Assembly: GCA_019636235.1 (NCBI GenBank)
Contig: JAHBXW010000008.1
Location: 124,001 to 188,000, forward strand
Direction: 5' to 3'
DNA length: 64,000 nucleotides
From: Planctomyces sp.
GTDB lineage: Bacteria; Planctomycetota; Planctomycetia; Planctomycetales; Planctomycetaceae
How positions within the stretch are numbered: position 1 is the stretch's first letter; each line of letters opens with the position of its first letter. Below the pieces are notes generated by a model. It did no database searches and had not been told where the DNA came from. It was given only the letters and a program-made list of their open reading frames with translations. The translations under genes were made by a program, and so were the position numbers. Positions 1 through 64,000 of this stretch are shown in pieces.

Positions 1-1
1 C

Positions 2-1267
2 ACCACCGGCATCGAGCCGGACATCGCGCTCATCAAGTACAAGCAGCTCGCCGGCGGCGGCATGTTGAAGATCATCAACCGCACCGTGCCGAAGTCGCTG
101 GCCACGCTGGGCTACGATCAGCCGACGATCGACGGCATCCTGGCCTACCTGGAGCAGGAGGAAACGGTCGAAGGCGCCCCGGGCCTCAAGCCTGAACACC
201 TCGCCGTGTTCGACTGCGCCTTTAAGGCCGCCAAGGGAACCCGCACGATCGCCTGGAAGGCGCACGTCACCATGATGGCCGCCGCCCAGCCGTTCCTGTC
301 CGGCGCCATCTCCAAGACGGTCAACATGCCGTCGGACAGCACCATCGACGACGTCAAGCAGGCCTACATCGAAGGCTGGAAGCTCGGCCTCAAGGCGCTG
401 GCGATTTACCGGGACGGCTCCAAGCAGAGCCAGCCTCTGGCGACCTCGAAAGAGGGGGACCGCAAAGGGAAGAAGGGCTCGGAAGAGCCGGTTCTCGCCG
501 CCCAGCCGATCCGCCGCCGGTTGCCCGAGACCCGCAACTCGGTCACGCACAAGTTCTCCGTGGGCGGACACGAAGGGTACATCACGGTCGGCCTGTTCGA
601 GGACGGGGCGCCCGGCGAACTGTTCATCACGATGGCCAAGGAAGGCTCGACGATCGGCGGCCTGATGGACGTCATCGGCACGCAGACTTCGATGGCCCTG
701 CAGTACGGCGTGCCGCTGTCCGACCTGGTCAACAAGTTCAGCCACGCCCGGTTCGAGCCCAGCGGCTGGACGCCGAACCCGGACATCCCGCACGCGAAAT
801 CGGTCGTGGACTACATCTTCCGGTGGCTGGGCATGCAGTTCGTGCCGGGCTTCCGGGAGAAAAACGCTCCCCGGCGGGAGGGGGAATACGGCGGGACGCC
901 TACGGCCGGCGATTCCGCGGGCCCTAAGGTTCCCTCTCCCCAGGATGGGGCGAGGGAGGCCGCGAAGGACTCGACGGGGCCTGTCAGCAGCGAATCGGCG
1001 ACTGCGGTCGCTCTCCCGGTGCTGGCCGTGGCGGCGCCAGCCGCGCTGAACGGAACGAACGGCGTCCATGCGAACGGTCACGCGTCGAACGGGACCCACG
1101 CGGGCGCCCGGGGCGGCTCGGCCCTCGATGGCCCGCAGGTCCGCAGCCAGCAGTTCGCCCTGTTCCAGTCGGACGCGCCGGCCTGCGACAACTGCGGGGC
1201 GATCACCGTCCGCAACGGCAACTGCTACCTGTGCCACAACTGTGGGCAGAGCATGGGCTGTTCGTGA
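2..1267 (+). CDS. nrdJ: Adenosylcobalamin-dependent (class II) ribonucleoside-diphosphate reductase, C-terminal part
   Basis: The reading frame is open from the first bases of the window, so the gene begins upstream and only about 420 C-terminal residues are seen. The start reads TTGIEPDIALIKYKQLAGGG, typical of B12-dependent reductases that convert NDPs to dNDPs without oxygen. The family's C-terminal hallmark is also present: a Cys-rich tail with CDNCG, CYLCHNCG and a terminal GCS. A metal or redox role for such tails is known for the family. Between the catalytic part and the tail lies a low-complexity linker of roughly 110 residues rich in Gly, Ala and Asn, longer than needed for the fold. 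An ATG at 62 is internal, not the start. A hairpin follows the stop at 1471-1501. Confidence 0.9.
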   Translation, partial: TTGIEPDIALIKYKQLAGGGMLKIINRTVPKSLATLGYDQPTIDGILAYLEQEETVEGAPGLKPEHLAVFDCAFKAAKGTRTIAWKAHVTMMAAAQPFLSGAISKTVNMPSDSTIDDVKQAYIEGWKLGLKALAIYRDGSKQSQPLATSKEGDRKGKKGSEEPVLAAQPIRRRLPETRNSVTHKFSVGGHEGYITVGLFEDGAPGELFITMAKEGSTIGGLMDVIGTQTSMALQYGVPLSDLVNKFSHARFEPSGWTPNPDIPHAKSVVDYIFRWLGMQFVPGFREKNAPRREGEYGGTPTAGDSAGPKVPSPQDGAREAAKDSTGPVSSESATAVALPVLAVAAPAALNGTNGVHANGHASNGTHAGARGGSALDGPQVRSQQFALFQSDAPACDNCGAITVRNGNCYLCHNCGQSMGCS

Positions 1268-1470
1268 CGAGCGTGATCAGGCGGCGAGCGGCTGGCGAAA
1301 TGCTGGCCGCCCGCCGGCTGCGAGACTCGGAACCGGCCGCGGCATGGATTTCGGAAGCGGCCCCGGGAGCGGCATTCGCCCCGGAAATCTGTGGCGTGAG
1401 ATTTTGATTGGATGAGGAAGTCGTCTGCCGGACGGCTGACGGAATAGCGCTAACGGCAGACTTGATCGCG

Positions 1471-1510
1471 CACCCCGGCGGAACGGATGACCGCTGGGGT
1501 GTCGTCGTTT
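1471..1510 (+). terminator. Probable terminator after nrdJ
   Basis: CACCCCGGCGG at 1471-1481 pairs with CCGCTGGGGTG at 1491-1501. This is an 11-bp stem with one G-T pair and a 9-nt loop, followed by a short TCGTCGTTT stretch. A weaker inverted repeat (GTCTGCCG 1423-1430, CGGCAGAC 1454-1461) lies just before it. The T-tract is poor, so termination is inferred. Confidence 0.5.
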
Positions 1511-1534
1511 GATCAGTTCCCACTCGCGCTGCAG

Positions 1535-1687
1535 TTTCGTAGGCCGGGTCTTGACCCGGCGAGCCGTTGCAAACCGATGTCCCGAATCCGCGGGAAAGGG
1601 AAATGATTAGGCTGCATCCGAGGCAACCCGCGCTGACGTGGACGCCCATTCCCAAAGAACTCGCTGGGCCAAGGCCCAGCCTGCGAA
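1535..1687. repeat. Hairpin-ended dispersed repeat, copy 1
   Basis: This is an element of about 150 bp with no ORF. Its two ends are 28-nt inverted repeats of each other, matching at 23 of 28 positions (1536-1563 and 1660-1687). Each end is itself a perfect 8-bp hairpin with a 2-nt loop: GCCGGGTC-TT-GACCCGGC at 1543-1560 and GCTGGGCC-AA-GGCCCAGC at 1663-1680. A second copy in opposite orientation lies at 21355-21510 and a half copy at 23662-23711. The form fits a REP doublet or a MITE. Confidence 0.8.
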
Positions 1688-1703
1688 TCGGCAGCATCGA
1701 GAA

Positions 1704-1737
1704 GGTGGGTCAGCGCAGGCTTGACCCACCCTACAGC
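1704..1737. repeat. REP-like hairpin of the GTAGGGTGGGTCA type
   Basis: GGTGGGTCA at 1704-1712 and TGACCCACC at 1722-1730 form a perfect 9-bp stem with a 9-nt loop. CTAC follows the right arm, so the minus strand reads GTAGGGTGGGTCA. This resembles REP sequences that RAYT transposases mobilise in other bacteria. No RAYT gene is in the window. The hairpin sits about 100 bases before the methyltransferase start. Confidence 0.65.
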
Positions 1738-1836
1738 TACTGATCGTGCCGGCGACCTGCGCGACGGGCCGCACGCTTGCCCCCCGCAGGTCACCCACCG
1801 AGAATCCCGGTCGTCAGGTTCCGCCCCGAGGCGCCG

Positions 1837-2655
1837 ATGACTGTGGACCAGCGACTCGCATCCGATCGGTTCCCCCGTGCCTCGGCCTATCATCCCGCCT
1901 GGGTGCTGGCCGGAGTCAGCGGCGGGGCCAATCCGCTGTGGCTGACTGAGTGGCTCTGCGAGGCGATCGACCTGCGGAGGGGCATGCGCGTTCTGGACCT
2001 CGGCTGCGGTCGGGCCCTGTCCTCGGTCTTCCTGCGGCGCGAGTTCGGCGTCGAGGTGTGGGCCGCCGATCTGTGGTGCAGCCCCACGGAGAACAGCGAA
2101 CGAATCCGGGACGCGGGCGTCGAGGAGGGCGTGTTCCCGATCCGCGCCGACGCCCGGTCGCTGCCGTTCGCCGAGGGGTTCTTCGACGCCATCCTGTCGA
2201 TCGACTCGTTCATGTATTACGGCACGGACGATTTGTACCTGAGCGACCTCGCCCGGTTCGTCAAACCGGGGGGGACGCTGGGCATCGCGCTCGCCGGAAT
2301 GGTGACCGAGGTCGACGGACCGGCGCCCGCGCACCTGGCCGAGTGGTGGGCAGGCGACATGGCGTACTGCCTGCACTCGGCGGAGTGGTGGCGGCGGCAT
2401 TGGGAGCGGACCGGCATCGTGGACATTTCGGTCGCTGACACGCTGGACGACGGCTGGCGGTTCTGGCGGGATTGGATCAAGGTCGTCGCGCCCGCGAACG
2501 AGCGGGAAATCCTGGCGCTGGAGACGGATGCGGGCCGGCATTTCGGCTATGTCCGCGTGGTGGGCCGCCGCCGCGCTGACGCGCAGCTGTTCGATCCGCA
2601 CCTGACGATCCCGGCGGAGTACACGAAACAGCCGTTGCTCCGCGGCTCGGAATAG
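1837..2655 (+). CDS. Class I SAM-dependent methyltransferase
   Basis: The protein has 272 residues and a Rossmann methyltransferase core. Motif I is VLDLGCGRA at about residues 55-63, an acidic residue ends the second strand (WAADLW), RADARSLPFAEGFFDAI is a motif II/III-like stretch, and VKPGGTLGIAL matches the post-I strand. The layout is like small-molecule or cyclopropane-synthase-like methyltransferases, and the substrate cannot be told. The ATG at 1837 is preferred over an in-frame TTG at 1777 because CGAGG lies just upstream and the extra 20 residues look non-coding. It stands alone between hairpin repeats, and another hairpin follows its stop at 2672. Confidence 0.8.
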   Translation: MTVDQRLASDRFPRASAYHPAWVLAGVSGGANPLWLTEWLCEAIDLRRGMRVLDLGCGRALSSVFLRREFGVEVWAADLWCSPTENSERIRDAGVEEGVFPIRADARSLPFAEGFFDAILSIDSFMYYGTDDLYLSDLARFVKPGGTLGIALAGMVTEVDGPAPAHLAEWWAGDMAYCLHSAEWWRRHWERTGIVDISVADTLDDGWRFWRDWIKVVAPANEREILALETDAGRHFGYVRVVGRRRADAQLFDPHLTIPAEYTKQPLLRGSE

Positions 2656-2671
2656 GCTGGCTGTTCCGCAG

Positions 2672-2686
2672 GCCGGGTGACCCGGC
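2672..2686. repeat. Short palindrome after the methyltransferase gene
   Basis: GCCGGGT at 2672-2678 and ACCCGGC at 2680-2686 form a 7-bp palindrome with one central base. The arm resembles the GCCGGGTC arms of the larger dispersed repeat. It may be a degenerate unit of that family or help end transcription; no T-tract follows. Confidence 0.5.
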
Positions 2687-2807
2687 GCCACGGCCGGCGC
2701 TCACGCTTCGAGCGTATGCGAACGCTCCTCGCCGCGGCCCCATTGCCGTTCTCGTCTCCGCCCGGTAGCGTCGAGGGCCTCTCTGCCGTTCCAACCTGGA
2801 GATCGCC

Positions 2808-3857
2808 ATGCCCCGTCGCTGGTCCGCTGTGCTGCTGGCCCTCGTCGTCTCGTTCGCCGCCCGGTCCGTGTCGGCGGGCGCGGAGGACGGACGGTTCGAC
2901 CTGTACTTCATCGACGTCGAGGGCGGGGCCGCGACGCTGCTCGTCACGCCGGACGGCGAATCGGTGCTGATCGACTCCGGCTACCCCGGCAACCAGGGGC
3001 GGGACCTGAACCGCATTCTGCATGTTGTGCGGGACGTCGCCAGGCTCAATCGCATCGACCACGCGGTCGTGTCGCACTGGCATCTTGATCATTACGGCAA
3101 CCATGCTGCGCTGGCCGGGCAAATTCCGATCGGCGCGTTCTGGGACCGGGGGATTCCCGACGCGCTCGAGGAGGACCGGCAGTTCCCGGACCGCATCGCC
3201 CAGTACCGCGCCGCTGCGCAGAACCAGTCCCGCACGCTCCGCGCCGGCGACAGCTTCCAGTTCGACTCCCAGCCGCCGCTGACGGTCAAAATCCTGACCG
3301 CCAGTCGCGAGGTCGTGCCCAATGTCGGCCCGCCCAACCCGCACGCGGAGAAGCATCAGCCCCAGCCGGAGGATCCCAGCGACAACGCCGCCTCGCTGAG
3401 CCTGCTGTTCGGCTTCGGCGATTTCCGGTTCCTGTGCTGCGGCGATCTGACCTGGAACGTGGAGGCGCAGCTGGTGACGCCGAACAATCCGGTGGGCCTG
3501 GTGGACCTGTTCATGGTCACGCACCACGGGTTGAACGTGAGCAACAACCCGGTGCTGGTGCACGCGATCGATCCGGTGGTGACGGTGATGTGCAACGGTC
3601 CGAAGAAGGGGGGCGCTCCGGAGACGCTGGCGACGCTGCGGGGCGTGGCGTCGCTGAAGGCGATGTACCAGTTGCACCGGAACGTGGATTTGCCGGAGGA
3701 CGCGCAGGCGCCGCCGTCGTACATTGCGAACAGCGATCCGACGGAGAACTGCAGCGGGCGGTGGGTGAAGGCTTCGGTGGCTCCGGACGGGAAGAGCTAC
3801 ACGGTGCAGATCGACGTGGACGGGCGGAAGGACGAGTACGCGACGCGGCCGCGGTGA
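2808..3857 (+). CDS. Secreted metallo-beta-lactamase-fold (ComEC/Rec2-like) hydrolase
   Basis: The protein has 349 residues with an N-terminal signal peptide (MPRRWSAVLLALVVSFAARS, cut near residue 23). The metal-binding motif SHWHLDHYGN at about residues 88-97 is the HxHxDH signature of the fold. Further ligands are probable at CCGDLTW and MVTHHGLN. The domain resembles the ComEC C-terminal beta-lactamase domain but lacks its membrane part, so it should act in the periplasm. The substrate is unknown; phosphodiester or nucleotide hydrolysis is a family-based guess. The gene is convergent with the dynamin-like gene that ends at 3946. Confidence 0.75.
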   Translation: MPRRWSAVLLALVVSFAARSVSAGAEDGRFDLYFIDVEGGAATLLVTPDGESVLIDSGYPGNQGRDLNRILHVVRDVARLNRIDHAVVSHWHLDHYGNHAALAGQIPIGAFWDRGIPDALEEDRQFPDRIAQYRAAAQNQSRTLRAGDSFQFDSQPPLTVKILTASREVVPNVGPPNPHAEKHQPQPEDPSDNAASLSLLFGFGDFRFLCCGDLTWNVEAQLVTPNNPVGLVDLFMVTHHGLNVSNNPVLVHAIDPVVTVMCNGPKKGGAPETLATLRGVASLKAMYQLHRNVDLPEDAQAPPSYIANSDPTENCSGRWVKASVAPDGKSYTVQIDVDGRKDEYATRPR

Positions 3858-3945
3858 GCGGGGGCGCCCCGCGGTCAGCGCGGCTTGAGCATCTTCAGAA
3901 TCTTCGGATCGTACGGCCCGACCCGCTGGCCGCCATTCTGCCCCC

Positions 3946-5820
3946 TCACCCCGGCATGCGCTGCAACCGCTCCAGCGCCTGTTGCACACGTCGATATTCT
4001 TCGCTCGTCGTCGTCGACGCCGCCTGCTGCAGGTCGCCCGGCATCGACCCCAGCAGCGTACGCTGGAGCTGGCCGGCCAGCCAGGCTGCCCGCTGGGCCG
4101 CGTAGCGCGTCTGCAGGCCGCGAAACCGCGCCTCGAAGTACCCGACGCTCGTCCCCGCCCCCGAACTCAGCACCGTCTCACCCACCGCGCCCGCCACCGT
4201 TCCCCCCACGACATCCCCCGCGATGTGCACCACCCCCTGCATGGCCGCATCCGCGAAGATTGGCGTGACCGCGTGACCCACCGGGCCGAATCCCACCACG
4301 AACAACGCCACGCTCGTCACCGGACGCGCCGCCGCCGCCGCCATGTCGACCTTCCGAAACAGCTCGTACGCGTTCGGACTGTCCGACCGGAACGTCTTCA
4401 GCTCATCGTCGACCAGCAGCCGCAGCTCCTCCTCGAAGCGCACGTCCCGGTGCACGCGCTTCAACTCGTCCAGCACCTGCGTCCGGGAGGTGCCGTTCAG
4501 GATCTCCTGCAGCCGCGGCTGAAGCAGTTCGTTGCCGAGTTCCGCCAGCATCGTCAGCCGGTCGTACACCGCCGAGACGGCGCTCAGGATGCCGCTCCAC
4601 TCCCGCTCGCGGTAGGCGTCGAACAAGGGGCGCGGTTCTCCCTTCACAAGCACCTTCAGCTTCTGAAACGGCCATGAGATCCCAGCGCCCACCGCGTTGT
4701 AGAAGCCATGGACCTGACGCGACCAGCCTTCCCGCTGATCGCGCCACCAGCGGCGCAGCTCGCTGACGACCGCCGCGGCAGGCGCCGTGGGCCAGTCTTT
4801 CACTTCGGCGAGTTTGCCGGCGGACAGCTGTTCGCTCGCGGCCCGAAATTCCTGGACCCGGGCGCGGACCTCCCGCAGATAGGCCGGCGCACCGCTGGCG
4901 GGGTCGAGCGTCTGCCGCAGGCTGCCGCGCAGCGACCGCCACTTGATCTCCTGGAATCGCAGCCGCGACAGGTCGCTGAGCAGGCTGCGGGACTCGACGC
5001 GCGGCGACTTGGGATCGTCCGTCTTCGCGGGCTTTTCAGGGGGCCAGGCGCGCTCGAAGAACGGCAGCTCGATGGCCTCGGCCGCGCGGCGATCCGCCGG
5101 CGCGACGTAGACGATCTGCGGCTCGATTCCCGTCTCCCGGCAGAACGTCTCCAGCCACAGCGGCCAGTACGGCTCGTCCTCCGGCAGCAGCACCTGGTTC
5201 AGGATCACGACCACGGCCTTTTCCTCGGCCGCCGCCTTGCGGAAGAACTCTTTCACGGCCGCATCGTTGTACTTCTGTTGCGTCAGCACGGCGATCAGCA
5301 GGTCGGCCGCCTGCCGGACATGGTCGGCCCGCTCCCAGTTGATCCGCGCATCGCTGTCGATATCGGGCGTGTCGAGCAGCAGCAGGTTGGCGGGCATCTC
5401 GGGCGACTCGCGCCAGAACAACCGGTGCTGGGCCTCGTCGGACAAAGCTCCGTCGGCGCCGGTCCAGGGAGTGACGGTGAAGCCCGTGAACAGAGCGCCC
5501 ACATCGTGCCGGCGCGAGAACCCGGTCGGCGCGAGGCAGGTGGGATGCCGCGTCCCGGAGGCCAGCGGCGACGTCGCGCTGGCCCGGAAGCCGGCGGCAT
5601 GATTGAAGACGACGCTCTTGCCGATGTTCGTGCCGCCGACCACCGCGGCGATCAGGAAGCTGTCTTCGCCCAGTTGCGGGCGAAGCTTGCGCATCAGGAG
5701 CTCGTACCATTCGCGTCCGGCGAGCGGCGGAAGCTGCAGCCGCTGGGCGACAGGTTCGAAAACTTCGAGCGCGGCGCACAGGTCGTGGACGGCTGCGGGA
5801 GTGGCGCCTGGATCCGGCAT
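3946..5820 (-). CDS. Dynamin-like GTPase
   Basis: The protein has 624 residues and a large GTPase domain. The P-loop is GGTNIGKS at about residues 62-69, the G2 Thr is in RHPT near 94, the G3 motif is DTPDIDSD at 150-157, and the G4-like motif is ILNQ. The P-loop and length fit bacterial dynamin-like or YfjP/EngA-type membrane-associated GTPases. The middle is helical. Near the C-terminus a Gly/Ala/Val-rich segment (SVALFVVGFGPVGHAVTPI and onward) looks able to insert in membrane. The ATG at 5820 is chosen because the upstream open frame is Arg/Pro-rich non-coding-like sequence. The role is unknown; membrane remodelling or stress defence are family-based possibilities. It is divergent from the small membrane protein at 6072. 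Confidence 0.75.
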   Translation of the reverse strand: MPDPGATPAAVHDLCAALEVFEPVAQRLQLPPLAGREWYELLMRKLRPQLGEDSFLIAAVVGGTNIGKSVVFNHAAGFRASATSPLASGTRHPTCLAPTGFSRRHDVGALFTGFTVTPWTGADGALSDEAQHRLFWRESPEMPANLLLLDTPDIDSDARINWERADHVRQAADLLIAVLTQQKYNDAAVKEFFRKAAAEEKAVVVILNQVLLPEDEPYWPLWLETFCRETGIEPQIVYVAPADRRAAEAIELPFFERAWPPEKPAKTDDPKSPRVESRSLLSDLSRLRFQEIKWRSLRGSLRQTLDPASGAPAYLREVRARVQEFRAASEQLSAGKLAEVKDWPTAPAAAVVSELRRWWRDQREGWSRQVHGFYNAVGAGISWPFQKLKVLVKGEPRPLFDAYREREWSGILSAVSAVYDRLTMLAELGNELLQPRLQEILNGTSRTQVLDELKRVHRDVRFEEELRLLVDDELKTFRSDSPNAYELFRKVDMAAAAARPVTSVALFVVGFGPVGHAVTPIFADAAMQGVVHIAGDVVGGTVAGAVGETVLSSGAGTSVGYFEARFRGLQTRYAAQRAAWLAGQLQRTLLGSMPGDLQQAASTTTSEEYRRVQQALERLQRMPG

Positions 5821-6071
5821 CGGGCGTGTACGGCGGTCAGGCGCGGAGAGGGACGGGAGAAGGGACGGGGCGCCGCGGGGGCGATGTGCCGGGACGCTGA
5901 CGCGTCGCCTTCGGCGATCGATCCGCGCGCGGCCGGACGTCGGCAGACTTCTGCAAACGCCCGGGACATGGTATTGCCTGTCGGCGGCGGGCGAAATTCG
6001 CCCGGGCGGCGGCACTGGTCGCCGTTTCCCCGAACTCGTGCATACCCGTTGAACGCCGGCGATCCGCATCC

Positions 6072-6443
6072 ATGCCCGAAGCCCCCCGTCGCCGCAGCCC
6101 GACGCTGGCGTTCCTGCTGAAACGGCGGCCGTTCGAGCATGAAATCTCGTTGTTTCTGCTGGCCAGCCTGCTCGATTTTTTCATGACCTACTGGATGCTG
6201 TCGCACCGTCCGGGGGAGATGCGATTCATCGAATCAAACCCCGCCGCCCGGTATTTCCTCGACCACTGGGGAGTGAAGGGGCTGCTGGGCTTCAAGCTGG
6301 CGGCGGTGCTGGTCGTCGTGCTGTCGACGGCGTTGATCGCCGAGCGGCGTCCCGCCTGGGCCCGGGCCATCCTGTGGCTGGGCATCGCCGGAACGGCCCT
6401 CGTGGTGCTGTACAGCTTCTCGATGTTCCTGCGGCATCGCTGA
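6072..6443 (+). CDS. Small membrane protein, DUF5658-like
   Basis: The protein has 123 residues with three predicted membrane segments: about 26-44 (LFLLASLLDFFMTYWML), 72-90 (LLGFKLAAVLVVVLST) and 100-118. Asp in the first segment and the ESNP motif after it (residues 54-57) are like DUF5658 membrane proteins of unknown function. It is divergent from the dynamin-like GTPase 251 bases away and convergent with the helicase gene. A functional tie to the GTPase is possible but unproven. Confidence 0.65.
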   Translation: MPEAPRRRSPTLAFLLKRRPFEHEISLFLLASLLDFFMTYWMLSHRPGEMRFIESNPAARYFLDHWGVKGLLGFKLAAVLVVVLSTALIAERRPAWARAILWLGIAGTALVVLYSFSMFLRHR

Positions 6444-6506
6444 CGGCTGCCGCGCGAGCGCGGCGACTCCCGCGCTGTCCGATCGCCGTCCCACTGGCCG
6501 TTCGCT

Positions 6507-8618
6507 TCAGGCGGCGTCGGCCTTCGGCTTCGGCGGCGCGATCGACCGCGCCCCCTTGCTGGTCCGCGCCTTGAGATCGAACAGCCCGAAAATCTCCCCC
6601 GCCGACAGGCTCAGCGACGAGTTGTGATCGTCCCCCTCGCCCAGCACGCGGGCGAACAGGTCCCGCTTCTCCCGGAGAACGCGGTCGATCTTCTCCTCGA
6701 TCGTGTCCTTGCAGATGAACTTGGAGACGATCACCTGGCTTTTGCAGCCGATCCGGTGCGCGCGGTTGATCGCCTGATCCTCGACCGCCGGATTCCACCA
6801 GCGGTCGTACAGGAACACGTACCCCGCGAACTGCAGGTTCAGGCCCACGGCCCCCGTCGCGTAGCTCATCAGGATGATGTGCTTCGAGGGATCCTCCTTG
6901 AACCGCTGCAGAATGGGCTCGCGTTTCGGCGTCGGGATGCCGCCGTGATACATCAGCGGACCGTAGTCCTGCAGCCGCGCGTTCAGCCATTCCAGCGTCT
7001 TGGTCCACTGGCTGAACAGAATCGCCTTTCCCCCCGAGGCGGCGATCTCCTCCATGTCGGCCAGCACGCGTTCAAGCTTGGTCGATTCCCCGGTGAGCGG
7101 GTCGAAGTTGCAGATCTGCTTGAGCCGCATCACGAGTTCGAACACGTGCTGAATCGAGATCGAATCCCCCATCTCGTTGAGCTGGACGACGCCTTCCTTT
7201 TCCGCGGCCTGGTAGGCGGACTTCTGCGCCGGTCCGAGCTCGATGTACTCATCCCGGTCAAGGCGGGGCGGCATGTCTTTCATGACGAGGTTCTTGGTGC
7301 GGCGGAGCACGTAGTCCTTCGCCAGCTGCGACAGCTGGCGGACGTCGGGCGTCGCCTGCGGGGGGATCACGCCCATGAACTCGAACAGGACGGCGAGTTC
7401 CTCGGGCCGGTTCTCGATGGGCGTGCCGGTGAGGGCCAGGCTCCGCTTTCTGGGCACGGCCCGGGCCGTGGCCGATGTCACCGACTCCCGGTTCTTGATC
7501 CGCTGCGCCTCATCCAGAACGACGAGATCGAACTTGGGCAGCTCGACCGGCTCCCCGGCGCCTGCGTGGCCCACCGAGTAATTCACCTCGGAGTTCGAGC
7601 GCCCCAGACCGTCCGCCGGGCCGCCGCACTCCTTCAGCATCGCCTGCATGTCCCGCACCAGCAGCTCGTAGTTGCACAACAGCACGATCGCCCCCGGAAG
7701 CCGCCACAGCATCTGACGACGAGGCCCGTCCCCCTCCAGCGTCGTCAGCGGAATTTCCTCCGCCCACGTCTTGAACTCCCGCTGCCAGTTGGGGATCAGC
7801 GGTTTGGGGCAGACCAGCAGGACCCGTCGCACCTGCCCCGCCCGCAGCAGCAGCCGCAGCGCGGTGATCGTCTGCATTGTCTTGCCGAGGCCCATCTCGT
7901 CCGCCAGCAGCGCGGCTTTTTGCGAGAACAACCAGGCGATCCCCTCGAACTGATACGGGAACGGCTCGAACGGCATCACCAGTTCCTGTCCCTTGAGCCA
8001 CGATTCCAGCGGCGGCTGCAGGACATAGAACAGGCGGTCTTCGAGCGACAGGGCGTCGCTGGGCGGCCGGATACGGGTCGCCTTGGGTTTGGCCGGGGCG
8101 TCGGGATCGACGGGCCGGGGCGCGGGGGCCTCGATCTTCCGCGGCGCCGCATCCTCCTTCTCCGGCCTGGGGGGCAGGAAGCACATCCCCTCCGGGAACG
8201 TGAGTCCCAGCGTCTTCGGCTTCGGCCAGTAGGGCTTCCAGGCGGGGACGAACCCGGCCCGATCGAGAAGCGGAACAGTTTCCGCCTCGCATTTGACCGC
8301 CCGCCGGAGGGCGGCGTTCATGCCCGTCATCGGCACGTCGATGGAGAAGTCCGCTCGCGTCAGTTCCGCGCGGCTGGTCAGCACAGCGGGCGGGTCGAAG
8401 GACTCCGGGGCTGCGCCGGCCAGGATGGGGCCGTCCAAAGAACTTGCTGACGGCGCGATGCTGGCCCGTGCGGCGGTCGGGTTCCCGACCTCGAAGGGCG
8501 GGGCCGGTCCATCGTCTGCGGTGCGGAATTCTCCGGGGATCAACGACGGCACTCCTTCGCCAAGGCTCACGAGCCTGTCATCGAACGCCCGGCCGGCGAG
8601 ATGGAGAAAACTCCGCAC
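6507..8618 (-). CDS. SNF2-family DEAD/DEAH-like helicase (DNA translocase)
   Basis: The protein has 703 residues. The N-terminal 215 residues are poorly conserved and Pro-rich. The two RecA lobes follow: motif I DEMGLGKT at 240-247, Ia [12 protein letters not shown], motif II DEAQ at 369-372, motif [11 protein letters not shown], motif [14 protein letters not shown] and motif VI NRAHRIG near 630. DEAQ rather than DEAH is common among bacterial Snf2 proteins. It should use ATP to move along or remodel DNA-protein complexes. No nuclease, methylase or SWIM partner gene is adjacent, so a defence system cannot be claimed. The start is GTG at 8618; no strong ribosome site is visible, so the N-terminus is uncertain. 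Confidence 0.85.
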
Positions 8619-8766
8619 GATCGGAACCCGAGGAGCGATTCCGGGGAATTCCGGCGTCGTCGACGAATTCGCCTCAAGTCGGCCATCAGCCCCCGGCCTG
8701 CGACGTTGAGGACTTGATGCAGAGGGCGCAGCTCAGGACTGAATGCGCCCGCGGGCGACATCCCGC

Positions 8767-9876
8767 TTACTTGCGGTGCGTCAGCGAGCGGGCCGCCCAC
8801 TGATCGGACACCCAGTCCAGCAACTGTCGGGCTTCGCCGTGCACGGCCGCTTCGGGGCACTGAGCCTCGACGGCGTGCGGCGTTGACGTTCCGCAGGTCC
8901 GCGCGACGATGTATCCCGGCCGCGCCCGGACCTGATCGTAAATCCGGATCGCGTACTCCCCCAGAATTCCAATCCCCAGCGCGTTCAACGCGCCGAACAG
9001 CGACACGACAATTGTTGTCGACGTCCAGCCGGGCAGCGCCGTGCCCGTCACCAGCTTGTGGTACAGCGCAAAGCCCGACAGACCCAGCGAAGTCAGCAGC
9101 GATGCCGCCGCGATGAAATAGAACATGGTCAGCGGCGCGGCGGAGAACGAAAACACGGCCGTCTTCGCCAGTCGGAACAACCCCCTCAGCGACACCCGCG
9201 GCTTGTCGTCGTGACGGCGGCCGCGCTCCACCGCGACGCCGATCTGCCGAAAGCCGACCCAGCTCCGCAGCCCGGGAAAGTACCGGTCGCGGTCGAGAAC
9301 GCCGGCAATCTCCCGCGCGACCCGGCGATCGACCAAGCCGAAGTTCCCCGCGTCTCGCGGAATCTCGGTCCGCGAAATCGCATTCAGCACGCGATAGAAG
9401 GACACGAACAGGACGCGCTTGGGCAACGACTCCTTCCGTCCCATCCGCACCGCGTACACGACGTCGAACCCCGCCCGCCAGAGATCCAGGAACGCGCGGA
9501 ACGCCCCCGGATCGTCCTGCATGTCGGAGTCCATGATGATCACCGCGTCGCCCCGCGCGTGTTCCAGACCCGCCTGCACGGCCGCCTGGTGCCCGAAGTT
9601 CCGCGAGAAGTGCAGCACCCGCGCCGCGCGGCAACGGTCCGCGATCGCATCCAAAGCCGGACCGCTGCCGTCCGTCGATCCGTCGTCGACGTACAGAATC
9701 TCATACCGGACGCCACAACCTCGCAGCGCGTGCTCCACGGAGGCATGCAACTGCTCGAGGACGCCCACCTCGTTGAACACGGGCAGCACGACGGAGACCA
9801 GCGTGTCGGCCGGCAGGGGACGGCCCGACTCCGAATCGCTGGAAACGGCGCCGTTCGGCGGCAGGAAATCCGTCAT
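8767..9876 (-). CDS. Family 2 glycosyltransferase with C-terminal membrane helices (GtrB/DPM1-like)
   Basis: The protein has 369 residues. The GT-A core carries VVLPVFNE, YVDDGSTDGS and IIMDSDMQDDP (DxD metal and sugar-nucleotide site). Two membrane segments follow at about 240-262 (FYFIAAASLLTSLGLSGFAL) and 275-297. This is the layout of enzymes that move a sugar from a nucleotide to polyprenyl phosphate. The start ATG at 9876 overlaps the upstream stop (ATGA, 9873-9876), so translation is coupled to the methyltransferase. Together with the GT-C-type protein at 10922 this suggests a lipid-linked sugar donor and its transferase. Confidence 0.85.
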   Translation of the reverse strand: MTDFLPPNGAVSSDSESGRPLPADTLVSVVLPVFNEVGVLEQLHASVEHALRGCGVRYEILYVDDGSTDGSGPALDAIADRCRAARVLHFSRNFGHQAAVQAGLEHARGDAVIIMDSDMQDDPGAFRAFLDLWRAGFDVVYAVRMGRKESLPKRVLFVSFYRVLNAISRTEIPRDAGNFGLVDRRVAREIAGVLDRDRYFPGLRSWVGFRQIGVAVERGRRHDDKPRVSLRGLFRLAKTAVFSFSAAPLTMFYFIAAASLLTSLGLSGFALYHKLVTGTALPGWTSTTIVVSLFGALNALGIGILGEYAIRIYDQVRARPGYIVARTCGTSTPHAVEAQCPEAAVHGEARQLLDWVSDQWAARSLTHRK

Positions 9877-10598
9877 CGCGTCAGCACCCCCACAACCGAA
9901 AGTCCGCACGGCACGCCGCAGCGGTGCAGCATCCAGCGCTCGGCCGCCGCGCAGCGCTGCAGCAGCCGATTCGTGCCCTCGGAGACGCGCGGAAACTCCG
10001 CGGCCCGCCGACTGGGCCGCATCCGCTGCAATCCCCGCACGGCGATCGCCGCCGGCAATGTGAACGAGTTCCAGTGGGTCAGTTGGCGCACCTGCAGGCC
10101 GGCTTCGACGGCGTGACGCCGCAGCATCGCAGCCGTGTAGCGGCGGAAATGGCCCAGCGCCCGGTCCCAGTCGCCATACAGAAACTGGTAGGCGGGGACC
10201 GTCACAATCAGCACGCCGTCGTCCGCCAGGGCGTCGCGGGCATTTCCCAGGACGCGCACCGGATCGGGAACATGCTCGACGACATCCAGCAATATGATCG
10301 CCCGCGCATCGCGACGGTCGGACGGCCAGGGGCAGCCCAGATCGTGCTGGCGGACGTCGTCCAACCCGCGCTGCCGGCCCAGTTCGACCGCTTCCGGCAT
10401 AATGTCATAGCCGGTGACGTCGTAACCCAATTCCTGGAACGCGAGCAGATTCCGGCAGGCGCCGACGCCGCCCTCGATCAGCCGGCCCGGCGGCGGCGCG
10501 TGGCGCAGCAGCAGTTCGGTGACGAGTTCCCGTTTGGCGACGTGCCACCAGTAGCCGTCCTCCAGATGGGCGAGTTCCTGCAGATGGGCGACCTGCAT
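9873..10598 (-). CDS. Class I SAM-dependent methyltransferase
   Basis: The protein has 241 residues. Motif I is degenerate but recognisable (RLIEGGVGACRNL, residues 39-51), followed by DVTGYDIMPEAVEL with the acidic SAM contact, then LLDVVEHVPDP and LADDGVLIVTVPAYQFLYGDWD. The stretch after motif IV is typical of methyltransferases in sugar and lipopolysaccharide loci. AGGAG lies 8 bases before the ATG at 10598. The gene overlaps the GT2 gene by four bases and heads this two-gene operon. The substrate is not known; a glycan or lipid is inferred from the partner. Confidence 0.8.
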   Translation of the reverse strand: MQVAHLQELAHLEDGYWWHVAKRELVTELLLRHAPPPGRLIEGGVGACRNLLAFQELGYDVTGYDIMPEAVELGRQRGLDDVRQHDLGCPWPSDRRDARAIILLDVVEHVPDPVRVLGNARDALADDGVLIVTVPAYQFLYGDWDRALGHFRRYTAAMLRRHAVEAGLQVRQLTHWNSFTLPAAIAVRGLQRMRPSRRAAEFPRVSEGTNRLLQRCAAAERWMLHRCGVPCGLSVVGVLTR

Positions 10599-10921
10599 TG
10601 CGGTCTCCTGGGGACGAAACGGGGCGCGCTGCCTGGCGTGCTGGAATTCTGGCCCCTGGAATCGTGTTGCAGCGCCGCAACATGGCCGCAGAATCCAACC
10701 GGTGAGGCCGCGGCGCGCGGCCGGTCGATCGTGCCGGTCGGGGGGAGAGTAGGGATCGAATCCGCCGTGCCGCGCCGGCGGACTGTGACGGGCCAGGGTG
10801 GGGCCACGTTGCCGTTCCGCAACAGGGGCAGCGACGGGACGGGGCGGGATGGCGTCGCGAAGTAGGCTTCAGCGCGGGCAATTGGCGTTAGCAGGCGAGC
10901 ATTCCGATTCCGGACGATCCA
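10599..10921. other. Divergent intergenic region, 323 bp
   Basis: This region separates the methyltransferase (minus) from the membrane protein (plus), so it should hold promoters for both. I see only small hairpins (TGTTGC...GCAACA near 10670 and GTTGC...GCAAC near 10810) and no clear -35/-10 pair. No convincing ORF. Confidence 0.4.
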
Positions 10922-12625
10922 TTGGCAGCGGCAGCTCCCGATTTTCGATCCACGCTGCGAGGCGCCCCGGCGATCGCCGGAACGACGCTCGCGCTCGCTG
11001 TCGTGCTGGCGGCGCTGGGGCCGCCGTTCCTCTGCGCGCCTCCGGGGCCGGATCCCGCGATGTATGACGTGCAGGCGCGCACCGTCCTCGACGGCGGCGT
11101 GCTGTATCGCGATGTCGTGGAACCGAATCTTCCCGGCGCGGTCTGGATCCATCTCGCAGTGCGGCGGTGTGCAGGCTGGTCGTCGGAGGCGCTGCGCGCC
11201 TTTGATTTGGCATGGTTCCTGGCGACGGCCGTTCTCGCCGCCGCCTTTGTGCGGGGCTCGGGGCGCGGCGCGGCCGCGCTGCGCGGACTCGTCGTCCTGG
11301 CGCTGATCGGCGGTTATGCGTCGCTGAGCGAGTGGTGCCACTGCCAGCGCGATGTCTGGCTGCTGCCTTTCGCGCTGGGAGCCCTCCATCTGCGGGTTCG
11401 AGCGGTCGAGTCCGCCGATCGTTCCGAGGCGATGTCGACTCGGGCCCGGCTGCGACGAATCAGCGAGGGAGTTCTGTGGGGTCTGGCCGTCTGGCTGAAG
11501 CCGCACATCATCCTGCCGGCAATCGCCGCGCTGGCGGCAGGAGAGCTGGCCGTCCGCCGCTCGACTTCTCGATCCGGGCCTGCGCAGCGACTGGGACGCG
11601 AGTTGGCGGAAATGGTCAGCGGCGGGCTGCTGGTCGGCGCGATCGGCAGCGCCTGGTTGATCGCGACGGGCGCGTGGCAGCCGATGTGGACGATGCTCCG
11701 CGAGTGGAACCCTGAGTACCTGGCGGCTTCGGCCGCGCGCTGGACATGGCCGCGGTTCTGGACGATGCAGGCGCGGATGGCGCCCTGGTCGCTGATCCAG
11801 ATCGCAGCCGCGGCGACGGCGTTCGCCAAGCTGCGAAACGTCATCGCTCTCCGCGGCCATGCGGACCGCGCAGCGGCGAGCCGCAACGCGGTGCTGGCCG
11901 GCGCCTGGCTGGGCTGGTGCGTCCAGGCGATCTTTCTGCAGCATCTGTTCGATTATGTGTATGTCCCCGGGCTGGTGTTGGGCGCGACGCTGGTGGCGTC
12001 CGCGCAGGCGCGGTCGTTGTCCGAGCGGCTTGAAGCTCGCTCGTTGCGAATCGTCGCCGCGAGCCTGCTCGTCGGCGTCAGTCTGATCCTGAACGCTGGT
12101 TGGGTCGCGGCCTGGCCGCAATGCGTGCGCGAGGGGAGCACGCCAGCCGTTCGTGACCGGCTGGCCCGGCTGCCGGTGACGAACTGGAGCGAGCTGTCGC
12201 AAGTGGAGGCGTTTCTGGCGGCGGAAATGATCCGGGACGGCGAACTGACGGCCTATCACACGCACACGGTGCATCTGCTCCGGCAGCTCGACATCCGGCC
12301 GTCGACGCGGTTCGTGCTTACCGAGACGCACATCCGGTTGTTCCCCAGTCGGACAACGGAGATCAAGGCGGCGCTGGACGCGTCGGGCCAGCAGTACATT
12401 GTCGTGAATCTGCTCGAGGCCGGTTATGAAACGGCGATCCCCAGAACGGACCGGGATCCCGAGAGCTGGCGGGACTATTGCGATGCCGAATCGATGCGGC
12501 GATTTCCGTTTCATCTGCCGGCGGCGCTGCGCGCGGGTCGGTACGTGGTTCTGCGGGCGACCGGCGCTGCGGCGGAGCTGGAGACGCGGTTCCTGCCGCT
12601 GGCGGCAAAAACGGCCGGACTGTGA
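10922..12625 (+). CDS. Polytopic membrane protein, GT-C/family 39-like glycosyltransferase
   Basis: The protein has 567 residues and about ten hydrophobic segments. After the first helix comes an acidic loop, PGPDPAMYDVQART and LYRDVVEPNLPGAVW. This resembles the first periplasmic loop of PMT/ArnT-like GT-C transferases, where acidic residues are catalytic. These enzymes move sugar from polyprenyl phosphate to a lipid, protein or glycan outside the membrane. The C-terminal about 140 residues are soluble. The start is uncertain: TTG at 10922 is the earliest and keeps the first helix, while the next ATG (11060) would remove it. It is divergent from the GT2 pair that could supply its donor. Confidence 0.65.
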   Translation: MAAAAPDFRSTLRGAPAIAGTTLALAVVLAALGPPFLCAPPGPDPAMYDVQARTVLDGGVLYRDVVEPNLPGAVWIHLAVRRCAGWSSEALRAFDLAWFLATAVLAAAFVRGSGRGAAALRGLVVLALIGGYASLSEWCHCQRDVWLLPFALGALHLRVRAVESADRSEAMSTRARLRRISEGVLWGLAVWLKPHIILPAIAALAAGELAVRRSTSRSGPAQRLGRELAEMVSGGLLVGAIGSAWLIATGAWQPMWTMLREWNPEYLAASAARWTWPRFWTMQARMAPWSLIQIAAAATAFAKLRNVIALRGHADRAAASRNAVLAGAWLGWCVQAIFLQHLFDYVYVPGLVLGATLVASAQARSLSERLEARSLRIVAASLLVGVSLILNAGWVAAWPQCVREGSTPAVRDRLARLPVTNWSELSQVEAFLAAEMIRDGELTAYHTHTVHLLRQLDIRPSTRFVLTETHIRLFPSRTTEIKAALDASGQQYIVVNLLEAGYETAIPRTDRDPESWRDYCDAESMRRFPFHLPAALRAGRYVVLRATGAAAELETRFLPLAAKTAGL

Positions 12626-12771
12626 AGCTGTGCGGCGCGCGCCTTCGCCTGCCGCCGGCGTGACCGGTGCGGCCGTTTGATTCGATCGTCTCGTCAGAAC
12701 CGGATGTCCGATACTCCCACCGGCGCCGTGTGCGTCGAACGAGCGGATTGTCGGCCTCAGGGAGGGGGAAC

Positions 12772-13335
12772 ATGCGGGGGCGCGGAGCGGGAAGCACGAG
12801 AGAGCGGCCGCCGCGGCGCTGGGCCATGCCCGCGGCGCTAGCGCTTTTGCTCAGCGGCTGCCATTCGCCGCTGCACGAGTTGCAGCGCGGCGGCCGCCAC
12901 GTGCTCTATTCCCGCAACGCGGACGACCTGCTGACGGCCCGCACGGCGCGGAGCATCGCGCGGCGGGACCTGAAGCGGATTTCGCATGCGGGCGGCTGCG
13001 TCTCCGGCGATTTCGCATCAGGGTATCAGCAGGCGTACGTCGACGTCGCGCTGGGCGGCTCGGGCGTCACGCCCGCCGTTCCACCTCGATCCTATTGGGG
13101 CATGGCCGACCGATCAGCGGCCGGCCACCGTCGCGTGCAGGACTGGTTCGACGGTTACGGGGCGGGCGCCGACGAGGCCTGGACGGTGTTCGGCGACTAC
13201 AACGTCGTCGCGACCTCCGAGCCGCCGCTCGCACACTGCGAACCTCCGCACGGGGGCTGGCCGTCCGGCGGCTGGCCGACGGGAGCAGCGCCCGCGGCAG
13301 GCTGGGCCGCCGGGAACGGGCCAGCGCGTTTCTAA
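12772..13335 (+). CDS. Small lipoprotein of unknown function
   Basis: The protein has 187 residues and a lipoprotein signal: an Arg-rich start, then MPAALALLLSGC with the lipobox Cys near residue 29. The mature part has SRNADDLLTARTARSIARRD and a Trp/Gly-rich tail ending in repeated GGWP. No domain is recognised. GGAGG lies 6 bases before the ATG at 12772. It is 48 bases upstream of the Wza-like gene, so it may be an accessory of the export channel. Confidence 0.7.
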   Translation: MRGRGAGSTRERPPRRWAMPAALALLLSGCHSPLHELQRGGRHVLYSRNADDLLTARTARSIARRDLKRISHAGGCVSGDFASGYQQAYVDVALGGSGVTPAVPPRSYWGMADRSAAGHRRVQDWFDGYGAGADEAWTVFGDYNVVATSEPPLAHCEPPHGGWPSGGWPTGAAPAAGWAAGNGPARF

Positions 13336-13383
13336 GCGTCAGCGGGCTGCGGAACAGAGTGGGTCGAGCGTCAGGGGAACGGC

Positions 13384-15483
13384 ATGTGTGACAGGCAGGA
13401 CCATCCGACGACACTGCGCTGGGCGGGCTGCGGCCGTTGGCTGGCCGGCCTGGCGATCGTGGGTTGTCTGGCGCTGCCGGGGTGCGCGGCGTTTCGGCCG
13501 ATTCGCGGGATTCCTGCCAGCCACGCGCCCGCGGAGCTTCTCGGCGAAAGCCGGGAAGGGGCCCGGACCATCAACCTCAGCCTGCTGACCCGCCGCCCGC
13601 AGGATCAGTATCGCGTCGAGGCCGGCGACATCCTCGCCGTCTACATTCCCGGACTCCTGGGTCCGCGGACCGTCATCGGCCCCAACCTGACGGCGCAGGT
13701 CGTCGGCGAATCTCCTCCGATCACCGCGCCGGCCAACTCGTACGACCCGCCGCTGATGGGCTACCCGATCACGATTCGCGATGACCACACGCTGGTCCTG
13801 CCTCAGCTTCCGCCGCTGCCCGTCCGCGGGCTGACGCTTCGCGAAGTCGAGATGCGAATCGCCGACGCCTGCCGCCAGGCTCAATTGCTGCAGGAACAGA
13901 ACATCGAGATTCTCGTGAGCCTCTGGCGGCCGCGCGAATACCGCGTGTTGGTCGTCCGGCAGGAAGCGACGGAAGACCTCTCCGGCGGCGCGGCCCAGCA
14001 GGGAACCGTGAACGTCGGAAAGTCGAAACGCGGATCGGGTCATGTGGTCCGGCTGCGCGCCTACGAGAACGACGTCCTGCACGCGCTGTCCGACAACACC
14101 GTCGCCGCGAACGGACTCCCCGGACTCGACGCGGAGAACGCGATCTACATCATCCGTCGCAGCCGGCATGGTTCCGCATGTCCGCCCGCTGAGTTGAGCC
14201 CGGTCGCTCCGACGCCGGTCGGACGGTTCCCACAGCCCGCGGAGGCGCCCTACCCCACGGCCGCACCCTATTCGGCCGTTCCGCCGAATCCGGTTCCCAT
14301 TCCGGAGCGGACGCCGGGCCTTCACTCCGTGACCCCGCCGCTTCAGACGCCTGCCCCGCAACCAGGGCCGGCTGCCGGGTCTCCGGAAGCGCCCGGATAC
14401 CTTTCACCGCCGGCTGGCGGCGTGCCTTACGCGCCCGCCTTCGGCACGCATTCGATCGCGCCGACGCCACAGTCGCAGCCGCTATCTCCAGAGCGTATCC
14501 AGTATGGCACGCCGGAGAATGGCATGCCGATTCTCCCGCAGTCGCATCAGGTCATCCGCGGACAAAGCCCAGGCGGCCCGGGACTTATGCGCGGCCATTC
14601 GGCTTATTCCGCGAGCCGCAGCGGACGTCCGGGCTCAATCGCGACAGAGTCCGCCCCGGGACGCGACGGCGGCATCCTGCAGACGTCCTATGCCGAGTGG
14701 TCCGAACCGCTCGCCGGGCCTGCGTCAGCGTCTCCCGTCTCCTGGCCGGCGCCCGGCATGGTCCCGGCGTCCTCGAATCCGTACGCCGGTCCGCCGGTGA
14801 ACGGCTATCCGCCCGCGGGAGGGTATCCGCCAGCGATGCAGCCGACTGGCCCCGGCTGGGCGCCCGCTCCGGGCCAAGTGCCGTCCGCGCCCTGGAGCGC
14901 GCCGGCTGTCTGCCCGCCCGGCGCCTGGGGAATCGGCGAGTATGGCGAAGCGGACTTCACGATCGACGGCCCCAACGTGATCCGGATCCCGATTCGGCTG
15001 GCGCCCGGCCAGTCGCCGAACATTACGGAAGAGGACATCACGCTGTACGACGGCGACATCATCTTCATCGAATCCCGCGACACCGAGGTGTTCTACACGG
15101 GGGGATTGCTGGGGGGCGGCGAGTACATGCTGCCGCGCGACCGCGACCTGCACGTCACGGAAGCGATCTCGGTGGCGCAGTCGAACATTCAGGCGGGCGG
15201 TCCGACGCAGTCGGTGGGCGGCGTGTCGGCGCTCAACGGCGACGTCTCGGTCAGCCCCAGCCGGGTCATTGTGCGGCGGCGGTTTGCGGATGGCCGGATC
15301 GTGCCAATCGAAGTCGACCTGTACCGGGCACGGCTGCGGGCGGAGGAAGACATCCTCATCATGCCGCGGGACCTGATTCTGCTGGAGTACACCTGCGGCG
15401 AGGCGACGCTGGCCTTCATCGAGCGGCATCTGCTGGCGGGAGCGCTGTTTGGCGTCGCGGCGGCGCAGATGACCACCAACTGA
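13384..15483 (+). CDS. Wza-like polysaccharide export lipoprotein with long Pro-rich insert
   Basis: The protein has 699 residues. A signal and lipobox (LALPGC) are at about residues 28-34. A Poly_export domain follows (QYRVEAGDILAVYIPG at about 75-90, then ITIRDDHTLVLPQLPPLPVRG). A second SLBB-like part occupies about 520-640 (VFYTGGLLGGGEYMLPRD). Between them, about residues 265-515, lies a low-complexity stretch of Pro, Gly, Ala and Ser not found in ordinary Wza (about 380 residues). It should form an outer-membrane exit for exopolysaccharide. AGGGGA precedes the ATG. It is in the same direction as the lipoprotein upstream and the TadG-like gene downstream. Confidence 0.8.
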   Translation: MCDRQDHPTTLRWAGCGRWLAGLAIVGCLALPGCAAFRPIRGIPASHAPAELLGESREGARTINLSLLTRRPQDQYRVEAGDILAVYIPGLLGPRTVIGPNLTAQVVGESPPITAPANSYDPPLMGYPITIRDDHTLVLPQLPPLPVRGLTLREVEMRIADACRQAQLLQEQNIEILVSLWRPREYRVLVVRQEATEDLSGGAAQQGTVNVGKSKRGSGHVVRLRAYENDVLHALSDNTVAANGLPGLDAENAIYIIRRSRHGSACPPAELSPVAPTPVGRFPQPAEAPYPTAAPYSAVPPNPVPIPERTPGLHSVTPPLQTPAPQPGPAAGSPEAPGYLSPPAGGVPYAPAFGTHSIAPTPQSQPLSPERIQYGTPENGMPILPQSHQVIRGQSPGGPGLMRGHSAYSASRSGRPGSIATESAPGRDGGILQTSYAEWSEPLAGPASASPVSWPAPGMVPASSNPYAGPPVNGYPPAGGYPPAMQPTGPGWAPAPGQVPSAPWSAPAVCPPGAWGIGEYGEADFTIDGPNVIRIPIRLAPGQSPNITEEDITLYDGDIIFIESRDTEVFYTGGLLGGGEYMLPRDRDLHVTEAISVAQSNIQAGGPTQSVGGVSALNGDVSVSPSRVIVRRRFADGRIVPIEVDLYRARLRAEEDILIMPRDLILLEYTCGEATLAFIERHLLAGALFGVAAAQMTTN

Positions 15484-15552
15484 TGGCGGGGGTCGTGCCC
15501 AGTGGTGGGAGCGGCCCTGGTCCGACTCGGGGACGTCGGCCCGTTGCAGTTT

Positions 15553-15581
15553 GATTCCGCATCGGGCACAACTGCGGAATC
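15553..15581. terminator. Perfect inverted repeat between the export gene and the TadG-like gene
   Basis: GATTCCGCA at 15553-15561 and TGCGGAATC at 15573-15581 form a 9-bp stem with an 11-nt loop, followed by GACTCTGTTTC. It lies 70 bases after one stop and 22 bases before the next ATG. It could be a weak terminator or a regulator site; the sequence does not decide. Confidence 0.4.
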
Positions 15582-15602
15582 GACTCTGTTTCGGCTCCCC
15601 TC

Positions 15603-16892
15603 ATGCCGCGTCCCGCCCGATCGTCCGAAGGCTTCGCCCTCGCCCGGCTGCACGCTGATGAGCGCGGCGTGACGAGCGTCATGTCGCTGGTCGCGGTGCT
15701 GGTGTTCACGATTCTACTCGTGATGCTGACGAACGTCGTGCGGCACGTGGACGACAAAGTGCGCATGCAGAATGCCGCCGATGCGACGGCATATTCGGCG
15801 GGAGCCGTTCTCGCGCGGGGCCTGAATTCGATTGCGCTGGCCAACCGCGTGCAGTCGGACACGCTGGCGCTGGTGGCGTTGCTGCAGGCCCTCGAACAGA
15901 ACGGCGACCGGACCGGACAGCCTCTGCAGCCTCTGCTGCTGTTGGTTCTGGGCTCGCCCGACAGCGTTGAGTTTCCGCCGGGGGACCGGCTGATCGAGAA
16001 CTATCAGCGGGACCTGTTGTGGTCGGTTCCCGAAGCGGCGCGGGAGGCGGCGCTGGAGATCGCGGCCCGTCACGGCTTGCCGCGAGGCCAGTTGCTTCCG
16101 GGCGCCGGGCAGGCCCGGTTCGAAGCCGATTCGCAGTCAGGGCCCCGGGGGCCGATCGTCGGCGTCCTGTGGAGGACTCCCGGGCTGGAGGTCGGCCAGA
16201 TCAACGAGTTCGATCCGCGCGAGCGCACGCTCCCGATTCTGGATCCGAATGCCGACGGCCCGGACCTGTTGCTGCTGCCGGATCCTGACGACGCCCTGGA
16301 ACGGGCTCGCCGCAGCCGCCGCGAAGCCGCAGGCGCCGCACTCGAGGCCTGGATGGACGTCTGCAGCGCCTCCGGAATTCTGATCGATCGGGATGTCCGC
16401 CGGGATGCGGCGGCCGCGCTGGATGAGCTCTTGGACGTTCGGCATCGCCATTCCAACCTGCCGTTCCTGTTGCGTTCGACCCCGGAGCGGGGCGCCGCCG
16501 GCAATCTGGCGCTGCAGTGGGACTATTCGTTACTGGGCGTCGCCTATCGGCAATTCGATCGCGAGCACGGCCCACGGATGTTTCGAAACCCGGTGGCCGA
16601 TCAGTCGGATGCGCTGGCCTTCGCACAGGTGCGATTGTTTCTGCCCCGGCCCCGCTACCGATGTTGCCCGTGGGTCTTCGAGACCGAGCACGGACCGGTG
16701 CTGCACACCGATCCCTGGAGCCGGGACTGGGACAGTTTCAACCCGATGTGGAGCGTGCAGTTGATGCCGGCCGATGCGGAGGCGGCGCTGGCCGTTTTGC
16801 AATCGGCGCCGTCCGCCGGAGGCGCGGGGTTTCGCCCGCTGCGGCTCGACAATGTTCTGCCGCAGGACATCGAGCGGATCAACACGCACTGA
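15603..16892 (+). CDS. TadG/TadE-like single-pass surface protein
   Basis: The protein has 429 residues. The N-terminus reads DERGVTSVMSLVAVLVFTI, a helix at about 22-46, then RMQNAADATAYSAGAVLARG. This is the signature start of TadG-like pseudopilin-type proteins, where the helix is followed by a QNAADAAA motif. The remaining about 370 residues are a soluble exported domain with no recognised fold. A second set of such proteins is at 55060-58320. Its place after the polysaccharide exporter suggests a cell-surface role. Confidence 0.65.
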   Translation: MPRPARSSEGFALARLHADERGVTSVMSLVAVLVFTILLVMLTNVVRHVDDKVRMQNAADATAYSAGAVLARGLNSIALANRVQSDTLALVALLQALEQNGDRTGQPLQPLLLLVLGSPDSVEFPPGDRLIENYQRDLLWSVPEAAREAALEIAARHGLPRGQLLPGAGQARFEADSQSGPRGPIVGVLWRTPGLEVGQINEFDPRERTLPILDPNADGPDLLLLPDPDDALERARRSRREAAGAALEAWMDVCSASGILIDRDVRRDAAAALDELLDVRHRHSNLPFLLRSTPERGAAGNLALQWDYSLLGVAYRQFDREHGPRMFRNPVADQSDALAFAQVRLFLPRPRYRCCPWVFETEHGPVLHTDPWSRDWDSFNPMWSVQLMPADAEAALAVLQSAPSAGGAGFRPLRLDNVLPQDIERINTH

Positions 16893-16949
16893 CTGCGGAC
16901 TGCGAATCGCCGTTGAAGCCGACACGTGTTGAACTCCGGCACTGCGACC

Positions 16950-18188
16950 ATGCCCCCGTCCCCCCAGCGCGATGAACTGACGGCGGAGTCCCGCTGGTAC
17001 GCCCTCCTGGGAGGCGCGCTGACCGCCGCGACGTGGGGACTGTGGCTGGGCCAGTCCGACTTTCCGGAAATCCCGCTCTTCGCCGTGGGGCGGATCGTCC
17101 CCCGCGGCGCCGACGCCCTGCTGCTGGCTGCGATCGTCGCCAGCCTGGCGCTGACCTTCGCCCCGCGCACCCGCCGCGCCGCCTGGATCGGCTTCGCGAT
17201 CGCCTGGGGGCTCTCCGCGTGTCTGAACCAGCATCGCATCCAGGTCTGGGCCTGGCACCTGGCGGTCGCGGGAGTCGTGCTCGCGGCCTTTCCTCCCGCC
17301 GCAGCCCGGCGTCGGCTGCAATGGCTGACGATCAGCATCTACGCCTGGTCGGCGGCATCGAAGCTCGACTTCGGTTTCGTCGAGCATCAGGGCCGGCAGT
17401 TGAGCGTCGGCCTGTTGACCGCGCTGCGGATCGACCCGACGCGTCTGCCCGCGGGAGCGATTTCCGGGCTGCCCTGGGCGTTCTCGCTGGGAGAACTGCT
17501 GATCGCGTGCCTGCTCGCCAAGCCTGAGGCGCGCCGGTATGGGCTGGCGTTGTCGCTGGCCATGCATGCGGCGCTGCTGCTGGCGCTGGGACCGCTGGGC
17601 CTGAACCACGAGTCGGGCGTCCTCCTGTGGAACGTGCTGTTCATCGGCCAGAACGTGCTGCTCTTCGGGCGATCGGGGCGCGCTGCGGCGTCCTCGGATG
17701 AAGTTCCCGCGGCTGGGGATCCTGCGCCGGGCCGAGGTCGCGGTCTGGCCGCAACGGCCGTGCTGTGGCTGGCGCTGGTAATGCCCGTGGGGCAGTCCTG
17801 GGGCTGGTGGGACGTCTGGCCGTCGTGGGCCGTGTATTCGGCGCGGGCAGGCTGGACGACGATCCTGGTCCACGCGGACGACGTCGAACGGCTGCCGGAG
17901 TCTTGCCGGCCGTTCGTGCAGCCGGCGGCTCCGCTGTCGGACTGGCGACCAGTGAACGTCGATGCGTGGTCCCTGTCGACGCTGCACTGTCCGGTCTATC
18001 CGCAGAGCCGGTTTCGGTGGGCGATCGCCGCGGTCCTTGCGCAGCGGGCCGAAGTGCGGGTCGAAACTCGCTCGCCTCCGGATCGGCGCACCGGGGCGTC
18101 GGAGTTCAGCGCCTGGGAATTCAGCGGCCCGGAGCTGCCGCCGGACGTCGAGGGCCGCTTCCTGCTGAACGTGCGGCCTCGGCGGTGA
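16950..18188 (+). CDS. Multipass membrane protein, possibly HTTM/DoxX-like
   Basis: The protein has 412 residues with about eight hydrophobic segments and a soluble C-terminal region of about 90 residues. The central part (SIYAWSAASKLDFGF) recalls the helix-Lys pattern of HTTM/DoxX-type proteins, and FSLGELLIACLLA follows. The match is weak and the function is unknown. A GTG at 16926 in the same frame is an alternative start. It follows the TadG-like gene by 57 bases and converges on the phosphatase gene 25 bases later. Confidence 0.6.
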   Translation: MPPSPQRDELTAESRWYALLGGALTAATWGLWLGQSDFPEIPLFAVGRIVPRGADALLLAAIVASLALTFAPRTRRAAWIGFAIAWGLSACLNQHRIQVWAWHLAVAGVVLAAFPPAAARRRLQWLTISIYAWSAASKLDFGFVEHQGRQLSVGLLTALRIDPTRLPAGAISGLPWAFSLGELLIACLLAKPEARRYGLALSLAMHAALLLALGPLGLNHESGVLLWNVLFIGQNVLLFGRSGRAAASSDEVPAAGDPAPGRGRGLAATAVLWLALVMPVGQSWGWWDVWPSWAVYSARAGWTTILVHADDVERLPESCRPFVQPAAPLSDWRPVNVDAWSLSTLHCPVYPQSRFRWAIAAVLAQRAEVRVETRSPPDRRTGASEFSAWEFSGPELPPDVEGRFLLNVRPRR

Positions 18189-18213
18189 TCGCCAACCAAG
18201 CCGAGCGGGTCGG

Positions 18214-19500
18214 TCAGCGGGTGGAAACGTTCTTCGATTCGCGGCGGAAGGCGTACATCGGCGTCATCAGCAGGTCGATGGCCCGGGCCGCATCGCGCAC
18301 CCCCCGGGCGAAGCGCCGTTCCGTCCGGGCCTCGGCCGCCGCCTGCAGCGCGGCCGTGTGCTGAGACCAGTTCACCGGCCAGCCCTCTTCCCGCGCGGCG
18401 CGGCTCAGCTCCGCCTCGACAGCCAGCAGGTTCTCGAGCATCTGCTGCATCGGCTGGCTGATGGCGGTGCGGTATGGCCGCCAATAGTTCGTTCGGCTGA
18501 GGTCGCTTTCCGGAATCTGGCGCGATCGCCTTTGGCGGAGCATGACGGCGAAGATCCAGCCGAACGCAGCCAGGGCGCAACCGATGAATCCGGCCCCCAC
18601 CCAGGGACGGGAGAAGGCGATCAATAGAAAACCCATCAGGCACAGGCAGGCGGCCGCCCAGCCCAGGCCCAGCCAGGTCCAGTCCAGCCCGGCGTCGCCG
18701 TCGTCGGGAGTCGGCAACTGCGGCGGCGCGACGTTCGCCGGCAGGTCGCCCACGCGCACGACCGTCACCGTGCAGTTGTCCGCGCCTCCGCGGAGGTTCG
18801 CGAGATGCACCAGCATCCGGCAGGCCTGCGCGGGGGACAGCTCGCCGGCCAGCGCCCCGATTTCTTCGTCTTTGACTTCACCGGACAACCCGTCGCTGCA
18901 CAACACGAAGATGTCGCCCGGCAGCACCAGGAACGGCCCCTCCATGTCGACGTCGACCGACGGCTCGGGGCCCAGCGACCGGGTGATGATGTTGCGGTGC
19001 TCAAGCATCGCCGCTTCGTTCGCCAGCCGGCGATTCTGTCGCTGCATCTCCCACTGCAGGCTGTGGTCGAACGTCAGTTGGTCGATCCGGTCGCGGCGGA
19101 TGCGGTAGCAGCGGCTGTCCCCGACGTGACCGATGACGGCGCCGCGCGGCGTCAGCGCGAGCGCCGTGCAGGTCGTGCCCATTCGCAGAAAATCCCGATT
19201 TTGCGAGCCGCGCTCGTTGATCAGTTTGTTGGCCGCGGTGATCGAGACGCGCAGCGCCTCGCGGGGATCGTGACCGGGCACCTTGAACCAGGTGTGCGGC
19301 ACCGCCTCGACGGCCATCTGGCTGGCCAGCTCGCCGACCGCGTGTCCGCCCATCCCGTCCGCCACGACGAACAGATGCCCGCGATGGTCGAACTCCCCCT
19401 CGTCGTGGCAGATGTGCGTCGCCGACGAGTCTTCGTTGTTTTGTCGACGGAGCCCGATGTCCGAAAGCGTCGCATGCTGAAGTTTCTGCTCCCAGCGCAT
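18214..19500 (-). CDS. PP2C-family protein Ser/Thr phosphatase with membrane anchor
   Basis: The protein has 428 residues. PP2C metal-binding motifs are in order: [36 protein letters not shown] and GGADNCTV, all within residues 1-265. Two membrane helices follow at about 285-330 ([17 protein letters not shown] and [17 protein letters not shown]), then about 85 cytoplasmic residues. It should remove phosphates placed by Hanks-type kinases, one of which is at 35592. The ATG at 19500 has AGGTGG about 10 bases before it; a GTG at 19512 is an alternative. Confidence 0.9.
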
Positions 19501-19764
19501 TCGACGATCCACCTGCAGGGGTCGGACGATCTTCGGGAACAGACGGGCGAATGCGGCCGCCGGACGCGCCTGGCGAATGCAGGGCGGCCGCCAGCGCGAC
19601 AGCGGACCCGCAGAACCGCGGATCCAATGCCCCTTGATCTTATCCCGACGTCCGCAGCCGTTCCAAGCCTCCCGCGAGGCCGCGGCGCAGCGCGGCGCGC
19701 TTCCCCCCTCCGGGGCCGTGCGTCACACTGGCCGCCATCCGGTTCGCCAGGAGTCCTCCGTGCC

Positions 19765-21267
19765 ATGCCAATTGCCCTCCGTCGACGCATTCCCGCCCTG
19801 TTGTTCCTGGCGATCCTGACGCTTGTCGGCTTCCACCCGGCCGCAGGCCAGGACGCTCCGCCGACCGAGGACGACTACTTCCGCATCACGCCACTGACGC
19901 CTCCCGAGGGAGTCGTCCTGGAGGCCGGGGCCTTCCAATGGATGCCCGATGGCCGGCTGGCGATCGCATCCCGGCGGGGCGAGATCTGGATGGTGCGCGA
20001 TCCTTTGGCGCCGACCGTTGGTCCGGAGCAGTTCGAACGCTTCGCCCACGGGCTGCACGAAGTGTTGGGCCTCGCCGAAAAAGACGGCTGGCTGTACGTC
20101 ACGCAGCGCGGCGACATCTCGCGGATTCGCGACACGGACGGAGACGGCCGCGCCGACGAGTTCGAAGTGGTCAATGACGGCTGGGGGATCAGCGGCGATT
20201 ACCACGAGTACGCGTTCGGATCGAAGTTCGATCGCGTCGGCGATCTCTGGGTCGTGTTGTGCCTGACGGGATCGTTCACCAGCGAAGTCCCCTATCGCGG
20301 CTGGTGCGTCCGCGTCACTCCCGAGGGTCGCCTGCTGCCGACGGCCAGCGGCGTCCGTTCTCCGGGCGGGATCGGGTTCAACGCCGACGGCGACGTCTTC
20401 TACACCGACAATCAGGGCCCCTGGAACGGGACGTGTTCGCTCAAGCCGCTCCATCCGGGGCGGTTCGTCGGACATCCGGACGGCAATCGCTGGTATGACC
20501 TGGCGGCGAGCGTTCTGGGCGATCGACCGAAGGCCCCCGACAGCGGCAGCCGTCTCGTCGTCGAAGCCGCCAAAATCCCCGAACTCGAACTCCCCGCCAT
20601 CCTGTTCCCCTATGCCAAGATGGGTCAGTCCGCCAGCGGCGTCGCCTGCGACGTCTCCGAAGGCCGTTTCGGCCCCTTCGCTGGGCAGATGTTCGTCAGC
20701 GACCAGACGGCCAGCACGGTCATGCGGTGCTTTCTGGAAAAGGTGGACGGCCGCTGGCAGGGCGCCTGCTTCCCGTTCCGGGCCGGCTTCGGATCGGGGA
20801 ACGTGCCGACGGAGTTCGCGCCGAACGGCAGCCTGTTCGTCGGCGGAACCAACCGGGGCTGGGGTTCGCGCGGTCCGAAAGCCTTCGCGGTCGAGCGCGT
20901 CGATTGGACGGGGCGCACACCGTTTGAAATCCATGAGCTGCGCGCCACCCCCGACGGTTTCGAACTCACGTTCACCGAGCCCGTGGACCCTCAGTCCGCG
21001 GGAGACGTCGGTTCGTACACGATGAGCGCCTATACCTACATCTATCAGGCGTCGTACGGCAGTCCTGAGGTCGACGCGACGACGCCGACGATCGAACGGG
21101 CCGCCGTCGCCGACGATGCCCGGAGCGTCCGATTGACGGTGCGGGGACTGACGCCAGGCCACGTGCACGAGTTGAAGGCCGCGGGCGTTCGGTCCCGGGC
21201 GGGACTGCCGCTGCTGCATTCCGAGGCGTATTACACGCTGAACGTCATTCCGAAGTCAGCTGAGTGA
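19765..21267 (+). CDS. Secreted beta-propeller protein (PQQ sugar dehydrogenase/NHL-like)
   Basis: The protein has 500 residues with a signal peptide ([18 protein letters not shown]). Blade-like repeats such as [18 protein letters not shown] and [12 protein letters not shown] and a Ca-loop ([14 protein letters not shown]) make a propeller like those of planctomycete membrane-bound dehydrogenases. No CxxCH haem motif is present, so the cytochrome part of those proteins is missing. An Ig-like domain may follow near residue 400 ([13 protein letters not shown]). AGGAG precedes the ATG at 19765. The long open frame upstream is antisense to the phosphatase gene and is not part of it. Confidence 0.75.
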
Positions 21268-21354
21268 TCGTCGAGGGGCGGCTTCACCCGGGCCTGCGGG
21301 GGGCGAGCACAAGTCGCGGAGCTGCTGGCGGTTGGAGGGTCCCGGAAGGTCCAA

Positions 21355-21510
21355 TTTCGTTGGCCGGGCCTTGGCCCAGCGAGTGCTTTGGGAATGGGCG
21401 ACAGGTCAGCTTCTGTCGCCCAAGACGCGGAATTCTGATGCCCTGCCTGTGTTGGTTTCTCTGTGTGGGACGTCGGTCCGCAACGGCTCGCCAGGGCAAG
21501 TCTTCAACAC
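21355..21510. repeat. Hairpin-ended dispersed repeat, copy 2 (inverted relative to copy 1)
   Basis: It starts TTTCGTTGGCCGGGCC with an arm pair at 21363-21370 and 21373-21380, and ends near CAACGGCTCGCCAGGGCAAG. The segment GGCCTTGGCCCAGCGAGTGC and the following CTTTGGGAATGGGCG match the reverse complement of copy 1 almost base for base. The right part matches again (GGGACnTCGGT, GCAACGGCTCGCC). The middle has diverged and the right hairpin is degraded. The length of about 155 bp equals copy 1. The rest of the gap 21268-21742 shows nothing further. Confidence 0.75.
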
Positions 21511-21742
21511 TCGGCCGACGAAACTCCCCTGGAACACCCGCCAGCGGAGCCAGCCCACGGAACGTCTGTTCTGGCAGTCAGGGAACGGTTTTGATTCGAA
21601 CATGACCGGCAGGAAGACGTACAACTTGACGTGGTGTGCCAGCTCTCTGAAATCCGTGGGTTGACCACAGGCTACCGCGAGACTTGGTTCCGCCGCTGGA
21701 AACCCTTGGCCCCTGTGGGGTTGCACATCGGGAGGGGTGTTG

Positions 21743-22939
21743 ATGTCTTCGCCAGGAAGTTCGGTGCCTTTTCGCCATGGCCAGGCCGTCCCTCGGTCGC
21801 TCTTGGCAGTTTTGTCTTCGTTCGTCTTGTGCGTCGAAGCCGTGGCCGCGGAGCCCGAAGCTCTCGCGCTGGCGCAGTCCTGCGCCCGGGCGATCGAGCG
21901 CATCGAGACCATTCAGTGCTCATGCCTGAACGCGATGGCCGCGGAGTCGCTTCCCACCAACGCCGTTGTGACCGACAAAGGTGAGGTGGTACTCAATGAC
22001 TTCAGTGCTGCCTGGGACAAGGCATCGGGACGGACAAAAGTCGAGGGACGGTTCTTTACCGCGACAAGCGGCGTCGGACTGTTCACGTCGTTCCTCGGAG
22101 CTTACGACGGAAGCTCTTTCAGGACATTTGGGAAGGAACACAATAGCGGCCAGATCATCGATGCCGGCCCCAACCTGGCGAAATTTCGACATATTCCGCT
22201 GCTCCTCGGCCATGGGCTCATCGAGCATCCGATGCGCGATGTCGCTCAGCTGCTGCTCTCCGAGAAGAGCGACATTCGAATGTCTCCCGACAGCTCCCCG
22301 GAGAAACCGATTCTGGAACTCGACTACCTTCATCATGAGGGGACAGAGAATTCGCAGCCGTTCGTGTTGAAAGTCGAAGTGGACCCGGAGCATGGTTTCC
22401 TGCCCTCGCGGATCCAGTGTTTTAAGAAGGATCAGGCTGTGCTCCACACGGAAGCTATCATTTCCCGTTTCAAGGACGTTGGGAACGGCGTGTGGGCGCC
22501 CACTCGGGGCACGCTGCAACTGTTCGACCTGAGCATTCGAGTTCCACCCGGCCACACGTTCTCGGATGTCGTCAAAATGCAGCTGAGCGAACGCGCGCGC
22601 ATTGGCGCTGATTACATTCCCGCGCCGCTAGGCCCCCCCGAGGAGATCATCATCGCCGAGAGCTCGTTGAAGGTCAACGAGAGGCTGGACGAGGGCGACT
22701 TGACGTTTCAGTTTCCTGAGAACGCACTTGTCTATGATGCGTTTCAGAATCAGACGCTGCAGGCCGATGGCGCTGGTCAGCTTCGCCCCAGGGCGGCCGC
22801 CGCCCGCCCGAATCCGCAATCGGTCGGGGGAGGCCTCGGTGTGTGGCTGATGCGTGTGAACATTGCAGCTGCGGCAGTAAACATCGCAGCTTTGCTAGGG
22901 GTGTTGGCGTTGTGGGCCAGGCGTCGGAGAAAGGCGTGA
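21743..22939 (+). CDS. Exported protein with LolA-like region and C-terminal membrane helix
   Basis: The protein has 398 residues. A signal sequence is at about 15-38 (SLLAVLSSFVLCVEAVAAE). The body (IERIETIQCSCLNAM, later LKVEVDPEHGFLPSRIQC) resembles LolA-like/DUF1571-type outer-membrane lipid carriers common in planctomycetes, though the match is loose. A C-terminal helix (about 375-393) ends in ARRRRKA, a PEP-CTERM-like or simple tail-anchor layout without a clear PEP motif. GGAGG lies 7 bases before the ATG at 21743. Its codon use is slightly less GC-biased than its neighbours. Confidence 0.6.
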   Translation: MSSPGSSVPFRHGQAVPRSLLAVLSSFVLCVEAVAAEPEALALAQSCARAIERIETIQCSCLNAMAAESLPTNAVVTDKGEVVLNDFSAAWDKASGRTKVEGRFFTATSGVGLFTSFLGAYDGSSFRTFGKEHNSGQIIDAGPNLAKFRHIPLLLGHGLIEHPMRDVAQLLLSEKSDIRMSPDSSPEKPILELDYLHHEGTENSQPFVLKVEVDPEHGFLPSRIQCFKKDQAVLHTEAIISRFKDVGNGVWAPTRGTLQLFDLSIRVPPGHTFSDVVKMQLSERARIGADYIPAPLGPPEEIIIAESSLKVNERLDEGDLTFQFPENALVYDAFQNQTLQADGAGQLRPRAAAARPNPQSVGGGLGVWLMRVNIAAAAVNIAALLGVLALWARRRRKA

Positions 22940-23277
22940 GTCGTAGGCTGGAGTCGTGGACGGTCATGGACCCGGCCGCCAGGCTGATTGGACAAGCTGC
23001 GTGTCGCGGGAGATCATCCGAATTGTCTCCCGGAGGCGAAACGATGGTTCCGCGTGGCCCTTTCTCGGCAGGCTGCGTCTTATTGGGTCTGTTGTTGTCG
23101 ACAGATTCCCCGAGGAACGCATTCCACGGCCTATTAGTGATTATCTGGACAGCGCATCGCAACCGCCGCTGCCCGGCGGATATCCGACCTGTCCTCCGAG
23201 GACGGAGACCTGGGGGTGATCGAAGCCGAAGCCCGGAGACCGTCGGCTCTGCCGATGGCCGCGCCAGGAGAACGGAC
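22940..23277. other. Intergenic region, 338 bp, no clear gene
   Basis: The possible short frames here lack a ribosome site and have no protein-like pattern. The last bases hold AGGAG, which serves the next gene. I see no hairpin or promoter of note. Confidence 0.4.
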
Positions 23278-23583
23278 ATGAGCGATAGGTCGGCGACAAA
23301 CTTCGGCTGGCTTTCGATGGTCTGTGCCGCGAGCGCTGCCGGTGTTTACATCCACTTTACGCTGGACGACCAGACATTCCGTTTCCTGAAAATGGGGCGC
23401 ATTGAGATGGCCGTCATTGGCCCGGCAATGTACCTGTTAATCAGCGTGGGCTTGTCCGCGGGAGTCGCCAGCCTGAAGACATACGGATACAGCCTGCTGT
23501 CCCTGTGCGGCCTGATTGCCAACAGCATGTTGATGGGGGCGTTGACCCTGCCGTCCCTCGCGCGGGCCTTCCTGTTGGAATGA
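23278..23583 (+). CDS. Small membrane protein of unknown function
   Basis: The protein has 101 residues with three hydrophobic segments: about 10-28 (WLSMVCAASAAGVYIHF), 46-66 (AVIGPAMYLLISVGLSAGV) and 74-94. AGGAG lies 8 bases before the ATG at 23278. No family is recognised. It follows the LolA-like gene in the same direction but 338 bases away, and is followed by a half copy of the hairpin repeat. Confidence 0.6.
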   Translation: MSDRSATNFGWLSMVCAASAAGVYIHFTLDDQTFRFLKMGRIEMAVIGPAMYLLISVGLSAGVASLKTYGYSLLSLCGLIANSMLMGALTLPSLARAFLLE

Positions 23584-23661
23584 CGGACGCCGGCTGGGGC
23601 CGCGACTGCCACGAACTCCGCCTTCGCGGCTGCAGCGACGTGTGTGGACTCCTGCCTGCGA

Positions 23662-23711
23662 GGGACAACCGTCCGCATCGGCGCGCCGGGTCAAGGCCCG
23701 GCCTTCAAAAC
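23662..23711. repeat. Half copy of the hairpin-ended dispersed repeat
   Basis: This segment matches the inner and right end of copies 1 and 2: GGGACaaCcGTCCGCA, then GCCGGGTC-AA-GGCCCGGC at 23685-23702 and a CAAAAC end. 32 of 37 positions match copy 1 from GCA to AAAC. No left hairpin is seen in the preceding 80 bases, so this is a solo or truncated unit between convergent genes. Confidence 0.65.
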
Positions 23712-23730
23712 TCCCGCCCCATGCTGATCG

Positions 23731-24177
23731 TCAAGTCATCGGCCGGAGTTCCTGGGCCAGGCCGATGAGTATCCCTTCCGGGCCGCGGATGTAGCAGAGC
23801 CGGTACGCGTCCGCATACTGCACCATTTCCCCCACGAGTTTCGCGCCGCGATTGCCCAGCCGGGCGACGGTCTCGTCGATATCGTCCACGGCGAACATGA
23901 CACGGAGATAACCGAGCGCGTTCACCGGGGCGCCGCGGTGATCCGCAACCACGGCTGGCGCGAGAAATCGCGACAGTTCGAGCCGGCTGTGGCCATCCGG
24001 CGTGCGCAGCATGGCAATTTCGACGCGCATGTCGCGGAGCCCGGTGACGCGGCCTGCCCAGTCGCCTTCGATCGGGGCGCGCCCCTCGAGTTCGAGGCCC
24101 AGGTCGATGAAAAATTCAATGGCGGCATCGAGGTCTTCCACCACGATGCCGACGTTGTCCATGCGTCTGACGGCCAT
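23731..24177 (-). CDS. VOC-family (glyoxalase/bleomycin-resistance fold) protein
   Basis: The protein has 148 residues. The two beta-alpha-beta-beta-beta halves are visible: VRRMDNVGIVVEDLDAAIEF and GYLRVMFAVDDIDETVARL, with IRGPEGILIGLAQEL at the end. Metal ligands are plausible but the first His is replaced (DNVGI). Such proteins include lyases, dioxygenases and resistance factors, so the reaction is unknown. GGAG precedes the ATG at 24177. Confidence 0.8.
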   Translation of the reverse strand: MAVRRMDNVGIVVEDLDAAIEFFIDLGLELEGRAPIEGDWAGRVTGLRDMRVEIAMLRTPDGHSRLELSRFLAPAVVADHRGAPVNALGYLRVMFAVDDIDETVARLGNRGAKLVGEMVQYADAYRLCYIRGPEGILIGLAQELRPMT

Positions 24178-24244
24178 GAAGTCTCCGGAATGACAGACTC
24201 AGCACGCGCCGTCGCGACGGGGCGCCGCCGGCCGGGATGCCAAT

Positions 24245-24326
24245 TGCGAGAGACAGGAATCGAACCTGCACGGGTTTCCCCACTGGATCCTAAATCCAGC
24301 GCGTCTGCCAGTTCCGCCACTCTCGC
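24245..24326 (-). tRNA. tRNA-Leu (UAG anticodon)
   Basis: Read on the minus strand, the acceptor stem GCGAGAG pairs with CTCTCGC, the anticodon arm is CTGGA-TTTAGGA-TCCAG giving anticodon UAG, a long variable arm (GTGGGGAAACCCG) fits class II tRNAs, and the T-loop is TTCGATT. The discriminator base is A and CCA is not encoded. It lies 67 bases upstream of the VOC gene in the same direction. Confidence 0.95.
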
Positions 24327-24751
24327 TGCCGCTCTGCCGGAGTCGCCCGCGAATCGGCTGGCGAGTTCCTTACGGGCCCGTGTGAGCAGCGGACCGGTCT
24401 GGCAAGCCGTTTCGTCCCCCGGCGGGGCGACGCCTATCCTGCGAACCGAACCGCCCGGCGTCCAGTCTGGTTTTCCGGCCGCGTCGAAAGAGCCGCGCGG
24501 TACGGGCTGTCGTTCGAAGTCCGAACGGGCGGCGCGGCGTTTGCTCCGCAGAATGGCTTGAGGCGTGGTTCAGCGTCGAAGCGTTCCGCGAGTCTGAAGG
24601 ATTCTTCAAGCCCGGACCGGCCAGGGCAGGCTGGATGGCAGTCGGAACGCCGCCCCTCTACAAACACCTGCGACGCTTGCACACCGTCAGATTCGACGTC
24701 CCGCGCACCGCCGCGGAGACGCGTTCCCAGTTTTTCAGGAGAGCAGAGTCG
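24327..24751. other. Intergenic region, 425 bp, between tRNA-Leu and the HPF-like gene
   Basis: It must hold promoters for the tRNA (minus) and the HPF-like gene (plus), but I see no clear consensus pair. An in-frame extension of the HPF-like gene to 24635 has a poor protein pattern and is not included. CAGGAG about 10 bases before 24752 is the likely ribosome site. Confidence 0.4.
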
Positions 24752-25105
24752 ATGCAGATTCAGGTCAACACCGACAACCACATCGACGGGAACAAGCGGC
24801 TCATCGAGTTCGTGCAGTCCGCCGTCGGCGGCGCCCTCGATCGGTTCGCCTCGCAGATCACTCGCGTCGAGGTGCACCTCAACGACGAGAACAGCAGCCA
24901 GAAATCGGCCGACAACGATCACCGCTGCGCGATCGAAGCGCGAGTCGCCGGTCTGCAGCCCATCACGGTGTCTCACCGGGGTCCGTCGATGGAGGCCGCA
25001 CTGAACGGCTGCACCGACAAACTCGTCAAGTCGCTGGACAAGACGCTCGGGAAGCTCAGCAATAAGAAGGGCCGGACGTCCTACGGCGGCGATCAGACGA
25101 TCTGA
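24752..25105 (+). CDS. HPF/RaiA-like ribosome-associated protein
   Basis: The protein has 117 residues, the short form of the S30EA/sigma-54 modulation family that parks ribosomes in stationary phase. MQIQVNTDNHIDGNKRL forms the first strand and helix, and VEVHLNDENSSQKSADNDH followed by CAIEARVAGLQPITVSHRG forms the central sheet. A helix with AALNGCTDKLVKSLDKTLGK and a basic tail follow. The C-terminal dimer domain of long HPF is missing. An intrinsic terminator follows at 25129. Confidence 0.8.
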   Translation: MQIQVNTDNHIDGNKRLIEFVQSAVGGALDRFASQITRVEVHLNDENSSQKSADNDHRCAIEARVAGLQPITVSHRGPSMEAALNGCTDKLVKSLDKTLGKLSNKKGRTSYGGDQTI

Positions 25106-25128
25106 CCGGCCACGAACCGTTTGAAACT

Positions 25129-25175
25129 GCGAACGGCCCCGGAGACGCGCGTGCGCGGCGGGGCCGTTCGCTTTT
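25129..25175 (+). terminator. Intrinsic terminator after the HPF-like gene
   Basis: GCGAACGGCCCCG at 25129-25141 pairs perfectly with CGGGGCCGTTCGC at 25159-25171, a 13-bp stem with a 17-nt loop, followed by TTTT. It lies between convergent genes and may also serve the gene ending at 25191, though the T-run on that side is weaker. Confidence 0.85.
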
Positions 25176-25190
25176 CAGCTGGCCGCGTTT

Positions 25191-25844
25191 CTAGTTGAGT
25201 TCGGCCGTGATCGTCACGCTAATGGAACGGTGGTTCGCGAAACCGCCGCGGACGCCGTTGACAGCTTTCAGCGTCCAGTCGATCTGGCCGTCAGCCATAT
25301 CCCGAGTCAGGGCTTTGTGCGCCTGCTCGATCGCGTCCGCGAGCGCCTTCTGCATGTCGCCGTCGTTGGACGTGCCGGTGAACTGCCGACCTTCGGCGGA
25401 GTACCGCTCGATGCCTGCCAGGCCGTTCTCGAATTTCTTCTCGTAGACGCCCTTGCCCACGCCGTGGATGCGGATGCCCTTCAGCCAGGGCGCCTCCTGC
25501 TGGAAGTCCGGCCATTCGTCCGAGGCCTTCACCGGCGTGAGGACCGGCGCGACGATGCCGTCCGGCTTGAGCGACGTCATCACGTAGTCCTGGATCCCGT
25601 CACCCGGCGGCATGACGTAAATGACGCGGGTCAGCGTGGTCCCCTGGATACCGCTGGTGGGCACTTCGCCGTAGGCCGTGACACGGAGAATGCCCGGGTC
25701 GGAGGTCAGGACCACCACGTCGGCGGATTTGATCTTCGGAACTGTGATGGGAGCGAGCTTGATGTCCTCGGCGAGGGCGGGAACCGTCGCCAGCCACAGT
25801 GCGGCGGTTGCCGCGGAGACGCCGAAACCACGGAAATTGCACAT
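25191..25844 (-). CDS. Secreted protein of unknown function
   Basis: The protein has 217 residues with a signal peptide (GVSAATAALWLATVPALAED). The mature part is beta-rich (VVVLTSDPGILRVTAYGEVP, LTRVIYVMPPGDGIQDYVM) and ends with a dimer-like strand SISVTITAELN. No family is recognised. GAGGG lies about 9 bases before the ATG at 25844. It stands alone, convergent with the HPF-like gene. Confidence 0.65.
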   Translation of the reverse strand: MCNFRGFGVSAATAALWLATVPALAEDIKLAPITVPKIKSADVVVLTSDPGILRVTAYGEVPTSGIQGTTLTRVIYVMPPGDGIQDYVMTSLKPDGIVAPVLTPVKASDEWPDFQQEAPWLKGIRIHGVGKGVYEKKFENGLAGIERYSAEGRQFTGTSNDGDMQKALADAIEQAHKALTRDMADGQIDWTLKAVNGVRGGFANHRSISVTITAELN

Positions 25845-26127
25845 GACATGACCCTCATCGCCCGTCGGACATCCGCGGATCAGCTGCCGGGCGGTCCCCG
25901 CATGTTGACTGGCCCGATCGGCGCCGACGCTGGCCCGCCGTCATTGGAGCGGGCGCTGCGACAGCTAGCTGGCAGTGAAGAGTCGAACTTCCCCCAGCTG
26001 CACCGCGGATTTTCCTAGCGATGGGATTCGGGCCGCCGTGTCCTTGCGGCGGTCCCGGCGTCGTTCAATAATCCGCTCGTTCCCATCCAGGCCGCATGAA
26101 CCGACGCGCGTCGGCAGGGTTTGACCA

Positions 26128-26682
26128 ATGCTCGAGTGGTTTCGCAACGTCTGGGTGGCCGTATCCACAGTCCTGATGGGGCTGTGGGTGACGCTGGCCA
26201 CCTGGTTCAAGACGTACCGCCGCAAGGCGTTTGCGCAGATTTACGAGTACCCCGAGACGCCGGTGCCGGTGAAGGCCCGGTACCGGGGGTTCCACCGGTT
26301 TGATCTGACGACCTGCATCGCCTGCGAGAAGTGCGCGGTCGCCTGCCCGGTCGACTGCATCTACATCGACAAGGTCAAGAGCCCCGTCGGCAAGGGGTTC
26401 CGCGTCGACGGTTTCACGATCGACTACACGAAGTGCATGTTCTGCGCCCTGTGCGTCGATCCCTGTCCCGTGGACTGCATTTTCATGGGGTCGAATCACG
26501 ACCTGAGCTGCTACAGCCGCGACGGGTGCATCGTCGATTACGCGAAGCTGCCGCTGCCGATCGCCTGGGGACAGGCGACGCTGAATCCGACTGCGGTCGC
26601 GGAGTCGAAGGTGCTGTACGAGCCGGTGTGGGTCAAAGGGGAGCCCAGCCCGTTTCCCTGGGACGCGCCGGTCGAGAAGTGA
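26128..26682 (+). CDS. nuoI: NADH-quinone oxidoreductase subunit I
   Basis: The protein has 184 residues. After an N-terminal amphipathic or membrane helix it carries two 4Fe-4S motifs, CIACEKCAVACP (about 63-74) and CMFCALCVDPCP (about 108-119). These are the N6a/N6b clusters of the Complex I peripheral arm that pass electrons toward quinone. It is followed 45 bases later by nuoA. Having I directly before A, without the other subunits beside them, is not the usual nuoA-N order, so the rest must be elsewhere. Confidence 0.92.
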   Translation: MLEWFRNVWVAVSTVLMGLWVTLATWFKTYRRKAFAQIYEYPETPVPVKARYRGFHRFDLTTCIACEKCAVACPVDCIYIDKVKSPVGKGFRVDGFTIDYTKCMFCALCVDPCPVDCIFMGSNHDLSCYSRDGCIVDYAKLPLPIAWGQATLNPTAVAESKVLYEPVWVKGEPSPFPWDAPVEK

Positions 26683-26727
26683 GTTTGCGACATCTCTTTG
26701 TTCCGCAGCGCTGACTGACTGAGCCCG

Positions 26728-27303
26728 ATGGTCGATCTGAATCTGCACCTGCTGTTGTTCGCCGCCGGGGGCGTGTTTCTGCTGCTGGCGCCGCTGTTGA
26801 TCGGCCGGTTCCTGAGGCCGAAGCTGCCGTCGGCGGAGAAGGACGCCATTTACGAATGCGGCGAGCCGACGATCGGATCGAGCTACATCCAGTTCGATCT
26901 GCGGTTTTATGTCGTGGCGCTGCTGTTCATCATCTTCGACGTCGAGATCGCGTTCTTCTTCCCGTGGGCGATGGTGTTCGGTGGGGCCCGTCAGCTGGCC
27001 GATCCGCGGCTGACCGAGTCGACGCGATCCGCGCTGACGGATCGCCTGCTCGACCTGCCGGCCGGGACAACGACGCGTGAAACAGCCTTGGCGTCGGCCG
27101 ATGCGATGCGCATCGCCGGGCTGGGCGTGGCGGACATCCTGGTGTTCTTCGGCGTGCTGCTGGTCGGTTTCGCTTACGTGTGGAAGCGCGGGGATCTGGA
27201 TTGGGTGCGGGCGATGATCGCCCAGGCCCGGGCGCCGGCGCCGTCGTTCCGGACGCCCCCGGAGCGCATCGCGCCCACGGAACTCGAAGCCGCCTCTCAC
27301 TGA
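26728..27303 (+). CDS. nuoA: NADH-quinone oxidoreductase subunit A with loop insertion
   Basis: The protein has 191 residues, against about 120-150 for most NuoA. Three helices are seen at about 6-25, 60-85 and 133-152. The family motif YECGEPTIGSSYIQFDLRFY and then FIIFDVEIAFFFPWA with its conserved acidic residues is intact. An extra segment of roughly 40 residues (GGARQLADPRLTEST to ASADAMRIAGLG) sits in the loop between helices 2 and 3, and the C-terminal tail is also longer. It should be a small membrane subunit beside the quinone site. Confidence 0.88.
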   Translation: MVDLNLHLLLFAAGGVFLLLAPLLIGRFLRPKLPSAEKDAIYECGEPTIGSSYIQFDLRFYVVALLFIIFDVEIAFFFPWAMVFGGARQLADPRLTESTRSALTDRLLDLPAGTTTRETALASADAMRIAGLGVADILVFFGVLLVGFAYVWKRGDLDWVRAMIAQARAPAPSFRTPPERIAPTELEAASH

Positions 27304-27393
27304 CGTCGCAGCGGAGACGCCCGCTCGCGCCGCGACGCCCTGCGGCTCCTGTTTCCGCCCCTTGATTGGGCGGCCTGCGCCGCCTTCCGGGCG

Positions 27394-28950
27394 TTACTCT
27401 GCGAGGATGTGCTCTTCGTACTGCCGGTCGAGTTCCGCGAAGGAAACTCCCGTCAAGGCGTCGAGCGGCGTGACCCGGCTGCGGATCCGCGCATCGGGGC
27501 TGTAAAGCTGGGCGAGGTACGTCATCAGCGCCTCGCGGTGCTCGCCATCGCCGTAGTGCAGAAAGAAATGGGTGACGCCGGCTGCCTGGGCATAGTGCCG
27601 CTGCAGCCGCGCGACGCGGGGCGGCCCGTTCACCATCCCCATGCACTGAAACTCCCGCTGACCAAGCGACGTGAATCGCTCCAGCGGCAGGAAGAACCGC
27701 TGTTCGGGATCCTCCAGGAAGCGCCGCGCCCACAGCAGCCGGATGTGGCTGCGATCGCCGACAGAGGCGCCGTGGGCCGTCGGCCGGAAGGACTCCAGGT
27801 AGCAGGCCAGGCCCTCGACCAGCCAGAAATTCGCGTCCCCGCCGATCTCCGCCGGGCGCTTCAGGCTTTCGCCGAGAATCTGATGGGTCGTCTCGTGGTA
27901 CAGGGTCTCCTCGACCTCTTCCGGCACATCGGGGCGATGGAAGAAATACGCGATGCGGTCGCTGGGCATGTAGATGCCGTTGCTGAACGCGGCCTCGGGC
28001 TGTTTGGGAGTCAGCCGGCGCCGGAACTCGTTCTGATCTCGGTAGTAGTGGACGACATGCCGGGTCCCCGTCCGCGCCGCGCCGGACTGGCTGCCCTCAA
28101 GCAGTTGCTGGAGCTGTGCCGGCGACATGAACACCGTCGCGAATGTGCGCAGAAACCAGGTGTGAAAGCGTTCCAGCGAGACGGTGATTTCGACGCCGCG
28201 TTCGAGGCTGTGGTTCGTGACCACCAGAAAGTGTTCGGACGCCGCCTCCCAGGCGTTCGTGAAATCGGCGCGGACGGCGGCCTCGCGTTCGACGCTCAGC
28301 CAGCGGTCGCGGAACCGACGCTCGCCCGCGTCGTACCGGGGAATGTCCTTCGCTGGCAACCAGCCGAACCGCTCATGCCAGACCTTGCCTTCGCGTTCCA
28401 TCTGCCGACGGAAGGGGGTCGTCCAGCGATCCTGGATTTTGACGTAGCCCAGCAAGGCCCGGGCGCGGGCGTGATCGGAATCGTGATAAGCGGCCTCGCG
28501 AACCAGTCGCCAGGTCAGGCTGTACTGGGCCTTCTGCCGGGACTTCAGCGACAGCTGGAACAGATCGCCGGCGTAGTCGCGGCGGATGGCGCGCAGCCGG
28601 CTGCGGAGTTCCCGTTCGCGCGGCGGATAGGCCTGCGAAATCGCCGGCAAAATCGTATCGGGCAGATCGTCGAACTCGAGCGCGCCTTCATCGGGGCGCG
28701 CCGCCCAGCCCCGCAGGTCGGCGGCGTCCGCGGCCAGCCCCTCCTGATCAAACTCGCTGGCCAGCTTCGTCAGCGCCGCGCCGAACTGCGAATGCCGTCG
28801 CAGGTATTCCGTCCAGAGCGCTTCATAGGCGCGGTCGTCGGCCGCCTGCGGGAACGCGAGGCCCAGGCGCGCTCCGGGTCCCGCAAACGTCGCGGCCGCG
28901 AGCAGGCGCAGAAAACCGCGCCGGGCGGGCGAATTCAGGGGCTCAAGCAT
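27394..28950 (-). CDS. Secreted DUF1570 protein with zinc-peptidase motif
   Basis: The protein has 518 residues. A Tat-like or Sec signal is at the N-terminus (ARRGFLRLLAAATFAGPGA). The middle is helical. The C-terminal DUF1570 region has YHETTHQILGE, an HExxH zinc site at about residue 345, and downstream FWLVEGLACYLE with the likely third ligand Glu, as in gluzincin peptidases. DUF1570 is common in planctomycetes and its substrates are unknown. It converges on nuoA and diverges from the deacetylase gene. Confidence 0.75.
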   Translation of the reverse strand: MLEPLNSPARRGFLRLLAAATFAGPGARLGLAFPQAADDRAYEALWTEYLRRHSQFGAALTKLASEFDQEGLAADAADLRGWAARPDEGALEFDDLPDTILPAISQAYPPRERELRSRLRAIRRDYAGDLFQLSLKSRQKAQYSLTWRLVREAAYHDSDHARARALLGYVKIQDRWTTPFRRQMEREGKVWHERFGWLPAKDIPRYDAGERRFRDRWLSVEREAAVRADFTNAWEAASEHFLVVTNHSLERGVEITVSLERFHTWFLRTFATVFMSPAQLQQLLEGSQSGAARTGTRHVVHYYRDQNEFRRRLTPKQPEAAFSNGIYMPSDRIAYFFHRPDVPEEVEETLYHETTHQILGESLKRPAEIGGDANFWLVEGLACYLESFRPTAHGASVGDRSHIRLLWARRFLEDPEQRFFLPLERFTSLGQREFQCMGMVNGPPRVARLQRHYAQAAGVTHFFLHYGDGEHREALMTYLAQLYSPDARIRSRVTPLDALTGVSFAELDRQYEEHILAE

Positions 28951-29154
28951 GGCGCGGAATCCCGGGGCGTGCCGCGAACAGGCCCATACAACCGTCAGAA
29001 TCGGAGTCTATGCCCGAGGCATGGCGATCCGAAAGCCGGATTCCCGCTCCGCGCCCGCCGCGGTGCAATCTCTGCCGGAGACTGGAAATGGAGAAGTCGC
29101 ATTGTCCGCGACGCTGATTTGATCGCAGCGGACGCAATCGCCCGCGGAGAACTG

Positions 29155-30168
29155 ATGCTGCCCAAGCGCGAAATCCTGGCCCGCGCCCTCGACTGCTCCG
29201 GAGTGGGCCGCGCACTGCGGTCCTGGGGAAGCTGGCGCGGACTGGTCGTGCTGAACTATCACCGGATCGGCGACTGCCGAGCGACGCCGCTCGACCCCGG
29301 CGTGTTCAGCGCCACCGTCGACGAGTTCGACCGGCAGTTGGGCTGGCTGAAGAACCACGCGGACGTGATCTCCCTGGAGGACGTCGACCGGGCGCTCGCC
29401 GAGCCTCAGCGGCGGTCGGTGCTGATCACGTTCGATGACGGCTATCGGGACAATTTTGAGCTGGCGGCGCCATTGCTGGCGTCGCATGGCCTGCGCGCGG
29501 CGTTCTTCATTACGACTGGCTTCCTCGACGAACGGCCGCTGGCGTGGTGGGATGAGATCAGCTGGCTGGTGAAGCACGCGGCCCGTCGTCGGCTGCCGGA
29601 TCGTCCGGACCTGTTCGACCGCTGCGCCCTGGGCTGGCGGCCGGGAGAGGAAACGGACGCCATCCGCAGCGTGCTGGCGGCGTACAAGTCGCTGCCGGCT
29701 CCCGCGGCCGATCGGTTGATCGACGAACTGGCTGCCGCGACGGAGACAGCGCGTCCCTCGCCGGGCCTGATCGACCCCTGGATGACGTGGGACATGGTCC
29801 GCGAACTGGCGGCGGCCGGGCACGCGATCGCGGCGCACACGGTGACGCATCCGCTCCTGGGGCGCTGCGATCTCGATCGGCAGGCGCACGAGATTCGCGG
29901 GTCGAAAGCGCGGCTTGAGGGGCAGCTGGGCAGTCCGGTTCTGGGCTTCAGCTATCCGGTCGGGATTCCGGGAAGTTATTCGGACGATACGGCGAGGCTG
30001 GTTCGCGAGGCCGGGTTCCGATGGGCGTTCAGCTTTCAGGGAGGCTACGCGGACACGCGCCAGCCCGCGCCGCCTGATCGTTACCGACTCCCGCGGATCG
30101 CCATCGAGACGGGGCTTAGCGAGCCGCAGTTCCGTGCGCTGCACACGCTGCCGCAGCTCTTCGCGTAG
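29155..30168 (+). CDS. Polysaccharide deacetylase (NodB-like, CE4 family)
   Basis: The protein has 337 residues. LNYHRIGD at about 34-41 leads to the catalytic ITFDDGYRDN (metal Asp and base Asp) near 98-107, then the metal pair HTVTHPLL near 228-235 and SYPVGIPGSYSDD. It should remove N-acetyl groups from a glycan such as peptidoglycan or an exopolysaccharide. No signal peptide is seen, so it may act in the cytoplasm. The ATG at 29155 has GGAGA upstream; the open frame before it overlaps the divergent DUF1570 gene and is rejected. Confidence 0.85.
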   Translation: MLPKREILARALDCSGVGRALRSWGSWRGLVVLNYHRIGDCRATPLDPGVFSATVDEFDRQLGWLKNHADVISLEDVDRALAEPQRRSVLITFDDGYRDNFELAAPLLASHGLRAAFFITTGFLDERPLAWWDEISWLVKHAARRRLPDRPDLFDRCALGWRPGEETDAIRSVLAAYKSLPAPAADRLIDELAAATETARPSPGLIDPWMTWDMVRELAAAGHAIAAHTVTHPLLGRCDLDRQAHEIRGSKARLEGQLGSPVLGFSYPVGIPGSYSDDTARLVREAGFRWAFSFQGGYADTRQPAPPDRYRLPRIAIETGLSEPQFRALHTLPQLFA

Positions 30169-30186
30169 ACCGGTCGAGCGCGAAAC

Positions 30187-31458
30187 TCAGCGAGCGGAAG
30201 CGACCGCCGGGCGCGCCACGGCGATGGGTTCGGCAGGCACGAAGGCAGGCGCGGCGACCGGTTCAATCAGCCCGCAGCCGCCGGCGACCGGCAGGCGTTC
30301 GATGAGTTCGAACTGCTCCTGATTCGGGTCGGCCAGCCGCTCGGCGTGCCGCCATTTCCGCATCCGGCGAAGCATCTGCATTGGCAGCCGCTTGAAGTCC
30401 GGCCAGATGATGCCCCACTTGAAGAAGAACGCCAGCAGCGGCAGGCAGGCCGTCCGGGGATACGAGGCGATGAAGCACTCGCGGTAACTGGGGCGGAACC
30501 GGCTCTTGAAGTGGTACTGCCGCGGGACGTCGTAGAACCAGGGCAGGCAGTTCCACCAGAAGGACATTCCATTGCGGACGAATCGGCTGTCCGAGGCGGT
30601 TCCGCGATTCACGCGGAGCGCGGGAACCTGGCAGAGCGACAGAAAGGGCGTTCCCTCCGATTGCAACTGTCGGGCGATCTGCAGGATCAGGAAGGCGATG
30701 ACGCCGCGTGTCGCGGTCGGCCGACGGCGATAGGTTTCGACCGCCCACAACTGGCCGTCGCAGGCGGGCGTGGCGACCACGAAGGCCTCGATGCCTGCCG
30801 GCCCCCGCGCGACGAACAGCCGCCGCCGGAGCATATTGTCGAGCTGCAACCGGCTGACGACCAGCGACAGCTCGCGGCCGTACACGGTGTCCGCCAGATG
30901 CTGCCGCGAGACCTCTTCCAGCTGCGGGACGAGTTCCTCGCGATACCAGCGACAGTCGAAATCAGGCTCGACCTCCTCCATCGAAACGCCATTGCGCAGG
31001 CAGAAGTTCTCCTGCCGCCGGACCCACTCAAACTCCCGCCCGCGCCAGGTCGCCGTCCGCAGGTCGACGACCGGCTCCTCGCCGATCTTCGACACCTCGA
31101 ACTGCTGGCTGCGGAACACGGGCAGGTCGGAGGCCAGCAGATTCAGGAAGCTGACGTCCTTGTGGTTGAGTTGCGCGAATTCGAGAAACTCGCGCAGGAG
31201 CTGCGCCTTCTGATGCGGCGCCGTGAGCAGGCCGCCGACGACGTACAGATGGTTCCGCCAGGTGGAAAAACCGACGACGCCCTGGTCATCGCTGCTGAAA
31301 AAGTACTGGCGCCCCGGTTCGAGCAGCAGGTAAGAGTCGTACGACTCGCCATGGAGGAAAGCGAGCTGCTCGGCCAGGGCGTGACGCAGGTGATCCAGCT
31401 CGTCTCGATGGCTGGCGTGCGTGCAGCCAGGCGGGACTTTCCACTGAGTTTGGGGCAT
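30187..31458 (-). CDS. Phosphatidylglycerol lysyltransferase C-terminal-like (DUF2156) protein
   Basis: The protein has 423 residues with the doubled GNAT fold of the LPG synthase C-terminal domain (MprF catalytic half). YFFSSDDQGVVGFSTWRNHL, VVGGLLTAPHQKAQLLREF, EEPVVDLRTATWRGREFEW, and in the second half DGQLWAVETYRRRPTATRGV and TPFLSLCQVPAL follow the family pattern. The MprF membrane flippase half is absent. In MprF this domain moves an amino acid from aminoacyl-tRNA to lipid. It is last in a four-gene co-directional run with GH3, GNAT and DUF58, and converges on the deacetylase. Confidence 0.75.
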   Translation of the reverse strand: MPQTQWKVPPGCTHASHRDELDHLRHALAEQLAFLHGESYDSYLLLEPGRQYFFSSDDQGVVGFSTWRNHLYVVGGLLTAPHQKAQLLREFLEFAQLNHKDVSFLNLLASDLPVFRSQQFEVSKIGEEPVVDLRTATWRGREFEWVRRQENFCLRNGVSMEEVEPDFDCRWYREELVPQLEEVSRQHLADTVYGRELSLVVSRLQLDNMLRRRLFVARGPAGIEAFVVATPACDGQLWAVETYRRRPTATRGVIAFLILQIARQLQSEGTPFLSLCQVPALRVNRGTASDSRFVRNGMSFWWNCLPWFYDVPRQYHFKSRFRPSYRECFIASYPRTACLPLLAFFFKWGIIWPDFKRLPMQMLRRMRKWRHAERLADPNQEQFELIERLPVAGGCGLIEPVAAPAFVPAEPIAVARPAVASAR

Positions 31459-31579
31459 CACGCCGTTACTGCCGGTCCGTGTGGTACATCATCGGGAATT
31501 GTCGTGCCCGGAGGCGCACTCCTGCCCGCCGATTATTCTGGCATCTGGTGTAGTCGGGATTCCCCGGAAGGTCAAACCC

Positions 31580-33301
31580 CTATTCCCCGGAACTCGCCGA
31601 AAGCTCAACGGCGTCGACGATTTCGAACCGGCCCAGCCACGCGGCATCCTGCACCAGTCCGGGGTGTTTGTACTGATAATCCCCGGTCCCCCGGCGGTCG
31701 GTCTCCTCGCGAATGTGGCGGCTCCACGCGCCGCGGGGAAGCAGACGCAGCCGGGCCGGCAGCAGCACATGCTCGCGCCGCCGGGCGTTGTAGAGAAAAT
31801 TGATCCCCTTCAGCCGCGTCTCGAGTTCGGTCAGAAACTGCTCGCCCCGCGTCCGGTCCGGGATGTCCCCCTGTTCCACCAACACCTCGTATCGCGGCCG
31901 ACCCTCGGCGTCCCGCGTTGGGACCGCGGTGATCTCCGTCAGCTGAATGCCGAGTTCCGCGGCCGCCGCGTGTGCGCATTCCAGAAACTGGCGCTCGGTC
32001 AGTTTCTCCCCTTCCAGGTCGCCGCACCGCTCTCCCTTCTGCAGGAACTCGACCAGCGGCGCCTGTCCGACGAATCCCTGGCAGCGGACGACATCTCCGA
32101 TATTGAACCGGTAGAACCCGCCCGACGTCGTCATCAGCAGGTAGTAATCCCGCCCCGGCTCCAGCTCGTGTCCCGCGAGCGCCTGCGGCATCGGCGACTC
32201 GGCGTCCTCGACCGGCAGAAACTCGTAGAAGCCCGCGACGATCGACGGCACGCCTTCCGGCTTGCCGTCCTCGATCGGAATCGTGTGCCGGCCTTCACTG
32301 GAGACGAGGCCCATGTCGCGGAGGCTGCAGTCCCCGAAGTACCGGGGCAGAAACCGCTGTTGAAATCCGGCCGTTCCGCCCAGCCAGCAGCCGATCACCG
32401 GCCGGTCCCAGTAGTCCTTCGGCAGCAGAGTTCCCGTGGCGCGGACGATCTGTTCCAGTTCCCGGGCGCGCCGCGGATCGCGCCGCGAGATCTGTCGGCG
32501 GAGCTGCTCCCGGATCGGTCCGGGCACGTCGAAGTCCGGAGACAGCGAGCCGTCCCGCACGTCACGGATCAGTCGCTCCCGGTGCTCGTTCCCGAGTTCG
32601 GCCATCATGATCAGCGTGCCGGGATTCATCAGGACGATCCAGCCGATCCGCTGCACGATCGACAGCCGCAGCGCCGTGTAATATCGCGCGATCGGGTCGG
32701 GGATGTCGTTGACCGGGCTGGGAATCGCGTAGTACGGGCGGAGCAGAGGATTCTGAATCCGGGCCAGCAATGCGCTGACCATGCTGATCGAGAATCCGCC
32801 CGGCGTCGTGCCCATGTCCCACTTGCCGGCCAGTTGCAGCATCTGATCGCCCAGCCATTTGGGGTGGTCGGCGAACAACTTCAGTCCCCAGATGTCCCAG
32901 CCTCGCCGGTATTCCTTCAACCAGGTGCTCGTCACGGGGTTCAGCTTGGGCACGCCCGAGCTGCCGGTCGTAATCGTGAACCGCAGCAGCTGTTCGGAGT
33001 CCGGAACGAGCGCTGATGTTTCGCCGCCCGCGACGCGATCGATGTAAGGCCCGAAATGGTCGTACTTCGCGATCGGCACGCGCTTGCGGAAGTCGGCGAG
33101 CGACCGGATCTCGGAGAAACCGTGATCCCGTCCGAACGCGGTCTCCTGGCAGACCCGCACCCGGTTCAACAGCCATGTCGTCTGCTGCGCGGCGGCGCGG
33201 TCCAGCAGCCGTCGGAACGGCGGCCAGCGCACGGCCGAGATCGCGCTGATTGCGGAGCGGGCGAAGTACTTCTGCGTTGAGACAATCGGTCGGGGAGGCA
33301 T
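31580..33301 (-). CDS. GH3-family acyl-adenylating (amido synthetase-like) enzyme
   Basis: The protein has 573 residues, close to plant GH3 length. ATP motif 1 is TITTGSSGVPKLNPVTST near 110-127, and motif 3 is GGFYRFNIGDVVRCQGF near 405-421, matching the GH3 pattern YRxxxGD. These enzymes activate a carboxylic acid with ATP and join it to an amino acid. Bacterial members have unknown substrates. It lies 42 bases after the GNAT gene and 121 bases before the DUF2156 gene, so aminoacylation chemistry is inferred for this cluster. Confidence 0.85.
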   Translation of the reverse strand: MPPRPIVSTQKYFARSAISAISAVRWPPFRRLLDRAAAQQTTWLLNRVRVCQETAFGRDHGFSEIRSLADFRKRVPIAKYDHFGPYIDRVAGGETSALVPDSEQLLRFTITTGSSGVPKLNPVTSTWLKEYRRGWDIWGLKLFADHPKWLGDQMLQLAGKWDMGTTPGGFSISMVSALLARIQNPLLRPYYAIPSPVNDIPDPIARYYTALRLSIVQRIGWIVLMNPGTLIMMAELGNEHRERLIRDVRDGSLSPDFDVPGPIREQLRRQISRRDPRRARELEQIVRATGTLLPKDYWDRPVIGCWLGGTAGFQQRFLPRYFGDCSLRDMGLVSSEGRHTIPIEDGKPEGVPSIVAGFYEFLPVEDAESPMPQALAGHELEPGRDYYLLMTTSGGFYRFNIGDVVRCQGFVGQAPLVEFLQKGERCGDLEGEKLTERQFLECAHAAAAELGIQLTEITAVPTRDAEGRPRYEVLVEQGDIPDRTRGEQFLTELETRLKGINFLYNARRREHVLLPARLRLLPRGAWSRHIREETDRRGTGDYQYKHPGLVQDAAWLGRFEIVDAVELSASSGE

Positions 33302-33343
33302 GCACAGGATTCTGTTGCACGCGATTCCAGAGTGAAAGTCTCC

Positions 33344-34405
33344 TCAGCGCCACAGCACCTGCTGCGTTCCGCGCAACAGCCCCGGCGGGGCCGGACCGTC
33401 GAGCCAGCGGACCACCAGGTGGGAATCACGAAACCAGGGGATGAAGCCCGCCGCGACCATCGCAAATGGGTCACAATCGCCGGTGCGGATTTTGAGCGCC
33501 AGCACGGCTCCGGCGCTCCGCATTCGCGCCAGTGCGGAATCGATCAGCGCCCGCCGCGCCGCCGCGGGCAACTGCTGAGTCTCCACGAGGTCGATCACGG
33601 CGACGGTATCCGCCGTGCGGCCGAAGAACGTCAGCTCATGCCACGCGAGCAGACCCTCGACGCGGCCATCGCGGACAGCCGCCACGCAGCGTCCGAATCC
33701 CCGGCAATGCCGATCCAGCGTCTCGGCAGTCCAGCGGATCGCCAGGCTGCGGCTGGCGTCAGCGGCGGCAAGGACCTCGGCGGCGGATGCGGCGTCGCCG
33801 TCGGCGAAGGGCCGCAGTTCATGCGACGGGCAGGTTCGCTCGCGGGGCCGGCTGGTGAAGGGCGCGCCAACCGCCGTCACCGTGCGAGCCAACGGATCAA
33901 GATGCCAGCGCGAGGCCCGCCCCGAATCGAGCACCCTCACCCAGAAGCCCGTCTTGCGGCACGCCCATTCCCCGGACGCCAGCTCCCGCTCCCGGAGCGG
34001 CCGCGACAACGAGCGCCGCGAGCCGACATACCGGTATGCCGTGATCATCCGCCCGCCGGCCGAGCGGATCCGCGCCGCCTGCTCGTCCTTGAGACGTCCC
34101 ACCAGCCCCTGGCCGCGATGCTCCTCGGCGATGCTCAACCAGCTGCTGAGCGCACCCGGAACAAGCCCTTCGGAGGTCTGGAATTCATACGGGCAGGCGA
34201 TGATCACGCCGGCCAGCCGGTCGCCCTCATAGGCGGCGACAACCGCGTCCCTCCGCGCCTCCGGCGCCGACGGCAACTGCCAATCGAAATACTCGGCCGT
34301 CCAGTCGGGCATCGTCATCCGCCCGTGATACGTCTGCTTCCAGACCCCTGTGACGAAGTCCCCCAGATCCTCGGGCGTGCCCGTGAATGGTCGTATTTCC
34401 AGCAT
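33344..34405 (-). CDS. GNAT-fold N-acyltransferase
   Basis: The protein has 353 residues, double the size of a single GNAT. The first half has the acyl-CoA loop pattern SIAEEHRGQGLVGRLKDEQA (RGQGLVG, the A motif) with LEIRPFTGTPEDL at the start. The second half (HELRPFADGDAASAAEVLAA) looks like a second, degenerate GNAT. Acetyl or another acyl group would be moved to an unknown amine. Two starts are possible: ATG 34405 with a G-rich ribosome site, or ATG 34429 that overlaps the DUF58 stop by four bases. Confidence 0.75.
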   Translation of the reverse strand: MLEIRPFTGTPEDLGDFVTGVWKQTYHGRMTMPDWTAEYFDWQLPSAPEARRDAVVAAYEGDRLAGVIIACPYEFQTSEGLVPGALSSWLSIAEEHRGQGLVGRLKDEQAARIRSAGGRMITAYRYVGSRRSLSRPLRERELASGEWACRKTGFWVRVLDSGRASRWHLDPLARTVTAVGAPFTSRPRERTCPSHELRPFADGDAASAAEVLAAADASRSLAIRWTAETLDRHCRGFGRCVAAVRDGRVEGLLAWHELTFFGRTADTVAVIDLVETQQLPAAARRALIDSALARMRSAGAVLALKIRTGDCDPFAMVAAGFIPWFRDSHLVVRWLDGPAPPGLLRGTQQVLWR

Positions 34406-34425
34406 CCGGCCCCCCCGCGATCGGC

Positions 34426-35337
34426 TCATCTGCGGCGCGTCAGGAACGCCGCCAGCGTGAAATCCAGCGGCGCGTCCGTTCGCACCAGCGCGTAATCGCC
34501 CCCAAGATCCCGGCAACCCGTCGACAGCGCCCGCACATGGGCTCCGAACTCCTCGCGATAGGCGTCCGCGAGGGACCGGGCGTCCAACGTCTCCGTCCCC
34601 AATCCCTCCAGACCACGAAACAGCGTCACCCCCTCGAATGGAAATTCCGCCTCAGCCGGATCAATGACCTGCAGCAGGACGACGTCATGCCGGGCGTGCC
34701 GCAGATGCTTGATCGCCGCCAGCCAGTCCTCGGCAGGCGCGAGGGCGTCGCTGAGCAGGATCACCACGGAGCGCGGCGGCAGCCGGTCCGCGAGGGCATG
34801 CAGGCCCCCCAGCGACGGGGCCGCGGCCGCGGTTCCGCCCCCCGCGCGGGGCTCGGCATTCTCCAGACGGTGCAGGATGGCCCCCCACTGACCCCCTTTC
34901 CCAGAGGCCCGCAGCAGCTCCAGCTGGTCGTCGTCGAATGTCGCGCAACCGGCGGCGTCATTCTGCTTGAGGACCAGCGAGGCGAGCGCCGCCGCGGCCG
35001 TCTTCGCGCAGTCCAATTTCGTCCAGGGCGCCGCCGGCGAGCGATAAGTCATCGATTCGCTGACGTCGACCGCCAACGTGCACGCAAGATTCGTTTCGGC
35101 CTCGAACTGCTTGACCTGAAACCGGTCCCGTTTGCCGAAGACCTTCCAGTCAAGGTACCGCAGGTCGTCCCCGGGGGAATACTCGCGATGCTCCGCGAAC
35201 TCGACCGAGAAGCCGCGTCCGGGGCTGCGGTGTCGTCCGGCCAGCCAGCCCTCGACGACCGCCCGGGCTCGCAGTTCCAGCGAGCCGAGCCGCGCCAGCA
35301 GTGCGGGATCGGGCAGCAGACGTGCGGCGGGAGGCAT
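34426..35337 (-). CDS. DUF58 domain protein with VWA-like fold
   Basis: The protein has 303 residues. The DUF58 signature is GRGFSVEFAEHREYSPGDDL then RYLDWKVFGKRDRF, and a MIDAS-like DVSESM with VVILLSDAL makes the VWA-like part. Such proteins usually sit beside MoxR ATPase and membrane VWA genes; none is adjacent here. The ATG at 35337 has GGCGGGAGG before it. Its stop overlaps the alternative start of the GNAT gene, so it may head the DUF58-GNAT-GH3-DUF2156 operon. Confidence 0.85.
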   Translation of the reverse strand: MPPAARLLPDPALLARLGSLELRARAVVEGWLAGRHRSPGRGFSVEFAEHREYSPGDDLRYLDWKVFGKRDRFQVKQFEAETNLACTLAVDVSESMTYRSPAAPWTKLDCAKTAAAALASLVLKQNDAAGCATFDDDQLELLRASGKGGQWGAILHRLENAEPRAGGGTAAAAPSLGGLHALADRLPPRSVVILLSDALAPAEDWLAAIKHLRHARHDVVLLQVIDPAEAEFPFEGVTLFRGLEGLGTETLDARSLADAYREEFGAHVRALSTGCRDLGGDYALVRTDAPLDFTLAAFLTRRR

Positions 35338-35591
35338 GCGGGGACCGCGGGAAAACCGGAATCAGGGCCGCGTCAGGGGCGGAACGTCCGCCGGGCCGGG
35401 ACGTTGCAGCCAAACCCGTCCTCCAGGCGGCCCCGCAGGACCGTGCTGGCTGACTCCCGGCATCGAGCATAGGATATGAGAATCCGTCCCACAGGACACG
35501 GGGGACGGCGAGAGTTCCCACCCCGTCGGCGCCGCAGCCGTGTGTTGCACGCGGCGAACCGGGCGTCCTCCGATCCGTCGACCCCGCCCGC

Positions 35592-37217
<1,626 letters not shown>

Positions 37218-37241
37218 ACACAGGCTGGAGGAATTTGCGTC

Positions 37242-38498
37242 GTGAGTCACGAACGTCCCGCATCCCAGGGAGTTGACCGTCGTCGGTTTCTGGAACGCAG
37301 CGCGTTTCAGGCCGCAGGGGTGGCCGCTGGCCTCACCTGTTGGTCTGCTGCCGCCGCCAGCGGGAGCGCCTTGGAGCCGGTGCGCCTCGGACTGATCGGC
37401 CTGCGGACGCGGGGACTGGAACTGCTCGACGCCCTGTCGAGGCTGCCTGGCGTGCAGGTTTCCGGGTTGTGCGATGTCGACGCCGGAGTGCTGTCCGGCG
37501 CCCGCCGCCGGCTCGCGGAGCTGGGCGCAGTGGAAGCGTCCGCGTTCGGGGATTATCGCCGGCTCCTCGACGATCCGCGCGTGCAGGGCGTCGTCATCGC
37601 CACGCCCGATCACTGGCACGCGGCAATGGCCATTGACGCCTGCCGGGCCGGCAAGGACGTCTATCTCGAATCCCCAGCCACGCACCGGCCCGACGAATGG
37701 GAGCCGCTTGTCGAAGCCGCCCGCCGCGATCGACGCGTCGTTCAGACCGGGCTGCAGCAGCGCAGCGGCGACTATGTGGCCTCGGCCATCGAACTGATTC
37801 GCTCTGGCGGGCTGGGGCCGGTGCACCTGGCTCGGGCCTGGATGGCCTGCCGCCGGAAACCGATCGGCCGCCGCGGCGACTCCGCGCCCCCGGCCGATGT
37901 CAATTACGCCAGCTGGCTGGGACCCGCACGGCCGCGGCCGTTCAACAGCAACCGCTTCCATGGCAACTGGTCGCGTTTCTGGGATTACGGGTCCGGCGAA
38001 CTCGGGCTGTGGGGCGTTCACTGGCTGGACGTCGCCGTGTGGGCGCTCGATCCCCAGGGGCCCGTCGATGTGCATGCGATCGCCGGGGCCGCGCAGTCAG
38101 CGGACGATCAGGAGACCCCCGGCACGCTGTCCGTGCACTATCAGTTCGCTTCGCCGCGACCGGTGGAGATCGTCTGGGAGCACCGCACCTGGACGGTCCA
38201 CGGCAACGAAGGCCGAACCAGCGGCATCGCGTTCTACGGAGAAGAGGGGACGCTCGTCCTCGATCGCGGCGGCTGGAAAGTCTACGACCGCCGGGACGCG
38301 CGCTCGGAAAACGGGTCGAACCTCGACCGGCCGCATTTGGCGAACTTTGTGCACTGCGTCCGGACCCGCGAAGAGCCCGCCGCGTCCCTCGCCGCGGCCG
38401 CCCCCGCGGAACATCTGTGCTGCCTGGGCGCCGCCGCCTGCCGGCAGAACCGCCCCCTGCGAGACATCCTCCGCCGGGAGCCCGCTCCCCCGGCCTGA
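37242..38498 (+). CDS. Gfo/Idh/MocA-family oxidoreductase, Tat-exported, lacking the usual EKP lysine
   Basis: The protein has 418 residues. The twin-arginine signal is DRRRFLERSAF (12-22). A Rossmann fold follows: VRLGLIGLRTRGLELL, GLCDVDAGVL, VVIATPDHWHAAMAI. In the family the next element is EKP with a catalytic Lys; here it reads YLESPATHRP, so Lys is Ser. The downstream GVHWLDVAVWAL keeps the His and Asp. It may be an inactive or redirected sugar oxidoreductase in the periplasm. The start is GTG at 37242 with GGAGG upstream. It is between the kinase and the coiled-coil protein in one direction. Confidence 0.85.
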   Translation: MSHERPASQGVDRRRFLERSAFQAAGVAAGLTCWSAAAASGSALEPVRLGLIGLRTRGLELLDALSRLPGVQVSGLCDVDAGVLSGARRRLAELGAVEASAFGDYRRLLDDPRVQGVVIATPDHWHAAMAIDACRAGKDVYLESPATHRPDEWEPLVEAARRDRRVVQTGLQQRSGDYVASAIELIRSGGLGPVHLARAWMACRRKPIGRRGDSAPPADVNYASWLGPARPRPFNSNRFHGNWSRFWDYGSGELGLWGVHWLDVAVWALDPQGPVDVHAIAGAAQSADDQETPGTLSVHYQFASPRPVEIVWEHRTWTVHGNEGRTSGIAFYGEEGTLVLDRGGWKVYDRRDARSENGSNLDRPHLANFVHCVRTREEPAASLAAAAPAEHLCCLGAAACRQNRPLRDILRREPAPPA

Positions 38499-38525
38499 GC
38501 GGATTCAGAACGATCGGAAATTGCG

Positions 38526-40538
38526 ATGCCACAGCACCGGATGCGAATCCTCATCGCCGCCAGCCTCGTCTGCGTTTCCCTGGGGATCGTCCGCGGCCAG
38601 GACGCGCCGGATTCCGACGCCCCCCCCGCGGCGCCCCGGGAAGACCTCTCGCAGGCGCAGCTGCAGTTGCTTCGCGAATTCGAACGTTTCGAAAAGTCGC
38701 TGTACGACGTCGCTGAAGTCTCGCGACGCGCCGATCCGGAACGCGCGGAGCTGCTGTATCGCGCCCGCAGTCAAAGTCAGGAGCAGCGGATCCTCGCGGA
38801 GATGCAGGCGATTTCCGAGATGCTGCGTCCGGGGTCGGCCGGCCGCGTCGTCATCGCGGACGCGCCCGAGCGACAGGAACAGCTCATCGCCCGATTGCAG
38901 GAGCTGCTCAAGGTGCTGCAGAGCGCCGACGAGCGCGACCGCGTCCAGCGGGAGATCGACCGCGTTCAGGGATTGCTCAAGGACACCAACCGGATCATCG
39001 GCCGGCAGCGGGATGTGCGCGCCGATACCAGTCGCGGCGGCGACCCGAATTCTCTGGCGGACCGCGAACAGGAGGTGGCGGACGACGCCCGCGGACTGGC
39101 CGAGAAGATCGATCGCCAGGACGCGGAACGCAATCCGCGGACGGACGGCGACCGCCCCCGGAACGGCGGCGACCGAGAACCCAAACCACAAGCCGAGCCC
39201 GGGGGCGAGTCGCCGATGCCGAAGCCCCCCGGCGAGGACGGCGCCGGCCCTTCGACTCCCCCCGGCGAGGGCGATGCGCAGCCACAGCCGGGCGAAACTC
39301 CCGGATCGACCGACGAGGGCCAGCCTCCCTCCGGCGACTCCCCTCCAGGGGACATGCCCCCCGGCGATCAGCAGCCCCCGACAGGCGACGCGGAGGACAC
39401 GGACGGCCAAACGCCTTCGGGCGAGACGCCCCCCTCGGAGTCCGAATCTTCCCCCGGCCAACCGATGCCTGGCGCGCCCATGCCTGGCGCGCCGATGCCC
39501 GGTGCGCCCATGCCGGGCCAACCGATGCCCGGTTCGCCCCCTCAGGACGGGCAGCAGCCGCAGGAGGGACAGCAGCCCTCCCCGCCGCAACAGGGAAGTC
39601 CATCGCAGTCGCCGCAGGAACTCGGCCAGCCCCGATCCCCGGACAACCAGCAGCCCCCCGGATCCCAACCGCCGCAGCAGAATGATCCTCAGCAGTCCGA
39701 TCAGCGGCAGCCCCAACGGACGCCCGGACGCGATCAGCTCGAACAGGCCCTTGAGGAAATGCAGCGGGCCATCGAGGAGCTGCGCAAACAGGAACGGGAC
39801 GCCGCCACTGAGGCCCAGCAGGAGGCGCTCAATCAGATGGAGCAGTTGAAGGCGCGGCTCGAGGAGATCCTGCGCCAGCTCCGCGAGCAGGAAACGGAAA
39901 TGATGCTGGCCTCGCTGGAGGCCCGGCTGCAGAAGCTCCGTCGCGCGCAGATGCAGATCAACGCCGAGACGGTGCGGCTCGAGAAGCTGCCCGCGGAAGA
40001 ACGGGGCAATCGTCACCTGGATCGTTCGGTGGCCCTCAGCCGCGAGCAGCGGGACGTCGTCTTCGAGGCCGACAAGTCGCTGGAACTGCTGAAGGCGGAA
40101 GGCTCATCGGTCGCATTTCCAGAAGCTCTCCAGCAGATGCGCGACAACATGGTCACGGTCTCGGAGCGGCTTGGCTCGGGCGACACCGGGTCGACGACGC
40201 AGGTCATCGAAGAGCTGATCGTTGAGACGCTGGACGAAATGATCCTGGCCATGCAGTCGGAAATGGACCGCCGCAAGGACCGCCAGCAGAACCAGCAGCA
40301 ACAACGGCAGCAGCAGGGGGGCGACTCGGAACTTCGATTGGTTCAGGAGATCGCCGAGTTAAAGTTGATCCGATCGCTGCAGAACCAGATCAATCGCATC
40401 ACCCGGGAAGTCGGGCGGGAGATCGACGGCGAGCAGGCGCTGGACCCGGCACAGCGCAAACTGATCGACGACCTCGCCCGGCGCCAGCGCCGATTGCAGC
40501 AGGCGACATACGATCTCGCGACCGGGAAGAACGAATAG
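38526..40538 (+). CDS. Secreted Pro/Gln-rich coiled-coil protein
   Basis: The protein has 670 residues with a signal peptide ([19 protein letters not shown]). Residues about 35-185 and 395-660 are charged helices with coiled-coil pattern ([36 protein letters not shown]). The middle, about 195-395, is low complexity rich in Pro, Gly, Gln and Glu and holds five PMPG(A/Q/S) units encoded by a 15-bp tandem repeat. No enzyme motif is seen. Proteins of this design occur in planctomycetes with unknown, possibly structural, roles. It is 27 bases after the Gfo/Idh/MocA gene. Confidence 0.7.
39462..39536 (+). repeat. 15-bp tandem repeat inside the coiled-coil gene
   Basis: Five in-frame 15-bp units of the form CCn-ATG-CCn-GGn-nCn encode [20 protein letters not shown] and PMPGS. 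Third-base changes show the repeats are not all recent. Unit number could vary between strains. Confidence 0.85.
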
Positions 40539-40557
40539 CGAGCTGGTTGGCCGGGGC

Positions 40558-40586
40558 GCCCGGCACAGCGATGGGCGTGGCCGGGC
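40558..40586. repeat. Hairpin repeat, second family, copy A
   Basis: GCCCGGC at 40558-40564 pairs with GCCGGGC at 40580-40586. The loop ACAGCGATGGGCGTG matches the loop of copy C (AGCGCAGCGACTGGCGT). It lies just after the coiled-coil gene. Confidence 0.6.
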
Positions 40587-40723
40587 CGTCGGGTGGCGTC
40601 GAGCCAGGCGAGCCGTCAGGCGAGCCGGCGATGTCCGACCGATTTGCGTGGCGACCAGAAATGGCCATCAGCGAACGGCCATTGCAAATTGCAAACGAGA
40701 ATTGAAAAGTGAAAGGGTGAGCG

Positions 40724-40739
40724 GGGGACGTCAGTCCCC
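40724..40739. repeat. GGGGAC-GTCA-GTCCCC palindrome
   Basis: This is a 6-bp stem with a 4-nt loop. It follows an unusually AT-rich stretch (40676-40715, ATTGCAAATTGCAAACGAGA and onward). The palindrome could be another dispersed unit; no second copy was noticed in the window. Confidence 0.45.
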
Positions 40740-40807
40740 TGTGGTCCTTCGGGACGGCGCGATCCGGCATCGGATGCGGGTGAATCGCGTCGCGCTCGTT
40801 GGCGGCG

Positions 40808-40945
40808 TCAGTCCGGCAGGCTGATCGTGACCTGCTTTTCGGCGGCCGGAGGGAACGCGATCAGTGTGGAGGTGCAGGCTGAGAACGTCTCGATGGAGGC
40901 CGCCCGGGATTTTATGGTGACGTCGCACTCGAGGCTTTCACTCAA
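40808..40945 (-). pseudogene. Possible gene remnant (C-terminal tail)
   Basis: A 45-codon frame on the minus strand reads protein-like: SLECDVTIKSRAASIETFSA and then IAFPPAAEKQVTISLPD before the stop. Codon choice resembles the real genes around it. A TGA lies seven codons upstream of the TTG at 40945, so no full gene remains. It may be the tail of a decayed exported-protein gene. No ribosome site is visible. Confidence 0.3.
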
Positions 40946-41103
40946 CCAGCACCAGGCTCATTACCGGCCGATCTCCACAAATCGCGCTCGCCGCGTTCTG
41001 CGATGGTTGACGGCATGGATCAACCCAGCCGCCATCGGTGACCACGCGCCAGCCCGTTGACTCTGCCGGCGGACAGGGCCTGCACCTGCCGCGAGGTGTG
41101 TGG

Positions 41104-41140
41104 CCGGGGCTGGTCCGGGCACAGCGAAGAAAAGCCCCGG
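41104..41140. repeat. Hairpin repeat, second family, copy B
   Basis: CCGGGGCT at 41104-41111 pairs with AGCCCCGG at 41133-41140. The loop contains GGGCACAGCGA, shared with copy A. Confidence 0.6.
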
Positions 41141-41169
41141 GCGGGTGTTGATGATCTTCAAACGCGGCA

Positions 41170-41204
41170 GGCCCCGGAGCGCAGCGACTGGCGTGGCCGG
41201 GGCC
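41170..41204. repeat. Hairpin repeat, second family, copy C
   Basis: GGCCCCGG at 41170-41177 pairs with CCGGGGCC at 41197-41204, with the loop AGCGCAGCGACTGGCGTGG. It is 29 bases from copy B. A GCGGC-TTCAC-GCCGC hairpin follows at once. Confidence 0.6.
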
Positions 41205-41239
41205 GCGGCTTCACGCCGCGGTCAGTCGGTCGCTCCTTC

Positions 41240-41286
41240 GATGACAATTGACCATTCCGCGATGACCATTGAATTGACCAATTCAC
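41240..41286. repeat. TGACCA(TT)-type short direct repeats
   Basis: GATGACAATTGACCATTCCG, then GATGACCATTGAATTGACCA and ATTC form a run of near-repeats of TGACCATT/TTGACCA. A similar run (CCATGACCAAATGACCAATC) is at 61665-61684. The rest of 41287-41470 shows no gene or clear structure. Confidence 0.45.
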
Positions 41287-41470
41287 CGCGTGTGGAGCCT
41301 GCACCACGCTCTTCCTGCGTCAGGGCGTGCCACCCGGACGCCCCCCCAGAACGAAACACGGGCGGACAAGCCGGCCGTGGCGCCCGCGCGCCGCTTCATC
41401 GTGGGGTCTCCCGCTCGACCTCGTGGTTCGATGCCGCCGTACGGGCTCAAACCGCGCCGACAGTCCCTGC

Positions 41471-41956
41471 TCAGGGCGCCGCCACGTCCAGCGTCATCTG
41501 ACGGATGGACCCCAGGTGGTACGCGGCGTGCGCCGCCACGGCGAAAGCGCCCGTGAGCATGATCTCACTCCAGGCGCGCGGCTCGCCGACCTGCGAGATG
41601 AGCCGCATCGACTGCGATTCCAGACGGCCTGCCAGTGCCCGCCATTCGCTGTCCGAAACGGATTCCAACGTCCAGGCGCGATTCCAGTCGGCGCTCTCGT
41701 AAACACCTTGTTCGCCCTCCAGCGCGCGGTTCGCCAGCTCGAGGCCGCACAGGACATGGTTGGCATGCGAAACGATCGGCTTCCTGCCAGGCCCGGGAGG
41801 CTTCGACGCCGTCTCCGCGGAAAGTGCCTTGAGCGTCTCGACGAGGCCCGGATCGTTCGGATTCAGGAGATACGCGGCTTCGTGATCCGCCCGCAGCAGC
41901 GACTCCCGGAGCAACGTCGTCAGCGCGAGGATTTCAAGAGGGCTGTTCGGGCTCAT
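41471..41956 (-). CDS. DinB-like superfamily protein
   Basis: The protein has 161 residues of four-helix-bundle pattern. Metal-ligand His residues are plausible at SHANHVLCGLELANR (about 63-77) and AAHAAYHLGSIRQM near the C-terminus; the HxxYHxGxIR form is the DinB hallmark. DinB/YfiT proteins include thiol-S-transferases; the substrate here is unknown. GGAG lies before the ATG at 41956, and the upstream open frame is not included. It is divergent from pepT. Confidence 0.75.
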   Translation of the reverse strand: MSPNSPLEILALTTLLRESLLRADHEAAYLLNPNDPGLVETLKALSAETASKPPGPGRKPIVSHANHVLCGLELANRALEGEQGVYESADWNRAWTLESVSDSEWRALAGRLESQSMRLISQVGEPRAWSEIMLTGAFAVAAHAAYHLGSIRQMTLDVAAP

Positions 41957-42182
41957 TCGTCGACACTCCAGATCGGCGATCCGCCGACGTGATCGAAGTT
42001 GGCCGTCTGCAAGGTAGCCGACAACGAACCCAGGGCATGTCGGCCCGTCGCTCGACGAGACCGTCCCGTCGACAGCCCATGGAAAACGGCCCCACCTCAG
42101 TATAGCTCGCCGCGGCTGACCCCGTCGCCCGCAGGTGGTAGCCTGCACATCTCGCCCCATTCCCAAACCGCTCCATCGCCGC

Positions 42183-43421
42183 ATGTCTCTCCTCGATCGC
42201 TTCCTGCGCTACGTCCGCATCGACACCCAGTCCGACGAACGCAGCCCCACATCTCCCAGCACGGCCAGGCAGCTTGACCTCAGCCGTCTGCTGGCCGATG
42301 AATGCCGCGCCCTGGGACTCGATGACGTCTCCTGCGACGAGCACGGCATCGTCATGGCGACGATCCCGCCCACCGTGAAGCACACGGCGCCGATGATCGT
42401 CTGGAACTCGCATGTCGACACGTCCCCCGAGTACTCGGGCGCCAACGTTCAGCCGATCGTGCACGAAAACTACGACGGGCGCGACCTGGTCCTGCCGGGG
42501 GACCCCTCGCGCGTCCTCCGCGTCGCCGACCAGCCGGCGCTCAAGGATCAGATCGGCCGCACGATCATCACCACCGACGGCACGACCCTGCTCGGCGCGG
42601 ACGACAAGGCCGGCGTCGCCATCATCATGACGGCCGCCGAACGGCTGCTGAGCGACCGCGGCATTCCCCACGGCCCGGTGCGGGTTTGCTTCACCGTGGA
42701 TGAGGAGATCGGCCGCGGGATCCAGGGACTCGACTTCCAGAAGCTGGGGGGCGTGTGCGGGTACACGCTGGACTCGGGCGGAGTGGGACGGATCGACTGC
42801 GAGACGTTTTCGGCGGACGGCGCGACGGTGACGGTCCGAGGGATCAATACGCATCCCTCCGTCGGCAAAGGGGCGATGGTCAACGCGGTGCGGATTCTTT
42901 CGCAGTTCCTGTCGCGGCTGCCGACCGACCGGCTGTCGCCCGAGACCACCGACGGCCGCGAGGGATTCCTGCATCCGTACCACATTGAGGGGGGTGTCGC
43001 GGAGGCCTCCGCACGGCTGATCCTCCGGGATTTCGACACCTCGCGTCTCGCGGACCATGCGGCCCTTCTGGAATCGATCGCTGACGACCTGCGCCGCGAG
43101 CACCCCCGGGCCAGCATCAACATCGCGATCCGCAAGCAGTATCGCAACATGCGGGATGGACTCGAACGCGAGCCGCGAGCCGTCGCCAAAGCGGTGGAAG
43201 CCGTCCGGGCTGCCGGCATCGAACCCCGGCTGGACATCATCCGCGGCGGCACCGACGGCGCGCTGATGACCGAGGCCGGACTGCCCTGTCCCAACCTCTC
43301 CAGCGGTCAGCACAACCCGCACTCGCCGCTGGAATGGGCCAGCCTGGCCGAAATGCAGCAATCCGTCGAGGTCCTCGTTCAGCTCGCAATCCTGTGGGGA
43401 CGGGAGCGCGCGGACGGCTGA
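42183..43421 (+). CDS. pepT: Peptidase T (tripeptide aminopeptidase, M20B)
   Basis: The protein has 412 residues, the usual length. Zinc-site pattern: WNSHVDTSPE (His), GADDKAGVAI (bridging Asp), VDEEIGRG (catalytic Glu and ligand Glu), DSGG, and RGGTDGALMTEAG with SSGQHNPHSPLEW near the end. The dimerisation domain THPSVGKGAMVNAVRI is present. It removes the N-terminal residue from tripeptides in the cytoplasm. The ATG at 42183 starts MSLLDRFLRYVRIDTQSDE, as in the family. ribBA follows 61 bases downstream. Confidence 0.93.
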   Translation: MSLLDRFLRYVRIDTQSDERSPTSPSTARQLDLSRLLADECRALGLDDVSCDEHGIVMATIPPTVKHTAPMIVWNSHVDTSPEYSGANVQPIVHENYDGRDLVLPGDPSRVLRVADQPALKDQIGRTIITTDGTTLLGADDKAGVAIIMTAAERLLSDRGIPHGPVRVCFTVDEEIGRGIQGLDFQKLGGVCGYTLDSGGVGRIDCETFSADGATVTVRGINTHPSVGKGAMVNAVRILSQFLSRLPTDRLSPETTDGREGFLHPYHIEGGVAEASARLILRDFDTSRLADHAALLESIADDLRREHPRASINIAIRKQYRNMRDGLEREPRAVAKAVEAVRAAGIEPRLDIIRGGTDGALMTEAGLPCPNLSSGQHNPHSPLEWASLAEMQQSVEVLVQLAILWGRERADG

Positions 43422-43482
43422 ATTCCGGAGGTCGGCGGGATCCCGATCGCGCCGCCGGCCAGGGAACCCGGAGGCCGCGGCG

Positions 43483-44784
43483 TTGACGGAGAACCGCCGT
43501 GCACAACAATTGGGTGATTGCTCCCTCTCTCTGAAAGTCCGACCGTCCGTGTCATCCGCGTCTCATCTGGAAACGGCCCTGGCGGCGCTGCGGGCGGGCG
43601 GCGTCGTGATCGTCACCGACGCGCCCGAGCGCGAGAACGAAGGGGACCTGATCTGCGCCGCGGAGTTCGTCACTCCGGACATGGTGAACTTCATGCTCCG
43701 GCAGGGGGCCGGCGTGCTGTGCGCTCCGCTCACCGAGGAGTTCGCCCGCCGGCTGTCGCTGCCCCCGATGGTCGACCGGGACTCGAACACGTCGGCCCAC
43801 CAGACGCCCTTTCTGATCCCCGTCGATCATCGCGACGGCGGCAGCGGCGTCAGCGCCGCCAACCGGGCTTTGACTTTGAAGTCCCTCGCTGATCCGAAGG
43901 CGACCCCTTTTGATTTCGTCCGTCCCGGCCACATCTCGCCGCTGCTCGCCAAGGACGGCGGCGTCCTGCGCCGCGCCGGCCACACCGAGGCGGCCGTCGA
44001 TCTCCTGAAGCTGGCCGGCCTGACTCCCGTCGGCTGCCTGATCGAAATCTGCAGCCAGCGCGGCTCCGGCATGGCCGATCTCGATGAGCTCACCGAGTTC
44101 TCACGGGCTCACAGCATTCCGATGGTCTCGATCGCCGAGATCATCCAATACCGGCGGGTCCGCGAGCGGCTGGTCCGCCGCGAGGTCGAGGTGTCGATTC
44201 CCACCGCGAATTTCGGGACGCCGCGGTTCATCGCCTACCGTGTCGAACATGAGGACCAGGAGCCGCTGGCGCTGGTCTGGGGCGATTTGTCGAGCGTCGA
44301 GGCGCCGCTGGTGAGGATGCATTCGTCGTGCTTCACGGGCGACATCCTCGGGTCGCTGCGCTGCGACTGTGGCGACCAGTTTCAACTGGCGATGGAAATG
44401 ATCGTCCGCGAGGGGGCCGGCGCGGTGGTGTACCTTCCGCAAGAAGGCCGCGGCATCGGGCTTGTGGCCAAGCTCAAGGCGTATCAACTGCAGGACCAGG
44501 GGCTGGACACCGTGGAGGCCAACCACCGGCTGGGCTTCAAGGCCGACCTCCGCGACTACATGGTCGGGCTGCAGATTCTCAAGGACCTGGGCCTGGAGAA
44601 AATCCGCATTCTGACGAACAACCCCAAGAAGACCGAGGCCTTCGAACACTGGGTCGACCTGAAGATCGTCGATCAGGTGCCGATCGTCGCCGCCCCGCAT
44701 CCCCAGCGGGAGCGCTACCTGGACGCCAAGCGGGACAAGCTCGGGCATCGCCTGCCCCCTCGCAACCACTCAAACCCCACCTGA
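43483..44784 (+). CDS. ribBA: Bifunctional 3,4-dihydroxy-2-butanone-4-phosphate synthase / GTP cyclohydrolase II
   Basis: The protein has 433 residues and starts both branches of riboflavin synthesis. The RibB half carries ERENEGDL (acidic loop), DRDSNTSAH, RPGHISPL and RRAGHTEAAVDL, where Ala replaces the more usual Thr. The RibA half has the zinc Cys set SSCFTGDILGSLRCDCG, then QEGRGIGL and LTNNPKK. Both halves look active. The start is TTG at 43483 with GGAGG 8 bases upstream; GTG at 43549 would give a start more like the family. No FMN riboswitch is visible upstream. Confidence 0.93.
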   Translation: MTENRRAQQLGDCSLSLKVRPSVSSASHLETALAALRAGGVVIVTDAPERENEGDLICAAEFVTPDMVNFMLRQGAGVLCAPLTEEFARRLSLPPMVDRDSNTSAHQTPFLIPVDHRDGGSGVSAANRALTLKSLADPKATPFDFVRPGHISPLLAKDGGVLRRAGHTEAAVDLLKLAGLTPVGCLIEICSQRGSGMADLDELTEFSRAHSIPMVSIAEIIQYRRVRERLVRREVEVSIPTANFGTPRFIAYRVEHEDQEPLALVWGDLSSVEAPLVRMHSSCFTGDILGSLRCDCGDQFQLAMEMIVREGAGAVVYLPQEGRGIGLVAKLKAYQLQDQGLDTVEANHRLGFKADLRDYMVGLQILKDLGLEKIRILTNNPKKTEAFEHWVDLKIVDQVPIVAAPHPQRERYLDAKRDKLGHRLPPRNHSNPT

Positions 44785-44795
44785 TCCCGCCCGGA

Positions 44796-45200
44796 TCAGT
44801 CCTGTCCCGGAACAGCTCCAGCCTCCGCATCGGGCATCAGCACCCCGAACTGGTTCCCCTCGGGATCCCTGGCATAGGCCATCCATCCGAGTTGCGGCAC
44901 GGGCATCGTGGGCACGACGACCTTGCCGCCCAGTTCCTGAATCCGCAGCAGCGTGTCTTTCAGGTTGCTGACCGCGATCGTGCACACATACGCGCCGACG
45001 CCGTCGCCCGCGAGGTCGCCGCGGCGCTTCATCAGGCCGCCGTCGATTCCCGGCTCGGCGCTGCCGTCCCCGGTGTCGATTCGCCAGTATTCCAGAGGTC
45101 CCGGCCGGCGCGTGAACGTCCAGCCGAACAGCTCGCTGTAGAATGTAACGGCCCGCTCGGGGTCGTCGGCATGAATTTCGAAATGCGCCACGCGCGGCAT
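44796..45200 (-). CDS. VOC-family protein
   Basis: The protein has 134 residues. RVAHFEIHADDPERAVTFYS starts the first half with a metal-type His, YVCTIAVSNLKDTLLRIQ starts the second, and YARDPEGNQFGVLMPD ends it with the usual DPEGN turn. It resembles glyoxalase-like proteins of unknown substrate with the Trp-rich FGWTF motif. It converges on ribBA. On its strand a TACAAT box at 45242-45247 may be part of its promoter. Confidence 0.85.
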   Translation of the reverse strand: MPRVAHFEIHADDPERAVTFYSELFGWTFTRRPGPLEYWRIDTGDGSAEPGIDGGLMKRRGDLAGDGVGAYVCTIAVSNLKDTLLRIQELGGKVVVPTMPVPQLGWMAYARDPEGNQFGVLMPDAEAGAVPGQD

Positions 45201-45493
45201 GAGTCGGTCCTTTCCGCGGAGGGTGTTCGGCCGGTCTTGGGATTGTACTCCGGGCCGGGCGTCGATGAGTCCGCAAGGACAATTCCTGCTGGACGTGTTC
45301 CTGTCGTTGACTCGCCGGCCGCGAGACTGGCAACGCCGATTCTCCTGCGGATCGCCTGCTTGCAGGCCGCCTCAGCGGCCGCCATGCTTGCGGATGCAAG
45401 GCAACCAGAGAGGTTGGCAGACGGCCATTCTGGATGTCAGGTCGAAGCTCTGTGGGATCAGAAGCGACGCAGGGATCCGTCGGTGCACTCCGC

Positions 45494-45646
45494 ATGCCGG
45501 TCGTCGGAGAGATCGACGGTCGACGGTTTTCTTATCCCGTGCCCGGTGGTCGGGACGTCCTGCCCCAGTATGTGAGAGGCGTCCGACGGAGGTTTCGTCT
45601 GACCGACACTGACGGAGTCGACGACAACGAGTTCTACTCACGCTGA
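45494..45646 (+). CDS. Possible small protein (50 residues)
   Basis: The frame reads MPVVGEIDGRRFSYPVPGG, then VLPQYVRGVRRRFRLT and DTDGVDDNEFYSR. It has the composition of a folded small protein and ends cleanly. No ribosome site precedes the ATG, and an upstream ATG at 45434 is also possible. It may be a small gene or a remnant. The rest of the gap 45201-45677 shows nothing. Confidence 0.35.
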   Translation: MPVVGEIDGRRFSYPVPGGRDVLPQYVRGVRRRFRLTDTDGVDDNEFYSR

Positions 45647-45677
45647 GGGCCCGTGAGGTCTGTTGGCTGAATGCGAC

Positions 45678-46346
45678 TCACAGCTCGTCCGGTTGTTCCG
45701 CCGGTTCCGCCCAGCCAGCTTCCCCCACCAGCGGCACGAACCGGCAGCCGCAGTCCGATCGGATCACCGGTCCGGCCGCTTCCTTCCGCACGCACTGCAG
45801 CACCTGTTCGAGTTCCGAGCCAACCGGCAGCACCAGCCGGCCTCCGGGCGCGAGTTGTTCGTACAGCGCTGGGGGAATCGACGGCGCCGCCGCGGTCGCC
45901 ACGATCGCGTCATACGGCGCCCCTGGCGGCCATCCCAGCGACCCATCCCCGATGAGGAACTCGATGTTGTCGAATCCCAGGTCAGCCAAGACGCGCTGAG
46001 CGCGCCGCTGCAGCGCCGGAATCCGTTCGATTGTCGTCACGTGCCGCGCGAGTTTCGCCAGCACGACCGCCTGGTAGCCGCTGCCCGTGCCAATCTCGAG
46101 GACGGACTCGTCCCCCTCAAGAGCGAGCAGCTCCGTCATGCGTGCCACGATAAAGGGCTGGCTGATCGTCTGCCCGACGCCGATCTCGAGCGCCCGATCG
46201 TCCCAGGCCGCCTCCTGGAGTCGCTCGGGGACGAACAGATCCCGGGGGACCGATTCCATGACGTCCAGAACCCGCTGGCTGCGGATGCCTCGGCGCTCCA
46301 ACTGCTGGCGCAGCCGCCGCGCATTGAGTTTCCAGGCCGTTGACAT
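45678..46346 (-). CDS. pcm: Protein-L-isoaspartate O-methyltransferase
   Basis: The protein has 222 residues. Family motifs: RDLFVPE near 36-42, QTISQPFIVARMTELL (substrate region), VLEIGTGSGYQAVVLA (SAM site) and PYDAIVATAAAP followed by LAPGGRLVLPVG. It uses SAM to repair isoaspartyl residues in damaged proteins. A small membrane protein gene lies 108 bases upstream on the same strand. Confidence 0.93.
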   Translation of the reverse strand: MSTAWKLNARRLRQQLERRGIRSQRVLDVMESVPRDLFVPERLQEAAWDDRALEIGVGQTISQPFIVARMTELLALEGDESVLEIGTGSGYQAVVLAKLARHVTTIERIPALQRRAQRVLADLGFDNIEFLIGDGSLGWPPGAPYDAIVATAAAPSIPPALYEQLAPGGRLVLPVGSELEQVLQCVRKEAAGPVIRSDCGCRFVPLVGEAGWAEPAEQPDEL

Positions 46347-46454
46347 GGGCGCGCCTCCCGCAGGACGACCGACGGGCGACAGTTTCGCTCGCGATGCCCT
46401 GGAAGTGAGCAGATGCCGTGCCCGCCGGCAACCGCCGGGAAAGTAGTTCGCGGA

Positions 46455-46667
46455 TCAGCGATTCGGCGATGCGTCCGCTGGCGGACAGGCCTGTCCCGGC
46501 CCAGCGCACCGCTCAGACGGTTGACCGTCGTCGATCCGAACCAGAACCTGCTGGTCGCGGGGCGAGGGAGGGCTAATGGAAGTCGCAAATGCCAGCCAGC
46601 CAACGCTCGCGGCGGCCAGCAGCAACCCCGCCGCAACCAGAAGTGGAGTCTTCTCTTGTGTCAACAT
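46455..46667 (-). CDS. Small single-helix membrane protein
   Basis: The protein has 70 residues: a short basic start, a helix at about 7-27 (PLLVAAGLLLAAASVGWLAF), then a Pro/Asp-rich outer part. GAGG lies about 7 bases before the ATG at 46667. No family is recognised. It sits upstream of pcm in the same direction. Confidence 0.5.
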   Translation of the reverse strand: MLTQEKTPLLVAAGLLLAAASVGWLAFATSISPPSPRDQQVLVRIDDGQPSERCAGPGQACPPADASPNR

Positions 46668-46873
46668 GGGCGGCCTCGTGGCAGGGGCTTTCGAGCGACG
46701 CGGGAATGCGTCTGCGGCAGGGAGGCGGATCGACGATCCGCCATCCATCGGGGCGCAGCCGCCCGCCGCGCGTTACTCGGGAATCTTTGAAGAATTCCAA
46801 GTCCGCGCGTCGGCCCGTGACGCAACACACTTCCCCGACGATGGTTACAACAGCGTTGCTGCGAAATGGCCTT

Positions 46874-46901
46874 TTGACAAACGCCGCCGCCCTGTTACAC
46901 T
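46874..46901 (+). promoter_or_regulatory. Sigma-70-type promoter, probably for typA
   Basis: TTGACA at 46874-46879 (perfect -35) and TACACT at 46896-46901 (-10) are 16 bases apart. Transcription would start near 46908, giving a leader of about 210 bases before typA at 47118. The leader holds no obvious ORF. The 46668-46873 stretch shows nothing else. Confidence 0.65.
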
Positions 46902-47117
46902 TCGACGCCCGCTTGATTCGCCGCGACTGCGCGGCGCCCGCAGGACCGCCCGACCGCGACAGCGCGCCGGGCGTCAGCCCTGTGTGACGGCTCCGCCAGC
47001 GTTCTGTTCCTTCGGTCCGGTTCCGGGGACGGATTGTTGGCTGAGCCCTTGCCGGGACTGCCTCGCACACCTGCGCTCCCCTCCGTCTCGTTTCCGGCCA
47101 CTGGCCGTCTCCCCTGT

Positions 47118-48941
47118 ATGCGTCGTCACGACATCCGAAACATCGCGATCATCGCCCACGTCGACCACGGCAAAACGACGCTCGTCGACGCGCTGCTGCG
47201 GCAAAGCGGACAGTTCCGCGAATCGCAGTTGCAGGCGGACTGCATCCTGGATTCGAACGATCTGGAGCGCGAGCGGGGCATCACGATCCTCTCGAAGAAC
47301 ATTTCGCTCGCCTACCAGGGCACGAAGATCAACGTCATCGACACCCCCGGCCACGCCGACTTCGGCGGCGAGGTCGAACGCGTGCTGCGGATGGCTGACG
47401 GCGCCCTGATGCTGGTCGACGCCTTCGAAGGCCCCCGTCCGCAGACCCGCTTCGTGATGACGAAGGCGCTGGAAGTCGGTCTGCAGCCGCTGATCGTCAT
47501 CAACAAGATCGATCGTCCCGACGCGCGCCCGGACGACGTGCTCCTGGAAACGCTGCACCTGCTCGAAGAACTCGGCGCCGAGAACCCCCTCGAGATTCCA
47601 TATATTTACGCCAGCGGGCGCAGCGGGTTCGCCTCGCACGACCCGGCCGCCCGCGAGGGGACGATTCAGCCCCTGCTGGACCTCGTGCTGGAACACATTC
47701 CCGGACCGAAGGCGAACGTCGAAGCGCCCCTGCAGATGATGGCCACTTCGCTGATGTGGTCGGAATACGTCGGGCGGATCGTCGTCGGGCGGATCTCCAA
47801 TGGCGTTGTTCGTCCGGGGCAGCGGATCGTCGTCATGAAGGCCGACGACCGCAGTGTGAACGGCACGGTGGAGACGGTGGAAACCTTCGACAAGCTGGGC
47901 CGCATCAAGGCGGAGCAGGGCAGTGCGGGGGATATCGTGGCTCTGACGGGCCTCCCGGACGTTGAAATCGGCGACACGATCGCCACCCTCGACCAGCCCG
48001 TGGCCCTGCCGCGGATCAAGGTCGACGAGCCGACGCTGTCGATGATCTTCACGATCAACTCGTCCCCGCTGTGCGGCAAAAGCGGGGCGAAATTCCTGAC
48101 CAGCCGGCACCTTCGCGAACGACTCGCGCGCGAGCTGCAGTCGAACGTCGCGATGCGGATCGACGACACGGAGAACAAGGAGTGCTTCAAGGTTTCCGGC
48201 CGCGGGCTGCTGCACCTCTCGGTGCTTATTGAAACGATGCGTCGCGAAGGGTACGAGCTGTCCGTGGGCAAGCCGGAAGTCATCCGCAAGCGGATCGACG
48301 GCGTCTGGCACGAGCCGTTTGAAGTCCTCGAAGTCGACGTCCCCTCGGTGTCCGTGGGATCGGTCATCGAACAGGTTTCTGCCCGCCGCGGTCAGATGAC
48401 GCAGATGCAGGCCGGTTTGGGCTCGAGCTCGCACCTCGAGTTCTCGATTCCGGCCCGCGGGCTGATCGGCCTCAAGACGCGGCTGCTCAACGCGACCCGC
48501 GGCGAAGCCGTCATGCACCACCGGTTCGACGAGTACAAGCCGCAGGAAGGGGAGGTGCCGCACCGCAAGAACGGCGTGTACATCTCGCAGGACAGCGGCC
48601 GGGTGACGGCGTTCGCCCTGAACAAGCTGCAGGACCGCGCCGAGCTGTTCGTGGCCCCCGGCGACGAGGTTTACGAGGGCATGATCGTCGGTGAGAACTC
48701 GCGGGAAAACGACCTGGTCGTGAACCCGATCCGCGAGAAGAAGCTGACCAACATGCGGGCCTCCGGGTCGGACGAGAACATCATGCTCCGTCCGCCGCGG
48801 GAGATGACTCTGGAAATCGCCCTGGAGTACATCGAGTGGGATGAGTATGTGGAGGTCACGCCGGACGCGATCCGGCTGCGGAAGGTGTGGCTGACCGAGA
48901 ACGAGCGAAAGCGTCGCCTGCGCGCGGAACTGCCTGTGTAA
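47118..48941 (+). CDS. typA: Translational GTPase TypA/BipA
   Basis: The protein has 607 residues. The GTPase motifs are AHVDHGKTTL, RERGITI, DTPGHADFGGE and NKIDRPDA. The translation-factor beta-barrel follows, then the EF-G-like domains and the TypA C-terminal domain with ARGLIGLKTRLLNATRGE. It binds the ribosome and helps assembly and stress or cold adaptation. The ATG at 47118 starts MRRHDIRNIAIIAHVDHG as in the family; an in-frame extension to 47034 is not included. It has its own promoter at 46874. Confidence 0.96.
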   Translation: MRRHDIRNIAIIAHVDHGKTTLVDALLRQSGQFRESQLQADCILDSNDLERERGITILSKNISLAYQGTKINVIDTPGHADFGGEVERVLRMADGALMLVDAFEGPRPQTRFVMTKALEVGLQPLIVINKIDRPDARPDDVLLETLHLLEELGAENPLEIPYIYASGRSGFASHDPAAREGTIQPLLDLVLEHIPGPKANVEAPLQMMATSLMWSEYVGRIVVGRISNGVVRPGQRIVVMKADDRSVNGTVETVETFDKLGRIKAEQGSAGDIVALTGLPDVEIGDTIATLDQPVALPRIKVDEPTLSMIFTINSSPLCGKSGAKFLTSRHLRERLARELQSNVAMRIDDTENKECFKVSGRGLLHLSVLIETMRREGYELSVGKPEVIRKRIDGVWHEPFEVLEVDVPSVSVGSVIEQVSARRGQMTQMQAGLGSSSHLEFSIPARGLIGLKTRLLNATRGEAVMHHRFDEYKPQEGEVPHRKNGVYISQDSGRVTAFALNKLQDRAELFVAPGDEVYEGMIVGENSRENDLVVNPIREKKLTNMRASGSDENIMLRPPREMTLEIALEYIEWDEYVEVTPDAIRLRKVWLTENERKRRLRAELPV

Positions 48942-49111
48942 GCCGCTGCGCCGCCGCTGGATTGGCGAGTGGCCTTCAAATGGAAGATCGAGCGACGGCT
49001 CGTTAAACTCCGCACGCGGCCGAGGCCGTCGAACGAATCATCCGCCACGTCCGGCCTGATCAGTCGTGACGTCGCCCCCAGGGATCAGATCGAGGCGATT
49101 TCGAGGAATTC

Positions 49112-49441
49112 ATGGCCCGTAAAGCACCCAGCCGTCTGCAGAAGCGTCGTGAGGCGGAGGCCGTCGAGGCGCGTCCCGCGACCACCAAGAAGCGCGCCGC
49201 CGCCAAGAAGACCACGACGCGCAAGAAGACCAAGGCGCCCGAACGCAAGCGCCTCATCTGGGGCGTGTTTTCCGGCACCCTCAAGGAAGAAGCCCGCTTT
49301 CCCTACGACCAGCGGGCCGCCGCCGAAGAACGGCTTGAACAGCTGCGCGCCAAGGGCAAGAAGATGTACTTCATCCAGCCCATCAAGGAGCTGATCACCG
49401 CGGCGAATTCCGCTCCGGCCGCAGCCGAAGCCGCCGAATGA
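49112..49441 (+). CDS. Small basic protein with histone-H1-like tail
   Basis: The protein has 109 residues. The first about 45 are Lys/Arg/Ala/Thr-rich (TTKKRAAAKKTTTRKKTKAP), like bacterial H1/AlgP-type tails. The rest has a compact pattern (RLIWGVFSGTLKEEARFPYD, KKMYFIQPIKELI). Nucleic-acid or ribosome binding is a guess from charge. AGGAATTC lies just before the ATG at 49112. It follows typA by 170 bases. Confidence 0.65.
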   Translation: MARKAPSRLQKRREAEAVEARPATTKKRAAAKKTTTRKKTKAPERKRLIWGVFSGTLKEEARFPYDQRAAAEERLEQLRAKGKKMYFIQPIKELITAANSAPAAAEAAE

Positions 49442-49547
49442 CCCGCGATTCGGCCCCGCTCACCGGCATTCCCGTTGTGGCGATCGACGGGATGTCCTAG
49501 AAAAGCGGCCGCGGCGGGGAGGCTCTGCGCGCCCGCCGCTGGACCGC

Positions 49548-49566
49548 GAACCTGCCCGGCAGGTTC
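49548..49566. repeat. Perfect palindrome before the DUF1573 gene
   Basis: GAACCTGCC and GGCAGGTTC flank a single C. This 9-bp dyad lies 27 bases before the ATG at 49594, so it could be an operator; a GCGGCGGG/CCCGCCGC stem lies just upstream. Confidence 0.4.
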
Positions 49567-49593
49567 CACCGCCCGCCGGACGAGGACTTCGCG

Positions 49594-50418
49594 ATGGACC
49601 GCGTGCGATCGTTGCTGATGCTGGCCGCCGGCGCTCCATTCGCCGCCGGATTATTCGCCTGGGCCCGGCCCGCGGCCCCGGTCGCGATGACGCCCCCTCC
49701 AGCGAAGCCGTCCCTCGCCTTTCACCAGTACGCGGTCAATCTGGGACCGGTGCGTCCCTCCCCCTATGTCGGCGCGCACTTCGACTTCGTCAACCGTTCG
49801 GACAAGCCCGTCCGCATCACGAAGCTGACCCCCAGTTGCGGCTGCGTCGTCACCAAGGCCCTTGACCAGCGCCGGGAATACGGCCCCGGCCAGTTCGGAT
49901 CGATCCAGGCCAGCGTGGCCACGGCCAACGAATCCGCGGGCCCCCACGACTACACGATCCGGGTCGCCTACGACGACGGCCAGCCCCGCGAGCAGGTCAT
50001 CCGGCTGAGCATGGAGCTCCCCGAGCCGACCGTCAGCATCGAGCCCCGCGAGGTATACTTTTACCAGCTCAACGGCGAGCCAGCGTCGCGCGTGGTCCAC
50101 GTCGTCGATCATCGCCCGCAGCCATTGGAGATTCGGTCGATCCAGATGGCCCTGGGCCAGGATCCCTGCCCGGACACGCTCGCCGTCGCGACGCTCGAGC
50201 CTGTCGAGTTCGATGAGCACCGCCACGCGCGGTTTCCAATCCGCATCGAGGTCGCGGGAGACGTGCCGCCGACGCGCATCGTCGCTCACGTCATCATCCA
50301 GACGAACGATCCTCAGTTTTCGGTGCTCAAAGTGCCGGTGGCGATCCAGGGACCGACGCCGGCCGTCACTCCCGCCAGCGCCACGCTCCCGGCCGCGGTC
50401 CACGAAGAGCCGCACTGA
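49594..50418 (+). CDS. Exported DUF1573 protein
   Basis: The protein has 274 residues. A signal or anchor helix is at about 5-25. The DUF1573 Ig-like domain shows VGAHFDFVNRSDKPVRITKL followed by TPSCGCVVTK, the SCGC motif. The second half is another Ig-like domain with paired strands (VVHVVDHRPQPLEIRSIQM). Such proteins are abundant on planctomycete surfaces and their function is unknown. It converges on the C45 peptidase gene. Confidence 0.8.
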   Translation: MDRVRSLLMLAAGAPFAAGLFAWARPAAPVAMTPPPAKPSLAFHQYAVNLGPVRPSPYVGAHFDFVNRSDKPVRITKLTPSCGCVVTKALDQRREYGPGQFGSIQASVATANESAGPHDYTIRVAYDDGQPREQVIRLSMELPEPTVSIEPREVYFYQLNGEPASRVVHVVDHRPQPLEIRSIQMALGQDPCPDTLAVATLEPVEFDEHRHARFPIRIEVAGDVPPTRIVAHVIIQTNDPQFSVLKVPVAIQGPTPAVTPASATLPAAVHEEPH

Positions 50419-50491
50419 GCGCCCCGCCGGTTCTGGTCTGCCCCGACCTTCTCTGGCCTGAAGAGCCGGCGTTCCCATCCGCGCCGCCGCG

Positions 50492-51685
50492 TCACTCCGA
50501 CGCCTGGGCGACCATGGGCAGCTCCGGGCTCGACATGTCCGGCCGCCGCGACAACAGCTCGCTGAGCTGGAACGCGTGATAGGGCTGCTCGGCCGCCGGC
50601 CGTTTGTCGCTGGTCGCGTTGGCGACCCAGAACTTCGTGGAGGCCGGCTCGAACAGCACATTGTGCAGGTTCGACTTCATCGCCACGCCGCGATCCATCA
50701 GTTTGAGCGCCGTCTCGTGCGTGAAGTCGCCATGTCCCGCCTGCACGCGGCGGACCAGTTCGTTGTAACGATCGCCCGCCGACAGCAGGGCGCAGTCCTG
50801 TACGGGCGTCGGCAGCCGCGGATCGGAGTCGCCCGGGCGAATGATCGTCATCACGTCCCAGGACGCTTCCATGCCGACCGCCTCATTCGTCTTCCCGTCC
50901 GCGACGACGTAGAAGTACTGGCAGGTACGCGGCGAGTCCCGGAAGATGGCCAGCGCCTCTTCGAGCGTCCCGCCGCGCTCGAGCGCGTCCCGCACCAGGA
51001 ACGCCATCGGGACGCCCTGCCAGTGGCCCAGGCCCCCGCCTCCCATCTCGCCGATCGACACATGCCGGGCATTCATGCCGGTGACGCAGCCGACGAAACC
51101 CGCATAGGACACATTCACGAACGGAATCCCGCCCTCCGGTTCGGCCACGATCACCACCGCGTGGTCCTGCAGCCCCCAGTCGATCGCGTAATCCAGCACC
51201 CGGCCGTGATACAGCGTCCCGTCCCGCGTCGCGGAGTTCATGATCGCGAAGCCGCTGCAGTGGAACATCTCCGGAATGAAGTTCGCAACGCGGGTCTCCT
51301 CGGGACTCAGGCCCGATCCGGCGGCCAGCCCCTGGATCTCCTCCAGAAACTTGGGCGGCACGAACGGCTTCTGAATCTCGATGATCGACTGAATCGCGTC
51401 CTTGGGACGGATCCGGATCGGGCCGAACTGCACCAGCGTCTTGCCCCCCTCTTCGTGCAGCACGCGATTCAGATTCTTCTGGACGCGGTCTTTCAGAAGC
51501 GCGCCGTGCTGGTAGCCCATCTCGTACGGCGTGCCCTTGAGATGCAGCACGGGATAGCCGTCGATCTCCTCCAGCCAGCCAGCTCCGCAGCGGGCGACGG
51601 TCTGCTGAGCCGCGGCCGAGCCGGCCTGCCAGGCAACGACGACAAACGCCAACAGAAACCAGCAGGTGCGCGATCGGAGAGGCAT
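50492..51685 (-). CDS. Secreted C45-family (acyl-CoA:6-APA acyltransferase-like) Ntn hydrolase
   Basis: The protein has 397 residues with a signal peptide (CWFLLAFVVVAWQAGSAAAQ). HLKGTPYEMGYQHGALLKD at about 45-63 is the C45/phospholipase-B-like start. CSGFAIMNSATRDGTLYHGR with the Cys near residue 155 would be the N-terminal nucleophile after self-cleavage. The substrate is an unknown amide or ester. The ATG at 51685 is chosen because the signal peptide starts there; the open frame upstream is non-coding. Confidence 0.8.
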   Translation of the reverse strand: MPLRSRTCWFLLAFVVVAWQAGSAAAQQTVARCGAGWLEEIDGYPVLHLKGTPYEMGYQHGALLKDRVQKNLNRVLHEEGGKTLVQFGPIRIRPKDAIQSIIEIQKPFVPPKFLEEIQGLAAGSGLSPEETRVANFIPEMFHCSGFAIMNSATRDGTLYHGRVLDYAIDWGLQDHAVVIVAEPEGGIPFVNVSYAGFVGCVTGMNARHVSIGEMGGGGLGHWQGVPMAFLVRDALERGGTLEEALAIFRDSPRTCQYFYVVADGKTNEAVGMEASWDVMTIIRPGDSDPRLPTPVQDCALLSAGDRYNELVRRVQAGHGDFTHETALKLMDRGVAMKSNLHNVLFEPASTKFWVANATSDKRPAAEQPYHAFQLSELLSRRPDMSSPELPMVAQASE

Positions 51686-51849
51686 GGGGCAGTCCGCGAG
51701 CGAGGATCGGAGGAGGGCCGGGTCACACAGACGTGGTGCGCAGAATACCCATCGCCAATCCTGTCCGGCTACAGAATTCGGGGCGAAGGCGCGTTTCTCG
51801 GCGCCGACGGATGCTCGTCGCGGCCGCCCCGCGTCCCCCACCCGCAGGC

Positions 51850-54585
51850 TCACTTCGCGTCCAGCCAGTTCTCTCCCACCCCCACGTCCACCGCGATCGG
51901 CACGTCGAACGAGATCGCCCTTTCCATTTCCTGCCGCGCCAGCCGCGACAGCGACTCCACCGACTCCGCCGGGCATTCAAACAGCAGTTCATCGTGAATC
52001 TGCAGCAGCATCCGACCGGGATGCCCCTCCGCCCGCAGCCGCGCGGCGACCGCCAGCATGGCTTTCTTGATGAGGTCCGCGGCTGATCCCTGGATCACCG
52101 CGTTGACGGCCGTCCGCTCCGGCAGGTTCAAGTTCCCGAATCGCCGCGGCCGGATGCCCGTGATCTCCCGCCGCCGGCCGAGAATCGTCGTCGAGTATCC
52201 CTGCCGGTGGGCATCGTCCAGCGTCCGCTCGATGAACTTCTTCACGGTCGCGTACCGCGTGAAGTAGCCATCGATGAACGCCTGGGCCTCCTCTTTGGAG
52301 ATCCCCAGCACGTTGGAAAGCCCGAACGCCGTCTGACCGTAGATGACGCCGAAGTTCACGGCTTTCGCGATGCGCCGTTGATTCGCGGTCACCTGCTCGC
52401 CCGGGATCTCGAACACCTGCGATGCGACCAGGCGGTGGATGTCCTGGTTCTCCCGGAACGCCGCCAGCAGGACCGGGTCCTGGCAGTAGTGCGCCAGAAT
52501 CCGCAGCTCGATCTGCGAATAGTCGGCGGCCACGATCCGCCAGCCGGGCTCTGAGGGGACGAACGCCTTCCGCACCCGCCGCCCCTCATGCGTCCGGATC
52601 GGGATGTTCTGCAGGTTCGGATCGCTCGACGACAGCCGCCCCGTGGCGGCCGTCACCTGGCTGAAACTCGTGTGAATCCGCCCCGTCCGCGCGTTGACCA
52701 TCTGCGGCAGCGCGTCCAGATAGGTTCCCTTGAGCTTCGCCAGCATCCGATGCTCGATGATCCGCGCCGGCAGCTCGTGCCGGGCCGCCAGTTCCGTCAG
52801 CACCTCTTCATCCGTGCTCGGCCCGGTCTTCGTTCGCTTCACCACCGGCAGCTTGAGATCGGTGAACAGCACCTCTGCGAGCTGCTTGGGGGAGGCGATG
52901 TTGAATTCCCGCCCGGCGAGCTGATGAATCTCACCCATCAGCTCTTCGAGACGCCGCGTGGCGTCCACGCTCTGCCGTTCCAGCTCCTCGACGTCGACGC
53001 GAATTCCCTGGAACTCCATCTCGGCCAGCACGCCGATCAGCGGACGTTCCAGCGTCCAGTACAGGTCCCACAGCCCTTCGGACTTCAGCTTGCCCTCGAT
53101 CAAACCGGCCAGCTGCCAGGCGACATCCGCGTCTTCGCTCGCATATTCCCCGGCGCGTTCGACCTCGACCTCGAACATCTTCAACTGTTTCTTGCCCGTG
53201 CCAATCAGGTCGCTGATCGGTATCACGCTGCGCTGCAGGTACTTGCGGGCCAGTTCATCCAGGCCGTGGCTCCGCGCGCCGGCGTCCAGCAGGTAGTCGC
53301 CGATCATCGGGTCCACGCTGATCCGCTCCGGATCGACGGCGATGCCGGCCCGCCGCAGGACGAGCAGGTCGTACTTGATGTTCTGATTCACCAGTCGCGG
53401 CGCGCGGTCCGGACCTTCAAGAATTGGCGCCAGCCGCGCCAGGACCCGCTGCGGATCGAGCACCGCTTCTCCGGGGGGACCCGCCACCGGAACGTACCAG
53501 GCCCGGTTCGCTTCCCAGGCGAACGCCCAGCCGACGATCTCCGCCTCCATCGGCCGCTGACTGGTTGTCTCCAGGTCAAAACAGAACGCGTCCTGTTGCT
53601 CGAGCAGCCCGGCCAGCCGCTCGAATTCGTCCTCGGTCCGAATGACGGACCACGACCGCTCGGGACCGGCCGCCGCCGCTGGCCCCGTCCCGTCCCCTTC
53701 GGCCGCCGCCGTCGAAGCCGACATCCGCACCTGCGCCTCGTTGGCGTAGCGACGGAAGTTGAAATCCGTGAACAGCCGAAACAGCTCCGGCCATTCCGGG
53801 TCCTTGACCCGCGCCGCCTCCCAGTCAATGTCGATCGGCAGGTCCGTCTGCAGACGGCACAGCTCGCGGCTCAGCCGCGCCTGCTCCGCGAAATCCTTCA
53901 GGTTCTGCAGCACCGCCTTGCTGCGAACCTTCGCCTGATCCGGATGGGCCAGCACCTCGTCGAGCGTGCCGAACTGCTGCAGCAATTGGGTGGCGGTCTT
54001 CGGACCGACTTGTGGAACGCCGGGGACATTGTCGACGGCGTCCCCCACGAGCGCCTGAAAATCGACGACCTGGTCCGGCCGCACGCCCCATTCCTCCAGC
54101 AGCTCCGTTTCATCATAGAACCGGCGCTTGCGGATGCTGTACAGCTTGATACGCGGCCCGATCAACTGCCGGGCGTCCTTGTCGCTGGTGACGATCCGCA
54201 CGTCCATGCCGCGGTCGGCCGCCTGCCGGGCCACGGTGGCGATGACGTCGTCCGCCTCCCAGCCCGGGGCCGACAGGATCGGGATCCGGTAGGCCCGCAC
54301 GACGTCCAGGATCATCGGGATCTGCGGGCGCAGGTCGTTCGGCATCTCGTCGCGATGCGCCTTGTAGGCCTCGTACATCTCGACGCGCTTCTGCGGCGTG
54401 TCCGACTCCATCGCCAGCATCAGGTGCGTCGGCCGCTTCTCCTGCAGCAGATGCTCGAGGTCCCCCGTGAAGCCGAAGACGGCGTTCGTGGGCTGGCCGC
54501 GGGATCCCGTCATGGGCTGGCGGATGGCGTGGAACACCTGAAACACGAGCGAGAAGGTGTCGACGATGTAAAGGGTCTCGGACAC
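51850..54585 (-). CDS. polA: DNA polymerase I
   Basis: The protein has 911 residues with all three domains. The 5'-3' exonuclease spans about 1-290 (EADDVIATVA, TSDKDARQLI, GDAVDNVPGV). The 3'-5' exonuclease spans about 325-500 and keeps its acidic residues (FDLETT, NQNIKYD, YASEDAD), so proofreading should work. Polymerase motif A is DYSQIELR, motif B RRIAKAVNFGVIYG and motif C QIHDELLFE. It fills gaps in repair and replaces Okazaki primers. The start is GTG at 54585. Confidence 0.97.
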   Translation of the reverse strand: MSETLYIVDTFSLVFQVFHAIRQPMTGSRGQPTNAVFGFTGDLEHLLQEKRPTHLMLAMESDTPQKRVEMYEAYKAHRDEMPNDLRPQIPMILDVVRAYRIPILSAPGWEADDVIATVARQAADRGMDVRIVTSDKDARQLIGPRIKLYSIRKRRFYDETELLEEWGVRPDQVVDFQALVGDAVDNVPGVPQVGPKTATQLLQQFGTLDEVLAHPDQAKVRSKAVLQNLKDFAEQARLSRELCRLQTDLPIDIDWEAARVKDPEWPELFRLFTDFNFRRYANEAQVRMSASTAAAEGDGTGPAAAAGPERSWSVIRTEDEFERLAGLLEQQDAFCFDLETTSQRPMEAEIVGWAFAWEANRAWYVPVAGPPGEAVLDPQRVLARLAPILEGPDRAPRLVNQNIKYDLLVLRRAGIAVDPERISVDPMIGDYLLDAGARSHGLDELARKYLQRSVIPISDLIGTGKKQLKMFEVEVERAGEYASEDADVAWQLAGLIEGKLKSEGLWDLYWTLERPLIGVLAEMEFQGIRVDVEELERQSVDATRRLEELMGEIHQLAGREFNIASPKQLAEVLFTDLKLPVVKRTKTGPSTDEEVLTELAARHELPARIIEHRMLAKLKGTYLDALPQMVNARTGRIHTSFSQVTAATGRLSSSDPNLQNIPIRTHEGRRVRKAFVPSEPGWRIVAADYSQIELRILAHYCQDPVLLAAFRENQDIHRLVASQVFEIPGEQVTANQRRIAKAVNFGVIYGQTAFGLSNVLGISKEEAQAFIDGYFTRYATVKKFIERTLDDAHRQGYSTTILGRRREITGIRPRRFGNLNLPERTAVNAVIQGSAADLIKKAMLAVAARLRAEGHPGRMLLQIHDELLFECPAESVESLSRLARQEMERAISFDVPIAVDVGVGENWLDAK

Positions 54586-55059
54586 GCGGCGGAAGCTCCG
54601 GGGATCGAATCGGGGACGGGCAGTTTATCGGGTTCGCCGCGAACTGACCGCTCCGGGGCAGCCTGCATCAAAGGTGCTGGCCCCCGGCGTTCGATTCCGC
54701 TCCGGGGAGATCGAGCCGCAGCGCGGTCGCGGGATTTATTCAGAGGTCCGTGGAACGCGCCGTCTCTGACGAACGTTCCGCGCCTGCCGGTTCTCCGGGG
54801 GCGAAATGTCCGCAGAGAGCCGATTTGGGCCAGCCTGACGCGGCCAATGATGTCCCGCGGCTTCTCGGAATTCCGGCGTGTCGATTCGCGTCACCGCGCC
54901 GGTTGAGTTCCGTCAACGCGGCCGGAGCCGGTATTTCCGGGACTGACGGTCATTCTTGAACTTCTCGCGCCGCCTGCGCCGCGTGACCTAGATTTGTCGG
55001 ATGCCAACGCAACCAGGGCGCGAGTTCCGCCTCGGGCAGACAGCGATTTGAGAGCGACC
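54586..55059. other. Divergent intergenic region, 474 bp
   Basis: It lies between polA and the first TadE-like gene and should hold promoters for both. I see no clear consensus pair and no ORF with a ribosome site. Confidence 0.4.
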
Positions 55060-55539
55060 ATGCGAGCCGAACGAGACTGCAGTCTGCCCCGGGCCGACCG
55101 ATCCGGCGCCACGACTGTCGAACTGGCGATCGTGCTGCCGGTGTTTCTGATCTTCCTGTTCGCGCTGTTCGAATTCGGCCACGCGTTCATGTGCAAGGCG
55201 ACGCTGACGGCGGCCGCGAAGGACGCCGCGCGTTATGGGGCCGTCGACAAGATCACCACCGCCCAGGTCATCGACCGTGCAAAGCAGCGGGTCTCCGGCG
55301 CGTTCAAGTCGGCGCAGGCGACGGTATACGTCAAGAACGCCGCCGTGTTCGAGCTGGCGGCCACGAATCCCGCGACCGTTGTGATCAAGGATCTGCCGAA
55401 CATCAGCCTCGAAACCGCGGAGGAGCGGCAGTTGTTCATTGTCCGCGTCGAGGTCCCGTACAACAACATCGCCATCATGCCGCCGCTATGGGCCAAAAAC
55501 CTCACGCTGCATGCGGAATCGGTGATGCGGCACGAATAA
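55060..55539 (+). CDS. TadE-like pseudopilin
   Basis: The protein has 159 residues. ADRSGATTVELAIVLPVFLI is the TadE signature: a short basic leader, then a helix with Glu at position 5 after the likely prepilin cleavage, as in type IV pilin-like proteins. The rest is a small exported beta domain. The next TadE-like gene is 57 bases downstream. No TadA, TadB, TadC or TadV gene lies nearby. Confidence 0.8.
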   Translation: MRAERDCSLPRADRSGATTVELAIVLPVFLIFLFALFEFGHAFMCKATLTAAAKDAARYGAVDKITTAQVIDRAKQRVSGAFKSAQATVYVKNAAVFELAATNPATVVIKDLPNISLETAEERQLFIVRVEVPYNNIAIMPPLWAKNLTLHAESVMRHE

Positions 55540-55596
55540 GCAGCACGCGCGGGCGGGCCCGATCTTTTCGAGACGAGACACACAAACGGATTTCCC

Positions 55597-56085
55597 ATGC
55601 GAGCCTTTCGAATACGCACTGAATCCAGCGACCGCCGGGGCACGGCGACCGTCGAGTTCGCGGTCATCGCTCCGCTGTTCGTGACCCTCGCCCTGGGCAC
55701 CTGGGAGATGGGCACGGCCGTGACGGCGTCCAACAACCTCACGGCGTCCGTCCGCGAAGGCGGGCGCCTGGCGTCGATGGACTTCACCGGCAAGCTGGCC
55801 CAGAACCAGACGCCCAATCAGAAGGTGATTCAGGACATTCGGGCCTTCCTGTCCGCGACCGGCATTCCCGGAGCGCAGACGACGGTCTCGATCACGCACG
55901 CGGACGGCGCGCTGGCCGGTCAGGAATTCGACGTCTCGAGTCCCGACAATTACATGCAGTTGTTCTGCATCCGCGTGACGGTGCCCTACAGCGCCGTGTC
56001 GCTGTTTCCGAACAGGTTCATGTCAGGCCAGACGTTGCGGGCCGAGCTCACCTGTCGGCGCGGCCGGGTTTCGATGCAGGAATAA
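55597..56085 (+). CDS. TadE-like pseudopilin, second copy
   Basis: The protein has 162 residues. SSDRRGTATVEFAVIAPLFV shows the same leader, Glu5 and helix. The globular part differs from the first copy, so they may form a hetero-pair rather than being a recent duplication. It is between the first TadE and the VWA/TadG gene. Confidence 0.8.
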   Translation: MRAFRIRTESSDRRGTATVEFAVIAPLFVTLALGTWEMGTAVTASNNLTASVREGGRLASMDFTGKLAQNQTPNQKVIQDIRAFLSATGIPGAQTTVSITHADGALAGQEFDVSSPDNYMQLFCIRVTVPYSAVSLFPNRFMSGQTLRAELTCRRGRVSMQE

Positions 56086-56169
56086 TCTCCAGGACACTTT
56101 CACCAGGGATCGCCCACTTTGGATTGCGGGCCACGGAGTCCGCGGCCAATGACCTTCAGGACTTCGACC

Positions 56170-58320
56170 ATGAACAAACTCTCTCGACTTCGAACGGTGC
56201 TGCGGACCAGCGATGACGCTCCGCGTCGCGGCGGCTTCATGGTGCTGGCGGCCTTCTGCCTGATCGCCGCGCTGGCGTTTGTCTCGCTGTGCGTGGACGT
56301 CGGTTATCTGTCGCTGTCCAAGCAGCGGCTGCAGAACGCCGTGGACGCCGCGGCTCTGGCCGCCGCCATGGAGATCACGAACGCCGTGCAGACGGCCGGC
56401 GCCGACGTGCAGAACGTCACCGCTTATGCCGAGTCGCAGGCCCGCATCAAGGCCGTCGAAGTCGGCGCCCTCAACGGCGTGTACATCGACGGCAACCGCG
56501 ATGTCGCCTTCGGGCAGCGGCAGGTCGTCGACGGCAACGGCAACTTCCAGACGACCTGGGGCGCCTCGCCCGCCAACGTCGTCAAGGTCACGGCCCGCCG
56601 CGACAACAACGACATGGCCGCGCCGGACTCCAAGCTGACCCTGTTCTTCGCCGGCATCCTCGGCGACAAGACCGCCTCGCTGACCGCCAGCGCCGCCGCC
56701 TACGTCGAATCCCGCGACATCGTCTGCGTGCTCGACTACTCCGGCTCGATGAACGACGACAGCGGCTACTTCTCCCTGGGCATCCGCGACCGGACGCTCA
56801 TGGAAGCCAACATGCTGGACATCTGGAACATCCTCAGCGGCCTGCGGAACACCGGCGCCCTGCAGTTCGAACCGCAGTGGATGTCGACGACCGTCAACGG
56901 CTCGAATTCCAGCGGCACAGTCACCTTCCGGAACACCCAGGCCGATCTGTCGACCAACAAGAACATCACGTCCGTGCGGCTGACCTTCAGCGACGGCTCG
57001 ACGCAGACGACGAACTATTCCAACGCGTCCAACATTCGCAGCCTGTCCAACCTCGAACGCTCCAGCAATCCCAAGCGGACGATCAACGAGGTCCGGGCGA
57101 CCGTCACCTACCCGGGTTACGGCACGGTCCAGTCCGCCAGCGGATCGAATTCCTCGCGGACGGCCAACATCACGTTCAACGGACAGTCCGTGTCGGTGTC
57201 CACCAGCCACACCATGGCGTCGATCCGGTTGAATTACGCGCCCTCCGGAAACCAGACGTTCTCCGCCAGCGGCACCTCCCGCACGCAGAGCGGCAACGGG
57301 TCCTACATCTCGTCGGTCGTCGTCACCATGGGGACGACCTCCGTCACCGTCAACAACCCCAACGGCAGCACGCAGCCGAACGACACCCAGATCCTGACCT
57401 TCTCCGACAGCGTCGCCAACGTCCGCAGCTGCTTCAGCCTGAACGGCTCCTGGCCCTGGTCCGGCGGAAGCTGGAATGACTTCATCGCCTACTGCCGCAA
57501 GGAAAGCCCCTACACGAGCGACACCCAGATCACCGACGCCGGTTATTTCCGGCAGTACGGCGGCAAGTGCCTTGTGAACTATCTGCAGGAGAAGCGGGCC
57601 GCCTTCAATCAGTGCAACGATTTGTGGCGGACGCCGCACTACCCGTTCCACTCGATGAAGCAGGGCGTGCAGCTCTTCGCCGACTTCCTCGAAGACCTCA
57701 ACTTCGGCGATGAAATGGGCCTCGTGTGCTACGCCACGACCGCCCAGGTCGAGCACACGCTGAACTACGACGGCTACAACATCAACCTGTCGGCGAACCC
57801 GATCTGCGACCAATTCCAGGACATGAAGCAGATCATCGGCCACCGGCAGGCGAATCACTACACCAACACCACGAACATCGGCGGCGGACTGAAGCTCGGC
57901 AAGGAGCTGCTGGACAGCTCCAAGCGGCCCGGCACGCGGCCCACGATTCTGCTGATGACCGACGGCCTGGCCAACGTCCGGGACAACAGCTACTCGCTGC
58001 CCGGAAACTGGAACTGGAACGAATTGTTCGACTATGACGGCGACGGGACTGCGGACTACACGACGAACGATTCGTTCTGCCGCTATGCCCTGGGCATGGC
58101 GAAAGAAGCGGTCGACGCCGGGTACACGATCCACACCCTGTCCGTCGGCGCCGGCGCCGACACGAACCTCATGCGGGCGATCGCCTGGCTGGGACGCGGC
58201 ATCTACATCGAGGTGCCCGGCGATGTGTCGGTCGCCGAAATGGAAGAGCAGGTGCTGGAGGCTTTCAACCGGATCGCGGCCTTCGTGCCTCCGGCGAAAC
58301 TCGTCAGCGAAGTCGAATGA
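56170..58320 (+). CDS. TadG-like protein with VWA domain and repeat insertion
   Basis: The protein has 716 residues. The N-terminus (RRGGFMVLAAFCLIAALAFV, then QRLQNAVDAAALAAAME) is the TadG pattern. A VWA domain starts at residue 184 with MIDAS DYSGSM (189-194) and is completed much later by TRPTILLMTDGLAN and IHTLSVGAGADTN. Between the halves sits an insert of about 240 residues rich in Ser, Thr and Asn with two similar blocks (about 240-320 and 323-400). It is an exported adhesin-like or scaffold protein. The start is ATG 56170 with AGGA upstream; 56149 is also possible. A terminator follows. Confidence 0.8.
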   Translation: MNKLSRLRTVLRTSDDAPRRGGFMVLAAFCLIAALAFVSLCVDVGYLSLSKQRLQNAVDAAALAAAMEITNAVQTAGADVQNVTAYAESQARIKAVEVGALNGVYIDGNRDVAFGQRQVVDGNGNFQTTWGASPANVVKVTARRDNNDMAAPDSKLTLFFAGILGDKTASLTASAAAYVESRDIVCVLDYSGSMNDDSGYFSLGIRDRTLMEANMLDIWNILSGLRNTGALQFEPQWMSTTVNGSNSSGTVTFRNTQADLSTNKNITSVRLTFSDGSTQTTNYSNASNIRSLSNLERSSNPKRTINEVRATVTYPGYGTVQSASGSNSSRTANITFNGQSVSVSTSHTMASIRLNYAPSGNQTFSASGTSRTQSGNGSYISSVVVTMGTTSVTVNNPNGSTQPNDTQILTFSDSVANVRSCFSLNGSWPWSGGSWNDFIAYCRKESPYTSDTQITDAGYFRQYGGKCLVNYLQEKRAAFNQCNDLWRTPHYPFHSMKQGVQLFADFLEDLNFGDEMGLVCYATTAQVEHTLNYDGYNINLSANPICDQFQDMKQIIGHRQANHYTNTTNIGGGLKLGKELLDSSKRPGTRPTILLMTDGLANVRDNSYSLPGNWNWNELFDYDGDGTADYTTNDSFCRYALGMAKEAVDAGYTIHTLSVGAGADTNLMRAIAWLGRGIYIEVPGDVSVAEMEEQVLEAFNRIAAFVPPAKLVSEVE

Positions 58321-58357
58321 TCGCTGCCGCTTGAGGAAGGCTGAGTCGTGAACGAAC

Positions 58358-58395
58358 AAGCCGCGGGCTCCTCCGGGAGTCCGCGGCTTGGTTTC
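58358..58395. terminator. Hairpin terminator between convergent genes
   Basis: AAGCCGCGGGCTCC pairs with GGGAGTCCGCGGCTT with one G-T pair and a tiny loop, followed by GGTTTCG on the plus strand and preceded by ACGAAC, so the stem could serve both directions. Confidence 0.65.
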
Positions 58396-58421
58396 GTATC
58401 CGGGTGCGGCCCGGTTCCGGC

Positions 58422-61136
58422 CTAATCCCGAATCACATTGCCGTCGTCCCGCAGAATCCGGTTCTGGAACTGGACTGGATCGAGCGGGAGTCGCATCGTC
58501 AGCACCGAGCCGTCCGCCTGGCCGATTACGACGCCAGCAGCGCCCGGGCGGCCGATCTCCGGCAACGGCTGCCCCGGCTCGAATGGAATGTCCTCCGGCT
58601 TGGTCCAGGGAATCTCCCGCACCGCTTCCACGATGGCGATGGTGTTCGACGTCCCATCGGTGATCTGCGACATCTGAACCCCCGTGGTGACGCCCAGGAT
58701 CGTCCGCGAGCCGACAAACCCAAAGTACGACGCATTGCGCGACTCCGGCGCCGCTTTCGGACTGCGGTAGACGGCGGGCATCTTCGCCAGCACCTTGAGA
58801 TTATTCTCGCTGTCCCAGGGCTGGTCCTTCCGGTACTCGTTGTAGAGGTCTGACTGATCGATGAACGGCAGGATCGCGACCCGCCAGCTGTGCGGCGTCT
58901 TGCCGTCCGGACCGAGCACGCTCGACGGCGGGAAGTGCCCGTAAACATCGTAGTAGTTGTGCAGCGCGAGCAGGATCTGCTTGAGATTGTTCTTCTCCTG
59001 AGCGTCCTGGGCCGCCCCGCGCGCGTTCCTGATCGCCGGCAACAGCGTCGCCGTCAGCATCGGCAGTTCGCCGGCATTGGCCATGCTTGTCGCCGACACC
59101 AGCGCGTCCTGCGTTGTGATTCTGAACCGATCCAGAAACGCGTCGCCCAGATTGGTCAGCCGCAGCACCATGGCGCTCTCCTCCGCCGACGCGCGGCTGG
59201 CATGACTGCGGTGCACCGAAAGCGCATTACGGCCCAAGGTCACCAGGGCTTCCAGCGTCTGCTGGACGATCTTTGCGGACTGTGCGTCATCAGCGAGCGC
59301 CAGGCCCTGCAGCAAGAGTTGTTCGCTCAACGTCAGCCCCAGGCCGGCGGCGCGCGTGGACATCAACAGCGGGCCCACCGTCGCGATCTCCACAGGCAGC
59401 GGATTTCGCGCCAGTATGTCTCTGAAGGACGTCAATTGTCCGGCCACAAACAGGTCGTGGCCCGAGACCTGCTGCCAGATGTTCTGCAATTCGGGCGCGG
59501 CGGAGCCCCGGGGGCCCGAGATCAACATCCGCCGCAGGACCGCTTCGTCCTCGACCAGAATCAGCGTCTTGGAATCGATCACTGCATACGCCGAACGTCC
59601 GCCGAATCCATACGCGCGGCCGGGAAGCGGTTGTGTGGGGTTCACCGTGTGAATCGTCCGGCCGTCGAACTCCGACGGCGTCGCGCGAGGCAGCAACGCG
59701 TCGGCGATCGCCTGCGCCTGGCCCTCCGCCGCCGTGCGAATGATGAATCCGGGCCGCTCCGACGCCGGCAGCCCCGTCAGCGCCGAGAAATTCTGCAGGA
59801 TGACGATCGCCACGGAATCGATCTGGTCGTACGGGATCTTCGGGCCATCATCCCCCTGCTCCTCGGTCAACGCCTCGGCAATCGGGCGAAACGCCGCCTG
59901 CGACAGCAGCCGCTGCGGGCGAACGCCAATCACCGCCCAGGTGTCCCTGGGCACCCAGTCCAGCGACATCGTGGCGGCCGGACGGGTCGCCGGCGCGGCC
60001 GTGCTCTGCGGCGGATCGGCCGCCAACGCCGACTGCGGACCAATCGCGCCCGGGCCTCGCAGTCCAGAAATGGCCAGCCCCGCCAGCAGCAGCAGGGCCA
60101 GGCTCGCCGTCCGGACACGGGCCGGAGTGCGAATCAGGAATTGTCGTGGGTCGCGCAACATCTCGAGCCTCCTTAAGAACGTCCGATGAGTGGGAACAAA
60201 CGCCCGGACCGGCCAGCCCACCGGCCGATCCGCCTCCCGCAGCGCCAGCTGCGCCAATGTCTCCAGATACGATTGCCGCCCGCCCGCCAACGGCGCCGCA
60301 GCCGCGTCCGCCGCCAGCTCCTGATCGAGCCGCAACCGGCTCGCCAGCCAGTGCACCAGCGGGTGGTAGAAGTGGATCACCAGACTGCCCTGCGCCAACA
60401 GCCACGCCGCGTAATCCCGGTTTCGAATGTGCGCCAGCTCGTGCGCCAGCACCGCGCGCAGCTCCGAGGGACTCCATTTCCGCCAACCCGTCGGCAACAG
60501 AATGACGGGGCGGCGCCAGCCCACCGTCGCCGGCGTCCCCAGCCGATCCGTCTGGGCCACGTCGATCCGCCCCACGCAGCCCAGCTCCGCCTGCAGCACG
60601 TCCATCAACTCCGACAGGCCGCGGTCCTCAAGGCGCCGGCTGCTCCTCCGTAAGCGAAGCACGGCCAGCCAGCCGCCCAGGGTCCGCAGCACGCCGATGC
60701 CGATCAGCCCGAAGGCCGCGATCGCCGCCAGCCGCAAGCCAGACCATCGCGATTCGACGGCGGTCGGCGCCTCAACCGCCGTCGGCGCCAGCAACGCCTC
60801 GCGGAATCCCGTCCAGGCCGCCGTCAGGACCGAATCCGTATCGAGGCCGCGGCGGTTCGTCGGCGAGTCGGCCGCGATGTTCTCAGAGGCCTGGCTGGAA
60901 GGCGCCACGGAGGCCGCGGCTGGACGTTCGGGCCGCCAGATCGACCGCGTCCAGTTCGGCCAGGGACTCAGCGACAGGGCCGTCACCAGCACAACCGCCG
61001 CCAGCGATCCCAACGCCACCGCGGACCGCAACTCGGCGGCGCGGGTCCTGAGCGCCGCATGGGCCAGCGTTCCGAGCAGCGCGACCAGCGTCACCTGCAC
61101 AACGCACCACAGGACAATTTGCGAATCGGCGCTCAT
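58422..61136 (-). CDS. M56 (BlaR1-like) metallopeptidase fused to a DUF1559 domain
   Basis: The protein has 904 residues. Membrane helices are near 8-28, 38-56, 133-160 and about 345-362. The cytoplasmic zinc peptidase has AHELAHIRNRD (HExxH at 232-236) and third ligand DQELAAD (Glu273), as in BlaR1/MecR1. Outside the last helix lies a long domain of about 330 residues, then a DUF1559 region from about 690 (NNLKQILLALHNYYDVYGHF, ITDGTSNTIAIVEA, QADGSVLTMRL). DUF1559 normally sits behind a pilin-like helix; here it is on a peptidase. The start ATG overlaps the repressor stop (61133-61136). Confidence 0.85.
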   Translation of the reverse strand: MSADSQIVLWCVVQVTLVALLGTLAHAALRTRAAELRSAVALGSLAAVVLVTALSLSPWPNWTRSIWRPERPAAASVAPSSQASENIAADSPTNRRGLDTDSVLTAAWTGFREALLAPTAVEAPTAVESRWSGLRLAAIAAFGLIGIGVLRTLGGWLAVLRLRRSSRRLEDRGLSELMDVLQAELGCVGRIDVAQTDRLGTPATVGWRRPVILLPTGWRKWSPSELRAVLAHELAHIRNRDYAAWLLAQGSLVIHFYHPLVHWLASRLRLDQELAADAAAAPLAGGRQSYLETLAQLALREADRPVGWPVRAFVPTHRTFLRRLEMLRDPRQFLIRTPARVRTASLALLLLAGLAISGLRGPGAIGPQSALAADPPQSTAAPATRPAATMSLDWVPRDTWAVIGVRPQRLLSQAAFRPIAEALTEEQGDDGPKIPYDQIDSVAIVILQNFSALTGLPASERPGFIIRTAAEGQAQAIADALLPRATPSEFDGRTIHTVNPTQPLPGRAYGFGGRSAYAVIDSKTLILVEDEAVLRRMLISGPRGSAAPELQNIWQQVSGHDLFVAGQLTSFRDILARNPLPVEIATVGPLLMSTRAAGLGLTLSEQLLLQGLALADDAQSAKIVQQTLEALVTLGRNALSVHRSHASRASAEESAMVLRLTNLGDAFLDRFRITTQDALVSATSMANAGELPMLTATLLPAIRNARGAAQDAQEKNNLKQILLALHNYYDVYGHFPPSSVLGPDGKTPHSWRVAILPFIDQSDLYNEYRKDQPWDSENNLKVLAKMPAVYRSPKAAPESRNASYFGFVGSRTILGVTTGVQMSQITDGTSNTIAIVEAVREIPWTKPEDIPFEPGQPLPEIGRPGAAGVVIGQADGSVLTMRLPLDPVQFQNRILRDDGNVIRD

Positions 61137-61516
61137 CGCTTGCTCTCCTTCAGGATCTGTTCGAGCACCTTACGCTCCTGCGACGTGAGTCGTTGGCGAT
61201 CAAACAGGCGCATCAGCAGCGCGTCCCGCTTGCCACCGAACACCCGCTGCAGGAGTTCGCCGACGAGGTTTCCGGAGACGTCCTCGAAACTGCGGATCGG
61301 TTCATATCGATAGGGGCGTTCCTCGCAGGTCATGCGGAGGAAGCCCTTTTCGTGGAGGATTCGCATGAGCGTGGAGACGGTGGTGTGGGCCAGGTCGCGC
61401 CCCTGATCGGCGAGCCGGTCGCGGACTTCGGCGACGGTGGTTTCGCCGAGATCCCAGACGGCGTGCATGACTTCGAGTTCGCGTTCGGTGAGTTCCCGGG
61501 CTTTGGGCCGCGCCAT
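61133..61516 (-). CDS. BlaI/MecI/CopY-family transcriptional repressor
   Basis: The protein has 127 residues. The winged helix is visible: LTERELEVMHAVWDLGETTV, VRDRLADQGRDLAHTTVSTL and GFLRMTCEERPYRYEPI; a helical dimer domain follows. The family is inactivated when the partner M56 peptidase cleaves it. It overlaps the M56 gene by four bases (ATGA), so the pair is coupled. The ATG at 61516 starts MARPKARELTERELEVMHAV. A strong promoter lies upstream at 61559-61588. Confidence 0.9.
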   Translation of the reverse strand: MARPKARELTERELEVMHAVWDLGETTVAEVRDRLADQGRDLAHTTVSTLMRILHEKGFLRMTCEERPYRYEPIRSFEDVSGNLVGELLQRVFGGKRDALLMRLFDRQRLTSQERKVLEQILKESKR

Positions 61517-61558
61517 GGATCTGGTCTCCGGACAGAGCTTTGGTTTTTCCGTTTTGGT

Positions 61559-61588
61559 TTTATAGAATCCGTCCGCCGTCGTCGTCAA
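61559..61588 (-). promoter_or_regulatory. Sigma-70-type promoter of the repressor-peptidase operon
   Basis: On the minus strand TTGACG (61588-61583) and TATAAA (61564-61559) are 18 bases apart. The start would fall near 61552, about 35 bases before the repressor ATG. I see no TACA-TGTA type operator of the classical BlaI kind, so the binding site is unknown. Confidence 0.65.
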
Positions 61589-61664
61589 GAGGGCAGTTTT
61601 GGATTTCTCGTAATGGCGGGGCCGCGTCCGACGGCAAAGCCGTCGGCTGGGACCAGCGTCAATC

Positions 61665-61684
61665 CATGACCAAATGACCAATCC
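61665..61684. repeat. Short TGACCAAA-type repeats
   Basis: CCATGACCAAATGACCAATC contains two ATGACCAA units, like the run at 41240-41286. The stretch 61589-61815 otherwise shows no gene. Confidence 0.4.
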
Positions 61685-61815
61685 GCTGGGCGCCACGGTT
61701 GGCTCGTCCGACCGTGCTGGCCGTCGCGGGAGTCAGCCCCGGGAGTGAGAACATCAAGACACCCGCGTGGTGGGTCATCGCACTCGACCGTTCGGTCTCG
61801 TGGCTCGACCGCACC

Positions 61816-62871
61816 CTACGGCCCCGCCCGCCGCTCCGTCTCCTCCACCAGCGCGTCCCATTGCGACCGCCCAGACAGAAACTCCAGCCCAATGTCGACC
61901 GCGAAACACGCCGGACCATCCGGCCACCGTGGCAGCTTGACCAGATCCTTCAGCGTGCACACCAGCGCCTCCGCGCCGCGCTCCCGCGCATGCCGCTGAA
62001 TCCGCTCCACAGCCTCGCCGTCGAACGGACAGTGATCCGGGAACGCGAGCAGCCCCCCCTCGTCGATCCGCAGCCCCGCGAGTTCCAGCGTCCGCCGAAA
62101 CCCTTCCGGATTCCCGATCCCGCAGAACGCCGCCAGTCGCCGCGAACGCAGCGACTCCAGCATCACACGCTCGTTGACGTCTGCGGCGGAAATCAGCCCC
62201 CGCGGCGCGAACCGCGTCACGATCGCGTCGCCGCCGACTTCGCCCCGCAGCCGATCCAGAGCCTCCGCCGAAACCTGATCGCCGCGCGTGATCATCACCA
62301 GGTCCGCCCGCGCCAATGACCCCCGCGGCTCGCGCAGCAACCCCCTCGGCAGCAATCGCCCATACCCCCACGGATTGGTCGCGTCGATTAACACGACGTC
62401 GATGTCGCGATGCAGCCGCCGGTGCTGGAACCCGTCGTCCAGAACGACCGCCCCGCAGCCGTCGAGTTCGATGAGTTCCCGCGCCGCGGCGACGCGATCC
62501 CGATTCTGCCGATGGGGCGCGCCCGGACACAGGCGATCGAGGACCCGTCGCTCATCGTTGCCCGATGCGTCCAGCGAGCGGTAGCCGCGGCTGGCGATTC
62601 CCGCGCGGACGCCGCGGGCCGTCAATTCCGTGACGAGCGCCGCGACGACGGGCGTCTTGCCCACGCCGCCGGTCGTCAGGTTGCCGATGCTGATCACCGG
62701 CGCGGAGACGGCCTGGATCGTCCGCCAGCGCCCGTCAAAGGCAAGGTTGCGCGCGGCAATCGCCAATCGGTAAGCGGGCGTCGCGAGGTTCAGCAGCGCT
62801 CGCGTCGACGCGGCCAGGGCTCCCCGCTTGCGGCCGGAGACGACGTCCAGAAACCAGGCCTCGCCCGTCAT
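61816..62871 (-). CDS. lpxK: Tetraacyldisaccharide 4'-kinase
   Basis: The protein has 351 residues. The P-loop SIGNLTTGGVGKTPVVAAL near 60-78 and VVLDDGFQHRRLHRDIDVVL (DDGFQH) are the LpxK hallmarks. It phosphorylates the lipid A precursor at the inner membrane, so the host probably makes lipid A. The ATG at 62871 gives MTGEAWFLDVVSGRKRG, close to the usual start. A GTG at 62904 that overlaps the gatA stop (GTGA) is an alternative. Confidence 0.9.
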   Translation of the reverse strand: MTGEAWFLDVVSGRKRGALAASTRALLNLATPAYRLAIAARNLAFDGRWRTIQAVSAPVISIGNLTTGGVGKTPVVAALVTELTARGVRAGIASRGYRSLDASGNDERRVLDRLCPGAPHRQNRDRVAAARELIELDGCGAVVLDDGFQHRRLHRDIDVVLIDATNPWGYGRLLPRGLLREPRGSLARADLVMITRGDQVSAEALDRLRGEVGGDAIVTRFAPRGLISAADVNERVMLESLRSRRLAAFCGIGNPEGFRRTLELAGLRIDEGGLLAFPDHCPFDGEAVERIQRHARERGAEALVCTLKDLVKLPRWPDGPACFAVDIGLEFLSGRSQWDALVEETERRAGP

Positions 62872-62900
62872 GCGTGTTCCGCGGCTGCGGTGTCCATCGC

Positions 62901-64000
62901 TCACGCGCCGCAGGGGGCGACGCGCGGCCAGTTGGTTTCGCGTTCGTACATTCGCGCCGCGCGCAGCAGCCGTTCCTCCTCGAACGCCGGCGCCAGCAGC
63001 TGCAGACCAACGGGCAGGGCCGCGGACGTCATTCCGCAGGGCAGCGAGATGCCCGGGATTCCGGCGAGATTCGCGCCGATGGTGTAAATGTCCATCAGAT
63101 ACATCGCCAGCGGATCGTCGATCAGCGAACCCAGCGCGAAGGCCGGCGTGGGCGAGGCGGGAGAGACGATGACGTCGCAGGCCTCAAACGCCCTTTGATA
63201 GTCCTGCTGGATCAGCCGCCGCACGCGCAGCGCCTTCAGGTAGTAGGCCTCATAATACCCGGAAGAGAGCGCGAACGTTCCCAGCATGATCCGGCGTTTG
63301 ACTTCGTCGCCAAACGCTTCGCCCCGCGACGTCGAATACATGTCGACCAGGCCGTCGAACGATTCCGCCCGATGCCCGTAATGCACGCCGTCATAGCGGG
63401 CCAGATTGCTCGAGGCCTCGCACGAAGCGATGATGTAATACGCCGCCACGCAGGATTGCTGATGCGGCAGCGCGACGTCGACCAAAGTCGCGCCCAGCCC
63501 CTCGTAAACCTTCAGCGCCGCCTGCACGGCGCTGGCCACGTCCGCATCCAGCCCCTCGCCGAAGTGCTCGCGGACGACGCCGATCCGCAGCCCCTCCAGC
63601 GGCTGATCGAACGTCCGGCTGTACGCGGGAACGTCCCTTCGGACGGATGTCGAGTCCCGCGGATCGTGCCCGGAGATGGCTTCCAGCAGCCGGGCCGCGC
63701 CCTCCACGTCCGTCGCAAACGGACCGATCTGATCCAGCGAACTCGCATACGCGATCAGGCCGTACCGCGACACCGCGCCATACGTCGGCTTCATCCCCAC
63801 CACGCCGCAAAATGAGGCCGGCTGGCGGATCGATCCCCCCGTGTCGGAGCCCAGCGACAGCGGAACCATGGCCGCGGCCACGGCCGCCGCCGAGCCGCCG
63901 CTCGACCCCCCCGGCGTGCGCGTCAGGTCCCAGGGATTGCGGGTCGCCTGAAAGGCCGAATTCTCGCAGGACGAGCCCATCGCAAACTCGTCCATGTTCG
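62901..64000 (-). CDS. gatA: Asp/Glu-tRNA amidotransferase subunit A, 5' end outside the window
   Basis: About 366 residues are seen and the N-terminus lies beyond 64000. The frame enters at [16 protein letters not shown]. The amidase signature is complete: [20 protein letters not shown] and [15 protein letters not shown], holding the two catalytic Ser. It makes ammonia from Gln and amidates Glu-tRNA(Gln) or Asp-tRNA(Asn) with GatB and GatC. lpxK follows directly. Confidence 0.95.

Follow-up and report, generated by a model that had tools for sequence, protein, structure and literature searches.

The window, the 64,000-nt stretch of DNA analysed here (G000:C44:124001-188000), comes from a 5.6-Mb genome assembled in 45 contigs. 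It carries a short element with inverted ends, which has the end of a B12-dependent ribonucleotide reductase gene on one side and a methyltransferase gene on the other. The ends are identical at 23 of 28 positions (1536-1563 against the reverse complement of 1660-1687). Among 387 random pieces of 200 nt taken from the window, no 28-nt inverted match with an outer length of 140-166 exceeded 20 of 28. An earlier note on this DNA had described the same match with a start one base off. When the register is begun at 1535 the match drops to 10 of 28, and the element is therefore 1536-1687, 152 bp long (Table 1).

The five differences between the ends lie at positions 5, 10, 14, 19 and 23, and the last four make up the two base pairs 10/23 and 14/19, as the note had it. 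The note's description of an 8-bp hairpin at each end also holds, each end having a perfect 8-bp stem with a TT loop. Perfect 8-bp hairpins with a 2-nt loop occur three times in the whole 64-kb window, and the ends of the element are two of these. Specifically, the L unit consists of a GTAG tag, the stem GCCGGGTC/GACCCGGC with its TT loop, GAG and some 20 nt of conserved tail, and the R unit consists of a GCAG tag, the stem GCTGGGCC/GGCCCAGC with its TT loop, GAG and the conserved tail TTCTTTGGGAATGGGCG. Both unit types are about 48 nt long; in each, a tag (GTAG or GCAG) precedes an 8-bp stem with a TT loop, and a GCGAG tail follows. The two are arranged head to head. The hairpin is common to L and R; the tails differ (L, GCCGTYGCRAACC..TCCC; R, TKCTTTGGGAATGGGCGA).

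Table 1. Coordinates of repeat units, doublets and RAYT genes (window positions unless a contig or locus is given)
Feature	Position	Strand	Basis or detail
REP head-to-head heterodimer, 152 bp	1536..1687	.	BLAST, covariance model, arm comparison
L-type REP unit	1536..1583	+	GTAG tag 1539-1542; stem and loop 1543-1560
R-type REP unit	1643..1687	-	GCAG tag 1684-1681; stem and loop 1680-1663
Second-family REP unit, single	1704..1734	-	GTAGGGTGGGTC-loop-GACCCACC; same family flanks C4 RAYT
Degenerate second doublet	21355..21510	.	R unit +, L unit -
Single L-type unit	23662..23711	-	GAAG tag, one stem mismatch
Doublet	C44:125536-125687		Window element
Doublet	C43:42428-42574
Doublet	C2:80164-80308
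Degenerate doublet	C44:145356-145510		Window 21355-21510
Degenerate doublet	C24:2080-2224
C4 RAYT gene, intact	C4:57773-58309		HUH and tyrosine motifs
L250 RAYT gene	L250, 1546-2085		Hairpins 1499+, 2126-, 2186-

Folded as single-stranded DNA, the two ends are predicted to reach -8.7 and -8.3 kcal/mol, with folds drawn as 7 pairs and a 4-nt loop, not 8 pairs and a TT loop; among 200 shuffles, folds as stable arise 6 and 3 times, respectively. The whole 152-nt strand favours a single long imperfect hairpin in which arm pairs with arm (-33.1 kcal/mol, z -2.29; an energy this low in 6 of 200 shuffles). The element thus has the make-up of a REPIN, namely two inverted REPs and a spacer, foldable into one hairpin.

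Copies in the window and across the genome

The window holds two further copies reported by the earlier note. The second doublet exists, but just its R arm is well kept. This R unit lies on the plus strand from 21356, with a GTTG tag and one stem mismatch (C.A), and folds no better than shuffles (66 of 200 as low). Its L partner (minus strand, about 21462-21510) has lost the hairpin and shows no fold of the L/R kind. The half copy at 23662-23711 is an L unit.

The note had also called for a search of the whole genome, which yields more than the three copies of the window. BLAST with the element gives 20 matching stretches, self included. A tagged-hairpin pattern with up to two mismatches matches 17 places, compared with 0 for the backward control. 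A shorter untagged pattern matches 115 places and its control 136, so that only its zero- and one-mismatch rows count. A covariance model built from 21 ends has 26 matches at E<0.01; the stricter limit of E<1e-5 leaves 22 and the looser one of E<0.5 admits 28. The 21 ends match by construction, and the best 22 comprise 11 L units, 10 R units and one R-like unit. These first-family ends occur both as single units and as doublets, the latter at five places, two of them badly decayed. The spacers differ between doublets and agree only partially. At C2:80030-80305, a first-family doublet lies beside its own truncated duplicate, giving three ends in 200 bp.

The units resemble GTAG REP repeats in their GC-rich short-loop hairpins and, in degenerate form, in their tags. 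In the window element L carries GTAG and R carries GCAG; among the 21 ends the tag is GTAG in eight, GCAG in seven and another one-base variant in six. The copies are dispersed and mostly intergenic, though 26 ends at E<0.01 are few for a REP family. In a codon test, 23 copies were scored at their centre windows, and 21 of them come out no higher than 0.05 (one of these being exactly 0.05 after rounding), that is, within the bottom 5% of a comparison set made of coding windows alone. The exceptions are the C24 doublet and the unit at C41:221454. The test was trained on 23 ORFs, one of which (1513-2691, minus strand) overlaps the element and is probably spurious.

Other repeats lie near some first-family units. 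The 23-bp palindrome GCCGAGGGGNTNANCCCCTCGGC has 23 sites in the genome at up to one mismatch, compared with 0 for the control, and those at C13:34402-34424, C34:6228-6250, C43:42216-42238 and C27:25036-25058 are less than 250 bp from a first-family unit. Three loci (L275, L276 and L277, at G000:C2:176300-177096, C8:59400-60500 and C34:72100-72700) are clusters of units of about 220-250 bp that combine a bulged REP-like hairpin (such as GTAGGGTGTGGTCGAGGCACGAGACCCACC) with TTTGCAA-rich repeats; the L275 and L276 clusters also contain the palindrome.

The scatter of single and paired first-family copies, many of them broken, argues against a host role for the hairpins as conserved RNA or DNA structures, whether at the 3' end of the reductase mRNA, as a terminator or as a protein-binding site. 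The element does lie downstream of the reductase stop codon, and one terminator-like site coincides with the R hairpin on the minus strand. However, the chance expectation of the terminator scan is 0.4 and the match is antisense to the reductase gene. A known RNA family was also considered and set aside, as window 1200-2000 matches no Rfam family at E up to 1. We regard a host role as very improbable.

Conservation of the hairpin stems

In the alignment of 21 ends, standard pairs fill 158 of the 168 pair cells; 14 stems are perfect and the other 7 have one or more broken pairs. At pair 10/23, 11 ends have C:G, 8 have T:A and 2 are unpaired; at pair 14/19, 17 have C:G, 3 have T:A and 1 is unpaired. 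No G-T intermediate occurs at either pair in the 21 ends. None of 500 shuffles equals the alignment in covariation score, paired cells or double-change cells, although all 500 reach its count of further pair types and 220 reach its count of double-change pairs.

The two pairs covary, as the earlier note had proposed from the paired differences between the arms. However, its conclusion that the stem itself is kept goes too far. The double changes track unit type, R units carrying T:A at 10/23 and L units carrying it at 14/19, so that they largely separate L from R and the rows of the alignment are not independent. Decayed ends were also removed before counting, which biases the result towards pairing. 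Specifically, C27, C34:90523 and C24:2222 (3, 2 and 3 of 8 pairs broken), the doubtful row C23:371779, C41:7626 (one base deleted) and the L arm at window 21510 were left out. With 7 of 21 stems broken, further broken stems among the omitted ends and one hairpin lost from the second window copy, the argument that compensation proves selection on the stem overreaches and was rejected. Preservation of REP palindromes through complementary changes is itself already published, as the part of Nunvar et al. 2010 drawn on here describes (PMC2817692).

A second, fresher family beside the element

A unit of a second GTAG family stands 16 nt from the element. Units of this family consist of GTAGGGTGGGTC, a loop of 9 or 11 nt and GACCCACC, and form heterodimers with unlike loops. 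The genome contains 22 exact units, for example at G000:C4:57544-58592, together with an intact RAYT gene, and at G000:C1:751-828. A model search returns 99 matches at E<0.5, with a long weak tail and other repeats mixed in.

The second family is markedly more uniform than the first. Six of its doublets share 77 or all 78 of their 78 positions, but they were selected by an exact-stem pattern, which makes the comparison lean to fresh copies. Five of these are identical over 78 bp at different places, and the flanks diverge past about six bases. Among the five first-family doublets, the best of the ten pairs agrees at 119 of 156 columns, and no two of the 21 first-family ends are identical over 31 nt. 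The two families meet at other places as well. At C23, a block made up of the greater part of the R hairpin, the spacer and the second-family unit recurs (69 of 73 identical), and at C42 an R end neighbours a fresh second-family doublet.

RAYT genes and their flanking hairpins

A family search of 170 genomes with the RAYT of G047, a genome of the same family, finds matches in 138. Flanks were scored at RAYT loci alone, for a GTAG-tagged hairpin with a stem of at least 7 bp within 500 nt of the match. Among the 30 RAYT loci listed, 10 have such a hairpin on both sides, 5 on one side only and 15 on neither, several of the 15 lying near contig ends; in 9 of the 10, the hairpins on the two sides are in facing order. 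The intact RAYT gene L250 of another planctomycete (the genome behind L162, MAG CSMAG_1807) has GTAGGCCGGGTCTTGACCCGGC on both sides, an exact match to 22 nt of the window L end, and the G047 RAYT is flanked by GTAGGCTGGGTC-NN-GACCCAGC, a close variant of the L hairpin. None of the RAYT loci examined is flanked by an R hairpin. Besides these, L251 and L253 (the genome behind L168, MAG Zod_Metabat.10) are RAYTs with GTAG-tagged GTCAGGC hairpins, partly in direct order.

The only intact RAYT found in the window's own assembly is the C4 gene, which is flanked by the second family. It was recovered by protein search; a Pfam Y1_Tnp scan of the genome missed it (19.5 bits, cut-off 23) and reported a C2 gene only. 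It scores 177.5 bits against the NCBIfam model for REP-associated tyrosine transposases (REP_Tyr_transpos); the three RAYTs tested reach 177.5, 177.6 and 195.7 bits, with a cut-off of 80. It is 52% identical to the L250 RAYT over 164 aa and is a sequence relative of the solved TnpArep 4er8. The GTAG hairpins seen within 500 nt of it all belong to the second family.

The C2 gene, a Y1 transposase at C2:99660, was first considered as the cognate because the three-end cluster sits 19 kb off. It was rejected, its flanks lacking a GTAG hairpin and its sequence grouping with a gene of G005 far outside the RAYT branch. This divergent type is represented by L053 1873-2358 (-), G000:C2:99660-99842, and the G005 gene L126. 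Two GTGG-tagged hairpins in direct order flank L126; by eye, the C2 copy is flanked by a degenerate repeat only.

The earlier note had suggested a transposase elsewhere in the genome as the mover of the element, and a transposase gene with the same ends as a check. Such genes occur in other planctomycetes (L250 with the exact L hairpin, G047 with the close variant), but none was found in the own assembly, where the C4 RAYT carries other REPs and the C2 gene no GTAG hairpin. The assembly being in 45 contigs, a cognate RAYT might lie in a gap.

It is unlikely, though conceivable, that the resident C4 RAYT still mobilises the doublet in trans. In favour of this, no other intact RAYT was found in the assembly, the second-family unit lies 16 nt from the element with the joint recurrence at C23, and the two families adjoin at C42. 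However, the hairpins around the gene all belong to the second family, the loops are unlike (2 nt vs 9 or 11 nt), and the first-family doublets are far more diverged. Somewhat more doubtful is the idea that the C4 RAYT serves two unlike families, the long-loop GGTGGGTC and the short-loop L/R, which it would move or co-move. If so, composites of R and second-family units would spread jointly (window 1643-1734, C23).

A tree of RAYTs (40 rows, two duplicates dropped) has good support at 10 of 37 inner branches. A four-gene branch with GCTGGG[T/A]C hairpins has support of 99/96 and includes the broken, long-branched L198; L250 groups with L248 at 89/90. The G047 and L250 RAYTs fall in separate branches, so different RAYT lines either have used the same short hairpin or have had it arise next to them, and the identity of the hairpin does not tell which RAYT served the L/R family. 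Recurrence of so short a hairpin could reflect convergence.

Occurrence in other genomes

When the pattern was searched across the family, 20 genomes other than the own one had matches and the control matched in 16 genomes, so single matches are not evidence. The standouts are G047 (39), G044 (5) and G162 (5). The same-genus genome G005 has one pattern match and one control match, which does not support presence of the L/R family. The 5.5 kb compared around the G005 reductase gene contain nothing that matches window 1261-4200, similarity ending with the reductase gene; there is thus no empty site by which an insertion event would be demonstrated.

In the GTDB r220 collection, from which records of the own genome were possibly left out, the tagged hairpin GTAGGCYGGGYCNNGRCCCRGCGAG has 15 exact stretches, all in records titled Planctomycetota, Pirellulales or Planctomyces. 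The pattern accepted C:G, T:A, C.A or T.G equally at both variable pairs, and 14 of the 15 are paired at 10/23 and all 15 at 14/19.

Discussion

Our results indicate, with a probability of about 0.85, that the element is a REPIN-like, GTAG-type heterodimer of L and R units placed head to head, whose RAYT is gone from the assembly and whose family is decaying. The earlier note had offered a REP doublet or a MITE. Tagged hairpins and the coexistence of single and paired copies favour the former. A MITE belonging to a DDE-type insertion sequence and ending in plain terminal inverted repeats would fit the size, the inverted ends and the absence of evident coding capacity. However, both ends of the element are tagged hairpins in their own right, many copies consist of one end only, and like hairpins flank RAYT genes; a MITE is the least probable reading of all.

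By analogy with other REP/RAYT pairs, in part as generally understood, a RAYT, an HUH enzyme with a catalytic tyrosine, would bind the folded single strand and cut adjacent to the tagged hairpin, and the doublet would then be copied to a new site. The RAYT that spread the L/R family appears to be absent from the assembly, from which we infer that the family is decaying, its copies gathering point mutations and losing one of their ends, whereas the second family with its resident RAYT is still fresh. The L/R family is thus probably orphaned.

REPs, heterodimers, stem-preserving changes and planctomycete GTAG repeats are all already in print. As a sequence feature the element is ordinary, and only the neighbouring decayed and fresh families are mildly unusual. 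One planctomycete genome thus holds two REP families next to each other, one decayed and lacking a matching transposase, the other fresh and provided with one. Such a genome is a natural setting for timing REP decay after RAYT loss, and also suits tests of how strict a RAYT is in its choice of hairpin. R. baltica is a planctomycete as well.

The closest published parallel lies in the GTAG REP repeats, described in the portion of Di Nocera et al. 2013 used here (PMC3733652) as having a GTAG/GYAG tag, stems of mostly 6-9 bp and loops that are often TY. Their dimers are mostly 20-100 bp apart with GTAG outside, the partners carrying alternative complementary stem residues, and R. baltica is named as host of several families. 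The L/R units are like these in tag, stem length, loop and head-to-head heterodimers, and unlike them in a conserved part of about 48 nt rather than 20-40 and in low copy number.

The REPINs of P. fluorescens, in the sections of Bertels and Rainey 2011 compared here (PMC3116915), are inverted REP pairs with a variable spacer that can form one long hairpin; singlets are seen as remnants, and compensatory changes across the long hairpin are noted. The window element shares the inverted REP pair with a spacer, foldable into one long hairpin. Unlike those REPINs, its family numbers tens rather than hundreds of units, is decayed and has no cognate RAYT that was found in the assembly. The RAYT/REP units of Nunvar et al. 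2010, as excerpted here (PMC2817692), place a RAYT gene between two inverted REPs; in our case, RAYTs with the L-type hairpin were found in other genomes only.

TnpAREP/REP group 3 of S. maltophilia, to judge from extracts of Corneloup et al. 2021 (PMC8266576), combines an 8-bp perfect stem, a tiny loop and a GTAG tag. The window element has the same features, with a TT loop, unlike the 3-nt loop and its important G in group 3. In the same extracts, the S. maltophilia RAYT cuts single-stranded REP in vitro, a GCAG tag being barely cut and a GTTG tag uncut. If this rule held across such distant RAYTs, the GCAG-tagged R end of the window element would serve poorly as a substrate or not at all, and so would the GTTG-tagged R end of the second copy.

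Follow-up and report, generated by a model that had tools for sequence, protein, structure and literature searches.

A tandem GNAT protein with a predicted N-myristoyltransferase fold, encoded with GH3 and DUF2156 enzymes in a planctomycete gene cassette

We report that a protein of Planctomyces sp. is a bacterial protein with the fold of N-myristoyltransferase (NMT), as judged from profiles and a predicted structure, and that its gene belongs to a conserved cassette that also encodes a GH3-family enzyme and a stand-alone DUF2156 aminoacyltransferase. The initial annotation had called this protein a "double GNAT"; the tandem GNAT architecture was confirmed, but the NMT fold had been missed. 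The NMT-fold enzyme and the cassette are what is new here. The protein families and folds, the conserved gene order, the recurrent association of the genes and the company that they keep in other genomes are established in this work. The cassette lies in a stretch of 64,000 nucleotides, which we refer to as the window.

The four minus-strand open reading frames under study are present as the initial annotation had placed and named them, and Pfam confirmed the family names. A DUF58 (VWA-like) gene (34426-35337; PF01882, 7e-40) lies directly upstream of the cassette, whose genes encode, in order, the NMT-fold tandem-GNAT N-acyltransferase (33344-34405; Acetyltransf_9, 3e-7), the GH3-family acyl acid amido synthetase (31580-33301; GH3, 1e-54, with GH3_M and GH3_C) and the stand-alone LPG_synthase_C/DUF2156 aminoacyltransferase (30187-31461; PF09924, 8e-33). 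The successive gaps are 20 (or -4), 42 and 118 bp. The ambiguity in the first gap concerns the start of the GNAT gene, for which there are two in-frame candidates: the ATG at 34405, which matches the starts of homologues, and one at 34429, which overlaps the stop codon of DUF58. Because homologues begin at the equivalent methionine, the gene probably starts at 34405, 20 bp past DUF58. A scan of the locus for promoters and terminators gave no signal above that of shuffled sequence. Convergent with the DUF2156 gene, and ending 18 bp from it, is a polysaccharide deacetylase gene (27409-30168, plus strand) with its deacetylase domain in the 3' third; a different gene occupies this place in a congener (G001).

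It had been proposed that all four minus-strand genes form one operon. The part of this proposal that stands concerns GNAT, GH3 and DUF2156, which are conserved together in seven genomes. DUF58 adjoins the cassette in none of the related loci that we read, and no DUF58 gene is found there in G001, where the closest counterpart of the window's DUF58 is 42% identical and located elsewhere. Because DUF58 lies beside the cassette in no relative, and because its own genome holds about ten DUF58 genes, we rule it out as a working partner.

The order GNAT-GH3-DUF2156 on one strand was observed, by reading gene neighbourhoods, in seven Planctomycetaceae genomes from four genera (the window's genome, G000, and G001, G028, G347, G542, G618 and G660). 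The initial annotation had pointed to co-occurrence across genomes as a way to examine its idea, and the three genes do occur together in this fixed order. Seven conserved cassettes rule out chance adjacency. The genes flanking the cassette vary between genomes, and the unit is therefore GNAT, GH3 and DUF2156 only. Whole-genome searches of 59 relatives found GH3 in 48, DUF2156 in 13 and the cassette-type GNAT in 7. Incomplete arrangements also exist: GNAT and DUF2156 are neighbours without an adjacent GH3 in G004, G018, G526, G574, G741 and G012 (the last at a contig end), and there is one case, in G012, of a GNAT-GH3 pair without an adjacent DUF2156. It follows that all three genes are not always needed. 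In a sample of 397 genomes of the class, where a stand-alone DUF2156 was counted as belonging to the cassette family at E < 1e-80, the NMT-like GNAT was present in 21 genomes, the stand-alone DUF2156 in 38 and both in 15 (Fisher p 1e-12, not corrected for kinship). DUF2156 is adjoined, directly or across GH3, by 12 of the 23 NMT-like genes in this sample; some NMT-like genes are solitary or have other partners.

The history of this association was investigated using trees. Those cassette GH3s that the tree included group as a single clade (100/100), and the cassette NMT-like GNATs fall within one clade of ten (100/98). In the DUF2156 tree, the copies from the window and G001 group with a G508 gene and with sulfotransferase-linked genes, those of G028, G542, G347 and G660 form a separate group (100/100) that includes the pairs from G018 and G526, and the G004 copy takes a third position. 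These positions suggest that the pairing of GNAT with DUF2156 arose more than once, and they are most simply explained by a swap of DUF2156 at the same position while the association persisted. Such exchange in place would favour a shared task over the mere inheritance of an old neighbourhood.

Several comparisons connect the GNAT with NMT. A profile of eight GNAT homologues, searched against the PDB, matched human NMT2 (4e-9), followed by YpeA (3e-5) and Eis (2e-3). Individually, four of these eight homologues matched the Pfam NMT model (best 7e-4), and one matched NMT_C. When a profile of 14 bacterial members was compared with human NMT1 alone, using an NMT1 sequence that was checked against PDB entries, the probability was 94.9 and the E-value 4e-8. 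The AF2 model of the window protein (pLDDT 89, pTM 0.88) had a best Foldseek match of 3e-19, and the best 50 matches listed were all NMT. VIA-align 2 superposed 323 of its residues on human NMT1 at 2.6 A, with a Z-score of 32.0. Human NMT1 ends in Gln496, whose C-terminal carboxylate serves as the base in catalysis (PMC7048800). Residue 361, with which the model ends, superposes on this NMT1 residue 496, and it likewise coincides with the final residue of the fungal, Leishmania and Plasmodium enzymes. Among 26 bacterial homologues, the C-terminus is LWR or HWR in 22 and has the Arg in 25, the exception being LFT; the Phe-Leu pair of the NMT oxyanion hole is mostly Trp-Leu. To judge from the model, the bacterial GNAT has the fold of an NMT and probably a similar catalytic layout, with its C-terminal residue at the catalytic position, where the carboxylate may perhaps be used as a base.

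Other tested hallmarks of protein N-myristoyltransferases are missing from the same protein. The Gly-recognising pocket of NMT (Tyr192, Asn246 and Thr282) is not retained in the 14 homologues compared: Asn246 is replaced by Ser in all 14, Tyr192 is Trp or Tyr, mostly Trp, and Thr282 is variable in a region of uncertain alignment. Human NMT1 residues 115-152, the first 38 of the catalytic domain, have no counterpart, and the structural alignment begins at 153. When Pfam NMT was used as the search model over 199 Planctomycetota genomes, the cassette GNAT family was not recovered, and the one weak match was a different GNAT adjoining an AMP ligase; the NMT-like family was reached only with a family profile. 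A genome scan with a GNAT sub-alignment yielded four loci, all of them in Planctomycetes. The NMT-like gene of G656 is apparently broken (L143:4754-6056) and lies close to a sulfotransferase fragment.

Several relatives of the NMT-like gene are accompanied by biosynthetic genes. Two Deinococcus plasmids carry the homologue among genes for a thioester reductase, a class III aminotransferase, a radical SAM-type protein, KAS III and ACP, and on one of the two the cluster also encodes an adenylation protein (ligase). With gene names read from sequence, the NMT-like gene comes after KAS III and a radical SAM-type gene in G373, lies within a natural-product-like cluster in G560, and is followed in G728 by two PKS-like proteins, DUF2156 and an ABC transporter. 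In three further genomes (G307, G036 and G732), it adjoins a gene for a fused reductase-like/aminotransferase III protein. Because the Gly pocket is lost and because these clusters are of NRPS/PKS, aminotransferase and ACP types, the GNAT is likelier to be a small-molecule N-acyltransferase than a protein acylase. Other neighbours were observed as well: a FemAB-like gene adjoins the NMT-like gene at one locus (L140), and Sulfotransferase_3 genes adjoin NMT-like or DUF2156 genes at five (L058, L086, L125, L131 and L132).

The DUF2156 protein had been described as the catalytic half of MprF without its flippase, and this description holds: the protein has 424 aa and contains the PF09924 domain only (114 bits; cut-off 27.5). 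Its similarity to the lysyl-phosphatidylglycerol synthase of B. licheniformis (4v36) is at 1.4e-12, with FKSRFRP aligned on FKEKYKP and ETYR at the place of DLMR. On the MprF model NF033480, it scores 85 bits against a cut-off of 600. By analogy, we assume that it would use aminoacyl-tRNA. Family copies often adjoin FemAB-like, sulfotransferase or GFO/IDH genes instead. Stand-alone copies are found next to FemAB-like genes at L060, L116, L120, L122 and L123, and in three genomes (L118, L127 and L133) a copy lies downstream of genes for an AMP-binding ligase, an ACP and a 2-oxoacid-dehydrogenase-type acyltransferase. It is as if one aminoacyl-transfer core had been combined with different finishing enzymes.

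The window GH3 is, by family, a putative ATP-dependent acyl-amino acid ligase. Its three domains exceed their cut-offs (PF03321, 1e-54; PF23571, 2e-20; PF23572, 1e-14), it matches plant GH3 structures at 1e-18, and it has the full set of three nucleotide/ATP motifs (TTGSSGVPK, VSSEGR and GGFYRFNIGD), which were read by eye against those in PMC12493201. That study, published in 2025, describes OlsH of Singulisphaera acidiphila, a GH3 enzyme and lyso-ornithine-lipid synthetase that uses ATP to join free fatty acid to ornithine, its preferred amino acid, giving N-acyl ornithine; deletion of olsH led to loss of the trimethylornithine lipid, and other amino acids are expected for other bacterial GH3s (PMC12493201). 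The window GH3 was ruled out as an OlsH. It scores 77.8 bits on the OlsH model NF052613, whose cut-off is 620 bits and on which verified OlsH relatives reach 706 and 723; the OlsH clade (100/100) is separated from it by a very long branch; and its neighbours are the NMT-like GNAT and DUF2156, with neither OlsI nor OlsG beside it, whereas verified OlsH genes in class-level relatives adjoin OlsG- and OlsI-like genes. No OlsH above the cut-off and no match to OlsB-type Acetyltransf_5 (PF13444) were found in the window's genome, and known ornithine-lipid routes therefore do not make the cassette redundant.

Other GH3 genes have different surroundings. The nearest non-cassette relatives adjoin an LPG_synthase_TM gene or a single-domain GNAT. 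Another GH3 type ends a conserved FAS-II-like cluster in class-level relatives (L044, L046, L047, L049 and L050), after genes for FabG-like, ACP and FabA-like proteins, two ketosynthases and an alpha/beta hydrolase, and apparently represents a different conjugation pathway. The second GH3 gene of the window's genome (L033:4003-6126, contig C35) follows a TIGR04137 'small basic protein' gene, a pair that was found again in about ten relatives. In two relatives (L065:1-7420 and L070:5500-13001), GH3 adjoins genes for a FabG-like protein, a 4'-phosphopantetheinyl transferase and a protein of ~1,350 aa.

We hold with moderate confidence that the three-gene cassette serves to make, in the cytoplasm, a lipid or lipoamide that contains an amino acid; we infer the substrates, the order of steps, the use of tRNA and the final product. 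DUF58 is uninvolved. The NMT-fold GNAT would take an acyl group carried by CoA or ACP and attach it to the amine of an amino acid or of an amino-acid derivative, perhaps with its own C-terminal carboxylate as the base. GH3 would adenylate a carboxylic acid, either a fatty acid or the GNAT's N-acyl amino acid product, and would then form an amide between this acid and an amino acid. DUF2156 would add an aminoacyl group taken from aminoacyl-tRNA. Three modes of activation would thus be used, namely thioester (NMT-fold), ATP (GH3) and tRNA (DUF2156), and the product most likely belongs to a class of N-acylated amino-acid lipids or lipoamides that carry one or more further amino-acid units. The initial annotation had suggested an operon for amino-acid/acyl conjugation. 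The conserved order, the repeated re-association and the related clusters in which ACP, PKS, aminotransferase and ligase genes occur support this idea in kind, with DUF58 left out of it. The cassette reading is also favoured by the NMT fold with its aligned C-terminus, by OlsH as a planctomycete GH3 enzyme proven to make N-acyl ornithine (PMC12493201), and by the lack of OlsB-type and OlsH hits in the window's genome.

Two alternatives retain the idea of an amino-acid lipid. DUF2156 might act first, making an aminoacyl-lipid as MprF does, after which the NMT-fold enzyme would N-acylate the free amine and GH3 would be an accessory that adds a further group. The NMT-DUF2156 neighbours that lack an adjacent GH3 fit this order of events, as does the fact that an alpha-amine is NMT's natural acceptor, but GH3 lies between the two genes in all seven cassettes; we consider this order unlikely. 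Slightly less likely still is an alternative ornithine-lipid pathway, where GH3 would act as OlsH and the NMT-fold enzyme or DUF2156 would replace OlsI or modify the head group. That a planctomycete GH3 enzyme prefers ornithine (PMC12493201), and that the window's genome has no detectable OlsB-type or OlsH genes, speak for such a pathway. The low OlsH-model score and very long branch of the window GH3 speak against it, as do the missing OlsG- and OlsI-like neighbours and the chemistry, in that NMT-fold enzymes acylate amines and OlsI O-acylates.

It is also necessary to consider whether the NMT-fold enzyme might truly N-acylate proteins in bacteria, its neighbours being incidental or suppliers of the acyl group. 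In favour of this explanation, the modelled NMT fold extends over the whole length, with aligned C-termini. Against it are the replacement of Asn246, the loss of Thr282 and the usual change of Tyr192 to Trp, the missing counterpart of residues 115-152, and the location of relatives in small-molecule clusters, so that we regard it as very improbable.

Our preferred reading, in which the cassette builds an N-acylated amino-acid lipid or lipoamide, has a broader form that we put forward only tentatively and consider doubtful. There may be a bacterial family of NMT-fold small-molecule N-acyltransferases, kin of eukaryotic NMT, one of which works in planctomycetes with GH3 and an aminoacyl-tRNA transferase to give acylated amino-acid or dipeptide lipids of a new class, by a single pathway that would draw on activation by thioester, by ATP and by tRNA. 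In eukaryotes, NMT serves as a drug target. A paper of 2021 describes its acylation of N-terminal glycine as restricted to eukaryotes (PMC7943197), so that a bacterial relative of this enzyme comes as a surprise. Found in small-molecule clusters, the family is a candidate origin of NMT chemistry and a testable new kind of N-acyltransferase. A recent review keeps N-acyl amino-acid lipids and tRNA-dependent aminoacyl phospholipids apart (PMC11631085); the cassette would unite these two branches of bacterial lipids. Among open-licence papers, we found none that links NMT with Planctomycetes, and prior notice elsewhere is possible. The initial annotation's remark that no pathway of this make-up had been described agrees with our finding no open-licence paper on the NMT-like/GH3/DUF2156 combination, but it needs qualification in view of the GH3-dependent OlsH/OlsI synthesis of lyso-ornithine lipid (PMC12493201).

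The cassette was compared with several known systems. With eukaryotic N-myristoyltransferase (EC 2.3.1.97), the GNAT shares the full-length tandem GNAT fold, the position of the C-terminal residue and similarity in both halves; it differs in lacking residues 115-152, in its altered Gly pocket and in being set among genes for small-molecule synthesis. Tandem-GNAT fatty acyltransferases of lipidated RiPPs, e.g., NpuN (PMC13060382), likewise have two GNAT domains and fatty-acylate an amine within a biosynthetic cluster. However, NpuN has a peptide substrate, and its nearest structural match is reported to be the tabtoxin resistance protein rather than NMT (PMC13060382).

The OlsH/OlsI/OlsG pathway resembles the cassette in using a planctomycete GH3-fold ligase with the three nucleotide motifs, in its small operon with an acyl-transfer partner, and in an amide that joins an acyl group and an amino acid. 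In contrast, the window GH3 belongs to another clade and has the NMT-fold GNAT and an MprF-type transferase as partners, without the OlsI abhydrolase or the OlsG methyltransferase. Plant GH3 acyl acid amido synthetases (JAR1 and GH3.15) have the same GH3 N, M and C domains and ATP motifs, whereas the window GH3 lies in a bacterial clade. Finally, MprF and the lysyl- and alanyl-phosphatidylglycerol synthases share with the cassette DUF2156 the LPG_synthase_C domain with its FK..F.P motif; unlike MprF, the cassette protein has no flippase and is partnered with acyl-transfer and ligase genes.
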